From positions 1 through 58,196 of the IMG/VR virus record IMGVR_UViG_3300032087_000460: DNA of 58,196 nt; one strand, 5' to 3'. Shown here piece after piece: positions 1 to 58,196 of the stretch (positions are counted from its first letter, which is position 1; every line of letters starts with the position of its first letter). Below the pieces are notes generated by a model. The model was not told the DNA's origin. It did no database searches and was given only the letters and a program-made list of their open reading frames with translations. The position numbers were made by a program, and so were the translations under genes. This stretch comes from a virus.

Positions 1-300
1 ATCCCCGGCTATCCCGGCAAGTATTTCTACGTGTGGATGGACGCGCCGGTGGGCTACATGGCCAGCTTCCAGAATCTGTGCGAGCGCGAGGGCATCAATT
101 TCGACGACTACTGGAAAGCGGATTCCGACGCCGAGCTGTATCACTTCATCGGCAAGGACATCATCAATTTCCACGGCCTGTTCTGGCCCGCCATGTTGCA
201 CTCAGCCGGCCTGCGCACACCAACGGCGATTTTTGCTCACGGCTTCCTCACGGTGAACGGCACCAAGATGTCCAAGAGCCGCGGTACCTTCATCAACGCC
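1..300 (+). CDS. metG: Methionyl-tRNA synthetase, internal fragment of a bacterial gene
   Basis: This is the catalytic core of a class I methionyl-tRNA synthetase, the cytoplasmic enzyme that charges tRNA-Met. It is a cellular housekeeping gene, not a phage gene. The frame is open from the first base and gives 100 residues with no start or stop. [11 protein letters not shown] lies near residues 44-54, FWPAML near 61-66 and the ATP-binding KMSKS loop at 89-93. From memory the wording is closest to gammaproteobacterial MetG. Homology ends at GTFINA, where family members normally continue R-T-Y-L, and phage sequence follows. It is richer in G and C than everything to its right. I infer a chimeric contig end. 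Confidence 0.93.
284..300. repeat. Microhomology junction between metG and phage DNA
   Basis: Bases 284-300 match 58180-58196 at 16 of 17 positions; the only difference is c297 against a58193. To the left the sequence codes for MetG. To the right it is phage sequence that reads on in frame from the far end of the window. The join between host and phage DNA therefore lies somewhere in this short shared stretch, which is typical of template switching, assembly chimeras or illegitimate recombination. Confidence 0.85.
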
Positions 301-2877
301 GCCAGTATCACTGTAGCCTTCCAACGCACTACCCGTGCTAGATCCTCCGGCACCAGCAGCGCCAGCACCAGTCATCCCACCATAATCGGGTGTAATGTCT
401 CTATTAACATCTGGTAGATCTTCGGGACTATACTGAAACCCTTGCAAATTAGTAGGTGTTTCACTTAGTGAAGCAAATGTTTCTGGTCCCGTTAATCCTG
501 CACCCAATGCTTGTTGTTGTTCTGGTGTTAAAGAAGGACTAAGGCTCATTGCTTCATTAGCATTAGAAATAGCTGTATTTAAAGATTTATTACCGTTCTT
601 TATATCATCTTCATCAAGCGTTTTTGTAAACTTCTCGCCTCCAACAATCTCTACCTGTCCCGTTACAGGATTAACACCGTACGTTGCAGCAAAAGCACCT
701 GTACCTTTAAAACCTACTTGACCATTTGATAAGGTACCTTTTGTAATACTGGGATCACCTAAAATATCTTGTCCTAATACGTCACCTGCCTGTTTAAGAG
801 TAGCCATAGTATTAATATTAGAGCGTTCTTGAGGACTTAGATCTTTAAAGCTATTCTCATAAGATATAGCCGCTCTATTTGCTGCGTTAGCTTGTACCAT
901 AGGTATGCTGCTAAGACTGTTTAAACTTTCAGCAATCGTATTTGTGCCTTTTAAGTTTCTTTCCATGAAACCTGCTATGTTTTGTGCCGCTGAAGTTATT
1001 TTAGTTGGTGGGTTTATAGCATTAGCTACAACCTGACCCATAAGAGACAGCATTGCTCTACCTGCATATGAGTCTGCCAAAGAAGCAAAGCTCTTTAGCC
1101 CTTGTATGTTTGCGTCTGAAGGATATGCAGCTAGTTCTGCTACAGACCCCGTTCCGGGCGTATTAAAGTTACCTGAAGGCCCACCAGCAGTAATTCCACC
1201 TGTGCCTACTGGATCTTCTCCACCACCAGTAGTGTCACCACTTGTTGTACCTGCTGTAGTTCCTGTAGCACCAGCACCAGTAGCGGCACTTAGGTTTGCA
1301 GCTAGGTTAGCCCCATAGTTTTGGAAAGCCTGTTGGTCTGCGTCTGAACTGCTATCAACAACATTTTGTGGCAGAAAGCGCTTTAGATATTCAAAAGAAT
1401 TTGTACCTATAAGGTCTTCTACGTCTTTAAAGTTAAATGCTATACCACTGCCTGTGTTTGTAAGTTGATCGTCTGTAACAGTTGCATTTTCATCAATTAG
1501 CGCACCGTCTGCTGCTTTAATAGGTTCTTTTTCTTCTGACTCACCTTCTTCGTAATCTTCAATAACTTCAATATCTTCAATAGTAAACGGAGGTCCACCA
1601 GCATTAAAGATTGTGTCGTCTGGTAGTGTCTGGCCTTCCTCAGTACCAAACTGACCCATAGCCTCCATTTTTTTATAGCCCATCTTAGCTTTATCTCTAA
1701 GAGTCATAAAATATTCAACACCAAAATAACGTACTACATCAGCAGGAATTACCATTTCACCTTCACTAAGCATAGCAGGCTGATCGTCACGTACCTCTGC
1801 TGCCGTACTGCCTAATGGAATATCATTACCGGAAACTGGGTCTACGTTACCACCATCTTCAAATAATTCCATTTGCTTGTCCATAGAAAGTCCCCCAGCA
1901 TTCATGTTAATGGTGTCCTCTTCAAAAATAGAGGCGTCAAATTCCACTAAATTATTATTTAAAAGCCCACCAGCATTAAAACCGTAATCAGAAAATGTTG
2001 CAGCATCAATATCGATAACGTCGTACAAAGGGTGTTCTTTTCTACCAGCAACCTTAATAGTACCTATGACGTTTCGTCCCCTCATGTCACCTACCATAGT
2101 AGGTTTTAACGAAGGTTGTTGATAAACTGTTTTACCCTTTTTTGCACTAGCCCTTGCGTCTTTTACTTTATGCGTAAGAAGAGCAGCGTCACCCTCAATG
2201 TTTAAATGAAGTCCATAAATATGGTCTGACTCCATTCCTCTATTTTTCTTATACTGAGGTGCGTTTTTTACTCCGCTTACAGCTACAGTTACAATACCGT
2301 ACGAGTCACCTTCTTTACCTATACTTTCTAGTTGACCCCCTGTCCTGTCGTCTACAACTGTAAATTTATCTTTCTTTAACAGGTTTGTTTTTAAAAGACC
2401 TACGTCTTCAGATCTTAGTTCTTTAGCTAAGTTTTTAACCTGCTCTTCAGTAATATCGTCTTCAGATAAAGTACCCTTAAACTTTGGACCCGGTCCATTA
2501 TAAGGATTTATTTGTGAGTTACTAACTCTTTTATTAGTTATAAACCTTTTACCTGCAACATCACTATATTCACCAACACCTTCTGCTATAATGTCTTCTG
2601 TTTTTCTACCTGTTTGCTCTAATATAGGATTTAAAAAAGAATACTTAGGATCTCCAAACATTCTCGGTGGTGTAGGTGCAATACTGGTTGCGTCTCCTAA
2701 TTTATCTAAACTTTCTTGGTACTGGTCTTTTAAAAGCCTTTGCTCAGTTTGTGGCACACCTAATGGCATTTCTAATTGTCTAGGTGCAACTTTAGCTGCT
2801 TCTGGAGCTTGTTTAGTAACAGCCTTTGAGGCTTCTTTACTTAAACTTCTAGCTATAAGTGAAGCAAGACCACTCAT
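301..2877 (-). CDS. Large virion-associated protein of unknown function, N-terminal 859 residues
   Basis: This is the N-terminal part of a protein that continues at 58196-57939 when the genome is closed, giving about 944 residues. The start follows an AGAGGGATT ribosome site and the gene sits directly downstream of the portal gene, a place for head or internal virion proteins. Residues near 340-400 contain a segment ([27 protein letters not shown]) broken here as [16 protein letters not shown] and [11 protein letters not shown], which I recall from other marine podoviruses as an uncharacterised virion protein. The second half is Gly, Ala, Ser and Thr rich. The apparent extension to base 202 runs antisense through metG and is not real. 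Function unknown. Confidence 0.72.
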
Positions 2878-2881
2878 AAAA

Positions 2882-3097
2882 TTAATCCCTCTTAATTAAA
2901 TTTTCCAAAGCCTTTATCTTCTGAAGGGCATGAATGTAGCCTTGCGCCCGATGTAGTACAATATTATTTTCTGCTTGTTCTAGTACCTTATGCTGATAAT
3001 CAATCAGCTCATCCAAATATTCTTTTACATTAGCCCATAGGTGGGGGTTGCTGACCAGCCCCTTGAGCCGCTCCACCTTCTGCTGGCTGTTGCTCAT
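2882..3097 (-). CDS. Small helical protein overlapping the portal gene
   Basis: A 71-residue charged, helix-forming protein whose start lies inside the 3' end of the portal gene in another frame, with a 68-base overlap. It ends four bases before the next gene's start codon. Its position between portal and a large virion protein suggests a small head or connector accessory, but no family is recognised. The close packing with both neighbours supports it as a real, translationally coupled gene. Confidence 0.6.
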   Translation of the reverse strand: MSNSQQKVERLKGLVSNPHLWANVKEYLDELIDYQHKVLEQAENNIVLHRAQGYIHALQKIKALENLIKRD

Positions 3098-5183
3098 TGC
3101 CTGTAAATCCTTGTTCTTGTGGACCCGGTGCTACCCCTGTTCCAATAGTGCCGCCACCTGCTCCTGTTTGATCTGCTGGATTAGCACCTGCTGGTGCGCC
3201 CTGCTGTGGTGCTTGTTGTGGCTGTGGTTGAGTAGCTTGCCATGCTTTCATCATCTCTGCCTGAATAGCGGCGTCGCCCATATTGTTGACGACCTTTTCA
3301 GGATCAAGATCGAGTGATCTAGCAATTTCTGTAATAATATAGTCCATTTTTGCAAATGGTGCAAGTGCTGGATTACTAGTAACTTGAATAAATTGCATCA
3401 GACGCTGACTACGTACTTCATTAGCCATTAAGCTTTCTGTACCACGAGCCTTAACTTCCAGATCACCTTTGATTTCTTTGTCAAAAGAAAACTGCATATT
3501 AAACTGGAATAGTCCATCACCTAATGGTTTTAATAGATAGTCATCTACGTTTTTAATTACGCTCTTGATGCTGCCTGCTGCTGCACCCATAAGCATACTA
3601 ATACCACTAGCTGTACGTCCTACGCCGCTAACACCAGTTTGTCCATGTGCAAATGAAGGGAAGCCTGTGCTTTCGTCAGCAAGTTGCCGAGCCTTATCAA
3701 ATAATTGTAAGTTCTCGCCAGCAACATTTGGAAACTTAGTACCGAATATGGCTTGACCGGGCGCACCACCCTGACGACGAAACACTTTGCCCGGATAGAC
3801 GCTAAGGTCTTGACCCGGTACTAGATTAGTTTCATCGACTTCAATAAGTAAGTTACCAGACAATACAGCATTATCTACTGCCATCCTCATAAAGCCATTC
3901 ATAAGGATCTGTGTGTCTTCCATATTCTCAGCAATGCCTACACCAAAGAAGCTGTATGGGTTTAGCTCGTAAGGCGCTGCCATATATGGAATACGTACAG
4001 GCTTGAACGGATTAATTACCAAACGAATAACTTGACCATTGACAGTCCAAATGTTTGCCTGAACTTGATCGTAGTCTGCGTATTCTTCTGGTATCTCTAT
4101 GTCTTCGTCTTCTAGAAGCTCTGTATCAATAACACCCCAATATTCTAGTACCTCAAAGCGGTCAATATCGTGGTTCTGTTCATAGTCAGCAAGATCGTCT
4201 TCCCACCATTCTTTAGTGTAGTCTTCACCTTGCTCAATGCATTGATCAATAACATTGCCTCTAAAGAAAGGCCGTTTTTTCAAGTTACGTAATTGACTAC
4301 GGCTCATCTTGTGCCGCTCTACTACGTACTGTGCCTCTTCCATATTATTAGCGTCTGGATCTGGATAGAAGTTCCAAACACTTACGTGACCAATCTGCGG
4401 TACTGTTTTAATTGTAGGATTGTATGTACCTTCTTCGTCCCAGTTTGCGTATTCTTTATTTACGGCAAATGGCCCCTTCAGTACACCAGTACCAAACAGA
4501 GCCATTTCAAACGATGTGCTACGAAGATGTTTAGATGCATTACATTCGTCTAGCTGGTCTATGATTTTCTTCTGCATTTTCTTTGCAGCTACCATAGCTG
4601 GATGGAATGTAACTTTAGTTGGTGTTGTACCCGGTCCTGCTTTAAGACCTTTTAGATCTCCGAGCTTTTCTTCCATAGCGCCAAGCATAAGGCTATTATA
4701 CGTGGCACCGGGTGGTAAGTCTTTACCGTCACCAGCAAAGCCGTATGGGTTTATCTGTTCTGGTCCTGCCTGCTGTTCTTCACGTAATTCGTCAGGCAAA
4801 GATGGATCATAGTGTACAGCGTCCTCTACACCTTCTGGCAGTACAGTAGGATCAATAGTAAGAGGAAAGCGCTGACTACCAAATAGTACATCGACAATTT
4901 GACCATAAGCAGCCAAAGTTTTGGTTTTTGTGATTTTGATGAAGACACGGGACTTTTCCGTTTCCATGAATTGTACATCAGGCCCGTAGATACCACGATA
5001 ATTACGATATGCCTTTAACCAGCGTTGCTCTTCTGTAAAACGATACGTCTTAGCTTTTTCATATTTATCGTTGATATATCGAAGAATAGGCGTATAACCG
5101 TAGTCCCAATCCTCTACGTCATTAACGTCCTCTGCTGCAATGCCCATTTGCTCAATGAGATTTTCGTCTTCTTCGATAGCCAT
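3030..5183 (-). CDS. Portal protein
   Basis: This 717-residue protein should form the dodecameric ring at the unique capsid vertex through which DNA is packaged and ejected. The assignment rests on its length, its acidic N-terminus, the helical-core pattern (for example AAGSIKSVIKNVDDYLLKPL in the C-terminal half), the Gln/Pro/Gly-rich tail, and above all its place right after the large terminase. Portals of marine podoviruses look like this as I remember the family. The start has a good AAAGGAAC ribosome site. It is followed by an overlapping small gene, so the two are probably translated together. Confidence 0.85.
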   Translation of the reverse strand: MAIEEDENLIEQMGIAAEDVNDVEDWDYGYTPILRYINDKYEKAKTYRFTEEQRWLKAYRNYRGIYGPDVQFMETEKSRVFIKITKTKTLAAYGQIVDVLFGSQRFPLTIDPTVLPEGVEDAVHYDPSLPDELREEQQAGPEQINPYGFAGDGKDLPPGATYNSLMLGAMEEKLGDLKGLKAGPGTTPTKVTFHPAMVAAKKMQKKIIDQLDECNASKHLRSTSFEMALFGTGVLKGPFAVNKEYANWDEEGTYNPTIKTVPQIGHVSVWNFYPDPDANNMEEAQYVVERHKMSRSQLRNLKKRPFFRGNVIDQCIEQGEDYTKEWWEDDLADYEQNHDIDRFEVLEYWGVIDTELLEDEDIEIPEEYADYDQVQANIWTVNGQVIRLVINPFKPVRIPYMAAPYELNPYSFFGVGIAENMEDTQILMNGFMRMAVDNAVLSGNLLIEVDETNLVPGQDLSVYPGKVFRRQGGAPGQAIFGTKFPNVAGENLQLFDKARQLADESTGFPSFAHGQTGVSGVGRTASGISMLMGAAAGSIKSVIKNVDDYLLKPLGDGLFQFNMQFSFDKEIKGDLEVKARGTESLMANEVRSQRLMQFIQVTSNPALAPFAKMDYIITEIARSLDLDPEKVVNNMGDAAIQAEMMKAWQATQPQPQQAPQQGAPAGANPADQTGAGGGTIGTGVAPGPQEQGFTGNEQQPAEGGAAQGAGQQPPPMG

Positions 5184-5194
5184 TTAAAGTTCCT

Positions 5195-6781
5195 TTAGTA
5201 ACCAAACACAGAGTCAGCGGGTCTATGTGTATTACGCGGTGTATTGGGATCGTAATCAAATATACTGAAGCGAGGTCTAGACATTATACCATAACGTAGA
5301 GCGTCGTACAAGTGATCTTCTGCGTTAGTGTCTATATCTTCAGGGTTCTTTTTATCAATAGGTAGTGCAGGTAACTGAGCAACTATGTTTGTACAATTAT
5401 TAAAAAATACTAAACGTGGTTCCTCTGTAAATTCATCTATTTGTAATCTTCTGTGTAATTCGTTTTTGCCTGCTACCCTACTACCCTTACTTCTGTCTGA
5501 CGGCCTCCACCTACAACCTCTACTAATCATTTGCTCCGCTAGACTCGGCCCTGTATCACCCCGCTTGTGCCACAAAGAACTGTCTAGTACTCCATACTTA
5601 ATATTGCCGTCTTCCGCTTCCAACTCTAGTACCATATCCGCTAAATCTGTGGCTAGTACTTTAGATACGTATAACTCTCTATAAACTATAAGCTGTTCGT
5701 CTGGACTTACAGCAAACCAAATAACACCACTATAAGATCCGTACCCATAGTCACAGGCCCGAAATTTAACCCAATTACTTGGTATAGCAAAAGGCTCAAT
5801 AACGTGAACATTACGGTCAAACTCGGTAAAGGCTGCGCCTTCTTTAATGTCCCAGTCGCCGTCTAGTAACTGTCTCTTTTGCTGATCCGGTAATGACAGA
5901 AGCATAGCTTCGTAGTCACCACTGTCTGCTAGATACGGATTATCGACAAGTCTCGCAGGTATAAACCTACGCTTAAATAGTGGCTTACCTGCTTTCATGT
6001 GTCCAGCAGGATATTTTAATTCTTCTCCCGTTTCAATGTTTGTAGCATTAAAACGTGTATTAGGTGGTGATGGATCAATAAACATCTTCTTGACCCAATG
6101 ATGACCTCTGCCACCCGGATTGGTGGTAGCCCTCATGTACACCGGCAAATCAGGGGCAGTGGACCGTAGACGAGATCGCATATAATCCCATGCATATGGG
6201 GTTGCCCATTGTGTCAACTCGTCAAAGCCTATCCAGCTAAATGCCAGACCCTGATAACGCAGTACGTCTTCATCCCTATCCAGATAAGACATCCACAACC
6301 GCGCACCGGATGGCGCAGTCCACTGCATCTTGCGTTCGGACCATTTAATGCCCTTAACAGCTTTTGGATACAACTCCTGAGACTTGAAGATAAGTTCTCT
6401 CAGTTCTTCCGTTGTATGTCGTAAAAGCAATCCACTAAACTGTGGATGTTCAAAGTAACGGACTGGGTCAGCAAGCATTGCGAATGATTTACCGCCGCCT
6501 GCTGCCCCTCCGTACAGCACCTCTCGTTCAGGTGCCTCTAGAAACTCTGTTTGTGGACCTGCATTAGGTGCAAATATTGCGTTCTGTTCTACAGGCTCCG
6601 GTTCTTTATATGCTACAGAAGACTCTATAACTTCAGGATTCTTCAGTAGTTCCGCCGCGTGTAGTGTCGGTTTTGGAGCCGAGTCTTTCGTTTTCGATCT
6701 TTTCCGCTTTGGAGAGCGTCTCTTCGACATAAGCTGCCCATCTGCGGAGGATAACAGTTTTGTTCTTACGCTTTCGCTCAT
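5195..6781 (-). CDS. terL: Terminase large subunit
   Basis: The ATPase and nuclease motor that cuts and packages DNA into the prohead. Walker A is GGAAGGGKS at residues 91-99 and Walker B is FSWIGFDE at 181-188, with NPGG after the ATPase core. An RNase H-like nuclease follows, with candidate metal-binding aspartates at D344 (RACDYG), D400 (YGVLD) and in DHLYDALRYG near the end. At 528 residues it has normal length. The first ATG overlaps the preceding gene by 149 bases; a second ATG at 6730 would start with MSKRRSPKRKR and is equally possible. It lies between the HTH protein and the portal gene, the standard packaging order. Confidence 0.95.
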   Translation of the reverse strand: MSESVRTKLLSSADGQLMSKRRSPKRKRSKTKDSAPKPTLHAAELLKNPEVIESSVAYKEPEPVEQNAIFAPNAGPQTEFLEAPEREVLYGGAAGGGKSFAMLADPVRYFEHPQFSGLLLRHTTEELRELIFKSQELYPKAVKGIKWSERKMQWTAPSGARLWMSYLDRDEDVLRYQGLAFSWIGFDELTQWATPYAWDYMRSRLRSTAPDLPVYMRATTNPGGRGHHWVKKMFIDPSPPNTRFNATNIETGEELKYPAGHMKAGKPLFKRRFIPARLVDNPYLADSGDYEAMLLSLPDQQKRQLLDGDWDIKEGAAFTEFDRNVHVIEPFAIPSNWVKFRACDYGYGSYSGVIWFAVSPDEQLIVYRELYVSKVLATDLADMVLELEAEDGNIKYGVLDSSLWHKRGDTGPSLAEQMISRGCRWRPSDRSKGSRVAGKNELHRRLQIDEFTEEPRLVFFNNCTNIVAQLPALPIDKKNPEDIDTNAEDHLYDALRYGIMSRPRFSIFDYDPNTPRNTHRPADSVFGY

Positions 6782-7076
6782 TCTTCACCCGTTTCATTAA
6801 ACCAACGTGTGATATGTAACGTCCCGTTCTTTTGCTTAACCAATTTGCTACTTCTCTATATGGATACTGTTTTAAATGTTTTTTAGCTTCTACTAAAGCG
6901 TCAAGTTCACTCGCAATAGGTCTCAGTATCTTGTCGTCTTCTTCATCTAGTTCATACCCAAACGGTACTGTTCTAGCTATTCTCGGCAGTGAAACCCATT
7001 CACCGTCTTCTTTAACGTCTAATGGTTGGGGTAGCTTCCACGAACCAGTACTACGTTGTATTGCTTTAGTCGTCAT
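6633..7076 (-). CDS. Helix-turn-helix protein of the packaging region
   Basis: A 147-residue basic protein lying between the terminase subunits. I start it at ATG 7076 rather than the TTG nine bases earlier. Residues near 75-110 (YPYREVANWLSKRTGRYISHVGLM) read as YREVANWLSKRTGR then YISHVGLMKRVKNER, a likely helix-turn-helix followed by a basic helix. It overlaps terS at its start and terL at its end. It may help recognise packaging sites or regulate the operon. It could itself be a DNA-binding terminase partner; the role is inferred from place and motif only. Confidence 0.65.
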   Translation of the reverse strand: MTTKAIQRSTGSWKLPQPLDVKEDGEWVSLPRIARTVPFGYELDEEDDKILRPIASELDALVEAKKHLKQYPYREVANWLSKRTGRYISHVGLMKRVKNERKRKNKTVILRRWAAYVEETLSKAEKIENERLGSKTDTTRGGTTEES

Positions 7077-7443
7077 CGTCCTCAATTACCGCTTTAGGTG
7101 GTAATATAAATACTCCGCCAGAACTTTCGACCTGCATCTTTTCTGACTTGATAATGCCACTACGATCTAAAAGATCTTTAGCTGCGTTAATCTTATCACG
7201 AATACCCAACTCTGTAGGGTCATCAATGCCACTAATAATAGCATAAGCAGCTTTAGGCGCATTATGTGCCATAAAGTTTTTAGTGGCTTCAATAATTTCG
7301 TCTTTAATACCCGCCGTAATTTCCGATAACTGCGTATTACTTGAGTAGCCTGCCAGTTTTTTAGCTGCATACAGATCTCCCCTTGCCTCACCGAATAAGA
7401 CTGAGATAAATGCCTGCTGCTTTTCTGTCAGTTGTTTACTCAT
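7066..7443 (-). CDS. terS: Terminase small subunit
   Basis: This 125-residue protein begins LTEKQQAFISVLF and continues with DLYAAKKLAGYS, the DNA-binding N-terminus typical of small terminases, and carries AAKDLLDRSGI in its second half, another feature of the family. The subunit recognises phage DNA and loads the large subunit for packaging. It has an acidic tail (EDDDD). It is two genes upstream of terL in the transcription order and overlaps the following gene by eleven bases. Confidence 0.82.
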   Translation of the reverse strand: MSKQLTEKQQAFISVLFGEARGDLYAAKKLAGYSSNTQLSEITAGIKDEIIEATKNFMAHNAPKAAYAIISGIDDPTELGIRDKINAAKDLLDRSGIIKSEKMQVESSGGVFILPPKAVIEDDDD

Positions 7444-7446
7444 TTA

Positions 7447-7779
7447 TCAAACACCTTTTTTATGCTTTTGGCTTTTAGGTGGACTTTTCTTGCTACCGCC
7501 TGCACCAGCCCAAAAAACTTTGTTAGCCCAGTACGCAGCAGAAGTTTTGCCTCTTGCAATATTTTTTGCATGACGCGCTTTAAAAGATTTACGAGCCTCC
7601 GCAGAGTAGTTATGACCCATCTTTTGATCGCCGAAGCGTATGACCTTAATTTTTCCATCGTCTTTCCTTACTGCAACTATGCCTTTTTTTGTAGGATGAC
7701 TTGGTGTCCGTTTAGGTTTGCTTAAACCAGACAACCCATAACGCTTGAGTTTTGCGCGTTCAGCTTCAGATAAAGCCAT
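7447..7779 (-). CDS. Small basic conserved phage protein
   Basis: A 110-residue, strongly basic protein with the segment GDQKMGHNYS and KSFKARHAKNIARGK followed by SAAYWANKVFW. The FGD...R.SFRARH arrangement recurs in uncharacterised small proteins of marine phages and giant viruses as I recall. The ATG is preceded by AGGAGG at ideal distance and by a perfect sigma70 promoter only a few bases further up. Function unknown; a nucleic-acid binding or head-packaged basic protein is possible. Confidence 0.7.
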   Translation of the reverse strand: MALSEAERAKLKRYGLSGLSKPKRTPSHPTKKGIVAVRKDDGKIKVIRFGDQKMGHNYSAEARKSFKARHAKNIARGKTSAAYWANKVFWAGAGGSKKSPPKSQKHKKGV

Positions 7780-7791
7780 TAAATCCTCCTA

Positions 7792-7819
7792 ATTATACTC
7801 AATTATTTTTTAATGTCAA
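7792..7819 (-). promoter_or_regulatory. Consensus sigma70 promoter, leftward
   Basis: On the minus strand TTGACA (7819-7814) and TATAAT (7797-7792) are separated by exactly 16 bases. Both hexamers are perfect. Transcription would start near 7785, so the message would begin inside the AGGAGG before ATG 7779, giving a very short or absent leader for that gene while serving the terminase and portal genes below. Confidence 0.75.
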
Positions 7820-8200
7820 CTATTTTCTAAAGAACTTAGTGGCACCTCTTATACCAAAACTAGCTGCAACTACGCAACCTAATGAATATTGATACCACTC
7901 AGGCATAGCTTCAAGCTGCCTAAATCCATTCTGTACTATATCTTCCATACCCGGTACAAAAGCTAGTATCATTGGTATACTAAAGATAATTGTAAGATAT
8001 TCGTCTTTCCAGCTTCCTTTAGTACCTTCAGCCATAATGCGTTCCCAACCACTTTCGTGTGTGGCTGCTTCCACCATTACTTTGGCTTTAGCTTCTGCTT
8101 CCGCTACTTTCATAGCGGTCTTAGCTTTCTTTTCCTCTACATTGCCCTGTAGCCATGTACCAGCTAAATCAGCAATAGGTCCGATTAACGCACCAATCAT
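7820..8200 (-). CDS. Putative holin (GTA-type, C-terminal membrane segments)
   Basis: A 126-residue protein with a charged, Ala/Lys/Glu-rich N-terminal half and two hydrophobic segments in the C-terminal half (near residues 70-85, LTIIFSIPMILAFVPG, and 105-120, GCVVAASFGI). The layout matches the three-transmembrane holins first noted with gene transfer agents, so a role in making holes in the inner membrane at lysis is likely. It belongs to a run of small membrane proteins (7.8-9.3 kb). It ends one base above the promoter, and its own start overlaps the stop of the next gene upstream. Confidence 0.65.
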   Translation of the reverse strand: MIGALIGPIADLAGTWLQGNVEEKKAKTAMKVAEAEAKAKVMVEAATHESGWERIMAEGTKGSWKDEYLTIIFSIPMILAFVPGMEDIVQNGFRQLEAMPEWYQYSLGCVVAASFGIRGATKFFRK

Positions 8201-8379
8201 GACTGTATCTCCGGTTCAAAGTCAAACTTAACGCCTTGACAAGACGCTGCCCATGCCTTTATTTCTCTTTCTTTTATCTTCTCTTCCATAGCAAGATATA
8301 CATATTCTTCTGGTGGGCATTGTTCTACTATATGCACAGATGGTTTTACTGTACCGTCATTATGCAGCACAAACAACAT
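8197..8379 (-). CDS. Small secreted or membrane-linked protein of unknown function
   Basis: I choose the ATG at 8379, giving 60 residues that start MLFVLHNDGTVKPS. A GTG at 8436 would add 19 residues but has a poorly placed ribosome site and overlaps the neighbouring gene by 47 bases. Short marine-phage proteins that begin with a hydrophobic stretch, then a DGT turn and a CP motif, look like this. Two cysteines (in EQCPPEE and AASCQG) may form a disulfide. It sits in the membrane-protein cluster, so a lysis accessory is possible, but this is inference. Confidence 0.5.
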   Translation of the reverse strand: MLFVLHNDGTVKPSVHIVEQCPPEEYVYLAMEEKIKEREIKAWAASCQGVKFDFEPEIQS

Positions 8380-8389
8380 GAATACTAAT

Positions 8390-8620
8390 TTAACTAGACT
8401 TTCGGTCACTTGTCTTCTTAGTGTCTTTTTCGACACTACCTAAGAATAAACCAAACGCACCAGTCAGTGCGCCGGTCATAACACTGAGTAAACCAGCCTG
8501 TTCAAGCGTTGGCGCTGGCAATGCCATAAACCATTCGATAACACGGAAGTTCATAACAATCAGTGCAATCATCATAACACGCGGTATAATACGCCAGTCA
8601 TCTAGTTGTTCAGGTTTCAT
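8390..8620 (-). CDS. Two-transmembrane small protein, holin-like
   Basis: A 76-residue protein that begins MKPEQLDDWRIIPR, followed by hydrophobic segments near residues 15-32 and 42-62 and a charged C-terminus (KDTKKTSDRK). This is the layout of small class II holins. Similar short proteins are common beside terminase genes in marine podoviruses. Its start codon overlaps the stop of the preceding gene as ATGA, which implies coupled translation. Confidence 0.62.
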   Translation of the reverse strand: MKPEQLDDWRIIPRVMMIALIVMNFRVIEWFMALPAPTLEQAGLLSVMTGALTGAFGLFLGSVEKDTKKTSDRKSS

Positions 8621-8766
8621 CGTCTGCCCTGCCCCCTTAACGGTTTGCTGTTGTACTGTCTGGAATGTACATTAGGCCGTTTAGCGTGTCGGCCCGGTCT
8701 TCTTATACGTTTATGAAAAGCGTCTGTCTTGTCTTCTTTAAACGACGCTAACTTACTCTTTGCCAT
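8617..8766 (-). CDS. Very small basic protein
   Basis: A 49-residue, highly basic protein starting MAKSKLASFKED and rich in Arg, Lys and His. Both ends are linked to neighbours: its start shares a base with the upstream stop (TAATG) and its stop overlaps the next start (ATGA). That tight linkage is the main support. No family recognised; DNA or RNA binding is a guess. Confidence 0.55.
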   Translation of the reverse strand: MAKSKLASFKEDKTDAFHKRIRRPGRHAKRPNVHSRQYNSKPLRGQGRR

Positions 8767-9008
8767 TACTTACGGTACTTTCTTGTTTTCTTAGCTATGG
8801 ACTTAGGTTGCTTAACATGCTGTTTGCCTGCTGCAGTGCCTTTACGCTTTGCTTTAGTTGTACGTGCGTATTCTGACGGACTGAGTGCCTTAATAGCTCT
8901 CTCCGGTAAATAGCGCTCACCGGTTTTACCTGATGGCTTACCGGACTTTGTACGCCACTTCTGTGCCGTCCACTTTTTAAGACTCTTCTGTGGTTTCTTT
9001 AGGGCCAT
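8766..9008 (-). CDS. Small basic protein, DUF5872-like
   Basis: An 80-residue protein that is about a third Lys and Arg. The stretches KKWTAQKWRTKSG, GERYLPERAIKALS and EYARTTKAKRKGT resemble the small basic family I recall as DUF5872, found in marine phages and some large viruses. No function is established for it that I know of. Given its charge, co-packaging with DNA or nucleic-acid binding is plausible. Confidence 0.65.
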   Translation of the reverse strand: MALKKPQKSLKKWTAQKWRTKSGKPSGKTGERYLPERAIKALSPSEYARTTKAKRKGTAAGKQHVKQPKSIAKKTRKYRK

Positions 9009-9309
9009 TATCTACGACATCCCGTATTACAAGCTGCTTAATATATTTAGCACCTATAACGTCTACTATTGTTTGATAGCTAGACTTAATGTCTTGTTGC
9101 TGAAGCTGCATGACTTTCTGTGCGTCAATTAATTTAATTACGATAGCTTCTAGTCTTTTATGCTTTTCGTCTAGCTCTGCGGCTAGTTCATTCTGTATCC
9201 AAGTATTCTGTTTCCATATAAAATAACCAAAGGCAATGGTCATGGTCACTGGTATACCAAATGTCTCCAGTAAATTTATTATGTCCACTCGTATTCTCTC
9301 CCAATACAA
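8977..9309 (-). CDS. Membrane-anchored coiled-coil protein (possible spanin or holin partner)
   Basis: A 110-residue protein with one N-terminal membrane segment (near residues 18-31, IPVTMTIAFGYFIW), then a long helical, probably coiled-coil stretch to about residue 85. An inner-membrane anchor with a helical extramembrane domain is the plan of inner-membrane spanins, but the topology cannot be settled by reading. It lies within the lysis-type cluster. No lipoprotein partner (Rz1-like) is visible nearby. Confidence 0.55.
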   Translation of the reverse strand: MYWERIRVDIINLLETFGIPVTMTIAFGYFIWKQNTWIQNELAAELDEKHKRLEAIVIKLIDAQKVMQLQQQDIKSSYQTIVDVIGAKYIKQLVIRDVVDNGPKETTEES

Positions 9310-9320
9310 ATAACATTACA

Positions 9321-9554
9321 CTATTTCCGCTTTGGTTGCTTCTTACGGTTTACCTTTTTAGACACAACTTTAAGATTACTCCGTTTGTTGTTTCTAGGGT
9401 TCATGTCCTTATGATCTACTTCCTTGCCGTCCCCTTTATGTACCCTACCTGTTTTAGCCAGTTTGTTACGTGCGGCATTACGACTAGCCCTGCGTTTCTT
9501 TTGTTCCTCTTTACCATGATATGAATCATATTCTTTACGGTAATCACGTTTCAT
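9321..9554 (-). CDS. HNH-like small nuclease or DNA-binding protein
   Basis: A 77-residue basic protein. Near its end GKEVDHKDMNPRNNKRSN followed by LKVVSKK resembles the second half of an HNH endonuclease fold, with His in VDH and the two Asn residues as expected. The N-terminus is a basic helix (KKRRASRNAARNK). Small proteins of this kind beside terminase genes are common, and HNH proteins sometimes assist cos or pac cutting. Whether it is catalytically active is unknown. Confidence 0.6.
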   Translation of the reverse strand: MKRDYRKEYDSYHGKEEQKKRRASRNAARNKLAKTGRVHKGDGKEVDHKDMNPRNNKRSNLKVVSKKVNRKKQPKRK

Positions 9555-9733
9555 TTGTAGCCACCACCAGCCTTCTTATATTCACTAGCTAGAAGTTGCG
9601 CCTTTCTAGCAGACCACTGACCAGCCTTACCACCCTTTGTGCCAGCTTTGATCTTTTCAAAAAGCCGTTTACGCATAGTAGGCTTAGTATAATTACCAGC
9701 TTCATTTACTTTAGATTTTTTCTTTACTGCCAT
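9551..9733 (-). CDS. Small conserved basic phage protein
   Basis: A 60-residue protein with NEAGNYTKPTMRKRLF and GGKAGQWSARKAQLLA. This pattern recurs in tiny uncharacterised proteins encoded next to structural genes of many marine phages, as I remember it. Its stop overlaps the start of the HNH-like gene and its start overlaps the stop of the gene before it, so it is part of one translated unit. Function unknown. Confidence 0.62.
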   Translation of the reverse strand: MAVKKKSKVNEAGNYTKPTMRKRLFEKIKAGTKGGKAGQWSARKAQLLASEYKKAGGGYK

Positions 9734-10110
9734 TATGCACCTGTAAACGTAAACTGTGCAGGTTCTTCTTCTACAGATACCATAATATCAACCGCCGTTG
9801 GATTAGACGCAGAAGCTACTAGCTTATCGCCTGCGTGCATAAAGAAGTAACCGCCGTTTACTAAATTTAATAATGAGTTACCTGATAAAGTAGCATCTCT
9901 TATTATATACTTATAATCGTTTTCTTCGGCATGATAAAACTGAATAGAAACTGTGCTAGTACTAGCGGCACTATTAGACACATGCAAAAAACGAACAGTA
10001 CCATTATAGTTTGGAGGGCAAGTATACAGAAGATCTCCACTTGCGCCTCCAACAGTAGATGAAAGGGTATAGCCCTGTGTGTGGTATTTATATACTGTAC
10101 GTTCAGGCAT
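9733..10110 (-). CDS. Probable beta-rich virion protein
   Basis: A 125-residue protein with alternating hydrophobic and polar residues and many Ser, Thr, Asn and Gly, such as NGTVRFLHVSNSAASTSTV and GNSLLNLVNGGYFFM, suggesting an all-beta fold. Proteins of this shape decorate heads or tails. Another small beta-rich virion-like protein (53080-53424) has a similar build. Function inferred from composition and context only. Confidence 0.5.
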   Translation of the reverse strand: MPERTVYKYHTQGYTLSSTVGGASGDLLYTCPPNYNGTVRFLHVSNSAASTSTVSIQFYHAEENDYKYIIRDATLSGNSLLNLVNGGYFFMHAGDKLVASASNPTAVDIMVSVEEEPAQFTFTGA

Positions 10111-10463
10111 TAGCTTTTTCTTTTTCTGTTCATGCTAGATCTAACTAATGCACCTCTAGCTGCATTTATTCTAATGCCTGACTCTAAGGCAGCGTCAAGC
10201 TGTGCAGGAAAGTTAGGGTTATGCCTAAGTCCCAATGCAATGTCCTTTAAACTTAAACCGGCAGAGGCAATGTTATTGTCGTCATAAAATCGTTTTACGT
10301 CATTAATAGCTACGCCCTCCGCAATAAAAGGAGCGCCAGTATTATATGCCTCAAATATATTCTTAGTAGGCTTTTTATAGCCTCTGCTCGGTTTAACTAC
10401 GTTTGGGCCTCTTTGTACACCAGACCCCCTTCTACCACGAGATATAGCCTTACGATTACTCAT
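10110..10463 (-). CDS. Basic protein of unknown function
   Basis: A 117-residue protein with a very basic N-terminal arm (KAISRGRRGSG) and a basic C-terminus (MNRKRKS) around a more ordinary helical middle (DVKRFYDDNNIAS). Charged ends of this kind suit nucleic-acid or scaffold contacts inside a head. It shares one base with the next gene's start. No family recognised. Confidence 0.55.
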   Translation of the reverse strand: MSNRKAISRGRRGSGVQRGPNVVKPSRGYKKPTKNIFEAYNTGAPFIAEGVAINDVKRFYDDNNIASAGLSLKDIALGLRHNPNFPAQLDAALESGIRINAARGALVRSSMNRKRKS

Positions 10464-10468
10464 GGCTA

Positions 10469-11092
10469 TTACCTAAACAGACCACCCTTACGATAGTCCA
10501 TAGAGCCAGTACGTGGCTTTTTGCCATTTAACATACCGCCAGCAGCCTTTTTAGTTTTATTGTAACCACCCTTACTGAACTTCTCCATTGAGATTTGCTC
10601 ATCTTTAGTTTGGGTATGATATTTTTTACCACGCCAAGTAAATTCTTTTTTACCTTCTTTTCTAGCTGCCTTAAAAGCTTCACCAAAAGACATACCTTTT
10701 TTAGCACTGGTTTTAGCGGCTGGCTTGCTAGATTCACTACGCTTCTTCTTAACTGCCTCTTCAGACTTCTCTTTGCTCTTTTTGTCTATGTCTTTAGCTG
10801 CCATAGCTGCAGCACCAGTAGAAGTTACAACAGCAGCTTGCGTAGATCGCTTGGCTCTCTGCTTATACTGAGGCGTACTGTCACCAATACCAAACATCTC
10901 TTTATTGCGCTTGTTTGTCTCTTTAATTTTATCAATCTCTTTTTGAGACGTAGCGGCAGTTGTAGGCTTTCTTGCAGGAGGAGGTGACATATTCTCACTG
11001 CTTTTACGTGTATTAGAACGTGTACGCTTAGAGGTCTTAGGCTTTTTGCCAGTACTTCTAAGAGCTTTGGCAATCATTGAAGCAAAACTCAT
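10469..11092 (-). CDS. Lys-rich protein with a conserved phage C-terminal motif
   Basis: A 207-residue protein, mostly Lys, Ser, Thr and Ala. Near residues 133-157 it carries GMSFGEAFKAARKEGKK and FTWRGKKYHT. The SFGEAF...G...F.W.GK.Y motif recurs in uncharacterised proteins of T7-like and other marine podoviruses as I recall. The end contains GSMDYRKGGLFR, and a similar MRKKGM element occurs in the next gene upstream. The low-complexity middle is probably disordered. A packaged or internal head protein is plausible; unproven. Confidence 0.6.
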   Translation of the reverse strand: MSFASMIAKALRSTGKKPKTSKRTRSNTRKSSENMSPPPARKPTTAATSQKEIDKIKETNKRNKEMFGIGDSTPQYKQRAKRSTQAAVVTSTGAAAMAAKDIDKKSKEKSEEAVKKKRSESSKPAAKTSAKKGMSFGEAFKAARKEGKKEFTWRGKKYHTQTKDEQISMEKFSKGGYNKTKKAAGGMLNGKKPRTGSMDYRKGGLFR

Positions 11093-11096
11093 TGTC

Positions 11097-11393
11097 TCAA
11101 CCTTTCTTGTAACTAAGGTTATCTACAACCTTACGGGTCATACCCTTTTTACGCATATCAATATTACCCTTACGTGGGTTAGGCTTACATACGTAGCCAC
11201 CCTTATTGTATTCAATGGTAATTGTTTTAGTTTCGTCACCAGCTTCCTCACGCATTCTACGTGCGTCAATAGCCGTTTGTCTAGCTACGTCACGAGGTAT
11301 ACCCATAGCCTTACTAGCGTCTCTAGGCCTACGTGGTGGCATTGGTGGTTGTGCCGCTTGTGGCCTACGGCGAGGCATTGGTACATTAGGCAT
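11097..11393 (-). CDS. Pro/Arg-rich small protein of unknown function
   Basis: A 98-residue protein that begins with Pro, Arg and Gln repeats (MPRRRPQAAQPPMPPRR), then a helical region (RDVARQTAIDARRM), and ends with NPRKGNIDMRKKGM. The final DMRK element echoes DYRKGGLFR in the next gene downstream, which suggests a shared short binding motif. Its start overlaps the upstream gene by eight bases. Function unknown. Confidence 0.55.
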   Translation of the reverse strand: MPNVPMPRRRPQAAQPPMPPRRPRDASKAMGIPRDVARQTAIDARRMREEAGDETKTITIEYNKGGYVCKPNPRKGNIDMRKKGMTRKVVDNLSYKKG

Positions 11394-11589
11394 TGTTAAA
11401 TTCCTCTATTGCTGCCTCAATGTCTGACAGCTTAAATGTTTTACCCGTGCGCTCTTCCAAAGCAGCACGGATATAATGAACGTCAGAATGATACAGATGT
11501 AAATTACGTAAGCTATCTGTTTTAATAGCTTCATAGAAACTACCTAAAATATTAGTTTCTGGACACAGTTTTACGGATTTATGGGACAT
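11386..11589 (-). CDS. First gene of the leftward arm, small protein of unknown function
   Basis: A 67-residue protein starting MSHKSVKLCPETN from ATG 11589; a TTG six bases earlier is less likely. It is the first gene after the leftward consensus promoter, about 185 bases below the predicted transcription start. It contains a charged helix (YIRAALEERTGKTFKLSDIEAA, split here as YIRAALEERTGK and FKLSDIEAA). A regulatory role would fit its place, but nothing in the sequence proves it. Confidence 0.5.
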   Translation of the reverse strand: MSHKSVKLCPETNILGSFYEAIKTDSLRNLHLYHSDVHYIRAALEERTGKTFKLSDIEAAIEEFNNA

Positions 11590-11637
11590 TGTCAATACAG
11601 AATTTCTTTTTAGTACAGAATTTAGTACATAGGGTAT

Positions 11638-11760
11638 GTTATAACACTAAGGTTATAACCCTATTACTATAATATTTTTATTAAGTATTATTATTATATA
11701 TAATATTATTATTATAATTTATATATTTTAACTTTAAGGTTATAACATTAGGGTTTAAAC
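11638..11760. repeat. AT-rich block flanked by GTTATAAC palindromes
   Basis: GTTATAAC occurs at 11638-11645, 11652-11659 and 11739-11746, and GTTTAAAC at 11753-11760; each is a perfect 8-bp palindrome. AAGGTTATAAC is repeated around the second and third copies. Between them lies a run of almost pure A and T (ATTATTATTATA-like). An easily melted segment bordered by protein-binding-size palindromes suits a DNA-unwinding element. Confidence 0.6.
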
Positions 11761-11779
11761 ATTGTCCTAAGTTTGTATA

Positions 11780-11807
11780 ATTATACTGATTTTAGAGGCC
11801 GTGTCAA
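11780..11807 (-). promoter_or_regulatory. Consensus sigma70 promoter for the leftward (late) arm
   Basis: On the minus strand TTGACA (11807-11802) and TATAAT (11785-11780) are both perfect and separated by 16 bases. It points at the first leftward gene (ATG 11589), and the transcript would cross the AT-rich block as a leader of about 185 bases. It has the same hexamers and spacing as the promoter at 7792-7819. Confidence 0.78.
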
Positions 11808-11857
11808 CCCAGCACCTGTAAATAAATATAAAGTGTGACATTTATGCAACACATAAG

Positions 11858-11875
11858 TACTATAAATACTATAAA
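11858..11875 (+). repeat. Tandem TACTATAAA repeat
   Basis: The 9-mer TACTATAAA is repeated directly and perfectly at 11858-11866 and 11867-11875. It lies upstream of the leftward promoter inside the control region. Two 9-bp units could bind an initiator or regulator, or be incidental AT-rich repetition. Confidence 0.5.
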
Positions 11876-12010
11876 TCTAAACCGTATTTCACCACACCAT
11901 TACCAGAAGATTTTACGTTTTACCCTTACTATTACCAGAACTTTTTTGAAACCCTGTATGTACATATATTAGGCACAGAATATCAGTGGTTAACAGATTT
12001 AAAAACCTGA

Positions 12011-12067
12011 TCTGTGTATTTCTGTGTATACGTATACGGTGGACCGGGGGGTGGCCCTTGCCCCCCG
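12011..12067. repeat. Tandem repeat, 12-bp palindrome and GC hairpin
   Basis: TCTGTGTAT occurs at 12011-12019 and 12021-12029. It runs into the perfect 12-bp palindrome GTATACGTATAC (12026-12037). A GC hairpin follows: CGGGGGG (12045-12051) can pair with CCCCCCG (12061-12067) around a 9-base loop. The hairpin is not followed by a T run on either strand, so it is not an ordinary terminator. Its last base is the first base of the leftmost 15-bp dyad. Confidence 0.6.
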
Positions 12068-12096
12068 CGTCAATATGTCGCGCCAAAGTAAAAAGC

Positions 12097-12222
12097 AAGT
12101 AATACTTTAAGTAAAAAATAAATAATTACTTCATTATTACTTAGCCATTACTTAAAAACCTATAGTATTCAAGCCTTTATTACTTAATGCTCAAAGCATT
12201 CCCTATGCTCTTGACAAGTAAT
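12097..12222. repeat. AAGTAAT/ATTACTT short repeats, partly phased at 11 bp
   Basis: ATTACTT occurs at 12125-12131, 12136-12142, 12147-12153 and 12179-12185, and its complement AAGTAAT at 12097-12103 and 12216-12222. The three central copies are spaced exactly 11 bp, about one helical turn, so bound proteins would sit on one face of the DNA. They lie between the first dyad and the main dyad cluster. Confidence 0.6.
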
Positions 12223-12443
12223 GATCGAAGCATTTCCAGATTTGCCTAAAAAATAGGCACCCACCTCTTTCGGAGCACATTTAACCCTACCCCTGCGTCA
12301 GTGTGTCACACCCTATGCGTCAACGTATCACATGCGACACTATGACGCGCGGCATATCGTCACAACATGCTACGTATTGACACATGCGTCAACCTGACAC
12401 ACCCACCATTTTAAGTTATCCACAATGCGTCAACCTGTCGCAG

Positions 12444-12470
12444 TTTACACTCTATTGCTTTTCGTATAGT
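12444..12470 (+). promoter_or_regulatory. Candidate early promoter, rightward
   Basis: TTTACA (12444-12449) and TATAGT (12465-12470) are separated by 15 bases, shorter than ideal. A 15-bp dyad ends three bases before the -35 hexamer and another lies about 65 bases downstream of the -10, which would suit an operator-controlled early promoter. It lies 166 bases before the first rightward gene. Hexamer match and spacing are only moderate. Confidence 0.35.
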
Positions 12471-12635
12471 CGCGCGCGCGGGTACTATTTAATTACACAA
12501 AATATCGTTCCTATCACAAAATAATTTTAGTATGCGTCAGCTTGTCGCGATAAATTGAAATAAAATTACTCGACTTTCAAAACGCCGCGAATTACTGTTC
12601 TTAGTATCAAAACAACGAATTGAGGAATTAAGAAA

Positions 12636-12812
12636 ATGCTTATCGAAACTACTTTGGGCGAATTGCTAGAAATACATGAGGCCAATTATGACGATAACGG
12701 AAAGGCTAATTCTATTTTGGTGGAGATTATCACAAAACTAAATGGTGATCGCCTCGCGGTTATCCCGCCAACAATGCCAGAATTCCAAGATTATTGTGAC
12801 GCAATCGATTAA
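12636..12812 (+). CDS. First gene of the rightward arm, small acidic protein
   Basis: A 58-residue acidic protein starting MLIETTLGELLEIHEANYDD, after a GAGGA ribosome site 10-14 bases upstream. It is the first gene transcribed rightward from the control region, where phages often place host-takeover or regulatory proteins. No family recognised and no DNA-binding motif is obvious. Confidence 0.6.
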   Translation: MLIETTLGELLEIHEANYDDNGKANSILVEIITKLNGDRLAVIPPTMPEFQDYCDAID

Positions 12813-12828
12813 TAGGGGAGTATCTAAA

Positions 12829-12933
12829 ATGTTTAAATTTTCACAAAAGAAAGTAGGCGGCATTCGTTTTGTTAAATTGGGGCGCTTTTGTTTTTCATTT
12901 TGTAAAACTAAGCAATTCAAGAAAATCGCATAA
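12829..12933 (+). CDS. Tiny basic protein
   Basis: A 34-residue peptide (MFKFSQKKVGGIRFVKLGRF and a short Cys-containing tail) preceded by AGGGGAG. It is basic and aromatic, with two Cys residues. Very short proteins with the phrase IRFV.LGRF...FC occur in other phages as I recall. Its spacing between two other small genes with their own ribosome sites supports it as a real gene. Confidence 0.5.
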   Translation: MFKFSQKKVGGIRFVKLGRFCFSFCKTKQFKKIA

Positions 12934-12951
12934 TCGAAAGGATAGCTAAAA

Positions 12952-13251
12952 ATGGATAGCCAAGACATGAAAGCAATCTGCATCGAGGCAATTAATGGGG
13001 CGCTAGTTTCACGCGGTAAAAATAAAGGCTCATTGAAAGCTTCACGGCCTAATAGCACTAGCGACGCTGCTGCAGCATGGGAAGCGCTTATAATGGAAGC
13101 AAACCCCTATAAGGCGGGAATATGGTTTCAATTAATGATGAATGAACGGCAACAAGCTATTTTTCGGGAAGTATCAAAAGCAATCGAGGGCTTAGATTTA
13201 CGTTCCATTGATCGAGACCGAAGCATCCTCGAGCAATTAGGCGCTTGGTAA
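12952..13251 (+). CDS. Early protein of unknown function
   Basis: A 99-residue helical protein starting MDSQDMKAICIEAINGAL, after an AAAGGAT ribosome site. It contains SDAAAAWEALIMEANPYKAG and a C-terminal charged stretch with several Asp and Arg. It is encoded with two tiny genes just before the DUF7227-like gene, and all four look like an early host-interaction group. Function not recognised. Confidence 0.6.
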   Translation: MDSQDMKAICIEAINGALVSRGKNKGSLKASRPNSTSDAAAAWEALIMEANPYKAGIWFQLMMNERQQAIFREVSKAIEGLDLRSIDRDRSILEQLGAW

Positions 13252-13268
13252 TTTGCCTAATCTTATAG

Positions 13269-13292
13269 ATGGGGCTAGGCTACTAGCTCCAT
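13269..13292. other. Stem-loop upstream of the DUF7227-like gene
   Basis: ATGGGGCTAG and CTAGCTCCAT can form a 10-bp stem with one G-T pair and a GCTA tetraloop. It sits in the 72-base gap between two early genes. No T run follows, so RNA processing or translational control is more likely than termination. Confidence 0.5.
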
Positions 13293-13323
13293 TGATAAGC
13301 TTAGACTATGGGAGAAAACGTCA

Positions 13324-14124
13324 ATGCTTAATACTTTAGACACTAGCAAACTAGCAGATGGTATACGCCAACAGATGGATAGCTATCTAGGCAAAACCAA
13401 AAGCTTCAGCGCTATCACCATCGGGTTAGACGCCAAGACTAGCAAGGGTGAGAAGCTTGGAGTTAGAACGGCAGTCACATACTTTGCGCCGCATACTTTA
13501 TCGGGCCGCAATGTTTGCGCGATGGCCGAAATAGCGGATTGCGTTGGACCGTGCCTATTCACTGCGGGACGTGGGGCAATGTCCTCTGTTATGTTATCAC
13601 GAACGGCACGAACGCTAGTCTGTCAGCAATTACCAGAAGTATTTTTGGCGCAACTAAAGCGCGAATTGATCAACCATTGCAAAGCTTGCGTACGCGATGG
13701 GGTTATTCCCGCCTATCGTCCTAATGGGACTAGCGATATTCGTTGGGAATTATGGGATGAATGGCGCGAGCTTATGGAATATCTAGTTGAGACATATGGC
13801 TTGCGGGTTTATGACTACACCAAGCTTGCTAATCGCAATGTTCCTGATTGGTATGACTTAACCTTTAGCTATTCGGGTTCCATTGGATACAAGCCATTCG
13901 TCAAACGTGCCATTGCTAACGGCGAGCGCTTGGCTGTTGTCTTTAGAACGCGCGACATGGTGCAAAAATTACTTGATAGCGATGGTACATTTATGGGGCT
14001 TCCCGTTGTTGATGGTGACGATACAGACGTTAGGTTTTTTGATCCTAAAGGGGCTATCGTTGCGCTGTATGCTAAGGGCAAGGCTAAGAACGATAAAACC
14101 GGATTTGTAGTTGACGTTAACTAA
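13324..14124 (+). CDS. DUF7227-like (gp88-type) phage protein
   Basis: A 266-residue protein with NVCAMAEIADCVGPCLFTAG, then NGTSDIRWEL, YDYTKLANRN, LTFSYSGS and VVDGDDTDVRFFDPKG, ending with GLYAKGKAK-like LYAKGKAKNDKTG. I recognise this as the widespread phage family now called DUF7227 and related to mycobacteriophage gp88. Cysteines at the C.......C...C cluster may bind metal. No biochemical role is established that I know of. It is preceded by GGGAGAAAACGTCA and a strong RNA hairpin. Confidence 0.8.
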   Translation: MLNTLDTSKLADGIRQQMDSYLGKTKSFSAITIGLDAKTSKGEKLGVRTAVTYFAPHTLSGRNVCAMAEIADCVGPCLFTAGRGAMSSVMLSRTARTLVCQQLPEVFLAQLKRELINHCKACVRDGVIPAYRPNGTSDIRWELWDEWRELMEYLVETYGLRVYDYTKLANRNVPDWYDLTFSYSGSIGYKPFVKRAIANGERLAVVFRTRDMVQKLLDSDGTFMGLPVVDGDDTDVRFFDPKGAIVALYAKGKAKNDKTGFVVDVN

Positions 14125-14142
14125 CTAGAAGGATTTAAACCC

Positions 14143-14301
14143 ATGAAAGAGGCACAAGCTAAAGTAATGCTAAAAAGACTGGAGCAAAAGCACGGAATGC
14201 AAGAGCTAGTCGTAAGGATGGTTCGTTGCATGTCCCATCAAGAGGTGGAGCACGTTCTTAATTTTATCATCAACAATGGGGATTTTGATAATGATGAATA
14301 A
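14143..14301 (+). CDS. Small helical early protein
   Basis: A 52-residue protein starting MKEAQAKVMLKRLEQKHGM, mostly helical, after a GAAGGAT ribosome site. Its 3' end overlaps the start of the next gene by eleven bases. No family recognised; support is the ribosome site, spacing and overlap. Confidence 0.55.
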   Translation: MKEAQAKVMLKRLEQKHGMQELVVRMVRCMSHQEVEHVLNFIINNGDFDNDE

Positions 14302-14584
14302 GTACACCATAGATTATGAAATGATTGATGACGATAGACCCATCAGGGACACGGGCAGAATATCATCTACCAATCTATTACGGGATGCATTCGAGGATTT
14401 GTTTAATTGTGGGCAGCAAGTCGTAGACGTGGAACCCAACAATCGACAAAACCCGCGTTGGGTCACGGTTTACTACGGCCTAAATGCATATGGCCAATAT
14501 GAAAGCAGGGACTTATACTTTGGATTTGACTTGTCCCTATCATCGCGCAAGCGCATTGTTAAACTAATGGAGAGGAGCATTTAA
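14291..14584 (+). CDS. Early protein of unknown function
   Basis: A 97-residue protein that I start at the ATG pair 14291/14294 (MMNKYTIDYEMIDDD), because GGGG lies 10-13 bases upstream. An ATG at 14276 would add five residues but lacks a good ribosome site. Aromatic and acidic residues alternate (VTVYYGLNAYGQYESRDLYF), suggesting a beta-sheet protein. It ends one base before the next start. Function not recognised. Confidence 0.55.
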   Translation: MMNKYTIDYEMIDDDRPIRDTGRISSTNLLRDAFEDLFNCGQQVVDVEPNNRQNPRWVTVYYGLNAYGQYESRDLYFGFDLSLSSRKRIVKLMERSI

Positions 14585-14585
14585 A

Positions 14586-14825
14586 ATGTCTAATATGGAA
14601 AGTCTCAAAATGAGAGTATACGCTACACGCCCGATTAAAACTAAGGCGGGGACATACAAGGTGAATATGTACTTTAAACGGAGGTATTTCTCTAGCCATG
14701 AATTCGCCAACAAAAAGCACGCATGGAAATGGATGAGCGAGTATGACAACTGGGATAAGCTCTGTAAAAGAGTACCGCCTAGCAATGTTGCGCCTGTGCA
14801 ATTAGATTTGAGCTTGGCTTCATAA
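14586..14825 (+). CDS. Small basic protein, possibly related to the gene at 17143
   Basis: A 79-residue protein. KMRVYATRPI, then YKVNMYFKRRYFSSHEFANK and HAWKWM, suggest a beta-sheet pair followed by a helix. The protein at 17143-17400 has a similar order (YRVSIY, then KLVAHAWF and KAHAWIDAFEN), so the two may be distant paralogues with a small DNA- or RNA-binding fold. Function not known. Confidence 0.55.
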   Translation: MSNMESLKMRVYATRPIKTKAGTYKVNMYFKRRYFSSHEFANKKHAWKWMSEYDNWDKLCKRVPPSNVAPVQLDLSLAS

Positions 14826-14896
14826 TGGGTGGGGATAGCATCGTAATAACTACATTAATCATTGTGGCATTAAACTACTTACTCAAATGGAGCTAA
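14825..14896 (+). CDS. Tiny one-segment membrane peptide
   Basis: A 23-residue peptide (MGGDSIVITTLIIVALNYLL plus KWS) that is almost entirely one membrane-spanning helix. Its ATG starts at the last base of the preceding stop codon, so it would be made by translational coupling. Such peptides are easy to miss; the call rests on composition and coupling only. Confidence 0.4.
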   Translation: MGGDSIVITTLIIVALNYLLKWS

Positions 14897-14900
14897 GACT

Positions 14901-15071
14901 ATGACAGTAGCTATTTACTATATCCTTGTTGCTTTCTGTTGGGGTGTGCTTGCAGCCACCCTAATAGGGACCACAGTGGCTATATCGTACAATGATATGC
15001 TTTCGACTATATTTTTCATGGGCAACGCTCTAGCCATTGGTTACGTGCTTTGCAGGCTGAAGGAGGGATAG
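14901..15071 (+). CDS. Two-transmembrane small protein
   Basis: A 56-residue protein with hydrophobic segments near residues 5-25 and 33-50 and a short charged C-terminus (RLKEG). It follows the tiny membrane peptide directly. It could alter the host membrane early in infection or act with the SleB-type hydrolase a few genes later. Function is inferred from topology only. Confidence 0.5.
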   Translation: MTVAIYYILVAFCWGVLAATLIGTTVAISYNDMLSTIFFMGNALAIGYVLCRLKEG

Positions 15072-15075
15072 GCTA

Positions 15076-15228
15076 TTGGATGAGATGTCCTACGACGAAT
15101 TAGTTTTATACATAGACAAAATGGGAGAACCGGACTTCGTAAGTTGGGACGATACGCAGCAAGTCATCTTCTTAAAATGGGGCGACTTTGAACGACAACT
15201 ATACATATACAATATGTACTATGACTAA
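15076..15228 (+). CDS. Small acidic protein with a TTG start
   Basis: A 50-residue acidic, aromatic protein. AGGAGGG at 15061-15067 is optimally placed for TTG 15076, which gives MDEMSYDELVLYIDKMG; the first in-frame ATG (15085) is nine bases later. The same kind of ribosome site precedes the next two genes. Function unknown. Confidence 0.5.
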   Translation: MDEMSYDELVLYIDKMGEPDFVSWDDTQQVIFLKWGDFERQLYIYNMYYD

Positions 15229-15241
15229 AGGAGGGAAGACA

Positions 15242-15478
15242 ATGATGCAAACAGCTAAATTTAACTATATTCTAGCACGGGAAGAAGACACAGAGGTAGG
15301 CGACAAAATACTTAACCTTTGGAACGATATAGAGGAACTCCATAGGGAGGCACGTATCCATAGAAAAATTTTAAAGGTTAAAAAGCTGCTATTAAAAAAG
15401 CTGATGGACGAAAACCCAAATGTTGTGATATGCGGGGATACTATAGAATACGATGACTTCACTGGAAGCGTTTACTAA
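15242..15478 (+). CDS. Helical early protein
   Basis: A 78-residue protein that I start at the ATG after AAAGGAGGGAAGACA, giving MMQTAKFNYILAREED. A frame opening further upstream overlaps the previous gene and lacks a ribosome site. The middle is a long charged helix, probably coiled coil (LWNDIEELHREARIHRK), and the end is acidic. Function not recognised. Confidence 0.55.
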   Translation: MMQTAKFNYILAREEDTEVGDKILNLWNDIEELHREARIHRKILKVKKLLLKKLMDENPNVVICGDTIEYDDFTGSVY

Positions 15479-15490
15479 GGAGGGAAGGCT

Positions 15491-15898
15491 ATGATGCTTG
15501 AGGGGTTAGCCTGTATAGCTATGGCCGTGTACTTCGAGGCACGGTCAGAGCCTCTGGCAGGACAGATGGCTGTAGCTCAAGTTGTTATCAATCGTATGGC
15601 TGATAACAGGTGGCCCAATGAGCCTTGTGGGGTGGTACAGGAAGGGCCAGTCAACAGTAAGGGCATACCGCTACGGCATCGCTGCCAGTTTTCGTTTTAC
15701 TGTGACGGTAAACCGGAGACCATACATGAACACGAAGCATGGCGTACTGCAGAGGAGGTAGCAGAGGCCGCTATGCAATCAACAATAGACATTACGGAAG
15801 GATCTCTGTATTACCATACGCCTCAAGTTAATCCTAAATGGAGGCATACCAAGAATAGGGTAATACAAATCGGCAACCACATCTTTTATTCGGAGTAG
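15491..15898 (+). CDS. SleB-type cell wall hydrolase (endolysin candidate)
   Basis: A 135-residue protein of the Hydrolase_2/SleB family, lytic enzymes that cut peptidoglycan glycan strands. The signature MAVYFEARSEP near residues 11-21 contains the expected catalytic Glu at about 16, followed by GQMAVAQVVINR and a CQFSFYCDG segment. The protein is a single catalytic domain with no signal peptide, so it would need a holin to reach the wall. AAGGAGGG precedes the ATG. It is encoded in the early arm, on the opposite strand from the holin-like genes. A second wall enzyme (M15 peptidase) is encoded near 21 kb. Confidence 0.88.
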   Translation: MMLEGLACIAMAVYFEARSEPLAGQMAVAQVVINRMADNRWPNEPCGVVQEGPVNSKGIPLRHRCQFSFYCDGKPETIHEHEAWRTAEEVAEAAMQSTIDITEGSLYYHTPQVNPKWRHTKNRVIQIGNHIFYSE

Positions 15899-15903
15899 GA
15901 ATT

Positions 15904-16218
15904 ATGAAAGTAAGACGTGAACAAGTATGGAGGCCACCCGGTCATGAATTTGTACGGAAGCCTGCACATTCGTACGGCACGTTCATCAATGGGCAGAGCA
16001 TCAACCAAGCGTACCATTTCATGGAGGTTAAAACTAAAAGCCTCGTGGATATTATGGAGGAGTTACGTGCATCGAATGAAAAAGCCGGAAGAAAATTTGA
16101 CTATACGATGTCACATGATAATATGTCTGCAACATGGACTATGACCTACACGAATGTAGGTAGGGTTGTGAAAGGTAAAACTAAACGATTCAGAAGGGGA
16201 GTAGAAAACAATGAGTAG
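15904..16218 (+). CDS. Early protein of unknown function
   Basis: A 104-residue basic protein starting MKVRREQVWRPPGHEF. It lies six bases after the SleB-type gene, and its end overlaps the next gene's start by eight bases. The C-terminus is basic (GKTKRFRRG). No motif allows a function to be named. Confidence 0.5.
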   Translation: MKVRREQVWRPPGHEFVRKPAHSYGTFINGQSINQAYHFMEVKTKSLVDIMEELRASNEKAGRKFDYTMSHDNMSATWTMTYTNVGRVVKGKTKRFRRGVENNE

Positions 16219-16411
16219 CGTAGATACATTAGCTAAACGTGTACGGGAAAAGAATGGAAACCTTAAAATAAAATATGTAGACAGGTACTGGATCATAAAC
16301 ATGAGCTTTATGAGACCCCTACAAAATGGTCTGCATGAAGAGATAGTAATGGGTGGGCAGGGTATGCCACTATCTAAAGTAGCCAACATGGCTAATGGAG
16401 TATTGAAATGA
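16211..16411 (+). CDS. Small early protein
   Basis: A 66-residue protein starting MSSVDTLAKRVREKNGN, preceded by AGGGGAGTAG. It overlaps both neighbours by a few bases (ATGA at its end). Mixed alpha and beta content. No family recognised. Confidence 0.5.
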   Translation: MSSVDTLAKRVREKNGNLKIKYVDRYWIINMSFMRPLQNGLHEEIVMGGQGMPLSKVANMANGVLK

Positions 16412-16653
16412 AAGCCGTAACAGTTGATTACAATAATCTATGCCACACCACAACTTTGGGGCATGTGCTTGCTATTCATAGGGCAAACTACGATCACGAT
16501 GATAAAGCAAACCAGATAATTAAACGTCTAGAAAGCTTTTTTGGGCATGACGAAAACGCAAGCATAACACTACCTAATAAAATAGTAGAGGAGTATACAG
16601 ATCACATCATATATAACTTGCAATCAATACTAACTAGCAGGGGATTAACATGA
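16408..16653 (+). CDS. Small early protein
   Basis: An 81-residue protein (MKAVTVDYNNLCHTTTLGHV) with several His and Asp residues in the middle (HRANYDHDD). It starts inside the previous stop codon and ends in the next start codon, so it belongs to a coupled run of four genes. Function unknown. Confidence 0.5.
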   Translation: MKAVTVDYNNLCHTTTLGHVLAIHRANYDHDDKANQIIKRLESFFGHDENASITLPNKIVEEYTDHIIYNLQSILTSRGLT

Positions 16654-17132
16654 ACATATTCTATCTACACGATGACCCTCTCAATGCTGCACGTTACCAC
16701 TGTGACAAGCACGTAGTTAAAATGATACTGGAGTATGCACAATTATTAAGCACTGCACATCATATGCTTGACGGGGACGATGCACCCGAAGGTATCTACA
16801 AATGCACGCATAAGAACCACCCATCTGCGGTGTGGGTACGTCAGTCTAAGGACAATTATATTTGGACTCTGGATTGCTTTCTGTGGCTTCTGGATGAGTA
16901 CGAGAAGCGTTACCACAAGAAGCACAAGACATCGAGGCTTGCACCCATACTACTTCAATGGCCTGTGAACATACCTGACGTTGGGTTCACGCAACCACCT
17001 CAGTGTATGCCTGACGAGTACAAGTGTGACGACTCGGTGGAAGCATACCGCAACTATTACATAGGAGAGAAGGCTTACTTCGCCTCATGGAGAAATACCA
17101 AAACACCTGAGTGGTGGTACGCGCAAGCATAA
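16650..17132 (+). CDS. Conserved phage protein with a DKHVVKM motif
   Basis: A 160-residue protein beginning MNIFYLHDDPLNAARYHCDK, followed by HVVKMILEYAQLLSTAHHML. Later segments are KNHPSAVWVRQS, QPPQCMPDEYK and AYRNYYIGEKA. This family is widespread in phages of several types. I recall some database entries labelling relatives as pyrimidine-dimer DNA glycosylases, but I cannot confirm this from the sequence and do not adopt it. Conserved His, Cys, Asp and Lys residues near the N-terminus look like an active site or metal site. It lies three genes before the integrase. Confidence 0.65.
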   Translation: MNIFYLHDDPLNAARYHCDKHVVKMILEYAQLLSTAHHMLDGDDAPEGIYKCTHKNHPSAVWVRQSKDNYIWTLDCFLWLLDEYEKRYHKKHKTSRLAPILLQWPVNIPDVGFTQPPQCMPDEYKCDDSVEAYRNYYIGEKAYFASWRNTKTPEWWYAQA

Positions 17133-17142
17133 GGAGACACAG

Positions 17143-17400
17143 ATGGCAGGTGTACGCAAACTACCATATTTCAATAGAAAAAAAGCATGGGTTACAAACC
17201 CTCAAAAACGCAAGTCTAAAGATAAATGGTCATCTTACCGTGTAAGCATATACACTAATTGGTATTCACATTATAAACTGGTGGCACATGCATGGTTTAA
17301 TAGTAAAGAAAAAGCACATGCGTGGATTGATGCGTTTGAAAATGGTGAGGACTTACCCAACACAACGATAGCAAAAAAGGAGAAGAAGCCAGATGTCTGA
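17143..17400 (+). CDS. Small basic protein upstream of the integrase
   Basis: An 85-residue basic protein (MAGVRKLPYFNRKKAWVTNP) after AAGGAGACAC. It shows a beta-beta-helix order (YRVSIYTNWYSHYKLVAHAW, then KAHAWIDAFEN) similar to the protein at 14586. It overlaps the integrase start by eight bases, so the two are probably co-translated. A DNA-binding helper of recombination is conceivable, but there is no direct evidence. Confidence 0.55.
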   Translation: MAGVRKLPYFNRKKAWVTNPQKRKSKDKWSSYRVSIYTNWYSHYKLVAHAWFNSKEKAHAWIDAFENGEDLPNTTIAKKEKKPDV

Positions 17401-18478
17401 TCTACCTCGTTACGTTCATCGTGTTACCTACAAGAACAGGAGGATTGGATACAGATTTGTACCACCTCAGAAATACATCGATGCAGGCATCGCTGAACGT
17501 AAGACATTTGGGGCGCAGATACATCGCATTCGTGAGTGGCTTGAGCCTGTGTATAAGTCTATGGATAAGTTCGATGAGGACAACAGGGTATCCAGTCTTC
17601 GATCTAATAGTCGTGTGTCTCACTTGATTGAACACTATAAATTCTATAGCAATTTCAAGGACTTAGCAGACACTACTGTACGGGACTATGAGTATATGTT
17701 TGGGTTTATGATCAAGCATTCGAAGGATTGTCCTGTGGATAAAATTGATGTGTCGAAGGCCCGTATGATGTACGAGGAAGTACGAGATTTGCATGGTTTG
17801 CATGTTAGCTCCAAGTTAGTTCGGGTGTCACGAATAGTATTCAATCATGCTTTGGATTTAGATTTGATACCAAACAATCCTTTCAGTCGGGTGAAGGCTA
17901 AGACGCCTAGACCACGACGAGTACTATGGACGGACGAGCAAGTCAACTTGTTCTTGACTGTTGCGTACAATAATTGGGAATGGAGAAGTATTGGTTTGAT
18001 ATGTCAGATGGCGTATGCATGGGTGCAACGTGTAAATGACATACGATTGCTTACGTGGGACAGTCTTGATCTTAGTAGTAAAAGAACAGCTACGATCAAT
18101 CAAACTAAACGGGGTGCAACGGTATACCTTCCGATTGCTGATGACCTACACAAAATGTTATTGGAACAAGAGCAGGACTTTGGCTTTCAGAAGTACGTAG
18201 CACCGCGAGTTCACCCTCAAGGTGGGGAGTTCTACCCTTACTCAAGAGAAGAGGTCTCACGCCTCGCTAAAGACGTTTTAAAGGCTGCAGGACTACCAAC
18301 TAATCTATGGCTAAGTGACCTGCGACGAACTGGTACTACACAGATGGTGGAGAATGGTGTACCTGTTACTTCGATCATGCAGGTTACAGGACATTCGGAC
18401 CCTTCGGCGTTAAGCCCTTACATAAAAAATACGCTAAAAGGTGCAACAGAAGCATTAAATTCTAGAAGGGGGTGTTGA
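17393..18478 (+). CDS. int: Tyrosine recombinase (phage integrase)
   Basis: A 361-residue site-specific recombinase that would join phage and host DNA at att sites. The N-terminal half has an arm-type and core-binding region (TTVRDYEYMFGFMIKH). The catalytic domain shows box I QRVNDIRLLTW, box II SDLRRTGTT, then GHSDPSALSPY with the nucleophilic Tyr nine residues after the His, the normal spacing. In box II the usual His is replaced by Ser (S-D-L-R-R), a variation I recall in other phage integrases. It lies among replication genes, and no repressor gene is apparent, so lysogeny is possible but not shown. Confidence 0.9.
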   Translation: MSDLPRYVHRVTYKNRRIGYRFVPPQKYIDAGIAERKTFGAQIHRIREWLEPVYKSMDKFDEDNRVSSLRSNSRVSHLIEHYKFYSNFKDLADTTVRDYEYMFGFMIKHSKDCPVDKIDVSKARMMYEEVRDLHGLHVSSKLVRVSRIVFNHALDLDLIPNNPFSRVKAKTPRPRRVLWTDEQVNLFLTVAYNNWEWRSIGLICQMAYAWVQRVNDIRLLTWDSLDLSSKRTATINQTKRGATVYLPIADDLHKMLLEQEQDFGFQKYVAPRVHPQGGEFYPYSREEVSRLAKDVLKAAGLPTNLWLSDLRRTGTTQMVENGVPVTSIMQVTGHSDPSALSPYIKNTLKGATEALNSRRGC

Positions 18479-18495
18479 CGGTTCTGCGAATCCGT
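18478..18495. other. Imperfect inverted repeat just after int; possible attP or hairpin
   Basis: ACGG and CCGT flank TTCTGCGAAT directly after the integrase stop codon, in a 60-base gap before the primase. attP sites often lie beside int, and GGTTC...GAATCC faintly resembles a tRNA T arm, but the loop is too long for one. Weak evidence only. Confidence 0.25.
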
Positions 18496-18540
18496 GATAA
18501 AAGCTTAACCAGAAGCCGAGTAAAAAGGAGAGTATATAAT

Positions 18541-19320
18541 ATGAATATATTAAACATAGTTAAAGACTTAGAGTTAAGTGTAGGTAGAACTATTAGAATG
18601 GATTGTCCTAACTGTAAGGGTTCTAATACTTTTACTGCTACAAATATGGCGGGTGAGCTTCTGTGGAATTGTTACAAGGCAGGTTGTAACATCAAAGGTA
18701 GAACCAAGGTTAATATGTCAGCTAAGGACATTAAAGCTAAGATGGTATCTACAAGATGGGATGAGTTACCTTCCTATTCTGTAAAGTCTACTGAATTTGT
18801 AAGGCCTAATTACATTGTAAACGATAAGCCGCCTAAATTATTTCAGTGGTGTGAGATGTGGGGCGTTGACACAAATGATGTTCTGTACGATATTCGTGAT
18901 GATCGTGTTGTGTTTCCGATTCATCACGATGGTAAGCTAGTGGATGCAGCAGGACGCGCGATGGGCCACAGATTACCAAAGTGGAAACGGTACAATGATT
19001 CGGGCTTGCCTTACCACAAAGGTGGTGGTACGGTGGGAGTGCTGGTGGAGGACTGCATCAGCGCGTATGTGATCGGGAGCGATGAACGAGTAGGGGTAGC
19101 ATTACTCGGTACATCTTTATCGGAGTTGCACAAAGTGTATCTCTCCCGCTTCGATAAAGTTATCGTCGCTCTCGATCCTGACGCATTACCGAAGACACTT
19201 CAAATAGCGGGGAAGTTACGATCTGTCATACCAGATGTGCGTGTTTTGCGTTTGTCTGATGACTTGAAATATGGTAGAACTGTGGACTTAGAAGAGTTGG
19301 AGAGACTCATATGGAATTAG
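18541..19320 (+). CDS. DNA primase (zinc-ribbon and TOPRIM)
   Basis: A 259-residue primase that would make RNA primers at the fork. I use the ATG after AAAAAGGAGAG rather than a start 23 residues earlier that overlaps int. Cysteines 22 and 25 (DCPNCKG) with 44 and 49 form the zinc ribbon that reads the template. E170 in VLVEDCISAYVIG and the D212/D214 pair in VIVALDPDA are the TOPRIM metal residues. Its stop overlaps the helicase start by ten bases. T7 has both domains in one protein; here they are separate genes. Confidence 0.88.
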   Translation: MNILNIVKDLELSVGRTIRMDCPNCKGSNTFTATNMAGELLWNCYKAGCNIKGRTKVNMSAKDIKAKMVSTRWDELPSYSVKSTEFVRPNYIVNDKPPKLFQWCEMWGVDTNDVLYDIRDDRVVFPIHHDGKLVDAAGRAMGHRLPKWKRYNDSGLPYHKGGGTVGVLVEDCISAYVIGSDERVGVALLGTSLSELHKVYLSRFDKVIVALDPDALPKTLQIAGKLRSVIPDVRVLRLSDDLKYGRTVDLEELERLIWN

Positions 19321-20534
19321 CAATATTAAGATCCTTAATGGATAAAGAGTTTTACGATGACCATCGTGGAGCTAAATGTCCTGACCGTATCTTTTCTTCT
19401 GACGGAAAGAAGATTAAACAAACCATAGATGCAGCAATGGAAAGCTATGGTAGGACTGTACAGACTGATGAGATTGAAGCTATCTTTATGGCTAACAATC
19501 CTTCGATGACTACAGCACAGAAGGCTGCATACTCATCCTTGTTTGATAACATACGTAGGCAAGAACCTATGGGTTCTGACGTAGCTGAAGATGTTTTCAT
19601 CAAGATGTTTCAACAAGTAGTAGGTGAGGACATAGCCAACTTAGGTTTTGATTACGTAAATGGAACTGAGACAAGCCTCGAACCTTTACGTGAATTGTTG
19701 GAGAACCATCAGGATAACTTCCTGCCACAATTACGTGTAGAGTGGGAAGACATATCGCTAGAAACTTTATTAGCTAAGAATGCTCTAGAGACTAGATGGT
19801 CTTTTAACATATCCTCATTGGCACGTAAGGTTCCGGGTATCAATGGAGGACATCTTGTTGAGATTGGAGCAAGGCCAAACACAGGTAAGACTTCTTTTCA
19901 TGCCAGTCTTGTGTGTGGACCCGGTGGCTTTGCTGAACAAGGTGCTAAGTGTGTAGTACTCTGTAATGAGGAGGCAGCACATCGCGTTGGTGCTAGATAC
20001 CTTACAGCGGCATTGGGTGCTGACGTACACAACATTAGTCAGAATAAAGAAGCTGCTTTACGTAAGTGGCAAATGATGAAAGAGAGTGTCTTCATCAAGG
20101 ACTCAACAGGCAAAGACATGGCATGGGTTGAGTCACTCTGTAAGACATTCAAGCCTGACGTTATGGTGTTAGACATGGGCGATAAGTTTGCTAAGACTGG
20201 TGGCTTTGCACGTATGGACGAAGCGCTAAAGGCTAACGCAATCTATGCAAGACAGATCGCTAAGACGTATGACTGTGCTGTACTGTATATGTCACAGCTA
20301 TCTGCCGACGCTGAAAACAAGGTAGTACTCAATCAGGCAATGATGGAAGGCAGTCGTACAGGCAAAGCAGCGGAAGCTGACCTCATGGTTCTGATTGCTA
20401 AGAACCCTTTTGTTGAAGGACAAGAGGAAGAAGATAGACAGCGCCACTTAAACGTGGTAAAGAATAAATTAACAGGATGGCATGGTATAGTTCATTGTGA
20501 GCTAGACTATAAAGTCGGACGATATACATCATAG
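19311..20534 (+). CDS. DnaB/gp4-type replicative helicase
   Basis: A 407-residue hexameric helicase of the RecA-like fold that unwinds DNA at the phage replication fork. Walker A is GARPNTGKTS at residues 186-195, Walker B is PDVMVLDMGD with D288, and the C-terminal SQLSADAENK then GSRTGKAAEADLMVLI fits helicase motifs 3 and 4. The N-terminal third is helical and probably contacts the primase, which is encoded just upstream with an overlap. It is shorter than bacterial DnaB, as usual for podoviruses. Confidence 0.9.
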   Translation: MELAILRSLMDKEFYDDHRGAKCPDRIFSSDGKKIKQTIDAAMESYGRTVQTDEIEAIFMANNPSMTTAQKAAYSSLFDNIRRQEPMGSDVAEDVFIKMFQQVVGEDIANLGFDYVNGTETSLEPLRELLENHQDNFLPQLRVEWEDISLETLLAKNALETRWSFNISSLARKVPGINGGHLVEIGARPNTGKTSFHASLVCGPGGFAEQGAKCVVLCNEEAAHRVGARYLTAALGADVHNISQNKEAALRKWQMMKESVFIKDSTGKDMAWVESLCKTFKPDVMVLDMGDKFAKTGGFARMDEALKANAIYARQIAKTYDCAVLYMSQLSADAENKVVLNQAMMEGSRTGKAAEADLMVLIAKNPFVEGQEEEDRQRHLNVVKNKLTGWHGIVHCELDYKVGRYTS

Positions 20535-20543
20535 GGGATACTC

Positions 20544-20789
20544 ATGGTAGAACGTACACCAACTAAACTTCCGAAGTTGAAGTCAACCTTTGATAAGCCA
20601 GTCAAAGTTTTCATAGCTACTACGGACACAGGCACTAGCAACAGTAACGTGCCACAACTTGTGTGCGATAACATCGTTGGCATTGTATACGCTGACAAAG
20701 GTATACAGTTACACAGGCATGATGAGCATGTTGTCTTCGTTCGATATGAGACAATGAAATACTTTGCAACGGAGCCAATGAATGTCTAA
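20544..20789 (+). CDS. Small protein of unknown function between helicase and M15 peptidase
   Basis: An 81-residue protein starting MVERTPTKLPKLKSTFDK, after an AGGGGATA ribosome site. It reads as mixed beta strands (VKVFIATTDTG, IVGIVYADKG). The end overlaps the next gene by eight bases. No family recognised. Confidence 0.5.
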   Translation: MVERTPTKLPKLKSTFDKPVKVFIATTDTGTSNSNVPQLVCDNIVGIVYADKGIQLHRHDEHVVFVRYETMKYFATEPMNV

Positions 20790-21237
20790 CTTCAAACTTA
20801 GTGGTAGATCCATAATGAGATTGAATGGCGTGAAGGATGAGCTACGTGAGGTAGTCATGCGCGCCATTGAACTAACTAGAGTAGACTTCGGCGTGATCGA
20901 AGGACTACGTACGGAAAAGCGTCAGAAAGAATTGTTGGCTTCTGGTGCATCACAAACCATGAAGTCTAAGCACCTCACTGGTGATGCAGTAGACTTGATG
21001 GCGTACATAGGTTCGCGCGGTTCATGGGAACTTAATTTGTATGACGATATTGCTGACGCCATGAAGGAAGCTGCAATCGAACAAGATGTAGGCATCCGGT
21101 GGGGCGCAGCATGGAACGTGAGTGACCTTCGTAATTGGGGGGACACTATGGACGAAGCAATGAACTATTACATTGACACTCGACGTAACGAAGGACGTAG
21201 GCCGTTCATTGATGCCCCACATTTTGAACTGATATAG
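20782..21237 (+). CDS. M15-type peptidoglycan peptidase (endolysin candidate)
   Basis: A 151-residue zinc peptidase of the D-Ala-D-Ala carboxypeptidase / L-Ala-D-Glu endopeptidase family, which cuts peptidoglycan stem peptides. Zinc ligands are H64 and D71 in KHLTGDAVDL and H147 in DAPHFEL at the C-terminus. GLRTEKRQKELLASG matches the helix that usually precedes the metal site. There is no signal peptide. It overlaps the gene before it, in the middle of replication genes. Together with the SleB-type enzyme the phage encodes two wall enzymes with different bond targets. Confidence 0.88.
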   Translation: MSNFKLSGRSIMRLNGVKDELREVVMRAIELTRVDFGVIEGLRTEKRQKELLASGASQTMKSKHLTGDAVDLMAYIGSRGSWELNLYDDIADAMKEAAIEQDVGIRWGAAWNVSDLRNWGDTMDEAMNYYIDTRRNEGRRPFIDAPHFELI

Positions 21238-21245
21238 GTGCTGTG

Positions 21246-21437
21246 ATGGAAGACGAATGGGAATACTGGATTGAACCAATCAACGGATGGAAGTATGGAT
21301 TTCCTAAACGTATTCCATCACACATAACACTTGATAAAGTATATGAATGGTTGCCAGACAATGGTTTGTCTAGTGGTGAGTTGATAGGCAACAAACTATT
21401 TGACTATAAAATCTGGAGAAAGAAAGCCAATGTCTGA
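21246..21437 (+). CDS. Small aromatic acidic protein upstream of thyX
   Basis: A 63-residue protein starting MEDEWEYWIEPINGWKYG; I prefer ATG 21246 to the GTG just before it. It is rich in Trp and Tyr. Its end overlaps the thyX start by eight bases, suggesting coupled translation. Function not recognised. Confidence 0.5.
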   Translation: MEDEWEYWIEPINGWKYGFPKRIPSHITLDKVYEWLPDNGLSSGELIGNKLFDYKIWRKKANV

Positions 21438-22107
21438 GGTAAAGTTAGCAGGTTTCACACGGGCAGTAGAAGGCGGATCAGTAACTAACAATCTTGTAGA
21501 CCTCGTTGCCTACTATGCCCGTGTGTCCAATCCAACGTCGCAGATAAGTGCATTGAATAATGAGAAGCTAATTAAGTATCTGATTAGACACAAGCACTGG
21601 TCTCCGTTTGAGATGGTGAACATATGTCTGGACATCGTGACGACACGGGACATATCACACCAGATTATTAGGCACAGAACTTTCTCGTTTCAAGAATTCA
21701 GTCAGCGGTACTCAGCAACTGAAGTTGTAAACGAAATACGTGAGACTAGATTGCAGGACAACACTAATAGGCAGAACTCTCTTCCAAATGATAATGAAGT
21801 TCTGGACAAGTGGTGGATTGGCCAACAGTCAGACGTTATGGATACAGCATATAAGTTGTACGACGCTGCACTGAAGAAAGGCATAGCTAAAGAACAAGCG
21901 CGTGTGATACTACCAGAAGGTTTAACACGCACTAGACTATACATGAATGGATCACTACGTAGTTGGATACATTATGTAGAGCTACGAACTGATCCCGCTA
22001 CACAGAAAGAACATCGTATTGTGGCACAGCAATGTGCGGAAGCAATAGAGGTAGTGTTTCCAATGATTGTAAACTTTAAATGGGACGATCAAGATGCCGA
22101 AGCTTGA
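21430..22107 (+). CDS. thyX: Flavin-dependent thymidylate synthase
   Basis: This 225-residue enzyme makes dTMP from dUMP using FAD, NADPH and methylenetetrahydrofolate. The ThyX signature RHRTFSFQEFSQRY spans residues 81-94, and RVILPEGLTRTRLYMNGSLR-like residues near 160-180 fit the dUMP site. I start at the ATG giving MSEVKLAGF, after GAGAAAGAAAG; an upstream start would add ten residues in the overlap. It supplies thymidylate for replication together with the ribonucleotide reductase further right, and overlaps the next gene by 14 bases. Confidence 0.95.
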   Translation: MSEVKLAGFTRAVEGGSVTNNLVDLVAYYARVSNPTSQISALNNEKLIKYLIRHKHWSPFEMVNICLDIVTTRDISHQIIRHRTFSFQEFSQRYSATEVVNEIRETRLQDNTNRQNSLPNDNEVLDKWWIGQQSDVMDTAYKLYDAALKKGIAKEQARVILPEGLTRTRLYMNGSLRSWIHYVELRTDPATQKEHRIVAQQCAEAIEVVFPMIVNFKWDDQDAEA

Positions 22108-22390
22108 GCAACCAATGCGGTTAGAAACATATGTAGACATAAATGATGATGGTGACTTAGACGTTTTAGTTTTTATGGGGCAGGATAACCCGATATTAGA
22201 ACGGGTTATATCCTTCGATAAATTATTGGAGGAATTTACAGATCATGCTGTCTTTGAATGGGGCGTAAAACATTCAGGTGAAGATCTTTATGAAGATGAA
22301 AACTGGAAAGCTTTTCATCAAGACAGAGGATATATCTTGGACAAAATGCGTGACCTCATTGACAAGTATGACAAACGCAAGGAGAAGTAA
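22094..22390 (+). CDS. Acidic protein of unknown function
   Basis: A 98-residue strongly acidic protein (INDDGDLDVLVFMGQDN, SGEDLYEDENW) that starts inside the end of thyX. Acidic early proteins are sometimes DNA mimics or inhibitors, but there is no specific evidence here. Confidence 0.5.
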   Translation: MPKLEQPMRLETYVDINDDGDLDVLVFMGQDNPILERVISFDKLLEEFTDHAVFEWGVKHSGEDLYEDENWKAFHQDRGYILDKMRDLIDKYDKRKEK

Positions 22391-22393
22391 CCA

Positions 22394-22519
22394 ATGAAGT
22401 TTAACCTTAAAGATAAGCTTATCTCAGCTATGGAGGTACTGGGAGCGGCAACAGCAGTAGGATGTGGATGGGCGTTGATATGGGCGGTGGCTCTATTGGC
22501 TAGTCCTATTTACTACTAG
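22394..22519 (+). CDS. Tiny one-segment membrane protein
   Basis: A 41-residue protein with one long hydrophobic helix (about residues 14-38, GAATAVGCGWALIWAVALLA). It starts three bases after the preceding stop. It may sit in the inner membrane. Function unknown. Confidence 0.45.
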   Translation: MKFNLKDKLISAMEVLGAATAVGCGWALIWAVALLASPIYY

Positions 22520-22524
22520 TACTC

Positions 22525-22698
22525 ATGTCCCCAGAAGTTGAGATGCTGGCTAAATTAGCCAAACTAATCATGTCGCAGCAAATGTACGATGAGGACTTTT
22601 CTGCCGAAGAAATGATGGCAATATGGGAAGCTCATCAAAACCTGCTTGACTTCTGGGAAAGAGTAGTTCATTACAGAGTGGATGACGAAGTGCATTAG
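22525..22698 (+). CDS. Small acidic helical protein upstream of DNA polymerase
   Basis: A 57-residue acidic, mostly helical protein (MSPEVEMLAKLAKLIMSQQM). It begins five bases after the previous gene and stops nine bases before the polymerase start. No family recognised; support is spacing and lack of any other frame here. Confidence 0.45.
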   Translation: MSPEVEMLAKLAKLIMSQQMYDEDFSAEEMMAIWEAHQNLLDFWERVVHYRVDDEVH

Positions 22699-22707
22699 GA
22701 GGGATTG

Positions 22708-24744
22708 ATGAAGGTAGTTCTTGACGTAGAGAATACAGTTACAGAACGTGGAGGAAAATTACACCTAGACCCTTATGAACCCACTAATGCACTAGTCATG
22801 GTGGGTGTTTTATTCGATACAGGAGAACATCGTGTATTCACATTTAACCACTCTGAGAAACAAGCTGACAGCGTTGAGGATTTACACAGCATACTTTCTG
22901 AATGCACTGTGCTTATCGGGCATAATCTTGCACATGACCTCGCATGGTTGTGGGAAACAGGGTTCCAATACGACGGAGCAATCTGGGACACGATGGTGGC
23001 CGAGTACGTTTTACAAGAAGGTCAGAAGAACCCTCTCTCGTTAGACGCATGTTCGGAGCGATATGACCTAACAGTTAAAAAGCAAGACACATTACATAAC
23101 TATCTGAAAAAAGGTTATAGTGTTGCAGATGTGCCACACTCTGAACTTACTGAGTATTTGATTGCTGACTTGAAGGCAACACAAGAGCTTGCTGCACTGC
23201 AGCGTGTCAAACTATTATCTAGTAATTACAGTAACTTGATGCCAACTGTTGAACTAACTAATCAAGTTACTAAAACTCTAGCACGTATGAATCAGAAGGG
23301 CATCAAGGTTGATCGAGATGCTCTCAATGAGGTTCGTGAGGAGTTTGAACGTGAGCGTAATGACCTAGTCACAGAGTTAGACCACATTGCGCGTGACTTG
23401 ATGGGTGACTATCCCCTCAATCTAAACAGCCCAGAACAACTCTCTTGGCTAATCTATTCCCGCAAACCTAAAGACAAAAAGAACTGGGCAGATAACTTCA
23501 CTGATCGTATGGCAGACAGCGACTTTAGATCTACCGTGTCTTCACTGTCTCAAGTTATGTACAAACAAAAAGCCAAACAATGTAAGACTTGCTTCGGTAC
23601 AGGTAAGGTACGCAAGACTAAAAAGAATGGTGAGCCTTTTGCAAGACCTAGTAAATGTAGTATGTGCGAAGGCGAAGGCTGCTTGTATGAAGCTACAGAT
23701 CAGATAGCAGGTCTTAAATTTAATCCGCCTAATCCTAAATGGGTTAGCGCTAATGGCTTCAGCACTAACAAGAATGATCTGACACTGTTAGCTGCGGCTG
23801 CTACTAGAAGTAAGAATACAGTAGCACAAAACTTCCTAAGTAAAGTAACAAGACTGAGTGCAGTAGAAACTTATCTCTCTTCATTCGTAGACGGTATTGA
23901 TACCTTCACGAAAGCTGACGGTATGCTACACGTACAACTAACACAGACCGTTACATCTACTGGCAGGTTTTCAGGACGTAATCCTAACATGCAGAACATG
24001 CCGAGAGGCGGTACATTTCCAGTTAAGAAATGTTTCGTGTCTCGTTGGAAAGGCGGTAGCATACTTGAAGCTGACTTTGCACAGCTAGAGTTTCGTGTAG
24101 CTGCCTTCCTATCACAGGACAAACTAGCTATAGAAGAGGTGAGTAATGGGTTCGACGTACACTCCTATACTGCAAAGGTTATCAGTGATGCAGGCCAGCC
24201 TACGTCGCGCCAACAGGCGAAGGCACACACATTCGCCCCACTATATGGAGCCACAGGGTTCGGACGTTCTCCTTCAGAGGCAAGATATTATGAACACTTC
24301 GGCGAGAAGTACAGAGGAATATCCAGATGGCATACAGAACTTGCCAGAGAAGCCCTCAACGACGGAAGAATAACAACGCCGTCTGGTAGGTCATTTGCCT
24401 TTCCTGAAGTAGAAAGACGGGCTAACGGTACTCCTACGTACTTTACACAGATTAAGAACTATCCTGTACAGTCATTTGCTACTGCTGACATTGTGCCGCT
24501 TGCTCTTCTGTACATAGAGAAGCAGCTTGAGCGTAAGGACACATGCATTGTAAATACTGTACATGACTCAATCGTTTTAGATGTACATCCAACGGAGGTA
24601 AACTTTGCACTGAATGTAATACAAGACACAAATAAAAATCTTAAAAGCCTTATTGACATTCAATGGGGAATAGATTTTAATGTGCCATTGCTTTTAGAGG
24701 CTAAAATTGGCCCTAACTGGCTTGACACTAAAGACGTGAACTGA
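22708..24744 (+). CDS. Family A DNA polymerase with DnaJ-like zinc finger insertion
   Basis: A 678-residue replicative polymerase. The 3'-5' exonuclease has D6/E8 (LDVEN), HNLAHD near 72-77 and Y150/D154 (YLIADLK). Between exonuclease and polymerase lie two CxxCxGxG motifs, CKTCFGTG at 292-299 and CSMCEGEG at 317-324, as in the DnaJ cysteine-rich domain (half of its usual four). Polymerase motif A is LEADFAQLEFR with D456, motif B is RQQAKAHTFAPLYG, and motif C is VHDS with D620. I recall the same DnaJ insertion from SAR116 phage HMO-2011. ATG 22708 follows AGGAGGG. Confidence 0.95.
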   Translation: MKVVLDVENTVTERGGKLHLDPYEPTNALVMVGVLFDTGEHRVFTFNHSEKQADSVEDLHSILSECTVLIGHNLAHDLAWLWETGFQYDGAIWDTMVAEYVLQEGQKNPLSLDACSERYDLTVKKQDTLHNYLKKGYSVADVPHSELTEYLIADLKATQELAALQRVKLLSSNYSNLMPTVELTNQVTKTLARMNQKGIKVDRDALNEVREEFERERNDLVTELDHIARDLMGDYPLNLNSPEQLSWLIYSRKPKDKKNWADNFTDRMADSDFRSTVSSLSQVMYKQKAKQCKTCFGTGKVRKTKKNGEPFARPSKCSMCEGEGCLYEATDQIAGLKFNPPNPKWVSANGFSTNKNDLTLLAAAATRSKNTVAQNFLSKVTRLSAVETYLSSFVDGIDTFTKADGMLHVQLTQTVTSTGRFSGRNPNMQNMPRGGTFPVKKCFVSRWKGGSILEADFAQLEFRVAAFLSQDKLAIEEVSNGFDVHSYTAKVISDAGQPTSRQQAKAHTFAPLYGATGFGRSPSEARYYEHFGEKYRGISRWHTELAREALNDGRITTPSGRSFAFPEVERRANGTPTYFTQIKNYPVQSFATADIVPLALLYIEKQLERKDTCIVNTVHDSIVLDVHPTEVNFALNVIQDTNKNLKSLIDIQWGIDFNVPLLLEAKIGPNWLDTKDVN

Positions 24745-24774
24745 TATAACTTCGGACTCTTGAAAGGAAAAAGA

Positions 24775-25674
24775 ATGAACGAAGTAGCAACATTAGAAGG
24801 TAGTAACTTTGCAGAACTTGCTCGGCTTGCAGGTATGGCTACAGGTGCAGGAGAGAAGAAAACATCTTCACTTATGCGTCTAGCACTACAACATAAGCCA
24901 CTTTCAGCTAAACAGGAAGTAAAAGGCAAGCAAGTAAATGTAGAGGTAGTCGAAGCTGGAAGTTTTCGCATTGAAGAGATGGTAGCTGATGGCAAAAAGA
25001 TTTACTCTACTGACGTAACTCTACGTCCATTCATGCAGCGTGTGTACTATAGACGCTTTGTGATGGGCGATGGAGACACGCCTAATCGGTTTATGAAAAC
25101 CGTGATGGCTAATGATCTGAAGTCAGAACTTAAAGATACGGACGGTGGTTTCAACTGTGGTAAACCAAGTACATTCTTTGAGGACTGGAATCAGGTTCCT
25201 GATAAGATCAAGGCAGTTATTCGTGCCACTAAACGCACTCGTGCAATCTTTGGTACGGCCACTGTTAATGGTGCAATGGACGCTGAAGGTAATCCTGTTG
25301 ACTCTCCGAATCCAATTCCTGTTATATGGGAAGTGGACAACAAGGAAGCTTTCAATGCTGTAAATGCACCATTTAACAAACTGTTTAAAATGCAAGCTCT
25401 CCCCATGAGCTATAACATTTTACTGTCCTCTGAAGCCCGTTCATTACCTAACGGGGAAAACTTCTACGTACCTAGAGTACAGCTTGACCTTAAAAATAAG
25501 CTCGAATTAACTGAGAGCGATCAGGAAACATTTACTAACTTCCTTGACTGGATTAAGGACCACAACACCTACGTGTTGGGCAAGTGGGACGAAAACAATG
25601 TTCAAGACGTTGATGATTCCACAAAGGATTTAGTAAATGAGTTCATCGACGTAACCACTGAAGAGGCTGCGTAA
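24775..25674 (+). CDS. Candidate single-stranded DNA-binding or replication protein
   Basis: A 299-residue protein starting MNEVATLEGSNFAEL, after AAAGGAAAAAG. It lies between the polymerase and an exonuclease, the usual place for a phage ssDNA-binding protein. The middle has beta-rich stretches and the C-terminus is acidic (NNVQDVDDSTKDLVNEF, ending TTEEAA), as ssDNA-binding proteins often are. No OB-fold motif can be asserted by reading. The stop overlaps the next start by one base. Confidence 0.55.
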   Translation: MNEVATLEGSNFAELARLAGMATGAGEKKTSSLMRLALQHKPLSAKQEVKGKQVNVEVVEAGSFRIEEMVADGKKIYSTDVTLRPFMQRVYYRRFVMGDGDTPNRFMKTVMANDLKSELKDTDGGFNCGKPSTFFEDWNQVPDKIKAVIRATKRTRAIFGTATVNGAMDAEGNPVDSPNPIPVIWEVDNKEAFNAVNAPFNKLFKMQALPMSYNILLSSEARSLPNGENFYVPRVQLDLKNKLELTESDQETFTNFLDWIKDHNTYVLGKWDENNVQDVDDSTKDLVNEFIDVTTEEAA

Positions 25675-26534
25675 TGAACCATCCCGCTGAACTGATGTTG
25701 CATAAACTGCTTTCCGATATGCGCGATGGCACTGCCTCAATGTCTGATTCCTCCATTGAGCAAATTGTGTCTGACGTGCGGGACGCATTGCAACGTCAGT
25801 TTGGTGGGGAAGGGCAGAAAGAATTTAGACTGCGTATGTCTAATATCGGACGCCCATATTGCCAGCTTTGGTATCAGAAGAATAAGCCTGAAGCAGGCCG
25901 TTCCTTACCTACTACCTTTATTATGAACATGATGTTGGGCGACATTGTTGAGGCAGTGTTTAAGGGTCTTCTTACCGAAGCTGGAGTAGCTTATGACAAT
26001 AGTGAACACGTCACACTAGAACTTGAGGACGGTAAAGAAATAAACGGTACAACTGACCTTAGTATTGACGGTGCTGTAGATGACATTAAATCAGCTTCAC
26101 CGTGGTCATATAAATTTAAATTCAACGACTATGACACATTAAAGAAAGGGGATGCCTTCGGATACGTAGGTCAATTAGCGGGTTATGCAAAGGCTTCAAA
26201 CAAACGTGCAGGTGGCTGGTGGGTTGTCAATAAAGCCAACGGTCAGTTTAAATATGTACCTGCACAAGGTCTTGAAATTGACGAAGAAGTTACTAAATTA
26301 AATAATACGGCACAGCGTATGGATAGCAATGAGTTTGAGCGTTGCTACGAGCCTGAGTCTGAGTTCTTCAGAGGTAAGCCTACGGGCAATAAAATACTCG
26401 GCGCTGTCTGTAAATTCTGTGACTATAAAGAAGATTGTTGGGAGACGTTAGTAACGCGCCCATCAATACCTTCTTCAGCTAAAGAGCCACCAGAGGTGGA
26501 CTACGTATATATAGAGGAGAAATACAATGACTAA
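25674..26534 (+). CDS. PD-(D/E)XK exonuclease, Cas4/RecB-like with Fe-S cluster cysteines
   Basis: A 286-residue nuclease for recombination or degradation of host DNA. The catalytic core reads E93 (DIVEAVF), a D at 132 or 136, DIK with D137 and K139 (VDDIKSAS), and GYVGQLAGYAKA with Q167. C63 (PYCQLW) with C246, C249 and C255 (CKFCDYKEDC) has the spacing of the 4Fe-4S site of Cas4 and AddB-type nucleases. It lies between the candidate ssDNA-binding gene and a resolvase. ATG overlaps the previous stop as TAATG. Confidence 0.85.
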   Translation: MNHPAELMLHKLLSDMRDGTASMSDSSIEQIVSDVRDALQRQFGGEGQKEFRLRMSNIGRPYCQLWYQKNKPEAGRSLPTTFIMNMMLGDIVEAVFKGLLTEAGVAYDNSEHVTLELEDGKEINGTTDLSIDGAVDDIKSASPWSYKFKFNDYDTLKKGDAFGYVGQLAGYAKASNKRAGGWWVVNKANGQFKYVPAQGLEIDEEVTKLNNTAQRMDSNEFERCYEPESEFFRGKPTGNKILGAVCKFCDYKEDCWETLVTRPSIPSSAKEPPEVDYVYIEEKYND

Positions 26535-26748
26535 CTTATACGATGAACTTTCGCTAGACGAACTAGCAGAGCGCATTAAGAACATGCAGGAGGAACTTAC
26601 TGCTGCACGTAAAGAATATAACGAAAAGCGCACAGCTAATCTACGTAGCCTTATGGAAACACGTAGAGAGACGGAACGTGCTATTCGTGAAGAGATGATG
26701 AATCTCGGATACAAAACTTTTAAAGCAGGGAATATCTGGTCTTTCTAA
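26527..26748 (+). CDS. Coiled-coil small protein
   Basis: A 73-residue protein whose residues 8-58 form a highly charged helix (LDELAERIKNMQEELTAARK), probably a coiled coil, with a short C-terminal YKTFKAGNIWSF. It overlaps the exonuclease end by eight bases and shares one base with the next start. It may bridge nuclease and resolvase, but this is a guess. Confidence 0.55.
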   Translation: MTNLYDELSLDELAERIKNMQEELTAARKEYNEKRTANLRSLMETRRETERAIREEMMNLGYKTFKAGNIWSF

Positions 26749-27194
26749 TGGATGCAAAGCGTTTTCGCGCTGCACGTAAAAAGGGGTATAGGTCAGGGCT
26801 AGAACTAAAGATAGCTCAATCACTAGATAAAACGGGCGTCAAGTATACATACGAGAAGCTCAAGATTGAGTGGGAAGATCTAGCTTACAGGACTTATACC
26901 CCTGATTTCGTTTTAGCGAACAATATAATAATTGAAACAAAAGGGTTATTTACGTCAGCGGATAGGCGCAAGCATGTTGAGATTAAGAAACAACATCCTG
27001 AACTTGATATTCGTTTTGTTTTTGAAAATAGCAGACGTAAGTTATACAAGGGCGCTAAGAACACATACGCCAAGTGGTGTATACAGAAAGGCTTCTTATA
27101 CTATGACAGAATTATACCTGAAGACTGGTTGACTGAAGAACCTAACCCTGCTATTGCTAAATTCGTAGACTTCAAAGGAACAAAACGTAAATGA
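26748..27194 (+). CDS. T7 endonuclease I-like Holliday junction resolvase
   Basis: A 148-residue endonuclease that cuts branched DNA such as Holliday junctions and helps resolve replication intermediates before packaging. The match to T7 gp3 covers nearly the whole length: YRSGLE with E19, YTPDF with D53, IIETKGL with E63 and K65, then HPELDIRFVF and RRKLYKGAK. All four catalytic positions of T7 endonuclease I (E20, D55, E65, K67) have counterparts. It overlaps both neighbours by one to four bases. Confidence 0.93.
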   Translation: MDAKRFRAARKKGYRSGLELKIAQSLDKTGVKYTYEKLKIEWEDLAYRTYTPDFVLANNIIIETKGLFTSADRRKHVEIKKQHPELDIRFVFENSRRKLYKGAKNTYAKWCIQKGFLYYDRIIPEDWLTEEPNPAIAKFVDFKGTKRK

Positions 27195-27547
27195 GTACAT
27201 TCAAAGAAGCATTTACCGAAGATAGTTTCTATTTGAAGTTTCAGCCTATCTTTGATCCACAAGGCGCGTGGACTGGAGACATAGATATATCTGCAATCAT
27301 ACATGACGATCATAGTTTGAGCTATGAAGAGTTAGGTGAGATGCTACACGTACTTCAAATGGTATGTGCTAGTGTCCCTCTGTATGAACAGGACGATGAA
27401 GTTAGAGAAAAGGCTATGGCCATAGTTGACTTAGCTATGGAAGATCCTAATGGAGAATATCTATTTAAGAAAGAAGATCAACAAAAAGCTAAACCGTCTG
27501 TTACTACTGAAGGTAACGTAATTAAACTGAGGTTTGACAATGATTGA
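27191..27547 (+). CDS. Acidic early protein of unknown function
   Basis: A 118-residue protein starting MSTFKEAFTEDSFYLKFQP. It overlaps the resolvase stop and the DUF3310 start. Acidic, with a central helix (SYEELGEMLHVLQMV). No function recognised. Confidence 0.5.
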   Translation: MSTFKEAFTEDSFYLKFQPIFDPQGAWTGDIDISAIIHDDHSLSYEELGEMLHVLQMVCASVPLYEQDDEVREKAMAIVDLAMEDPNGEYLFKKEDQQKAKPSVTTEGNVIKLRFDND

Positions 27548-27770
27548 TGACGTAAACAAACCAGAACATTACAACAAGACAGGCAGAGAGACTATTGAAA
27601 TTATATATGACTCCATGCTTGGTGATGAGTTTGAAGGATACTTAAAAGGTAATGTACTCAAGTATGTTACACGATACAGATTTAAACATGCGGAAGATCC
27701 ACTAAAGGATCTTTTAAAGGCCAGATGGTACTTAAATAAACTAATAGAAGTCGTAGAAAATAGAACATGA
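27540..27770 (+). CDS. DUF3310 family protein
   Basis: A 76-residue protein with VNKPEHYNKTGRETIEI, GYLKGNVLKYVTRYR and LLKARWYLNKLIE, the complete signature of DUF3310 (also called SaV-like), common in phages. The family may bind nucleotides or DNA, but no role is established to my knowledge. I start at ATG 27540 (MIDDVNKPEHY), not the TTG six bases before. Stop overlaps the next start as ATGA. Confidence 0.85.
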   Translation: MIDDVNKPEHYNKTGRETIEIIYDSMLGDEFEGYLKGNVLKYVTRYRFKHAEDPLKDLLKARWYLNKLIEVVENRT

Positions 27771-27931
27771 AAGTACGTATGATGATTACCATAGAGGTAG
27801 ATACTGAAGAGTATCCTATGCCGTCTGACGAGAACGTAGCGGCAGAGCTAGAACGTACCTTTACGGAAATGATCTACGATATTAATGGTCTAAACATTGT
27901 CGGCTTTAAATCAACACAGACGGGGAACTAA
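27767..27931 (+). CDS. Small acidic protein upstream of the ribonucleotide reductase
   Basis: A 54-residue acidic protein (MKVRMMITIEVDTEEYPMPS). Its start overlaps the DUF3310 stop, and the reductase ATG follows after one spacer base. A beta strand then helix then strand pattern is visible. No family recognised. Confidence 0.55.
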   Translation: MKVRMMITIEVDTEEYPMPSDENVAAELERTFTEMIYDINGLNIVGFKSTQTGN

Positions 27932-27932
27932 T

Positions 27933-29897
27933 ATGGGAAATATGCTACCTACCGATTACCAGAACTTTATTGCACTTAGTAGATATGCTAGATGGAAAGA
28001 TGATGAACAACGGCGTGAAAGCTGGGACGAGACTGTCAGCCGTTACTTTGACTATGTAGGAAATTATGTAAGTAAAAAGTTTAACTTTGACGAAAAGACT
28101 TTTGCTAAGTATCGTAAGGATCTAGAAGAAGGTGTTCTTAATCTTGATACTATGCCTTCGATGAGAGCAATGATGACGGCAGGTCCAGCATTGGATCGTT
28201 GTCACGTAGGTGCATACAACTGTAGTTACATACCAGTAGATAGCCCCCGTTCATTTGATGAGGCTATGTACATTCTTATGTGTGGTACTGGTGTAGGCTT
28301 TAGCGTAGAGCGTGAGAATGTAGACAAGCTGCCTATCGTCAACGAAGACTTTCACGATAGCAATACAATCATCATTGTAGACGACAGCAAAGCAGGCTGG
28401 TGTAAAGCCTTACGTGAATTGATTGCATGTCTGTATGCAGGTCAGGTACCTAAGTGGGACGTGTCACTTGTACGTCCAGCAGGTGCAAGGTTAAAGACAT
28501 TTGGTGGTAGAGCATCAGGTCCAGAACCATTAGAAGATTTATTTAACTTCTGTGTCGAGAAGTTCAAAGGTGCGGCAGGACGTAGATTGTATCCTGTAGA
28601 GGCACACGACATCATGTGTAAGATTGGTGAGATTGTAGTCGTCGGTGGTGTACGCCGTAGTGCATTGATTTCATTATCAAATCTTAACGATACATCTATG
28701 CGTAAAGCTAAGTCTGGTGAGTGGTGGGTGCATGAAGCCCAACGCGCATTAGCAAACAATAGTGTGTCATACAAAGAGAAACCTTCTATGGAAGTATTCT
28801 TTTCTGAGTGGCATTCACTCTATGAAAGCAAGTCTGGTGAACGCGGTATCTTTAACCGTCAGGCTGCTAAAAAGCAAGTATCTAAAAATGGTAGGCGCAG
28901 CAATTACTATGACGAAGAAGAGACCAAGCAGATTCAATGGGGTACGAATCCGTGTTCTGAAATTATATTACGTCCTTACCAGTTCTGCAATCTTTCCGAA
29001 GTTGTAGTACGTGCTACTGACTCTACGGAAACTCTGTTACGTAAGGTACGTAATGCAACTGTATTAGGAACATTCCAGTCTTGTCTGACTAACTTTAAGT
29101 ACCTTCGTTCCATATGGAAAAAGAATACAGAAGATGAAAGACTACTCGGCGTTAGCTTAACTGGAATTATGGATCATCCAGTTTTGAACGGTTCTAAAGG
29201 ACTTGACGAATGTGGTAGACTTCTGATACAATTACGAAATGAAGCTGTAAAAACCAACGCTAAGATTTCTAATGAATTAGGTATAAATCAGTCAGCAGCA
29301 ATCACTTGTGTTAAGCCTAGTGGTACTGTGTCACAATTAGTTGATAGTGCTAGTGGTATTCACGCCCGTCACAATCCACACTATATTCGTACAGTACGTG
29401 CTGACAATAAAGATCCTATGACACAGTTTATGATTGACTCAGGTATACCAGCAGAGCCAGACTTTATGAAACCAGAAAGCACAACAGTATTTTCGTTTCC
29501 TATGAAGTCGCCAAACAATGCAGTATGCCGCAATGATATGACTGCACTAGAGCATCTACAGTTATGGCTTACGTACCAAAACCATTGGTGCGAACATAAG
29601 CCAAGTATTACTGTGAGTGTACGTGAAGAAGAATGGCTGAAGGTTGGAGATTGGGTCTATGAAAACTTTGACAGTATTTCAGGTATTAGTTTCCTACCTC
29701 ACGTTGAGCATTCTTATAAGCAAGCTCCGTATCAAGATTGTTCTGAAGAGGACTACAAGGCGCTTATCGATAAGATGCCAAAGGCTATTGACTGGACTAA
29801 ACTTAGGGAGTACGAAAGAGAAGATAACACGTCTGGTTCGCAAGAACTCGCGTGTACGGCAGGTGTCTGCGAAGTCGTTGACATCTCCAGTAGATAA
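27933..29897 (+). CDS. nrdJ: Monomeric class II (B12-dependent) ribonucleoside-triphosphate reductase
   Basis: A 654-residue reductase that turns NTPs into dNTPs using adenosylcobalamin. The sequence follows Lactobacillus RTPR: AYNCSYIP with C97 (the C119 equivalent), NPCSEIILRPYQFC carrying the thiyl Cys, the Glu two residues on and the partner Cys eleven on (C408/E410/C419 equivalents), and a C-terminal ACTAGVC pair (C731/C736 equivalents). GTGVGFSVE and GGVRRSALISLSN are also present. ATG 27933 follows GGGGAAC. The enzyme works aerobically or anaerobically but depends on host B12. It feeds polymerase and ThyX. Confidence 0.93.
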   Translation: MGNMLPTDYQNFIALSRYARWKDDEQRRESWDETVSRYFDYVGNYVSKKFNFDEKTFAKYRKDLEEGVLNLDTMPSMRAMMTAGPALDRCHVGAYNCSYIPVDSPRSFDEAMYILMCGTGVGFSVERENVDKLPIVNEDFHDSNTIIIVDDSKAGWCKALRELIACLYAGQVPKWDVSLVRPAGARLKTFGGRASGPEPLEDLFNFCVEKFKGAAGRRLYPVEAHDIMCKIGEIVVVGGVRRSALISLSNLNDTSMRKAKSGEWWVHEAQRALANNSVSYKEKPSMEVFFSEWHSLYESKSGERGIFNRQAAKKQVSKNGRRSNYYDEEETKQIQWGTNPCSEIILRPYQFCNLSEVVVRATDSTETLLRKVRNATVLGTFQSCLTNFKYLRSIWKKNTEDERLLGVSLTGIMDHPVLNGSKGLDECGRLLIQLRNEAVKTNAKISNELGINQSAAITCVKPSGTVSQLVDSASGIHARHNPHYIRTVRADNKDPMTQFMIDSGIPAEPDFMKPESTTVFSFPMKSPNNAVCRNDMTALEHLQLWLTYQNHWCEHKPSITVSVREEEWLKVGDWVYENFDSISGISFLPHVEHSYKQAPYQDCSEEDYKALIDKMPKAIDWTKLREYEREDNTSGSQELACTAGVCEVVDISSR

Positions 29898-29924
29898 AGC
29901 AACCGGAACTATGAGGGATGTACC

Positions 29925-30401
29925 TTGAGAGAAGTTGAGATAACAACCGAGATTATTGACAACGCCCGTGTAAAGGCTAAAGAACTCGGACTACTGAGAA
30001 ACTCAATAACTAGAGGAAAGGGAAACCTCATAGGTTTCATTGGTGAAGAAATAGCTCTTTCATGTTTAGGAGGTGAAGCTACAAACACATACGACTACGA
30101 TCTTACATTAGACAACGGTACTACCGTAGACGTAAAAACAAAAAGCACAAGTGTCACACCATTATCTCACTACGATTGTAGTGTAGCTGCTTACAATACT
30201 AAGCAGAAGTGTGACGCTTATGCCTTTGTTAGGGTCAAGAATGATCTAAGTGTTGGGTGGTACTTAGGAATATTACCTAAAGATACTTATTTAAACATTG
30301 CCGAAAGATTCGACAAAGGTGACGTAGATCCAGCAAACGGCTTTACAATAAAAGCAGATTGTTACAATGTCAAGATTTCGGAGTTACAGGATGCTATATG
30401 A
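29925..30401 (+). CDS. PD-(D/E)XK nuclease-like protein with a TTG start
   Basis: A 158-residue protein. GFIGEEIAL (E41) followed by DYDLTLDNGTTVDVKTKST has the E...D...D-x-K order of restriction-type nucleases (D59 or D63, D69, K71). Both ATGs nearby are out of frame and hit stops, so the frame starts at TTG 29925, with AGGGAT eight to thirteen bases upstream. It overlaps the next gene as ATGA. It could degrade host DNA or process phage DNA; activity is inferred from the motif only. Confidence 0.68.
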   Translation: MREVEITTEIIDNARVKAKELGLLRNSITRGKGNLIGFIGEEIALSCLGGEATNTYDYDLTLDNGTTVDVKTKSTSVTPLSHYDCSVAAYNTKQKCDAYAFVRVKNDLSVGWYLGILPKDTYLNIAERFDKGDVDPANGFTIKADCYNVKISELQDAI

Positions 30402-30643
30402 AAAAGAATTACGATAAACAAAAGATTAAAAAGAAAGAGCCTGTATACCCTCAATATCAAGTAGGGTATGAGGCTTTTTTTAGTAAGGCACAAAGACTAA
30501 AACGTGTAGGTGACGCTACAGTTATTGTAACCGCTTGCCCATACAGAAAGTACACTATGGGAGCGCGTGAGTGGCAAAGAGGCTATGACAATGCCTACTT
30601 TGACAATCTGGAGAAGTTACGTGACTCTAATAGACGACGTTAG
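30398..30643 (+). CDS. RMF-like small basic protein
   Basis: An 81-residue protein starting MKKNYDKQKIKKKEP. Its second half contains CPYRKYTMGAREWQRGYDNA, which resembles the CPY...W..GW..A core of ribosome modulation factor, a bacterial protein that pairs 70S ribosomes in stationary phase. If the resemblance is real, the phage may alter host translation. It overlaps mazG by 23 bases. The similarity is short and read by eye. Confidence 0.5.
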   Translation: MKKNYDKQKIKKKEPVYPQYQVGYEAFFSKAQRLKRVGDATVIVTACPYRKYTMGAREWQRGYDNAYFDNLEKLRDSNRRR

Positions 30644-31007
30644 AAAATTTATGGAAGAGAAAGGTGCGGCTATGACCTTTGAGGAATACCAGAAGTTTTG
30701 TAAGACAACCGCTATTTATCCAGACGGTACTAAATTAATGTACCCTGCATTAGGTCTTACTGGTGAGGCTGGTGAGGTAGCTAATAAGATTAAGAAGCTT
30801 GTACGAGATGGTGTACCTAAAGACGCACAAGAAGCTGCTAATGTTAAAGAACAGATAGCTGCTGAACTCGGTGACGTACTATGGTACTGTGCTGCACTAG
30901 CTAGTGACCTAGATGTTTCACTAGGCCGCGTAGCTAAGAACAACATGGATAAGCTTACGTCACGTAAAGAACGTGGTAAGATTGGCGGGTCAGGCGATAA
31001 CCGTTAG
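30621..31007 (+). CDS. mazG: MazG-type nucleotide pyrophosphohydrolase
   Basis: A 128-residue enzyme of the MazG superfamily, which hydrolyses NTPs or dNTPs or (p)ppGpp-related nucleotides. GEAGEVANKIKKL gives the ExxE pair (E49, E52) and AELGDVLWY gives ExxD (E82, D85), the metal site. GTG 30621 is preferred because GGAGAAG is well placed; ATG 30651 and ATG 30672 are alternatives. It is the last gene of the rightward arm, and its stop overlaps the stop of the opposing gene. It may clean the nucleotide pool or dampen the host starvation response. Confidence 0.88.
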   Translation: MTLIDDVRKFMEEKGAAMTFEEYQKFCKTTAIYPDGTKLMYPALGLTGEAGEVANKIKKLVRDGVPKDAQEAANVKEQIAAELGDVLWYCAALASDLDVSLGRVAKNNMDKLTSRKERGKIGGSGDNR

Positions 31008-34000
31008 CGCGTACCGAAAGAGGCTTGCTTTCTCTTCTCAAGCATTGAATCTAATGCTGAAAGAGCTAGACCATAAGACCTCTGTTCTACTATACTATCG
31101 CCTCTAAGGAACAGATAGTCTATAGAAGAAAGTAACTCACCTCTATTAGCCTTGTCTATTGCTTCAAGATGTTTCTGTTGGAACAATCTCTCAATAGATG
31201 AGGCATCTGCTTCTGAACTCTTTTTGTCCCATCTAACTTTCATTTCGTCATTGGTTAGATGATACAGTTCAAACTCAGCTAGTTGAGAATATGCATCTGA
31301 CAATTCTTCTGTACTAGCATTTTCCCTCTTTAACTTTTCAATCACTACACGCATAGCGGATGCTTTTGCATCTGCCTCTTGTGCTGCCTCACTGTTAGCT
31401 GCATCTTTGGTGTAGCCTCTATACTGTTTAGTTCTTTGTTTTACGAGACTACGCTGTCTATTTAGTTTTTCTTGTTGGGTCATTTTAACACCCAACTCAT
31501 TAACGTCAGAGTTGTATTCTTCTGACCCAAACAGATCTTTAAAACCTTCTACAGCATAGTGACCAAAGTATTTAGCCTGTCTGTTGTCTAATCTAGAAGA
31601 CCCTGTGTACGGAAGCATATCGCCTCTCTTCACACCTATACGCTGCATTTCAAGCTCAAGCTCACTATTTTTTTGTGAATAGGTGATACCTACAAAACGT
31701 GCTATGGGTGACTTACGCATCTTCTCAGCATTGTCTAATAGATATTTTTTTGTAGGAAATGTTTGCTGAACGTCATAGCCAAATATGTTTTCTGGCAAGT
31801 AAGAATTAACGGCACGGGCAGTCAACTTAGTAGTGAAACTTTCGTCTTCAATACCAGCACGTATGTCCTTCTGTGTATTCTCTACAGCTATTTGATCGGC
31901 AACGTCCTTGAACATTTTAAGCGGCGTTAAGAAACCACCTAAGTACTCTGCCGAAAACTCAGACAGCCTATCGTTATTCTTTTGTGCTGCAGTAGAGTCC
32001 CACTCAAAGCCTGTTGCAAGAGTACTAAACCCTTCCAAAAGCCTATTTACATTTTCACCACTACGTACAGGGAAGCCTGACATAGTTTCAAGGTACATCT
32101 TACGATCTTGTGCGCTTCTATTTCTCGGAACCTTTTCTTGTATTAGATTGGTGCCTAAGAAATTATCTGCATCGATTAGAAACTCTGCTGCTGCTGCATA
32201 AGAACTCAAGGGCCACATAGCGCGTATGTCTACACCACCCATATCATACCACGGAGTATTATCCTCTTTGTTAGCTAAATGATTTACCATGAAAGCCATA
32301 GTCGATGTTCCAATGGCAGCTTTAGCATAAGCTTCCCTTTGTGCATCGCCAAACGCACCTTTAATAGGACCAGTTTCAGCCTTAGCTATACCATGAAACA
32401 TTTTAGCCGCAGCATTTGCAGGACTGTATTCATACATAGTTCTAAGTGAGTTAACGAAGAAGCGGGGAAACGGCATTACAACACTACTAACAGGCCGTGT
32501 TACTTCCATAAACGACAAGAAAACTTTAGCAGGTTTAAGTTCTGGGTTAGCTGCAAATGTCATTTTAAGTGCGTCTTCTGTAGCACCAGCTATAAGTTTC
32601 TTATCTAGTATACGACCAGACTCAACAAACTGCATTACATTTTTTATTTGACCACCCGCATAAGGGCTTCCGTGTTTAGCTTCATAATCCCTTAAAAACT
32701 TTTTAAACCTTTTGTCCAAAGAAGACATATAAAATGCCCTACGGAAAAATGAATCTGATGCCATGTTAAAATGATTAAGTGTTTCAATGTATCCGTTTGC
32801 TGCTCTAGCAAACTTATCTTTACCACTAGCAAACATATCAGGTTGATTACGTATCAACTGTCTATGTAAAGCAGGAGTATACTCCATAGTAGCATCAATC
32901 AATGTCTGACTTTTGGTAGTGTTCATAACACCATACAATACAGAAGCAGAGTCTGACAGTACGTCTTTAACGCCTTTTGCTACACCAGCACCAGCTTTAC
33001 TAAAGTTACCTTGTGCCGCGTTTTGTAGCCCACGTCCTATTTGATACATGGCACTATCTATAAAGTTTACACCTGTTTGACCAGCTACCATCATACCACC
33101 GGACATAATGTTTCGTGACGTAGTAACTAGCTGTGACGTTAAAGACGCAACTCTAACTCGATCTAAGGTTTTAATTGCACCACCAGCAGTAAACATTGCT
33201 TCCATAACTTTAGATCTTTTATTTTCTAAATAGTTGTCTAGTATCTTACGCATCTCTGCGTCTACATTTGGATATACGTCACCAAAGAACTCGCGTTTTA
33301 ACCTACTAGCACTATGCATTAACGTAGCACCAGTACTCATAGACTTTCTTGTTATGTCACCAGCAGATACTGCGCCGTTAGTGTAGTAGGACATAAATGT
33401 CATAAAGTCTTTTTTACTTATGCCGCTCTTAGCAATGCTTTCGTCAAGAACGGCAAGCACAGATTTCTCTTGCTCTTGTGTAAGCTCTCTAGCGAACTTA
33501 CCCCCAAACAAATTTTCTATGCCGTTTAAACCGTCAGAGATAGCCGCTGTTATGCGCGTAGGCCTTGTCTTATCCGAAGGTAGCAGACCTCTGTATGTAG
33601 CCGCTGCTGACTCACCTAATACATCCAGCATACCAATGCGGTCTAGATCTTTCTGTAGTTGAATTGATACGCGACCTATACTCTCAAATACATCAGCCCT
33701 TTGTAAGGCGTCTATAGCTTTCCTCTGATATTCTTCAGGTACATTGTCAATAAGTACAAAGTCCTTTACAACTTTGTCCATCAGAGGTTCTACTTTCGCT
33801 CTTTTTAAAGCTTTATCTGCAGCATCAGCAAGAGCTATTGTAGCTACGTCATATTCACCCGTTGATGGGCTTGACGTAACAGCGTCTACTGCATCAGTAG
33901 TTTTGTTAAAATCTTTTTGTGCCTGTTTAATATTATTAAAGTTAGTCTCACGGGCCTTATTAAACTTAGCAATCTTTCTAGAGGCTGCAATACCTTCTGG

Positions 34001-34966
34001 TATACCACTGGCCATACCAAGTCCCGTAGCAATACCCATTCTTGTGTAATCTAGCTCAAGTTCGTTTGGATCTACAGTGGGATCATACTGGCCTGTTGTA
34101 GGATCTATTCTTCCTATACGCTCTACGTTTTGTCGCATAGCGTCATCTGCAGCAGCCAAACCACCACTTATAACTGTAGCCCGTGCCATAGGTTTAACAG
34201 CTACGTTTTTAACTAAGAAGTTTCTAATGGCAGATGTTGACGCAGCCCTCACAGCAGTTACACCAGCCGCAACACCTGTCGCAGTACCAACACCCGGAGC
34301 AGCTAGAGTACCCAATGCACCAGAGCCAAGTATAGTAAGTACGTTACTTACAGATGTACCACCGTACCATATAGCGTCACCGACAGCTTGAAGTCTGTCT
34401 AGGTTATCCATTTCGTCACTGAATAGATCTGGTGCTTTTTGATCAATGGTAGAAAACACGTCACCAAAAAGAAGTTTAGTGTCATTGTCTGCGTCTTTGA
34501 GATACGCTAGTTGATCTACTAAATAGACATCATTATACATAAAGGCTCTGTAATGATTTGACATGAACCTTTCTAGATATTCTTCGTTAGTTTCGTCTTC
34601 AAGCCTAGCACCTTGCTCTACACGATTGGTATAGTAGGTCTCTACTTTCTTCATAAAGTTCTCGTCTTCACTGAGAGCCTTTATGGTAAGTGTGCCGTCA
34701 CTGTCTTCATCTCTAGCTTGAATAGGCGCACCGTAATCAAACTTAGGTGTTAGTGCCTGTTCTGTTTCTGAAGGTGCAGGAGGTTGTTGACCTTTAACTA
34801 TACTGTCAAAATAGTTTTCAAACTCCTCCGTTTCTTCTTGCTCTACAAGTTCAACTTCTGATACAGAAACTGGCGCAACCTCTTCTCCCATTGAAGAAGT
34901 CTTATCACCCACCATACTGTCAAAATATCTTTCAAACTCTTCAGTCTGATTGTCTAATTCAGCCAT
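31004..34966 (-). CDS. Large internal virion protein (ejection-type), last gene of the late arm
   Basis: A 1320-residue, mostly helical protein, the longest in the genome. Its size, Gln/Lys/Glu-rich helices and place after two other helical virion proteins match the internal core or ejection proteins of podoviruses such as T7 gp16, which form a channel for DNA. There is no visible lysozyme motif. Residues 8-20 and 46-58 repeat TEEFE(R/N)YFDS(M/I)V. A Gly/Ala-rich hydrophobic stretch near 202-238 could cross a membrane. The stop overlaps the mazG stop on the other strand. Confidence 0.75.
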   Translation of the reverse strand: MAELDNQTEEFERYFDSMVGDKTSSMGEEVAPVSVSEVELVEQEETEEFENYFDSIVKGQQPPAPSETEQALTPKFDYGAPIQARDEDSDGTLTIKALSEDENFMKKVETYYTNRVEQGARLEDETNEEYLERFMSNHYRAFMYNDVYLVDQLAYLKDADNDTKLLFGDVFSTIDQKAPDLFSDEMDNLDRLQAVGDAIWYGGTSVSNVLTILGSGALGTLAAPGVGTATGVAAGVTAVRAASTSAIRNFLVKNVAVKPMARATVISGGLAAADDAMRQNVERIGRIDPTTGQYDPTVDPNELELDYTRMGIATGLGMASGIPEGIAASRKIAKFNKARETNFNNIKQAQKDFNKTTDAVDAVTSSPSTGEYDVATIALADAADKALKRAKVEPLMDKVVKDFVLIDNVPEEYQRKAIDALQRADVFESIGRVSIQLQKDLDRIGMLDVLGESAAATYRGLLPSDKTRPTRITAAISDGLNGIENLFGGKFARELTQEQEKSVLAVLDESIAKSGISKKDFMTFMSYYTNGAVSAGDITRKSMSTGATLMHSASRLKREFFGDVYPNVDAEMRKILDNYLENKRSKVMEAMFTAGGAIKTLDRVRVASLTSQLVTTSRNIMSGGMMVAGQTGVNFIDSAMYQIGRGLQNAAQGNFSKAGAGVAKGVKDVLSDSASVLYGVMNTTKSQTLIDATMEYTPALHRQLIRNQPDMFASGKDKFARAANGYIETLNHFNMASDSFFRRAFYMSSLDKRFKKFLRDYEAKHGSPYAGGQIKNVMQFVESGRILDKKLIAGATEDALKMTFAANPELKPAKVFLSFMEVTRPVSSVVMPFPRFFVNSLRTMYEYSPANAAAKMFHGIAKAETGPIKGAFGDAQREAYAKAAIGTSTMAFMVNHLANKEDNTPWYDMGGVDIRAMWPLSSYAAAAEFLIDADNFLGTNLIQEKVPRNRSAQDRKMYLETMSGFPVRSGENVNRLLEGFSTLATGFEWDSTAAQKNNDRLSEFSAEYLGGFLTPLKMFKDVADQIAVENTQKDIRAGIEDESFTTKLTARAVNSYLPENIFGYDVQQTFPTKKYLLDNAEKMRKSPIARFVGITYSQKNSELELEMQRIGVKRGDMLPYTGSSRLDNRQAKYFGHYAVEGFKDLFGSEEYNSDVNELGVKMTQQEKLNRQRSLVKQRTKQYRGYTKDAANSEAAQEADAKASAMRVVIEKLKRENASTEELSDAYSQLAEFELYHLTNDEMKVRWDKKSSEADASSIERLFQQKHLEAIDKANRGELLSSIDYLFLRGDSIVEQRSYGLALSALDSMLEKRKQASFGTR

Positions 34967-34979
34967 AAATTTTTCCTTA

Positions 34980-36416
34980 TTACTGGTATGTTGGGGCTAT
35001 ACCAAATTCTTGTTGGAACATATTGTTAAAATTATTAGAGTCTATTAGTCTGTCGGGTACAAAATAACCTCTAGACATTATAGCACCAAAAGCCTTTTTA
35101 GTTTTTGTAACATATTTTTGACTAATCTGTTTATTTGCACCTTTCATATTGAAATAGTCTATGATGTACTTATGTGCAACTAGATTAGGATTATTCTGAA
35201 ACATTGTATATTCTTCTGACCCACGATCTATGCCTTTTAAATAATCCATGAGCGCTGTATAATCACCGTCTATACCGAGACGGTTGCTGTATGCTTCGTC
35301 TAGACGTTCTTTATTCAATACATTTGAAGCGCCCATAAGTATTTTATTTTCATCTTTTTGGCTTAATTTTCCTCCAGCTATTCTTCGTGCAGAAGCAGCT
35401 AATTGATATGCAGTTTCTTGTTTAGCCGCAAAAGAAACATCAGCACTTGGGTCCATATTTCTATCTTGTATACTAAACAGCTTTTGCATTTGTGGGCTAG
35501 TGATATAGGTTTGATATGTGCCAGTTTTTTCTCCCGCTGCTTTTATAGTAGTACCAATATAGGTAGTTGTAGCTCCCATACTGACGCCTTCTGCTTTTTC
35601 TCTAGCCAAAGCTTCTGCAGTAATATTATCATAGTATTGTTTTTTGGCAAACTCTGATGCAGCCGTAAGCTCTTTTATACGTTCTGGAGAAGCGCCTTTC
35701 TTTATTGCGTCTTGTAATTCACCTGCAGATCTAAACATTTGATTTTGAAAGGACTCAATCCGTACTTTTGGAGTTAACTTAGGAAGTCCTACAGAAGGTA
35801 AAGCCGCACCCTCGTCGTATCTTTCTGTTAAGCCTGCAGCCTCACCCAATTTTCTGCCTTCTTCAGCCTGTTTCCGTAAAGATGCTGGTGTACCGGAAGG
35901 TGCAAATATAGAGTCAGATTGATAGTCTGTAGGACTATAATACGTATCCCATTGCTTCGGACGTAAATAGCTTGGCACAAGAGCGCCAGACACAGTGTCT
36001 AGAGACATCCGCTCTAACTGCTTTGGGTCCATCTTAGACGTAAATTCAAAGTTTACACTGTCACTATTTCTTGCATAGTTTTCGTCAAGTGTATTGAGAT
36101 ATTGATTTGCGGCTTCTACTGTCGTATAGCTTTTTGCAATGTTTGCAGATGCTGCGAGCCTTTCTTGCTCACTACCAAACTTATCAGAGTACTGAGCTAA
36201 TCTAGCGTCAATAGCAGACACAAGATTTCTTTTGTTTTCTTTTGCGGCATCATATTTATCTTTGTCGTTTTTAGCAAAGATCAAAGCTTGCTGCATAAGT
36301 TTGTCTCTACGTGCGCGTTCCTCTGCAATACGCTCGTCTTGAGCTTTAGCACCTGCAGCTAGACCTTCACCTATACCCGCAAAACCAGCGGCAAGCATAC
36401 GTCCAAATAAAGCCAT
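34980..36416 (-). CDS. Helical internal virion protein
   Basis: A 478-residue protein with a Gly/Ala-rich N-terminus (MLAAGFAGIGEGLAAGAKAQ), then long charged helices (DERIAEERARRDKLMQQA). Such N-termini are typical of podovirus internal or ejection proteins, which are stored inside the head and released ahead of the DNA. It precedes the 1320-residue protein by 13 bases. Not recognised by family; assigned by build and place. Confidence 0.6.
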   Translation of the reverse strand: MALFGRMLAAGFAGIGEGLAAGAKAQDERIAEERARRDKLMQQALIFAKNDKDKYDAAKENKRNLVSAIDARLAQYSDKFGSEQERLAASANIAKSYTTVEAANQYLNTLDENYARNSDSVNFEFTSKMDPKQLERMSLDTVSGALVPSYLRPKQWDTYYSPTDYQSDSIFAPSGTPASLRKQAEEGRKLGEAAGLTERYDEGAALPSVGLPKLTPKVRIESFQNQMFRSAGELQDAIKKGASPERIKELTAASEFAKKQYYDNITAEALAREKAEGVSMGATTTYIGTTIKAAGEKTGTYQTYITSPQMQKLFSIQDRNMDPSADVSFAAKQETAYQLAASARRIAGGKLSQKDENKILMGASNVLNKERLDEAYSNRLGIDGDYTALMDYLKGIDRGSEEYTMFQNNPNLVAHKYIIDYFNMKGANKQISQKYVTKTKKAFGAIMSRGYFVPDRLIDSNNFNNMFQQEFGIAPTYQ

Positions 36417-36419
36417 GTT

Positions 36420-36959
36420 TTATCTCCGCGCCATTAAACCAGCAGGCGCTGCCGCCTGTTCAATTTGTTCCGGCATTTCGTCCATCATAGGTTCTTCTTC
36501 ATCTAAACCCATAACGTCTTCATACTCAGGTTCTATACCTTGTTCAGCCTGTACAGCAGACTTAGCAAGATCTACAAAATGATCCTCTGACTCCTCAGAT
36601 CCAGTAGGTAATCCCATATCATATTCAACGTCATACATATCACCGATAAGTGCTACTGTTTCCATTACAACAGGAAGAACCAGAACACCTACGTCAATAC
36701 TGTGCCTACCTTCAGCTACACCACTAGTGACTAAAAATTCAGCAAAATCAGATACACGCCTGCCTCTGTCTAAATTAGCGGCAATACGTGGCATAATCTG
36801 TGGGTTTAAAAGCTGCTGCATATAGAACTGTATGTTCTCTTCAACCGTAGGCATCATAGGTGGTTGCTCATACGGTTTAGCACCTAGCTCACCAGTTAGA
36901 CTTTCACCCGGAACAGCAACGTCATAATCTGCTTGAGTAGCTGGATCTTGTCTTACCAT
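36420..36959 (-). CDS. Acidic protein of the internal-protein cluster
   Basis: A 179-residue protein with a Pro-rich start, a central helical part (NPQIMPRIAANLDRGRRVSD) and a Met/Glu-rich acidic end (GLDEEEPMMDEMPEQIEQ). Its ATG is the last base pair of the previous gene's stop region (one-base overlap). An assembly factor or minor virion protein is possible. Function unknown. Confidence 0.55.
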   Translation of the reverse strand: MVRQDPATQADYDVAVPGESLTGELGAKPYEQPPMMPTVEENIQFYMQQLLNPQIMPRIAANLDRGRRVSDFAEFLVTSGVAEGRHSIDVGVLVLPVVMETVALIGDMYDVEYDMGLPTGSEESEDHFVDLAKSAVQAEQGIEPEYEDVMGLDEEEPMMDEMPEQIEQAAAPAGLMARR

Positions 36960-37243
36960 TAGGTTTTCCCTTTACTTTGTCTTAAATCGCGTCTTGCTTT
37001 AGCTACGTCTAAAAACGCCTGTTGCTCTGCTCTAAGCTGTGGTGCTGGCCTACGAGCCTGCTCTTTATTGTCACGCTGTAAAAGGCCACCCTTATTAAAT
37101 GCAACACTTGGACTAGTATCGGACGCTACGTCTCTATTAAGCCAATCATCTGGCTGTTCTATTGCCGCAGCTAAATTAGAAAATGCATTTATATATACAT
37201 TGCCTGCGTTAAGACCCGGAGGTGTTTGTTTTGGAGTTGCCAT
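36959..37243 (-). CDS. Small protein of the internal-protein cluster
   Basis: A 94-residue protein starting MATPKQTPPGLNAGNVYINA, with a basic C-terminal helix (DVAKARRDLRQSKGK). FNKGGLLQR resembles the short KGG(L/Y) elements seen in other virion-region proteins of this phage. Function unknown. Confidence 0.55.
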   Translation of the reverse strand: MATPKQTPPGLNAGNVYINAFSNLAAAIEQPDDWLNRDVASDTSPSVAFNKGGLLQRDNKEQARRPAPQLRAEQQAFLDVAKARRDLRQSKGKT

Positions 37244-37257
37244 TATTTAGTCCTTAC

Positions 37258-39312
37258 TTAAATATTAAAACCTAAACCTCTACCAATGCTACTTATTATA
37301 TTACCACCACTTTCAGTACCAGCAAACTGTAGTACCGCACCAATACCTGTACCAAATGAGTTAGCTATGGCAGCATCTTCAGCAGCATCAAGTTTAGCTT
37401 GTAGTTGTTGTGCGCTTGCATTGGCATTAAATATTGCTGTAGCAATTCTAGTTTGGCGATCTAGTGCATTTTCAGCAGAGTCGATAGACTTAAATATAGT
37501 GTCACGCATAAACTGCTGTATATTATTATAAGCTGTATTAGATACACCTAAAGCAGCATTAGCGTTAAATTCATTAGCACGATTAATAGCTGCCGTATCT
37601 GCTGTAGCAATCTGTCTACGCCACTGAGCGTTAGACTGTGCTACCACTAAAGCGTTCTGTGAATTAAATTGTTCACGCTGATTTAGTAGATTTGCATTGA
37701 ACTGATTAATTGCATTGGTTTGACCAAGATTAAATTGTTCCATAGCGTTTGACTGACTAGCATTAAACTGACTAATCTGCGAACCTAGTGAAGCAAAAAA
37801 TTGATTAGTCTGATTTTCACTAGTAGCATTAAACTGACGAGCAGCATTTGTAGCAGCCGTGTCACTTAATATAGACTGTACGCGAGACTGTGCATTAAAC
37901 ATAGCGGCTTGTTGTTCGTTACTAAGATTAGCCATGTCTACTTGCAGGAAGTTCTGTGCATTTTGTACAGCAGCTTGTTGCCTATTATTTAGGTTAGCCA
38001 TATCAAGCTGTGACAATGCAGCAGCTTCAGCCATTACAACAGCTTGTCTATTGTTCAAGTTTGCTAAGTTCATAGTATTAGCAGCACGAGAGTTTTCTAA
38101 GATTACCTGTTGCTCTGCATTAAAGTTCATGTTAGCTATATCAGCAATTCTAGCAGAGTTAGCTACTCTAGCTTGAAATGCTTGATCAAACTCTTGGCCA
38201 ATAAACTGAGCGCGTTGCTGTGCTGCAAGCATAGCACGTTGTTGACGATTACTCAAGTTCTGAGATTCAAATTGTGCAAATACAGATGCATCAGCTTGAG
38301 CTATTGGTATAGCTGATTCCATTGCAGCCTGTACTACAGCCTGTCCAGCTAAACTAGAGGCACTTAAACCTCGTGCAGCCATAGCGGCATTAGCCGCGCG
38401 CATAGCTCCTGATGCCCAAGCCGGTGGATTAGCAGCATCAAAGTCTGCATACAAACTCTCTAATTGGCCTTGTACCGTAGCTTTGTCTGTAGGTGATGCG
38501 GTAGCTGCTTGCACTTGCTCAGTAAATGCTGTAGCCTTTTCCGCATTAGCAGAAGGGCTTACTAATTCACCAGCTTGTATCTCACGATTAGCAGGACTAT
38601 TAATAAGATTAGCTGTGCCTTGTGCCGCCTGCACTTGAGATACAGATGATTCAGTCTGTTGTGCCGCTTGTATTTGTTGATCAAAAGCACTCTGCGCTGC
38701 CTCTGCACCAGCTTGTTGTACAGCACCAGCAGCTTGAGCCGCAGTTACTTCAGCAGGTGCAAACGTAGGTGCTACTTGAGCCGCTGTTGTTACACCTGCT
38801 TGCGGTGCTGCCGCTGCAACAGTACCAGCTACTTGTCCTGTACCAGTAGCAATATCTTGTGCTTCAGTTGGTGTAATTTGTTGTGCTGTTATTTGTGCTT
38901 TTTCAGGAGTTTCACCTGCTAGTCTTGCTGTTTCTACTTCACCTAAGTCAACTGGCGCATTTACTGGTGCTTCTACGGCAGGTGTTTCTGTTTGCTGCGA
39001 TGTAGTATTATCTGTAGTAGGCATTAAAACAGAAGGATCAATAGCTGCGCCAGTGTATATAGTAGAACCACCGTCTGCGTACTTTCTAACCATACCGCCA
39101 TCGACAAACCTAACTACACCGCCTCTAGCTGCCATCATAGTTCCTACAGCTTGCTGCTGAAACTGCTCGTACTTAGCTTTGGCGTCAGGGTTCTGTGCTA
39201 GAAACTGCTGAAAACCTTCTTTATTATATGGCGTAGCGCTATAACCTGCTGCCTGTGCAATACGCGGCATAGCGGCATCTGAAAATCTAATATTAGTATA
39301 CGGTGCAGCCAT
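37258..39312 (-). CDS. Ala/Gln/Asn-rich repetitive virion protein
   Basis: A 684-residue low-complexity protein. Residues around 390-560 contain many degenerate repeats of MANL(N/S)N.QQAA and QFNA, such as MANLNNRQQAAVQNAQ, which predict a long helical rod. Residues 65-80 have ARGGVVRFVDGGMVRKYADG, a motif I recall from internal proteins of marine podoviruses. A coiled or fibrous core protein in the head, or part of the ejection apparatus, is the best guess. AAGGAAT precedes the ATG. Confidence 0.6.
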   Translation of the reverse strand: MAAPYTNIRFSDAAMPRIAQAAGYSATPYNKEGFQQFLAQNPDAKAKYEQFQQQAVGTMMAARGGVVRFVDGGMVRKYADGGSTIYTGAAIDPSVLMPTTDNTTSQQTETPAVEAPVNAPVDLGEVETARLAGETPEKAQITAQQITPTEAQDIATGTGQVAGTVAAAAPQAGVTTAAQVAPTFAPAEVTAAQAAGAVQQAGAEAAQSAFDQQIQAAQQTESSVSQVQAAQGTANLINSPANREIQAGELVSPSANAEKATAFTEQVQAATASPTDKATVQGQLESLYADFDAANPPAWASGAMRAANAAMAARGLSASSLAGQAVVQAAMESAIPIAQADASVFAQFESQNLSNRQQRAMLAAQQRAQFIGQEFDQAFQARVANSARIADIANMNFNAEQQVILENSRAANTMNLANLNNRQAVVMAEAAALSQLDMANLNNRQQAAVQNAQNFLQVDMANLSNEQQAAMFNAQSRVQSILSDTAATNAARQFNATSENQTNQFFASLGSQISQFNASQSNAMEQFNLGQTNAINQFNANLLNQREQFNSQNALVVAQSNAQWRRQIATADTAAINRANEFNANAALGVSNTAYNNIQQFMRDTIFKSIDSAENALDRQTRIATAIFNANASAQQLQAKLDAAEDAAIANSFGTGIGAVLQFAGTESGGNIISSIGRGLGFNI

Positions 39313-39315
39313 ATT

Positions 39316-39480
39316 TTATTCCTTACTTCTTATCTCTTTAATCGTTTGATATATCCTTAACGACAACCAAATTACAGATAACAATGAGGCCACTGCTGGC
39401 AATAGTTCAAAAAATGATCCTACTGCCAGTGTGACAGCAGACCAGTCAATAAGATTTTTACCTGACGGGTCTAATAGCAT
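39316..39480 (-). CDS. Short membrane protein, T7-holin-like
   Basis: A 54-residue protein starting MLLDPSGKNLIDWSAVT, with a hydrophobic stretch (about 15-42, containing FFELLPAVASLLSVIWLS) and a charged tail (KEIRSKE). Small holins of T7-like and cyanophage-like podoviruses have this form. It fits between two genes with three- to four-base gaps. Together with the cluster at 7.8-9.3 kb it is one of several holin candidates. Confidence 0.6.
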   Translation of the reverse strand: MLLDPSGKNLIDWSAVTLAVGSFFELLPAVASLLSVIWLSLRIYQTIKEIRSKE

Positions 39481-39483
39481 TTG

Positions 39484-39705
39484 TTATGCAGCCTCTTCTG
39501 TTTGTTGTTGCTGTAGAGATTGCGTAAGCATATTGACAAACGCTTCTCTACCTACTTCAAGCTGCTGCACATTGAAGCGAGCGCTTGATAACTTACGATC
39601 AAGATCCGTGACATGATTTAACATAGTGCGTTGTTGCTCAGTCATGTCTTCTAGTACATACTCTACGTTGTTAATAACAACAGGGGTCTTTTTATCTTGT
39701 CCCAT
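39484..39705 (-). CDS. Conserved small helical phage protein
   Basis: A 73-residue protein with VVINNVEYVLEDMTEQQR, then NHVTDLDRKLSSARFNVQQL and REAFVNMLTQSL. I recall near-identical small proteins in marine phages and cyanophages, classed as a domain of unknown function (DUF6447, from memory). It is Gln-rich at the end. Role unknown; it sits between a holin-like gene and tail genes. Confidence 0.65.
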   Translation of the reverse strand: MGQDKKTPVVINNVEYVLEDMTEQQRTMLNHVTDLDRKLSSARFNVQQLEVGREAFVNMLTQSLQQQQTEEAA

Positions 39706-39735
39706 TGTTTAGTCCTTTCTATGTTAGAGTTTATT

Positions 39736-40197
39736 TTAACTCGGCGCTTCTGGCCAAGTTACATTATACCATACAACTCCTGTGTAATCAGCATTCCAGT
39801 GTAATTCTGGATTAGGATAATTAGCAGGCAAGTCACGTAAAGCATTACGATATGTTGACCATTCAGTTTGTTTTTCTGCTGTTAGTGTTGACCATTTTGT
39901 AGGCATTTCAATGTAGTCTGTTTTTTCAAGACGAAAGTTACGATCTCTACGTAGCAGTGCCATTGCGTCATCGCCAGTTATATTCTCTGGTGGCACCCAG
40001 TCTGCTATAGGACCATAATCACCTGCTATTGCTCTATTATATATTTCAACTCCGTGCGGTTCTACGTCATTTGGATCAGCAGTAAAGGGAACGTATTCTT
40101 CATCAAGTTCATCAAAATCAACTTCAACATTAACCTTTGTTTGTTGGAAGTTTGCCCATTTAGGATTACGCACACTATTAATTGTTCTAATCATCAT
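39736..40197 (-). CDS. Tail-fibre assembly-like protein
   Basis: A 153-residue protein whose second half (WSTLTAEKQTEWSTYRNALR, then DLPANYPNPE) is close to the phage tail assembly chaperone pattern, also present in the gene at 47544 (TAEQTAYRQALRDVPENY). Such proteins often lie beside a tail fibre, here the 644-residue fibre just upstream in transcription. Likely helps fold or attach that fibre. Confidence 0.65.
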   Translation of the reverse strand: MMIRTINSVRNPKWANFQQTKVNVEVDFDELDEEYVPFTADPNDVEPHGVEIYNRAIAGDYGPIADWVPPENITGDDAMALLRRDRNFRLEKTDYIEMPTKWSTLTAEKQTEWSTYRNALRDLPANYPNPELHWNADYTGVVWYNVTWPEAPS

Positions 40198-40209
40198 ATT
40201 TCCTTTTTA

Positions 40210-42144
40210 CTACGCTGTTCTAACAAATAAGCCGAGAGAGTTAAAACTACTTGAAGAATCTGATCTACTCGGACCCATATTTCTCCATGTTCCGCTCAGA
40301 GTTGCAGATGATAAGGAGTTAGCCCCAGTACCTACGTCCACAATAGAACCCTCAGAATATTCAAGTCCCATTATGTAATAATTAGAAAATGTGGCGCTAG
40401 AGTATGCTAAATCTGAACCTGTTATTGTTCCACCAACAGTCGAGTTGGTGCCGCTATCAATATGAAAAAAGAAACCGTATGTTCCAACGGCACCAAAACT
40501 GGTGCTAACAGGAGTAGTAACACTAAACGTAGTACCGCTTAAAGTTAAACCTGTACCCGCAGAGTATGTAGTGTTAGTATCTGTGTCGGTACTGCTAATC
40601 GTAAAGTTAGGGTACGTTCCAGATACACTAGTTGCACCACTTCCGGTAAGAGTAACTGTTTGATCCGGTGCTGAGTTTGAGAATGTTGTACCACTTAATG
40701 TCAAGCCGCTGCCTGCTGTATACGTAGTGTTTGTGTCTACAGGTACTGCCCATGTAAATGAACCATCACCATCTGAACGTAAAAACTGCGTGTTAGTACC
40801 ATTACCAGTAACATTTAATTCATTAGCATTTATAGAATTTGCTGGAATGGTAGTGCTAATACCAGATATTTGAGTATCAACATAAGCTTTAATAGATTGT
40901 TGTGTAGCTAGTTTAGCGGCACTATTCGAAGACATAGTGTCTTCATCAAGAACGCCTGTAACTGTAGTGCCTGTTATATTTAAGCTTGTGCCTGTAAGGC
41001 TTGTACCACTAATAGCCCCTGTTGACGTTAAGCTTGTGCCAGATAAAGCTCCACTAGATGACAAGCTACCGACAGAAGCGGCACCACTCGATGTCAAACT
41101 AGTAAACGTACCAGCAGCAGGAGTTGTAGCACCTATAGTTGTGCCATTAATAGCACCGCCTGTAATAGATACAGAACTAGATGCTTGAGTAGCAATAGAA
41201 CCTAACCCTAAAGACGTACGTGCTGTAGAGCCACTCTCGACAACCCATGTAGTACCATTACCAACAATAAAGTTACTGTCTGTTTTAGCTAAACCTGCAA
41301 TAGTGTCTAAGTCAGTGTCCCATGCCTGTACGTCTGTACCGATTGTGAGACCTAATGAAGTACGTGCTGTTGCACCACTTTCTGCTACCCAGTTAACTCC
41401 ATTACCAACGATAAAGTTACCGTCTGTAACAGCTAGTCCGGCTATGTCTGCTAAACCTGCATCATAAGCTTGTACATCTGAGCCTATTGCTACACCTAAG
41501 TTAGTACGGGCAGCAGATGCTGTTGATGCTCCTGTACCACCGTCAGCAACAGTAATATCTGTAATGCCTGTAATTGTACCGCCGTTAATATTTACAGTAG
41601 TAACTGTACCTAAGTCAGACCATGTGCCTGTTAATGAACCACCACTACTAGCTGTAAGCGTACCACCTACAGTAAGTGTACCGCTAAGGTCTGTAGTAGC
41701 TGCATTAACGTCTAAAGTTGTTGTTGTAATTTCAACTTCCGTACCAGCATCAATATCTAATTGACCTACGGCACTAGAGTTAATAAAGTTAGAGGCACTA
41801 CGAAATTCTACTTTCTTGTCTGTATCTACAAGAACGCTTCTACCTAAACCATCAATGTACGCCTTACCGTCAATGTATATGTCTTGAAATTCTAATAAGT
41901 CACTACCAATATTTAATGTGCCCGTAGTCTTTGGTAGTACTTCAGTAGCGCTAACAACAAGATCTTGTGCAGGACCAACAACAGTAACAGGACCACCTTC
42001 AGCCGTAGTACCGTCATGTGTATGTCCAGACGTACTAAAGGCAGTTACAATAGAGTCAAATTCACCATCAAGATCCGAAGCATTAATAATATTACCGTCA
42101 GATATATTATTAGATGTATCGTTTCTTGTATATCCCGTACCCAT
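40210..42144 (-). CDS. Tail fibre protein with repeated head-domain modules
   Basis: A 644-residue Ser/Thr/Gly-rich protein. The N-terminus (GTGYTRNDTSNNISDGNIIN) and HTHDG near residue 41 are typical of podovirus fibres. Near 205-320 two modules repeat the order DG(T/A)G-ASTA..RTNLG, DVQA.D, IAGLA.TD.NFIVGNG, W..ESG.TARTSLG. The rest is beta-rich repeats and a compact C-terminus that would carry receptor binding. It overlaps nothing and lies beside a chaperone-like gene. A related module occurs in the gene at 53429. Confidence 0.78.
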   Translation of the reverse strand: MGTGYTRNDTSNNISDGNIINASDLDGEFDSIVTAFSTSGHTHDGTTAEGGPVTVVGPAQDLVVSATEVLPKTTGTLNIGSDLLEFQDIYIDGKAYIDGLGRSVLVDTDKKVEFRSASNFINSSAVGQLDIDAGTEVEITTTTLDVNAATTDLSGTLTVGGTLTASSGGSLTGTWSDLGTVTTVNINGGTITGITDITVADGGTGASTASAARTNLGVAIGSDVQAYDAGLADIAGLAVTDGNFIVGNGVNWVAESGATARTSLGLTIGTDVQAWDTDLDTIAGLAKTDSNFIVGNGTTWVVESGSTARTSLGLGSIATQASSSVSITGGAINGTTIGATTPAAGTFTSLTSSGAASVGSLSSSGALSGTSLTSTGAISGTSLTGTSLNITGTTVTGVLDEDTMSSNSAAKLATQQSIKAYVDTQISGISTTIPANSINANELNVTGNGTNTQFLRSDGDGSFTWAVPVDTNTTYTAGSGLTLSGTTFSNSAPDQTVTLTGSGATSVSGTYPNFTISSTDTDTNTTYSAGTGLTLSGTTFSVTTPVSTSFGAVGTYGFFFHIDSGTNSTVGGTITGSDLAYSSATFSNYYIMGLEYSEGSIVDVGTGANSLSSATLSGTWRNMGPSRSDSSSSFNSLGLFVRTA

Positions 42145-42147
42145 ATG

Positions 42148-44319
42148 TTATCTCCTTGCGTTGTTAGCGTATTCTATCGTAACAGCGTCTAATGCAAATG
42201 AAGGATTAGTATTGTCACTAGTGAAACTTAATGATCCTGTATATCCTGATCCTATTAACTGTGCCTCAAATACGTATTGTAGCTTACCACCAAATGACCC
42301 TGTACCATATGTACCACTACCATAAACAGACACAGATGTATCAGCCTCCAGTAAGTTAGATATAGAGATTGGTGTAGGCTGTGTTGTGCCAATCTGGTCA
42401 AAGTCTAATCTCAAGTCAGCATTAAATGAAACTATGCCTGACGGATCTGTGTACAAAAACATCTTATAGAATGTTTTACGTACTCGCGGATCAGTTACAG
42501 GCAAGTTAGGTGTAGCAAATGTAGCAGGTATATTACCGCCAGCAAAGCTAGAACCTTGTTCTAATTGATAAATGTATCCTGACTTATTTGCAAATACTAT
42601 AATCTCACTTCCGTCATCAAAATAACTATCTGCTACGTAAGAGTTAATACCTCTTGTTTCTGCCAACGCTATACCACCGCCACCTTCTTGAGCTAATTGA
42701 GTAGCAATTATACCTTTTGCTGCGTCATTTGTATAGGACGGTGCATAACCAAAAAGCCTATACTGTGACTTGCCACGTATAACTATGCTAGAATAAGAAC
42801 TGCTAGTAGTAGTAAAGCTACTAAACTCACTCTGTATTGCTTTAGATACGTTAGCAAAATTAAAGTCTCCATTACGCTCAGTAGCACTTAATAGCCTAAG
42901 TCCATCTGGACCTAAGAACATAACGTCTGTACCTATTTCTTGTATAGTGTCTCCATCTAAACAACCTATGTCTCTAGTTACAGGATCTAATCTAAAGTCT
43001 GCAATAGTAGAGCCGCTTAGACGGTATATAGCATTCTCTGTAAATATAAATAATTGTTCTCTAAATACAGCTAAACCAGATATAGTGTCACCTACATTTA
43101 GTGTACCAGCACCATTAGCTGCACTAAAGTCTGAATCTGTATATACTGCTGTGAAAGTTATATCAGAACCTTTAGTAAAAAACAAGCTATTTTTAAAGTT
43201 TTTTACACGAGTAGAACCAGTAACATCAGACGGTGCATCATTTAAAACGGTATACGTACTTCCATCATATATAGCCGGATTGTTAAATCCATCAACAAGT
43301 ATAATTTTATCTGTCCCATCAAAGTTATACCGCTCATAACGCAATCTCCCTGCACCATCACGCGATAAAGATAAGAATGATATAAGAGCATTATCGGCTG
43401 GACTACTAGCTAATGCTGGACTAATTGCTAGTGTAGCACCGCCTGCTGTAACTGTAGCATTAGACGTAACAGTGTATACATTATCTACACCAGCAATAGT
43501 AAATACGTCACCTACTCTTGGCGCACTAGTTAAGTCATCTACGATTAAGCTAGATCCTGTTTGTGATCCACCGTTTACTTTAACTGCACCATATGAAGGA
43601 ACATTAATCTGAGTGTATGTTGTGCCTGACGTTTTAAGTGTATCATTATTCCTCTGTACAATAACGTCGTCACCAAATACAGCTACGCCAGTTATCAGAT
43701 ACGGTGATGTTGTGCTTGTGAATGTTAAAGCAGCCGCATTAGCTGGACTAGCAACAAGACTACTAGATAATGTTAAGGCTGCTCTATTATTAGCGGCATC
43801 AAATGTAAAACTAGATATAGTGTATGAAGACGTAAATGTTAACTCAACGTCATCTGCCAATGTAACTTCAGCAGATGCCGTAACTGTACCTGCACTATAA
43901 GCCGACACTGTTGTACCACTCGGTATGCCTGTACCTGATATAACCATGCCTGACGATATTGTACCTGCCACATTATCAACAATAATAGTGGTAGATGCAG
44001 ACACTGCACCGTTTACGTCAGCAGTACCAGACACTAGTGTAAATACGTCACCTGCTTCTGGTGCTTTATGTATGTTAGCAATATTTAATATTGTGCCTGT
44101 CTGAGATGCACCATTAACTACAGGCGCACCATACGGAGGCACTATGTCATTGTTATACTTAATAAAACCATTAATACGTCTATAACCACCTTCAATAGAT
44201 GGTTCAAAGTTACGTAATATTGTAGCACTACCCGGAGCGTTTAGACCTTGCTGTAACGGACTAAGATTAGTTACTAAGCCACCTCTAAACTCAATAGGAT
44301 AAGTTTGCCATGTTTCCAT
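42148..44319 (-). CDS. Tail tubular protein B (gp12-like)
   Basis: A 723-residue protein starting METWQTYPIEFRGGLVTNLS, then LRNFEPSIEGGYRRINGFIK. This opening is characteristic of the large tail-tube or nozzle protein of T7-like and marine podoviruses, which forms the tip of the short tail. Beta-rich with propeller-like stretches (LFIFTENAIYRLSG, DVMFLGPDGLRLLS). It shares one base with the adaptor gene, the usual gp11-gp12 order. Confidence 0.82.
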   Translation of the reverse strand: METWQTYPIEFRGGLVTNLSPLQQGLNAPGSATILRNFEPSIEGGYRRINGFIKYNNDIVPPYGAPVVNGASQTGTILNIANIHKAPEAGDVFTLVSGTADVNGAVSASTTIIVDNVAGTISSGMVISGTGIPSGTTVSAYSAGTVTASAEVTLADDVELTFTSSYTISSFTFDAANNRAALTLSSSLVASPANAAALTFTSTTSPYLITGVAVFGDDVIVQRNNDTLKTSGTTYTQINVPSYGAVKVNGGSQTGSSLIVDDLTSAPRVGDVFTIAGVDNVYTVTSNATVTAGGATLAISPALASSPADNALISFLSLSRDGAGRLRYERYNFDGTDKIILVDGFNNPAIYDGSTYTVLNDAPSDVTGSTRVKNFKNSLFFTKGSDITFTAVYTDSDFSAANGAGTLNVGDTISGLAVFREQLFIFTENAIYRLSGSTIADFRLDPVTRDIGCLDGDTIQEIGTDVMFLGPDGLRLLSATERNGDFNFANVSKAIQSEFSSFTTTSSSYSSIVIRGKSQYRLFGYAPSYTNDAAKGIIATQLAQEGGGGIALAETRGINSYVADSYFDDGSEIIVFANKSGYIYQLEQGSSFAGGNIPATFATPNLPVTDPRVRKTFYKMFLYTDPSGIVSFNADLRLDFDQIGTTQPTPISISNLLEADTSVSVYGSGTYGTGSFGGKLQYVFEAQLIGSGYTGSLSFTSDNTNPSFALDAVTIEYANNARR

Positions 44320-45071
44320 TATAGTGAATCCAACGAAGAGCCTGCGTTAGAAGATGAAGTAGCTAAACGCCCTCCACCCTGATTATTACTAACCATATAA
44401 CTACGTAAATACTCATATCTATTAATAAGCATACTACGCATATTCTTAATACCGTCTTCAAACTTCTGTAGTGACACGGTAGCCATCTGTGTGTCACCCC
44501 TAAACAGATAAGCATAGTACATAGAACCATCTACAATAATATGTTTAAATCGTTCTGGTACATTAGCCACGTCTGTAGCAAGTTCTAAATCTACAGGTAT
44601 ACGATAATATTCATAAACAACAGTATATGCTTGATCTGGTGGAGGAACCATTCCGTACTCTAAAGACGGTGCATGAAATACATAATTAGGTAAGCTATTG
44701 TTTACTGTAAGTGTTTTATATTCTTGTGATACAGCTTTTTCTAAATATTCTTCGTAATCTAATACCTTTAGTTTTTTAGTATTTGTGTTTAATGAACTAT
44801 CTTCTTTAATTCTAAAACTATCAAATGATATAACCTTACAGTCATACGGAAATGGATACCGTGTAATACCTGCTGTAAGTGTATCTTCTTGTGTTACATG
44901 ATTAAATGGCCAACTATATTCAGACTGATTAATATGTCTAAGTGACGCATTAACAGCGTCTTTAGCATGAGCATAAAAACCTTTAGCTGTACTAAAGTTA
45001 GATGCAGTCAACTCAACTTCGTTAAGCCTTCTGTTTATTTCGTTTACAAGACCGAGAAAGTTATATGCCAT
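44319..45071 (-). CDS. Head-tail adaptor / tail tubular protein A (gp11-like)
   Basis: A 250-residue protein starting MAYNFLGLVNEINRRLNEVE with YAHAKDAVNASLRHINQSEY and YRIPVDLELATDVANVPERF. These features match the tail tubular protein A group, which binds the portal ring and links it to the tail nozzle. Length is normal for the marine form. It overlaps the genes on both sides by one base. Confidence 0.83.
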   Translation of the reverse strand: MAYNFLGLVNEINRRLNEVELTASNFSTAKGFYAHAKDAVNASLRHINQSEYSWPFNHVTQEDTLTAGITRYPFPYDCKVISFDSFRIKEDSSLNTNTKKLKVLDYEEYLEKAVSQEYKTLTVNNSLPNYVFHAPSLEYGMVPPPDQAYTVVYEYYRIPVDLELATDVANVPERFKHIIVDGSMYYAYLFRGDTQMATVSLQKFEDGIKNMRSMLINRYEYLRSYMVSNNQGGGRLATSSSNAGSSLDSL

Positions 45072-45421
45072 TATTTCTCTCTTATAGTTAGTTTAATAGA
45101 CCGTTCAGCGGTGCTTCCTGTACTGTCTGTCATTTTGCACATGAAGGTATATTCACGGTTAAGAACACCACCTGCTATATTAATTGTAGCGACAGTGCTA
45201 GTATTTGATTCCGATATATTTTGTATACTGTCCGTAACTGCACCACCAGATGCTGTAGTTAAGTCTTGACCAGAAGCTAGTGTAGTCTTACCAATCTCAT
45301 TAGTTTTAACGTACCACACAACAGTACTGATTGACGCTTCAGCAGACTCTAGAAAGCGTGACCAATCTACACTATAATCTAGTGTTTCATCAGGATCTTT
45401 AACAGGCCATCTAAAAGACAT
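45071..45421 (-). CDS. Ig-like fibre-tail adaptor protein
   Basis: A 116-residue protein beginning MSFRWPVKDPDETLDYSVDW, with a beta-sandwich pattern (YTFMCKMTDSTGSTAERSI). I recall this opening from proteins annotated as phage fibre-tail adaptors. It lies right before the gp11-like gene. It may attach a fibre to the tail. Confidence 0.65.
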   Translation of the reverse strand: MSFRWPVKDPDETLDYSVDWSRFLESAEASISTVVWYVKTNEIGKTTLASGQDLTTASGGAVTDSIQNISESNTSTVATINIAGGVLNREYTFMCKMTDSTGSTAERSIKLTIREK

Positions 45422-45428
45422 TATATTA

Positions 45429-45536
45429 TTACTCCGTTACGTAAACAGTGCGATCATATGAATCGGTTTGACGTTCTACATATACAGTACGTTGTTCTTT
45501 AGGTACTCTCACAGTTCTTTCATATGTTGTAGACAT
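45429..45536 (-). CDS. Tiny beta-hairpin repeat protein
   Basis: A 35-residue protein with two similar halves, ERTVRVPKEQRTVYVE and RQTDSYDRTVYVTE. Short proteins with this double motif recur next to tail genes of marine phages as I remember. Its ATG overlaps the previous stop (TAATG). Function unknown. Confidence 0.5.
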   Translation of the reverse strand: MSTTYERTVRVPKEQRTVYVERQTDSYDRTVYVTE

Positions 45537-46219
45537 TATGCAACTCTCGGTATGTATACGCAGCGTTTTCTGCTATAGACTGTTTTAAATGCATCATAGT
45601 CAAATTGTACTGCATCTATGGTTGGTGTGCCTACAGTTAATGTTAATGCGTTTGTTGTTAGTAGATGTATTACATTGACGGTAACATCACCTACAGAGCT
45701 TGTACCTTCTACACCTACAAACGTATCAATTACGTAGGTAACAAATACTTCACCAAGAGCGCTTGTAGCTTCAACGCCTGTTGGTATAACCACTACGTTA
45801 TGTTGTGTAGTACCTAATGCGCTTGTTGCAGAAACACCACTAACATCTGTAATAATATTAGGCTGTATTGTACCTACAGAGCCTGTAGCGCTAACGCCGT
45901 TTACAAACTCTGTTAAGTTAGGTGCTACCGTACCAACGCTGCTAGTGCCTATTACACCGCTCACAGGCTGCTTTATTGGTAACGTGAGGGTACCTACACT
46001 GCCTGTAGCAGATACGCCTGTAGAGGGCTGTGAGACCGGTACAGTGATACTTCCAGCACTGCCAGTACTAGATACACCACTTATACCTACATTAGCAGTA
46101 AGGTTTAAGGTAATAGTACCTATACTGCCAGTAGCAGATACGCCCGTGACAGCTACATCAGCGTCTATGTAGGCGCTACTAGCTAATGGAAATGAAGCTA
46201 GAGGTGATATAGCGGTCAT
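45536..46219 (-). CDS. Virion protein with eight 20-residue repeats
   Basis: A 227-residue protein. GVSATGSVGT and variants occur eight times at intervals of about 20-22 residues, each followed by a short beta-like stretch (TLTLPIKQP). The C-terminal tail (DYDAFKTVYSRKRCVYIPR) is different and basic. Similar repeats occur in structural proteins of cyanophages as I recall. It probably forms a beta-stacked rod or spike; repeat number may vary between relatives. Confidence 0.62.
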   Translation of the reverse strand: MTAISPLASFPLASSAYIDADVAVTGVSATGSIGTITLNLTANVGISGVSSTGSAGSITVPVSQPSTGVSATGSVGTLTLPIKQPVSGVIGTSSVGTVAPNLTEFVNGVSATGSVGTIQPNIITDVSGVSATSALGTTQHNVVVIPTGVEATSALGEVFVTYVIDTFVGVEGTSSVGDVTVNVIHLLTTNALTLTVGTPTIDAVQFDYDAFKTVYSRKRCVYIPRVA

Positions 46220-46229
46220 ATGTTAAACC

Positions 46230-46424
46230 TTAGTCGGCGTCTGCTATGGTTAATTCACCTGCATTTACTTGGCGCATGATTTCGTCGTAATGGCGGTTGC
46301 CCTCTGCGATTGGCACGAACATCTCTTGTCCGTCTATTGTGGCTTTGATGGATGTGTTCTCCGACGTACCATCGGGAAGTATTACTTCTATATACTGAGC
46401 TGAGGAAATATTCGTGTCTTCCAT
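46230..46424 (-). CDS. Small protein of the tail region
   Basis: A 64-residue protein (MEDTNISSAQYIEVILPDGT) ending RHYDEIMRQVNAGELTIADA. Proteins with this ending appear beside tail fibres of several phages, as I recall. Likely a small tail or chaperone component. Function unknown. Confidence 0.55.
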   Translation of the reverse strand: MEDTNISSAQYIEVILPDGTSENTSIKATIDGQEMFVPIAEGNRHYDEIMRQVNAGELTIADAD

Positions 46425-46425
46425 C

Positions 46426-47532
46426 TTATAACTCCGCGTCTACGTCAACAGAAGTTGTACCTGTAGAAAACAATATGGAATTGCTACCCGCTGTAAGCCC
46501 GGAATAACCTGAACCATAAACTCGACATTGTTTAGGGCCAGCAACCTGTATGGTGTGACTGCCGACGCTAGATGGATAACCCCCTGTTGAATTTAAAAAA
46601 GTAATCGTTCCACTACTCGTACCCGCAGAGGGTAGAGTAACAGTCGGGGCAGTCCTTTTTTCTGTATAATAAAGTAAACCATTAGCGGTGGTACTAGCTC
46701 CACCTGTCTGACCCTGTAAAACGTAATCTGTACCTAAAAAGTTAAGCCTTTCAAAGTACCTCTTGCACGAATTTAGTTCTTCCCCTGCTGACCTATGCTC
46801 GAACGGGGTTGCTACGTCGCCGAGTTCAAGCTGGACGCCTGTGAGATAAAATGTTGCGCTAGAAGTTGTACATAGTGAATTGTTAATTCCTGTAGCTAAA
46901 GCGTCTTTATTATACGCAATCCAATTTGTTGCAGGGGTTCCTTCTCTATCTGGACCCGCCATTAAATAAAAACTTAGTTGTAAACCTAAGCCATTGTCAT
47001 TATTGAAAGAACCCGAAACATCTCCAGAAATTGAAACTGATTTATATTCCCATGTGTTTGTAGTGTTTACTGAAAAGGTTCGTGTAGTTAAACGATCTAC
47101 ATCAATATTATGAGCGTTCAGAGCAAAAGTTCCAGTTACACTAGATTTAACCCAAAAAGAAACAGTAAACGATTTTGCTGCGGATGCTCCAAATGCAAGG
47201 CTTTGTAAATCTTGTGCTTCTATACGGTATTGAATAGCCGCTTGTTCATCTCCCTCTACCGCAGTTTCTGGAGTAGCTACAGTTAACTTTAGGCTATTAT
47301 TAAAACCGTCTGGAGCATCCGAACTTTGCTCCATGTTCATAACTAAATTATCGTTATTAGTGCTAAAATTCATATACCATCTATCGACTGTAAAATACCC
47401 AGACGAAGCCCCAATTCCAGTGCTGCTAGTCCCCCGCTGCGCCACCTGCATCGCACCGTTGATGATAAGATTACGCCTGCCGCCAATTTGGCCAATGTTG
47501 AGACCAGCGGGGTCAATGGTTGATACAGCCAT
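46426..47532 (-). CDS. Tail fibre with a carbohydrate-binding-like domain
   Basis: A 368-residue protein. The opening (MAVSTIDPAGLNIGQIGGRR, then NLIINGAMQVAQRG) and the central beta-sandwich (FTVSFWVKSSVTGTFALNAH; FYLTGVQLELGDVATPFEHR) match the C-terminal carbohydrate-binding-like domain found in many phage tail fibres. It likely contacts surface glycans. It lies between a chaperone-like gene and a small tail protein. Confidence 0.75.
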   Translation of the reverse strand: MAVSTIDPAGLNIGQIGGRRNLIINGAMQVAQRGTSSTGIGASSGYFTVDRWYMNFSTNNDNLVMNMEQSSDAPDGFNNSLKLTVATPETAVEGDEQAAIQYRIEAQDLQSLAFGASAAKSFTVSFWVKSSVTGTFALNAHNIDVDRLTTRTFSVNTTNTWEYKSVSISGDVSGSFNNDNGLGLQLSFYLMAGPDREGTPATNWIAYNKDALATGINNSLCTTSSATFYLTGVQLELGDVATPFEHRSAGEELNSCKRYFERLNFLGTDYVLQGQTGGASTTANGLLYYTEKRTAPTVTLPSAGTSSGTITFLNSTGGYPSSVGSHTIQVAGPKQCRVYGSGYSGLTAGSNSILFSTGTTSVDVDAEL

Positions 47533-47543
47533 TCGTTACGTCC

Positions 47544-47927
47544 TTATGGTTTAGTCGGCCATACTACGTCGTCGAGTGACGTATAGTTCTCAGGTACATC
47601 ACGCAGTGCCTGACGGTACGCAGTCTGTTCTGCAGTCATCGTGCGGTCTGCTACTGCCCACCAATCTGTCTGTGCTAACCTACGGTCACGCTCTTCACGC
47701 AAGAGGCGCATAGGTTCAGCGGCAATAAGTTCAGCTTTCTTTGCTGACACTTCGGCCCATGTGAAACCCCAATCAGCAGGGTTGCTACTTTCAATAGCTG
47801 AACCGTTAGCGTCTGCTCCTGTTACCTTACGGAACATAAGACCAAACTCAGTTTCAGTCGTAGGCTCACCCCGCAGCACCCATTCGGTAACGCCGAGTTC
47901 TGTTAATGCTGTTGCTATAGTTGTCAT
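47544..47927 (-). CDS. Tail assembly chaperone
   Basis: A 127-residue protein with RDRRLAQTDWWAVADRTMTA, then EQTAYRQALRDVPENY and VVWP. This is the phage tail assembly chaperone signature, a helper that folds or attaches fibres. It lies directly upstream of the glycan-binding-like fibre in transcription order. The gene at 39736 has a divergent copy of the same motif. Confidence 0.8.
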   Translation of the reverse strand: MTTIATALTELGVTEWVLRGEPTTETEFGLMFRKVTGADANGSAIESSNPADWGFTWAEVSAKKAELIAAEPMRLLREERDRRLAQTDWWAVADRTMTAEQTAYRQALRDVPENYTSLDDVVWPTKP

Positions 47928-47943
47928 TTGTTTATCCTATTTA

Positions 47944-48483
47944 TCATGCGGCGGATACAAGAAAACCAGAGAACACTGTATATTCACTATCCACAACCAC
48001 TGGCGAACCAGAACTAACATTATTCCAAGAATACGCTTCAAAATAATCTGTTGTTCCATTTGCATAATACATCATAGAACCAGACTGAGTTTTTGATTCT
48101 GTTAATCCAGATATTCCAGAACCAGTAAAATCCAAATCCCAAACTCTGCCGTTTCCAAAAGCACCATTTTTAGAAATAGAACCAATTGTTCTTATCTGAG
48201 TATTGGAAGCATCAGATTGTGATAGAGTTAATGTAAACTGATAATATCCAGCCTGTTGAGGCGTAAACCGATAATTTGTCGCATTATCATACCAACCAGC
48301 GTTATCCCAATTCTCCACATCAAAATCAACCCTTGTCCAAGTTGCATCACTATGAGTCACATTTCCAGAAAGAGTAACTTGAAATGTTGGAACTTTTGGA
48401 GCAATAAAACCGTTACTATTAATACTAATTCCTGTAGTACCAGCACTGTTCTGAATCGTATCGACTTTGATCGTGCTGGTCAT
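47944..48483 (-). CDS. C1q-like tail adhesin
   Basis: A 179-residue protein with a short N-terminal attachment strand (MTSTIKVDTIQNSAGTTGIS) and a compact beta-sandwich (PQQAGYYQFTLTLSQSDAS; TDYFEAYSWNNVSSG), resembling C1q/TNF-like domains found in phage fibres. Probably a trimeric, interchangeable receptor-binding tip. Its start overlaps the next gene as ATGA. Confidence 0.65.
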   Translation of the reverse strand: MTSTIKVDTIQNSAGTTGISINSNGFIAPKVPTFQVTLSGNVTHSDATWTRVDFDVENWDNAGWYDNATNYRFTPQQAGYYQFTLTLSQSDASNTQIRTIGSISKNGAFGNGRVWDLDFTGSGISGLTESKTQSGSMMYYANGTTDYFEAYSWNNVSSGSPVVVDSEYTVFSGFLVSAA

Positions 48484-48971
48484 TGTGCGATCTCCATTAA
48501 GATTATACGACTTGGGCTACTACTATGTTGAGCGTCTATATACACAGCATTAAAATTAGCCAATGTAGTTTTATAGACTACCGCTGAAGTTGAGTTTGGT
48601 GCATCTAAAATATTATAATTTAAGTGCCAACCTAAACGCAGTTCACCAACCGTTCGTTCTGCTGTTATACGCATATCACTTTGACTAACTGACGTAATAA
48701 TTTTTGTAGAGTCACGATAAAGATGAAGATTACCTCCAGCATTGCCATCAGAAGTATCATTTATCCAAATAGATTGATCTACCGTAACTAAAATTTTGCT
48801 AGTTGTAGAAGACGGAGTAATTGTTGCAGTTAATCCTGTATCTGTTTCAGATGTAGAAGATACTTGGACTTGTGTAGCTGTAGTACCCTGCACCACCTGC
48901 ACCACATGACCTGCCGCCAGTACACGGCTACCGAGATTTGGTGCGAGATTGTCAACGTAGAGAGTACTCAT
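48480..48971 (-). CDS. Small tail adhesin, paralogue of the next gene upstream
   Basis: A 163-residue protein with AAGHVVQVVQGTTATQVQV near the N-terminus and the ending ILMEIAQ. The protein at 48968 has the same plan (APGHVVQVKHVE, ending FTLMEIAQ), so the pair looks like a duplication that has diverged in the beta domain. Both are short fibres joined by a four-base overlap. Confidence 0.65.
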   Translation of the reverse strand: MSTLYVDNLAPNLGSRVLAAGHVVQVVQGTTATQVQVSSTSETDTGLTATITPSSTTSKILVTVDQSIWINDTSDGNAGGNLHLYRDSTKIITSVSQSDMRITAERTVGELRLGWHLNYNILDAPNSTSAVVYKTTLANFNAVYIDAQHSSSPSRIILMEIAQ

Positions 48972-49465
48972 TGTGCAATCTCCATAAGTGTAAATGTAAC
49001 GTGTGAAGTAGTAAAACCACCAATATATGTTGATCCACCCGAAACGCTTTGTGCGTAAACTTTGTAATTAATTGATGATGTTGAAGACGGACTGTCCATA
49101 TATATTAGGCTAAAAGGCTGAATTGATCTTGCTTCCACGTAAGTATGGCGTTCAGACTCAGTTATTCTTGACCCATCTTTGTAGAAAGTAAACACCAATC
49201 TACGAGATGATGCCCCATTGTCACAATCACCTTCAAGAATCATTAAGATTTTACTACTTGTACTTGTTGGTGTAATAAGTGTTCCAAGATTAATATCTGT
49301 AAAACCTGTAGATGTTAAAGTAACTCGTGACTCTAATTCTACATGCTTTACCTGCACCACATGACCCGGTGCGTACAAAGTCTGACCACTCGGTAGCAGC
49401 ACCGTATTAGCATTAGCCCCACTAGACGGACCCTGTAAGTTTTGAACTGTTAATGTTCCAGCCAT
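48968..49465 (-). CDS. Small tail adhesin
   Basis: A 165-residue protein (MAGTLTVQNLQGPSSGANAN) with GHVVQV at about residues 35-40 and a beta-rich body ending MEIAQ. N-terminal TLTVQNLQGP is a common attachment segment of short phage fibres. Paralogue of 48480-48971. Confidence 0.65.
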   Translation of the reverse strand: MAGTLTVQNLQGPSSGANANTVLLPSGQTLYAPGHVVQVKHVELESRVTLTSTGFTDINLGTLITPTSTSSKILMILEGDCDNGASSRRLVFTFYKDGSRITESERHTYVEARSIQPFSLIYMDSPSSTSSINYKVYAQSVSGGSTYIGGFTTSHVTFTLMEIAQ

Positions 49466-49466
49466 G

Positions 49467-49964
49467 TCATACCACCGTTAGATTGCCATTGACAGTAAGC
49501 GTTACGCCTGTGTCTATGGTAAGAGGTCCAGCGCACGATGCGTTCTCGTCAGATGCAATCGTTGTGTCTGTCGATAATGTTTGATCATTAATACGAAAGA
49601 TTGCAGTTTCTACTTTAGTTGTAGTAGTTAAAAACTTAGGTGCAATAACCTCACCACCAAACTCACCACCATTAAGTCTGCTTACTGTGTCAGCTATACT
49701 AGCTATGTCATACGAAATAATTTCAACTAAGTCTGACGCAGCAGCACCTGACGTCAATACTATAGACGTATTTGTTGTTGCTGTATAGTCAGTTACAGGA
49801 ATAAGTAATACACCATTTAGATATACATCTACATATGCAGCATCTTCGTATCGTAATGTTCTACTGTTATCGTCAGCGCCACTAAACGTAGTCTGACTAG
49901 CAGTAGCCGTATAGATGTAACGGTTACGTACGCCTGTGCTTGGTTGTCTACCTAAGTACGCCAT
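49467..49964 (-). CDS. Tail fibre attachment protein
   Basis: A 165-residue protein starting MAYLGRQPSTGVRNRYIYTA, then VYLNGVLLIPVTDYTATTN. This opening, followed by the NGVLL...DY pattern, is characteristic of phage fibre base domains. The C-terminal strands (GVTLTVNGNLTVV) look like a truncated fibre shaft. The gene at 52109 starts in a related way (MAYLGTAPAEAYSP). Confidence 0.65.
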   Translation of the reverse strand: MAYLGRQPSTGVRNRYIYTATASQTTFSGADDNSRTLRYEDAAYVDVYLNGVLLIPVTDYTATTNTSIVLTSGAAASDLVEIISYDIASIADTVSRLNGGEFGGEVIAPKFLTTTTKVETAIFRINDQTLSTDTTIASDENASCAGPLTIDTGVTLTVNGNLTVV

Positions 49965-49967
49965 GTG

Positions 49968-50189
49968 TTAGCCTTCATTAGCAGCAATCGCCGCATTAAC
50001 AGCGGTCATGTCTTCGTCGGTCCAGAAGTCTTTAGCGACCATGATCTGTAGGTGACGCACATTACGATCCACGCAATCCGCCCAATCAGCATCGTCCATA
50101 TCTTCTGGTTGACCAGCGTTTAGCAAGTCTACGCTATCGCCCATAGCTTTATAGTGTTGAGCGATTTGTTCTGCGGTGATTTCGTCCAT
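49968..50189 (-). CDS. Small acidic protein of the fibre cluster
   Basis: A 73-residue acidic helical protein (MDEITAEQIAQHYKAMGDSV). It shares one base with the S74-type fibre gene and probably serves as a small chaperone or connector for it. Not recognised by family. Confidence 0.5.
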   Translation of the reverse strand: MDEITAEQIAQHYKAMGDSVDLLNAGQPEDMDDADWADCVDRNVRHLQIMVAKDFWTDEDMTAVNAAIAANEG

Positions 50190-51814
50190 TATGCGTTCTC
50201 CAGTGCGGTGATACGAGCAAGCATGTCAGCGTTTGCGGTTTCTAAGGTTTCAATCTTTGTGATTGCTTCTTGCAATGCTGCGGTTAGCAGTGGCACTAAT
50301 TTACTTTGGTCAATGCCCTGATAGACAGGGTTGCCTTCATCATCGACCTCGTTATGTGTACCTGTTATCGCTTCTGGCACGATTGATTGGACTTCGTGCG
50401 CCAAGAAACCATCAACAGTCGTGTCTGCGTCTGCAATGAAGTTAAAACGCTTAGGCTCTAGTTGTTTGAGGCGTGTTGTTGCGCCTGTAAGCTCAACTAC
50501 GTTTTCTTTAAGTCGGTAATCGGAAGACGTATTGTAAGCTGTAGCAGAACCTGTTGTGCTGATAGAGCCAACAATACTTCCATTCTTGCCAAAAGACATT
50601 GTGTTTATGGTAGCCGTATCGTCTCGGCAAATATTAATATAGCCCCTACCAATTTCTGTATAGTTAGCATCTACAACTACACCCGCACCTTGAGGCGTTG
50701 CACCTTGAGTAACCCAGTTCCCTGAACTATTTATATATAATCTCGGGTTACCATCACCATCTGATAGCACGATACAGTTGCTTGCGGTGCGGATGTCTAG
50801 GCCGCCTTGGTTACCGTTGTACAAACCAACGATGGTATTCTTAGACCCAGTACTGACATGGTATCCAGCACCATAGCCTAAGAACGTATTATATCCGCCA
50901 GTAGCACTGTATCCAGCTACTGTACCAACGGCGGTATTAAAACTTGATGTGGTATTTGAGTATAAAGAGTGATGTCCGTTGGCCACATTATACTGGCCTG
51001 TAGTCGTGTTGTAGGATGACTGATAGCCAGTTGAGGTATTGTAACTTGCTGAGGTGTTGTATCTTAATGCGCCAGTACCCAATCCTACATTATAGTAGCC
51101 TGTACTGTTGTCATAGAGGGCGCTAACACCAACACCCACATTAGAACTTCCAGAAGTACTAGAACGTAAAGCATTAACACCAACGCCAACATTTTGAGTA
51201 CCAGTGCTGTTACCGCGCAATGCAAAGCCACCAACGGCAGTATTGCTAGTGCTAGTCGTCGCATCGTGCATGGCTTCATAGCCAATAGCTACGTTGTAAG
51301 TATTAGCAACTGTAGTTCCGTAATTGAATGACTGTAGAGCGTCTGCGCCAATGGCGACGTTTCTAGATCCGCCTTGGTTTGCATATAGAGCATTTTGCCC
51401 AACGGCCACGTTTGCCGAGCCGACAGTACCAGCGCGACCAGATGCGTAACCATAGTATGAGTTACCAGCGCCTGTAGTGACATTGTAACCCGCTTGATAC
51501 CCAGAAGCAGTATTGTTATTTGCGGTGGTACTGAACGCCAAACTGCTCATCCCCAAGGCCACATTGTACTCACCAGAAGTCGTCGTTGTTAAAGCCCCCT
51601 GACCAACGGCCACGTTGTTTGAAGCGGTTGTCGCGTCGTTCATTGCGTTCTTACCAATGGCCGTATTTGACGACCCAGAACTAATACTTTCAAGCACAGT
51701 GTCGCCAAGCCCGGTATTGTTTGTACCGAGAGGATAGTTCCCATCAAGCTTGATTGTGCCGCCGTCTACTGAGAGGGTAGCTGTACTATCCGCAATGTCC
51801 CGCGCTCTTGACAT
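50189..51814 (-). CDS. Tail spike/fibre with S74 self-cleaving chaperone domain
   Basis: A 541-residue fibre. Residues about 30-340 hold many repeats of the N(T/V)A(I/V)G...L form, such as NTAIGKNAMND and NVAVGQGAL, typical of YadA-like head repeats that form a left-handed beta roll. The C-terminal 110 residues begin with SSDYRLKENVVEL, carrying the Ser and Lys of the Peptidase_S74 intramolecular chaperone, and end in a coiled coil (EAITKIETLETANADM). The chaperone trimerises the fibre and then cuts itself off. Confidence 0.88.
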   Translation of the reverse strand: MSRARDIADSTATLSVDGGTIKLDGNYPLGTNNTGLGDTVLESISSGSSNTAIGKNAMNDATTASNNVAVGQGALTTTTSGEYNVALGMSSLAFSTTANNNTASGYQAGYNVTTGAGNSYYGYASGRAGTVGSANVAVGQNALYANQGGSRNVAIGADALQSFNYGTTVANTYNVAIGYEAMHDATTSTSNTAVGGFALRGNSTGTQNVGVGVNALRSSTSGSSNVGVGVSALYDNSTGYYNVGLGTGALRYNTSASYNTSTGYQSSYNTTTGQYNVANGHHSLYSNTTSSFNTAVGTVAGYSATGGYNTFLGYGAGYHVSTGSKNTIVGLYNGNQGGLDIRTASNCIVLSDGDGNPRLYINSSGNWVTQGATPQGAGVVVDANYTEIGRGYINICRDDTATINTMSFGKNGSIVGSISTTGSATAYNTSSDYRLKENVVELTGATTRLKQLEPKRFNFIADADTTVDGFLAHEVQSIVPEAITGTHNEVDDEGNPVYQGIDQSKLVPLLTAALQEAITKIETLETANADMLARITALENA

Positions 51815-51817
51815 GGT

Positions 51818-52093
51818 TTACTCTCCGAGTTGAGCTGCTTCAGCTTCCGCTTGACGTTCTGCTGCTGTTTTCACAATGTCGTTAGCAAAAGCATACGCTA
51901 CAATCTCTTCGCGTGTAGCAGGTACTTGCACACCGTTGTCTAAACAGTATTCAACTGTAAGATTTACAATCTCGTCGTTGGCAATACGTGCGCGGTTTGT
52001 AAGCGCGTTATCTGCCCACTCTTGTGGTGACAATGCTGCGTACTCAAGACCTTTGTATTGAGTGTCTGTTAATGTAACTGTTATGTCTGGCAC
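51818..52093 (-). CDS. Small conserved protein of the fibre cluster
   Basis: A 91-residue protein starting MPDITVTLTDTQYKGLEYAA with SPQEWADNALTNRARIA. I recall close relatives next to fibres in many marine phages. The C-terminus is an Ala/Glu helix. Probably a fibre chaperone or base component; unproven. Confidence 0.6.
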   Translation of the reverse strand: MPDITVTLTDTQYKGLEYAALSPQEWADNALTNRARIANDEIVNLTVEYCLDNGVQVPATREEIVAYAFANDIVKTAAERQAEAEAAQLGE

Positions 52094-52108
52094 GTTTGTT
52101 CTCCTAAA

Positions 52109-53080
52109 TCAGCAAAGTAGATAACCTGAGAAGTTGTTGTGATAGTCAGGGTTTCCGCGAATACCTCTGCGAGTAGTGTCAACATTTACGGAAACAGTAT
52201 CGTTTGCAGAAAGGTCATAGATAATCGTATTTGATATTCGACCTTCAGGTTCTCCGTCGTTCGTATATGCACTGCCATATTGGTCAAATGCACCATTTTT
52301 ATAAATACGAATCCACGGCCCTGAAGTAGTTCCGGTATCGGAAGTAGCGTTGACACTAAAAACATATTTACCTGCTACTGGAGCGGTAAATACACCAGTT
52401 GATGAGTTGTAATGCCCACCTATGTTAACGTGAACGTAGTTCCATACAATTGTGCCTGTAGTTGATGTTGAAGCGTTACGAAGTTGCGCGAAAAACGCTG
52501 GTTGAGATGGTTTTAAAACAGGACCATTATTGAAAGTATAAGAGCTTGCATAGAAGGGTAGACTAGCGTAGCCGGGAGAACCACTACGATTAAAGCTTTG
52601 TATCCAGCTCCCACTTATTTCTATGTTCTCACTGTCACTGGCTCTGACAACAAACTTGGTCTGTGGGTTTGTAGAATTAATACCTACATTCTCACTAGAA
52701 TTAATCGTGATGGCAGTAGCGTCTGCGTTATCGTCTATGCCCTGCGAAGTAAACGCGCCCTGTACTGTCAGGTCTGTAGTATACGTAGTAGCTATATTAA
52801 TTTCATCTGGTGGCACAATACTCTGTACAGGCAAGCCTAAGTGTACCACATAAACATTAGCTGTACCAACTGGCGGTGCTGATGTAAACGTAATTGTTGT
52901 ACCACTACAAGTATACGCTACTGCCGGATCTTGAACAACATTTTCTACTACAACCCGCACGTCATTAGTTTTAGACGGCTGTGACATAGTAAAGGCAACA
53001 GTAGAGCCATCACCATTAAAGCTGTCTTTTACTGCTGTAGGGCTATACGCTTCAGCGGGTGCAGTGCCTAAATAGGCCAT
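52109..53080 (-). CDS. Tail fibre with C1q-like tip
   Basis: A 323-residue protein with a fibre base opening (MAYLGTAPAEAYSPTAVKDS, then FNGDGSTVAFTM), a short shaft and a C-terminal C1q-like domain (FTAPVAGKYVFSVNATSDTG). ENVGINSTNPQTKFVV is a common fibre linker. Likely an alternative receptor-binding fibre in this multi-fibre cluster. Confidence 0.75.
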   Translation of the reverse strand: MAYLGTAPAEAYSPTAVKDSFNGDGSTVAFTMSQPSKTNDVRVVVENVVQDPAVAYTCSGTTITFTSAPPVGTANVYVVHLGLPVQSIVPPDEINIATTYTTDLTVQGAFTSQGIDDNADATAITINSSENVGINSTNPQTKFVVRASDSENIEISGSWIQSFNRSGSPGYASLPFYASSYTFNNGPVLKPSQPAFFAQLRNASTSTTGTIVWNYVHVNIGGHYNSSTGVFTAPVAGKYVFSVNATSDTGTTSGPWIRIYKNGAFDQYGSAYTNDGEPEGRISNTIIYDLSANDTVSVNVDTTRRGIRGNPDYHNNFSGYLLC

Positions 53081-53424
53081 TATGTAATCTCCAGTATAGA
53101 CATAACAGCGTCTGCTGATGTTGCTGTGTCCGAAGTGACATAAATTCTATCACCAGTTTCAAGAACTACTTTTTGATCTCCACCTACAATTACTAAAGAA
53201 CCTCCAGCAGGAACAGGGGCTTGTTTTATTAAATAATAAGGATTAGCATAACTATCAGAAGATATTTTAATTGCAGCATCTATAAGAATTTGAGAAGACG
53301 ATATATTTGACACAACTAAACCTATTACTGTAGTTTGAGTAGAACTACCTACCGTATAACTACCAATAGAAGTTTCTGATGTTCCTATTTCACGCGATAT
53401 GTATCTTTTAAATGTGTTTGCCAT
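53080..53424 (-). CDS. Small beta-rich virion protein
   Basis: A 114-residue protein (MANTFKRYISREIGTSETSI) with alternating strands (VIGLVVSNISSSQILIDAAI; GGSLVIVGGDQKVVLE). The form is that of a small head or tail decoration protein. It shares one base with the next gene. Role not known. Confidence 0.55.
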   Translation of the reverse strand: MANTFKRYISREIGTSETSIGSYTVGSSTQTTVIGLVVSNISSSQILIDAAIKISSDSYANPYYLIKQAPVPAGGSLVIVGGDQKVVLETGDRIYVTSDTATSADAVMSILEIT

Positions 53425-53428
53425 GTAT

Positions 53429-54757
53429 TTATCCTAACGCAATGGCTAATGCCACCGCCGTTCCCGCTTGATCTACGTCTAAACTTGCACGGGCAGTCGC
53501 ACCACTTTCTGCTACCCAGTTTGTTCCGTTACCGACTATTATATTACCGTCCGTTACTGCCAGTCCAGATATATCTGTTAGACCAGCATCAACATCTTGT
53601 TTTCCGTCTAAAGCAGTTTGAAGACCATCTACATTACTAATAACATGATTGTGGCTGTCGTCTGCTACAACAATAGCATTATACGTTCCACTTACGTCGC
53701 CACCAAATGATGTAGATGTATTAAGGTAGTAAGAGCCTTCTTGGCCGTCTAATAGATCAGCATCTAAAGTTGAACCGCTACCGTCTACAGTTAAAAGCTC
53801 AGTTAATATTTCAGACGCTGTTTGATCTGCTGTAGCGCCAGACTCAATGCCGTCTAACTTAGTACCGTCTGTCGCTATGTCGCGTCCATCAACAGTACCA
53901 CCAACCGTAATGTTGCTACTTGCATCTAGTGTGCTAACACTTAAAGGTGCAGCAGTTATTGTTAAGTCGCCAGTGCTTGATCCTGTCGCTGTAGTTGTAC
54001 CTACTATGAATGAATCTGCTGACTCATCCCAACCCATAAATGCATTGTCGCCAGTACTACCACGTTCAATAACAATACCACTGTCGTTTGCATTAGAGCT
54101 AACACCATTGTTTAATTCAAGTAAATTGTCACTAACAACAGTGTTTGTAGTATTTAGTGTTGTAGTTGTACCGTTTACAGTTAGATCACCAGACAGCGTA
54201 AGATTAACGCCTGTAGCTGTTCCTGTAAATGCTGGTGACGCAAGAGGTGCTTTAGCGTCTAACTGAGTTTGTATATTTGAGGTAACACCGTCACTATAGT
54301 TTAACTCTGCTACAGTAGACGTTAGATCTGTTGTACCGTCATTTAATGTTGCATATGTTAGTGTACCAGTACTTGTGACATTTGTAAAGGTACCAGCAAC
54401 AGCAGTCGTTCCACCGATTACTGTACCATCTATTGTACCGCCTGTAATCTCTACGTCAGAGGTTACATCTTCTGCCGCTGCAACAATAGATACATAAGCA
54501 TTACCAGCTAACGTAATAGCTGATCCACTATTAGAACTTTCAGATACTGTCCTACTTAGTGTCGTGCCACTAGCTGTATAAGTACCAGTACCAACTTCCC
54601 AATTAGTACCTTCCTCAATAAGATAACGCACCACATCACCGTTGACTATTCCCGCAGCAGCAAACGTTTGATACGTAGTTACTGCTGAACCTAAAGTAAT
54701 AGTTCCGGTACCTGTAGTGCTTGTAGTTACACGTACTCTGTTAGCTAGAACAGCCAT
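53429..54757 (-). CDS. Tail fibre related to the fibre at 40210
   Basis: A 442-residue Ser/Thr/Gly-rich protein starting MAVLANRVRVTTSTTGTGTI. Its C-terminus carries one AGLTDISGLAVTDGNIIVGN and WVAESGATARASL module, also present twice in the fibre at 40210. A 23-base stretch (53499-53521) is identical to 41372-41394. The centre has VNLTLSGDLTVNGTTTT, a common fibre shaft. Confidence 0.75.
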   Translation of the reverse strand: MAVLANRVRVTTSTTGTGTITLGSAVTTYQTFAAAGIVNGDVVRYLIEEGTNWEVGTGTYTASGTTLSRTVSESSNSGSAITLAGNAYVSIVAAAEDVTSDVEITGGTIDGTVIGGTTAVAGTFTNVTSTGTLTYATLNDGTTDLTSTVAELNYSDGVTSNIQTQLDAKAPLASPAFTGTATGVNLTLSGDLTVNGTTTTLNTTNTVVSDNLLELNNGVSSNANDSGIVIERGSTGDNAFMGWDESADSFIVGTTTATGSSTGDLTITAAPLSVSTLDASSNITVGGTVDGRDIATDGTKLDGIESGATADQTASEILTELLTVDGSGSTLDADLLDGQEGSYYLNTSTSFGGDVSGTYNAIVVADDSHNHVISNVDGLQTALDGKQDVDAGLTDISGLAVTDGNIIVGNGTNWVAESGATARASLDVDQAGTAVALAIALG

Positions 54758-54767
54758 ATATGTGTCC

Positions 54768-55205
54768 TTACGCTATGCGTATAATAGCATTAGATGCATC
54801 AGCAGCAGGAAACTGAACCGTCAAGTTACCCGCAACCGCACTAACTGTTCCCCCAAAGTCAATTACGCAAATTGCTTTGTTGCCCTGTGAAGTATTATAT
54901 ATGATACAACCGTCTGCCGATAGTGTTACCGACGAAAATACTTCATCAGTAAAATCTACGATAGCGGTAGAACCACTTAAACTAATTGTAGCACCGTCAA
55001 GTGCTTGGCCTCCAGCGCTGTAACCAGTGCCTGAAGCTTCGTCACTGTTGCCGGTTACGTCTGAATAGTTTGTGGTGCTTGCGTTATACGTGCCTGTTGG
55101 TGTAGCCTTAATCAAAGCTATATTCAGAGTATCCGTATCTAGATCGTGTACACCGCCCAGTAGCTCTTGCTTAAAGCTGTTACACATTGCTGTAGTAATT
55201 GCCAT
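54768..55205 (-). CDS. Virion structural protein of unknown role
   Basis: A 145-residue protein (MAITTAMCNSFKQELLGGVH) with DTLNIALIKATPTGTYN and GYSAGGQALDGATISL. Proteins of this kind are common between capsid and tail genes of marine phages, annotated as putative structural. A good AAGGTAGAG site precedes it. The hairpin at 55232 lies just upstream in transcription order. Confidence 0.6.
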   Translation of the reverse strand: MAITTAMCNSFKQELLGGVHDLDTDTLNIALIKATPTGTYNASTTNYSDVTGNSDEASGTGYSAGGQALDGATISLSGSTAIVDFTDEVFSSVTLSADGCIIYNTSQGNKAICVIDFGGTVSAVAGNLTVQFPAADASNAIIRIA

Positions 55206-55231
55206 ATTCTCTACCTTATAAAAATAAGAGT

Positions 55232-55260
55232 AGGAGACTGAGTATTAAACCCAGCCTCCT
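55232..55260 (-). terminator. Stem-loop below the capsid genes (terminator or attenuator)
   Basis: On the minus strand AGGAGGCTGGG and CTCAGTCTCCT can form an 11-bp stem with two G-T pairs and a 7-base loop. A TTATTTTTAT run begins about five bases later. It lies between the decoration-like gene and the next gene, so it could reduce transcription into the fibre genes after the abundantly needed capsid messages. Confidence 0.5.
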
Positions 55261-55272
55261 AACTCAAGAAGC

Positions 55273-55674
55273 TTACGCGAGTGTGTCGCGGTCTACTTCG
55301 TCGGCACCCCGACCATCAACGTCCATTACCAATGCCCATACGCGCAGTTTACCTGCGGTAGCGGTACCGGTAAGGGTATCAACAGTAAGGTCCAAAGTGT
55401 CTTCTGCACCGACGTAAGCAATGCCCGGAATGGACGGAGCTACGGCACCTACAGATTTACCTGCCATTGCATAAGCAGCAACAAACTCATCGTCATCTGC
55501 GCCTGTTCCAATGTCGAAGGTAAGAGCCGTTGCACCTGTGAGTGCTTCGGTTACTTCAACACCAGCAGCGAGAATAACAGTTTGTGCTGGAAAAGTTGCA
55601 ACAGTATTCGCGCCAGCGGCGAGATCTACTGCATTCAACTCTACGGAGATTTTTTCAATACCGTTTAACGCCAT
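55273..55674 (-). CDS. Candidate head decoration protein
   Basis: A 133-residue beta-rich, Ala/Thr/Val-rich protein (MALNGIEKISVELNAVDLAA). It lies twelve bases below the major capsid gene, the common place for a decoration or head-stabilising protein. No motif settles it. Confidence 0.58.
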   Translation of the reverse strand: MALNGIEKISVELNAVDLAAGANTVATFPAQTVILAAGVEVTEALTGATALTFDIGTGADDDEFVAAYAMAGKSVGAVAPSIPGIAYVGAEDTLDLTVDTLTGTATAGKLRVWALVMDVDGRGADEVDRDTLA

Positions 55675-55686
55675 TTTACGATCTCC

Positions 55687-56742
55687 TTATACCAAGCAAA
55701 TTTTGGCGTTCACAAGAGCTTCGGGACGAAGGATCTTGCGGCCATAGAGATGCATACCACGAACAACGTCGGCAAAGCTATCGGGATCACGATAGGTCTC
55801 TGTCTTGTTGATTTGCTCTGCGGTAGCTACGGCTGAAGAGTGGCCTGCAACAATGATGCCATAGTTAGAAGCATTGGTACCACCAGTTGTGGAAGAACCC
55901 GTGCCGATTGATGGCAAGTTGTTTGAAACAAACACTTTAAAGCCGAGAAGGTTATTGAGAACCAGACCATTCTGAAGTCCAGAACCACCGAAGTCGCTAT
56001 TGAACAGACGTGAGTCTTCGTCCTGAAGGATTTCCTTCACAACTGGATCAATAACAATCCAACGGTTATTGGAGTCAACATTCTGTTGGTCAAGCTTACG
56101 AGCCATACGGGTGATAACCTGCATAGCATAAGCGTTACCAGAACCAACAGTGGCACTGTCGTTTCCTGCGCGTGGCTTGATGCCGATTGCGCTACCGGCG
56201 GAACCGCCGAAGTCGTCAGCTTCAAGTTTCATGCTGGAAAGAAGTTCGTCAGAACCAGCAGTCGATACAGCTTTTGTACCGTTGACAGTGGTGTTTACCG
56301 TGTCTGCAATAGCATGAAGAGCTGACTGCTTGTAGCCACAAAGATAACCAAGAACTTCTTGGTCATACTGGTCAGCGAGGCGGAAAGCCGCACGATCAGA
56401 TGCAAGTGACTGGAAGTTGACATGAGAATGAGCTTCTTCAATGTCGTCAACCTTAAACGCGAAGTAGTTAGCCTTATCAACTGTGAGGCTGAAGTCTTCA
56501 TCGTCTAGATCTTGTGGGGTAATAACCGTTCCGCGCTGATAAGACCGTACTGAGATTTCTGGTTCTTTAATGATGCGGACAGTATCGCCCATGTTGGCGA
56601 TCTCGCCAAAGTAATCGGAGTTTGTAATCTCCTGACAAACAGCGGACTTACGGAACGCAAGTTGCACCTGTTTGGAATAAATAACAGGACTAAAATTACC
56701 GTTAGGTAGGTTTCCATATCCTGCTGCTGCTGCGAATGCCAT
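55687..56742 (-). CDS. Major capsid protein
   Basis: A 351-residue protein, expected to have the HK97 fold and build the icosahedral head. Features are FSPVIYSKQVQLAFRKSAVC, GDTVRIIKEPEISVRSYQRG, then DLDDEDFSLTVDKANYFAFK with VDDIEEAHSHV, and a late FKVFVSNNLPSIG. These belong to the P22-coat-like marine podovirus capsid group as I recall. It follows the scaffold gene, the usual order, after a 240-base gap that has its own promoter. Confidence 0.9.
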   Translation of the reverse strand: MAFAAAAGYGNLPNGNFSPVIYSKQVQLAFRKSAVCQEITNSDYFGEIANMGDTVRIIKEPEISVRSYQRGTVITPQDLDDEDFSLTVDKANYFAFKVDDIEEAHSHVNFQSLASDRAAFRLADQYDQEVLGYLCGYKQSALHAIADTVNTTVNGTKAVSTAGSDELLSSMKLEADDFGGSAGSAIGIKPRAGNDSATVGSGNAYAMQVITRMARKLDQQNVDSNNRWIVIDPVVKEILQDEDSRLFNSDFGGSGLQNGLVLNNLLGFKVFVSNNLPSIGTGSSTTGGTNASNYGIIVAGHSSAVATAEQINKTETYRDPDSFADVVRGMHLYGRKILRPEALVNAKICLV

Positions 56743-56953
56743 TGTAATTCTCCTTTCGACAGCAATCAGATGCTAACTTACAACTTCCTTTAGAGGCTAA
56801 TTAAAATAGGTGCGTCTTAAATACGTTTGGCCTAACGTAATCTTAACGGGCTATTCGCTTTAGGTAAGTCTATGGATAAGATTGTAGTTGCTATATATGT
56901 ATATAAATACATTAAATAGTGGGTAGGCTATTGCGGCCACATATTTTGATATA

Positions 56954-56981
56954 GTTATATACGGTTTATTTTTAATGTCAA
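56954..56981 (-). promoter_or_regulatory. Sigma70-like promoter for the capsid gene
   Basis: On the minus strand a perfect TTGACA (56981-56976) and TATAAC (56959-56954) lie 16 bases apart, the same spacing as the promoters at 7792 and 11780. The surrounding bases (AGTTGACATTAAAAA) are shared with the 7792 promoter. The transcript would have a leader of about 200 bases before the capsid ATG. Confidence 0.7.
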
Positions 56982-56986
56982 CTGTT

Positions 56987-57850
56987 TTAACGAGCAGATC
57001 CTGAAAGATCATATACAAACTTTCCTGAACGGATAGCTTCCATAATAGCTTCTTGGTTCTTCTCATACTGAACAGTAGACATCTTCTGTACGTCAGACTC
57101 GCGTATGACGCCTGAAGAATCTTCGGCTGTAGGCCGATTACGTGAGGCTTTGGTATTTACCATTTCAGCAGCGTCGTCTGAACGCTTTTTCTTTTTACCG
57201 GTAATACCTCTGTCAGCCTTATATAGGTCAATAGCTCTAGCTGCTGATTGAGCATCATTGTCATTATCATATAGAGCCTGCTGAATCCATTTAGGCTGTT
57301 CTTCGGCCCAACTATGAAAATCATCATCCTGACGTATTTCTTCAAAGTCTGGATGTAGCTGGAGCAATAATGTTTCTGCTTTCTGACGCTCTGCGTCTTC
57401 CTGCATTTTATTAATTTTAGTGACACGCTCTTCAAGTTCTGTAGATTGTTCACGCGCCTTCTTAATTGCAATAGTCTCAACGATAGCGGCAACATCTGGA
57501 TATTTCTCCATCCATTCGCCTATTTCTTCGTCGGTCTTTGGAAGTTTAATTTCCTTTTTAGTTGCAGCAGAAAGCTGCTCTTTCAATTCATTAATTTGAT
57601 TTTGAAGATCTTCTTGCTGCTTTTGTGAATGTCTACGCAGATCACCATAACGCTTCTTAAATGATTTTTCTTCTGCGCCTTCTGGTTCTGCTTCTTGTTC
57701 TACCTGTTCTGCTTCATTTACTTCGCCTTTTTGTTGGCGCATCATTTCTTCTAGCTCTTCTTCGTCCTTTTTAATACGTTCTGCATTTGAGTAAGGTCTT
57801 GATAAAAATGCTTTCTTCTCTACGTGTTCTACGTTTTCTAATTCAGCCAT
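56987..57850 (-). CDS. Scaffolding protein
   Basis: A 287-residue acidic, helical, low-complexity protein placed directly before the capsid gene, as scaffold genes are. The N-terminal half is Glu/Gln-rich (EELEEMMRQQKGEVNEAEQV), with a coiled coil near residues 75-110 (HSQKQQEDLQNQINELKEQL). The C-terminus is basic and helical (QKMSTVQYEKNQEAIMEAIR), which is where scaffolds commonly bind coat. I use ATG 57850 rather than a GTG 24 bases upstream. Confidence 0.85.
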   Translation of the reverse strand: MAELENVEHVEKKAFLSRPYSNAERIKKDEEELEEMMRQQKGEVNEAEQVEQEAEPEGAEEKSFKKRYGDLRRHSQKQQEDLQNQINELKEQLSAATKKEIKLPKTDEEIGEWMEKYPDVAAIVETIAIKKAREQSTELEERVTKINKMQEDAERQKAETLLLQLHPDFEEIRQDDDFHSWAEEQPKWIQQALYDNDNDAQSAARAIDLYKADRGITGKKKKRSDDAAEMVNTKASRNRPTAEDSSGVIRESDVQKMSTVQYEKNQEAIMEAIRSGKFVYDLSGSAR

Positions 57851-57938
57851 ATTTTCCACTTGGTCTGGGGCCACCGTAGCCTACAAAGTAGGGGGATGAG
57901 TAGCCAGTTAATCAGTCAGTTATAGTGCGACTGTACAC

Positions 57939-58196
57939 TTACCGGCCTGCTAAACCACGCCGTTTCTTTTTCTTTTTAGTTTTACGTTTATGCACAAAAC
58001 CGCCCCGTTTAAAGTCACCGGGTCCACCTGCGCCGCCGTCTGGTCCGTCAGCTCCAGTGTCAGACGCAGCGTCTCCGCCTCCTCCGCCGCCACCAGCGCC
58101 ACCATCATCACCGCCGCCTTCATCAAAACCGCCAGTATCACTGTAGCCCTCTAAGTCACTACCAGAACTAAATCCAGTAGTACCTTCATCAAAGCC
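57939..58196 (-). CDS. C-terminal 85 residues of the large virion protein that starts at 2877
   Basis: Open from the window edge to TAA at 57941-57939. On the closed circle it continues the reading frame ending at base 301, making one protein of about 944 residues. It repeats [12 protein letters not shown] with a 22-residue period across the join, then runs into Gly/Asp-rich sequence and a basic tail (RGGFVHKRKTKKKKKRRG). The scaffold gene follows. The basic tail may contact DNA. Confidence 0.7.
   Translation of the reverse strand, partial: GFDEGTTGFSSGSDLEGYSDTGGFDEGGGDDGGAGGGGGGGDAASDTGADGPDGGAGGPGDFKRGGFVHKRKTKKKKKRRGLAGR

Follow-up and report, generated by a model that had tools for sequence, protein, structure and literature searches.

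Seven 15-bp pseudo-dyads of the form GYGWCA-N3-TGWCRC, six on one strand and one inverted, are clustered at 12067-12548 of a 58,196-base virus contig (IMG/VR record IMGVR_UViG_3300032087_000460; the whole contig is called the window below). Judged from the sequence, this array is probably an iteron-type replication origin, the place where copying of the phage DNA would start. An earlier note on this DNA offered three readings of the sites, as origin iterons, as operators of an unrecognised regulator or as sites for a host protein. We favour the first, because sites of the same type lie inside genes for O-like initiators in five or more other phage lineages, whereas the control search with a scrambled half-site gave no cluster inside an initiator gene.

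We assign the record to the HMO-2011-type phages because of its DNA polymerase, which is 62-63% identical to those of Puniceispirillum phage HMO-2011 and Roseobacter phages CRP-345 and CRP-1, and because of its gene content, which includes a DnaB-like helicase, an integrase, a thymidylate synthase, a Cas4-type exonuclease and a ribonucleotide reductase. Up to about 11.6 kb the genes point left, those between 12.6 and 31 kb point right and the remaining ones left once more, and the array occupies the gap between the divergent gene arms, adjoining a conserved core element (Table 1). A search of bacterial genomes for relatives of the helicase or integrated relatives of the phage found none. The small early proteins encoded at 12636-12812 and 16408-16653 are paralogues that have the pattern TTLGxxLxIHxANYDxxxKANxI in common.

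Table 1 Features of the control region and of the neighbouring gene arms (window coordinates).
Feature	Position	Strand	Remarks
Very AT-rich stretch	11640..11758		10-11% GC; TATAAC...GTTATA repeats; downstream of the leftward promoter
Perfect sigma-70 promoter, TTGACA-16-TATAAT	11780..11807	-	reads left into the structural arm
Conserved core element	11986..12066		GTGGTTAACA ... CTGTGTA ... GTGTATAC ... CCCC ... GTGGCCC ... GCCC; common to the window and 19 other phage contigs
Iteron-like dyad 1	12067..12081	+	GCGTCAATATGTCGC; fits GCGTCANNNTGTCGC; abuts the conserved core element
AT-rich stretch	12082..12222		24-25% GC at 12080-12199; candidate unwinding element
Dyad 2	12295..12309	+	GCGTCAGTGTGTCAC; 1 mismatch to GCGTCANNNTGTCGC
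Dyad 3	12317..12331	+	GCGTCAACGTATCAC; 2 mismatches to GCGTCANNNTGTCGC; weakest copy
Dyad 4	12334..12348	-	inverted copy GCGTCATAGTGTCGC; exact to GCGTCANNNTGTCGC
Dyad 5	12386..12400	+	GCGTCAACCTGACAC; 2 mismatches to GCGTCANNNTGTCGC
Perfect DnaA-box consensus TTATCCACA	12416..12424	+	flanked by dyads 5 and 6; the record has two such boxes
Dyad 6	12427..12441	+	GCGTCAACCTGTCGC; fits GCGTCANNNTGTCGC; beside the DnaA box
Dyad 7	12534..12548	+	GCGTCAGCTTGTCGC; fits GCGTCANNNTGTCGC
First rightward early ORF, 58 aa	12636..12812	+	no family match; paralogue of 16408-16653
GP88 protein	13324-14124		
Tyrosine integrase	17393-18478		
Primase-like protein	18472-19320		
DnaB-like helicase	19311-20534		
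PolA polymerase	22705-24744		

The earlier note had counted at least seven copies of a 15-bp dyad within 482 bases, six direct and at least one inverted, and the coordinates bear this out. The symmetric form GCGWCANNNTGWCGC is exact in four copies, and a reversed-pattern control gave zero. When up to one mismatch to GCGWCANNNTGWCGC was allowed, six places were found in the 58,196 bases and all six were inside the array, and with up to two mismatches 7 of 12 places in the record were inside it. Recurrence of the motif elsewhere in the phage had been named beforehand as what would speak against the array, and the scan of the whole record left every site with at most one mismatch within it. At three mismatches, the whole window gave 49 matches vs 28.6 ± 6.2 in shuffled sequences, and none of 100 shuffles reached 49. 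Because AT-rich sequence dominated raw palindrome counts, these were replaced by a composition-corrected score for dyad clusters; in the resulting de novo dyad search the array had a log10 P of about -13, the strongest value among the HMO-type control regions tested.

The left half of the dyad, GCGTCA, hardly varies (12.6 bits), the right half being looser (10.1 bits), so that each copy is directional, six pointing one way and one reversed. The spacings between successive dyads (228, 22, 17, 52, 41 and 107 bp) are irregular and do not follow the regular helical spacing of lambda-type iterons. Since the dyads can be folded as RNA, they might also be read as hairpins in a long leader transcript, and in relatives hairpin-like dyads do occur a short way before the start codons of early genes. 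In most copies, however, the fourth position is T-T (A-A in the inverted copy), breaking the stem at the same place, the sites are found on both strands, and Rfam gave no match for them; given this recurrent mismatch in the stem, we consider RNA hairpins very unlikely.

The surroundings of the array contain several elements that are expected near an iteron-type origin. An A+T-rich region beside the iterons, a feature of the lambda-type O/ori module, is present between dyads 1 and 2, and within it the 7-mer ATTACTT/AAGTAAT occurs six times (starts at 12097, 12125, 12136, 12147, 12179 and 12216), vs a mean of 0.11 and a maximum of 2 in shuffles. The second, more extreme AT-rich stretch at 11640-11758 is a candidate for an alternative unwinding element or an operator. 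A DnaA box, a feature of iteron-type origins generally, is present as TTATCCACA at 12416. Perfect DnaA boxes were also found in the control regions of CRP-3 and L143, and such boxes are weakly enriched in HMO-type control regions (2 in 15.6 kb vs 4 in 248 kb, p = 0.045; p = 0.16 in a wider set of regions upstream of GP88 genes). In another GP88-carrying phage, three perfect DnaA boxes lie within 200 bp upstream of early genes (L173, 3762-3956), and this segment is likely an origin. No GANTC (CcrM) site was found in the control region of the window.

The blocks of the core element (GTGGTTAACA, CTGTGTA, GTATAC, CCCC, GTGGCCC and GCCC) keep a fixed order in 20 aligned contigs, which consist of HMO-2011-type phages and of others sharing the GP88 gene. 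As RNA, this 20-contig alignment revealed no conserved fold and no covarying pairs, and Rfam gave no match. The ~80-bp element, kept across very different phages, is possibly the core of the origin. Analysis of GC skew had been suggested in the earlier note as a way of recognising an origin, and the cumulative skew indeed has its minimum at 12616, in agreement with an origin, and its maximum at 31023; because both positions are also switches of transcription direction, the skew is confounded with divergent transcription and by itself is no proof of an origin.

The position between divergent transcription units would also suit an array of operators, at which an unrecognised phage regulator bound to the dyads would control divergent promoters, the leftward one at 11780-11807 and an undefined rightward early one. 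The perfect leftward promoter is 260 bp from dyad 1, and dyads are found at early-gene starts in HMO-2011, CRP-345, L027, L056, L085 and L087, a placement that would suit operators or RNA hairpins. However, no dyad overlaps the leftward promoter, a promoter scan gave no good rightward promoter among the dyads, the other early genes of the window lack such dyads, the sites with at most one mismatch are confined to one 482-bp cluster, and a repressor gene was not found among the genes scanned. We regard operators as improbable but as the main rival of the origin reading; the motif scan described below also speaks against them. Promoters of the same kind, with a 12/12 match to the sigma-70 consensus, are present in the control regions of HMO-2011, CRP-2 and L066. 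The first leftward gene (window 11589, minus strand) has its start codon directly after TTGACA in the context TTGACAATG, which is found at the start of the same gene in HMO-2011, CRP-1, CRP-207, CRP-345 and CRP-603.

The evidence that favours origin iterons came from scanning 2.9 million viral contigs of IMG/VR for pairs of TGCGTCANNNTG sites separated by 8-38 bases and, in a second scan, for exact GCGTCANNNTGTCGC pairs. Among the 120 contigs listed from both scans, at least 26 have three or more clustered GYGWCANNNTGWCRC sites, and in 19 of these 26, among the matches listed, the clustered sites are inside O-like (HTH_36) winged-helix replication initiator genes. In the control, a scrambled half-site with unchanged composition yielded one cluster among 120 contigs listed, and this was outside any initiator. 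The 19 initiator contigs, whose lineages were chosen by the motif, comprise the L238 family (n = 11) with the distant L251, then L262, the L289 family (n = 4, with L308 and L313 assigned by similarity score only), L267 and L325, which makes at least five lineages among the matches listed. We put weight on these lineages and not on the count, because a single family accounts for 11 of the 19 and the counts are those among the matches listed.

Representative initiators match PF13730 (HTH_36) and the PHROG family 'replication initiation O-like' or related initiator families, and the sites in their genes, in most cases spaced by 18-24 bp, directly follow the part that codes for the DNA-binding domain. 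Three of the four copies in L325 have the exact half-site pair of the window, and the P-loop protein neighbouring this initiator resembles, by its sequence, a DnaC-type loader. In lambda, the origin lies inside gene O, where near-perfect inverted repeats beside an A+T-rich stretch bind O dimers (PMC5043065). The clustered sites inside the IMG/VR initiator genes have this anatomy of the lambda ori and are lambda-type iterons. That the motif scan led to replication initiators, and among the matches listed to a regulator-like ORF only once (L247), argues against operators. L247 (373-930) is the other contig with an exact pair of the window's sites, which it has inside a small ORF resembling a DNA-binding regulator. 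The description of the array as an 'undescribed control system' was too strong for the type of site and is fair for the missing protein that reads it.

That protein was sought in the record itself. A profile search for HTH_36 gave no match in the record, none of its proteins is similar to O-like proteins (best phmmer E 1.9), no ORF of initiator size spans the array, and an O-like gene containing the iterons, as in lambda-type modules, was not encountered. Searches with Pfam and PHROGs found no known initiator family among the scanned small genes and no phage repressor among the genes scanned, many small ORFs having no family. The statement that no gene of a known initiator or repressor is visible thus holds within the limits of profile searches. 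The GP88 protein and the protein starting at 12952 are unlikely readers of the dyads, because close versions of them (77% and 82-87% identity, respectively) accompany entirely different repeats in L104/L105; the AlphaFold model of the 12952 protein is all-helical with low confidence (pLDDT 62), and a winged helix was not seen in it. The 24760 protein, conserved family-wide, was also considered as the initiator; judged from its sequence, it bears more resemblance to single-strand-binding or recombination proteins. An unclassified early protein may serve as the initiator, or the initiator may come from outside the record.

The control regions of relatives keep the position of the array and change its sites. 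The closest contigs (helicase identity 90-94%) stop before the control region or differ there, L022 differing at its own left end, and a DNA-level search with the control region among cultured phages gave no match. More distant relatives have the same position and core element with other repeats: TTGTGATCACAA in CRP-603 (four copies), CRP-345 and CRP-1, TTGCAAnnTTGCAA in CRP-2, GTTTAAnnTTAAAC in CRP-9, CGAATCA in CRP-207 and an 8-bp tandem repeat in MW202701. Outside the group, arrays of 15-bp 6-3-6 dyads, e.g., TGTTGC-N3-GCAACA, lie upstream of GP88 in many contigs that carry this gene, and three control regions (L143 3789-4273, L160 3800-4100 and L175 1468-1780) contain two interleaved dyad families, TGTTGC-N3-GCAACA and AGTGAGYRCTCACT.

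The exchange of repeats bears on the reading of the dyads as sites of a host DNA-binding protein, acting as a regulator or titrated by a decoy, to which the strong clustering of the sites and the failure to find a phage reader would be suited. CRP-1, CRP-2 and CRP-9, all recorded on host strain FZCC0023, carry different dyads in this region, and this speaks against a single host protein reading the dyads throughout the group; we give the host-protein reading little credence. The dyads might also be arm-type sites of the phage integrase in an attP region, as integrases bind short repeats and a tyrosine integrase is encoded in the rightward arm. Its gene is, however, 5 kb from the array, and in the relative CRP-3 the attachment region, placed with primers from PMC6918029, lies between 2829 and 3642, downstream of its integrase and outside its control region. 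Because of this location, arm-type sites are, by analogy, highly improbable in the window.

Several further repeats were seen in the early regions of relatives. Six HMO-2011-type relatives have their own dyad 4-8 times across the early region, usually a short way before early genes (L101 10876 and 11805; L111/L102; L027 1738-4479; L056 2660-5384; L085 577-4415; L087 345-3291). Examples are GTCCGACAGCGGAC, TGTCCAACGTTGGACA, GTGAC-N5-GTCAC and GTAACGNCGTTAC, all absent from the window, and these dyads could be operators or mRNA hairpins. A conserved stretch ending in AAACGGCAGGCGCAGAGGAT precedes the first early gene at L101 10930-11050, L111 6510-6600, L112 5830-5920, L027 1800-1905 and L056 2730-2830; both sides of its central hairpin seem to differ from phage to phage, Rfam gave no match, and the stretch is a candidate structured RNA. 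Several early genes of L158 (3940-4990) and L157 (4390-5000) are preceded by copies of one strong promoter together with a hairpin at the start codon (TTACCGAAGGTAA or TTCCTGAAAGGAA).

If the array is an origin, its action may be pictured as follows. An initiator, probably a winged-helix protein similar to lambda O in action, would bind the seven pseudo-dyads as dimers and wrap the DNA, and this binding would open an adjacent AT-rich stretch, for which 12082-12222 and 11640-11758 (10% GC) are the two candidates. Assistance may come from host DnaA bound to its box at 12416-12424. The DnaB-like helicase, the primase-like protein and the PolA polymerase of the phage would then be loaded, and in theta replication the forks would leave both ways along the two divergent gene arms. 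Points against the origin reading are the lack of an O-like gene in the record, the irregular spacing and intergenic position of the sites, the different repeats that relatives have at this position, the weak enrichment of DnaA boxes, the choice of the initiator lineages by motif and the confounded skew. Because an initiator gene and regular spacing were looked for and neither was found, we do not file the array as a lambda O/ori module.

For the HMO-2011-type phages as a group, we tentatively suggest, as a possibility we would not rate as high as the origin reading of the window, that a syntenic origin with a conserved core has dyads that switch by lineage and an initiator class without recognisable homology to O, Rep or DnaA. 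If the origin reading of the window is right, the array would also show a set of O-type iterons separated from any recognisable O gene, and an origin that keeps its position while its repeats are replaced between lineages. HMO-2011-type phages are among the most abundant marine phages (PMC6918029), and our literature search found no description of iterons or of an origin for them. With the array, a 0.5-kb segment whose sites are defined and a small set of unclassified early genes are available for testing.

Among known systems, the lambda ori and O-like initiators (PF13730; PHROG 391/270/678) are similar to the window in having repeated 15-19 bp dyads beside AT-rich DNA and, in the matches listed from IMG/VR contigs, GYGWCA-N3-TGWCRC inside the initiator genes. 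The inverted-repeat iterons within gene O bind O dimers and open the adjacent A+T-rich DNA (PMC5043065, PMC3985674). Lambda iterons are regular and lie within the initiator gene, whereas those of the window are intergenic, irregular and accompanied by a DnaA box in a record without an O-like gene. Iteron plasmid origins (RK2, P1, F and pSC101; PMC5043065) are similar in their mostly direct repeats, DnaA box and AT-rich region with short repeats; unlike them, the window lacks a gene for a Rep-type initiator beside the array, and its sites are pseudo-dyads and not plain direct repeats. The control regions of HMO-2011, CRP-1, CRP-2, CRP-207, CRP-345, CRP-603 and CRP-9 have the same position between the arms and the same core element, but each lineage has another repeat. 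In cluster A mycobacteriophages, many copies of the site of one regulator, the stoperators, are scattered over the genome, each of them short and asymmetric. These phages share with the window the GP88 gene family and many copies of one site; unlike stoperators, the sites of the window are dyads gathered in one 482-bp cluster.
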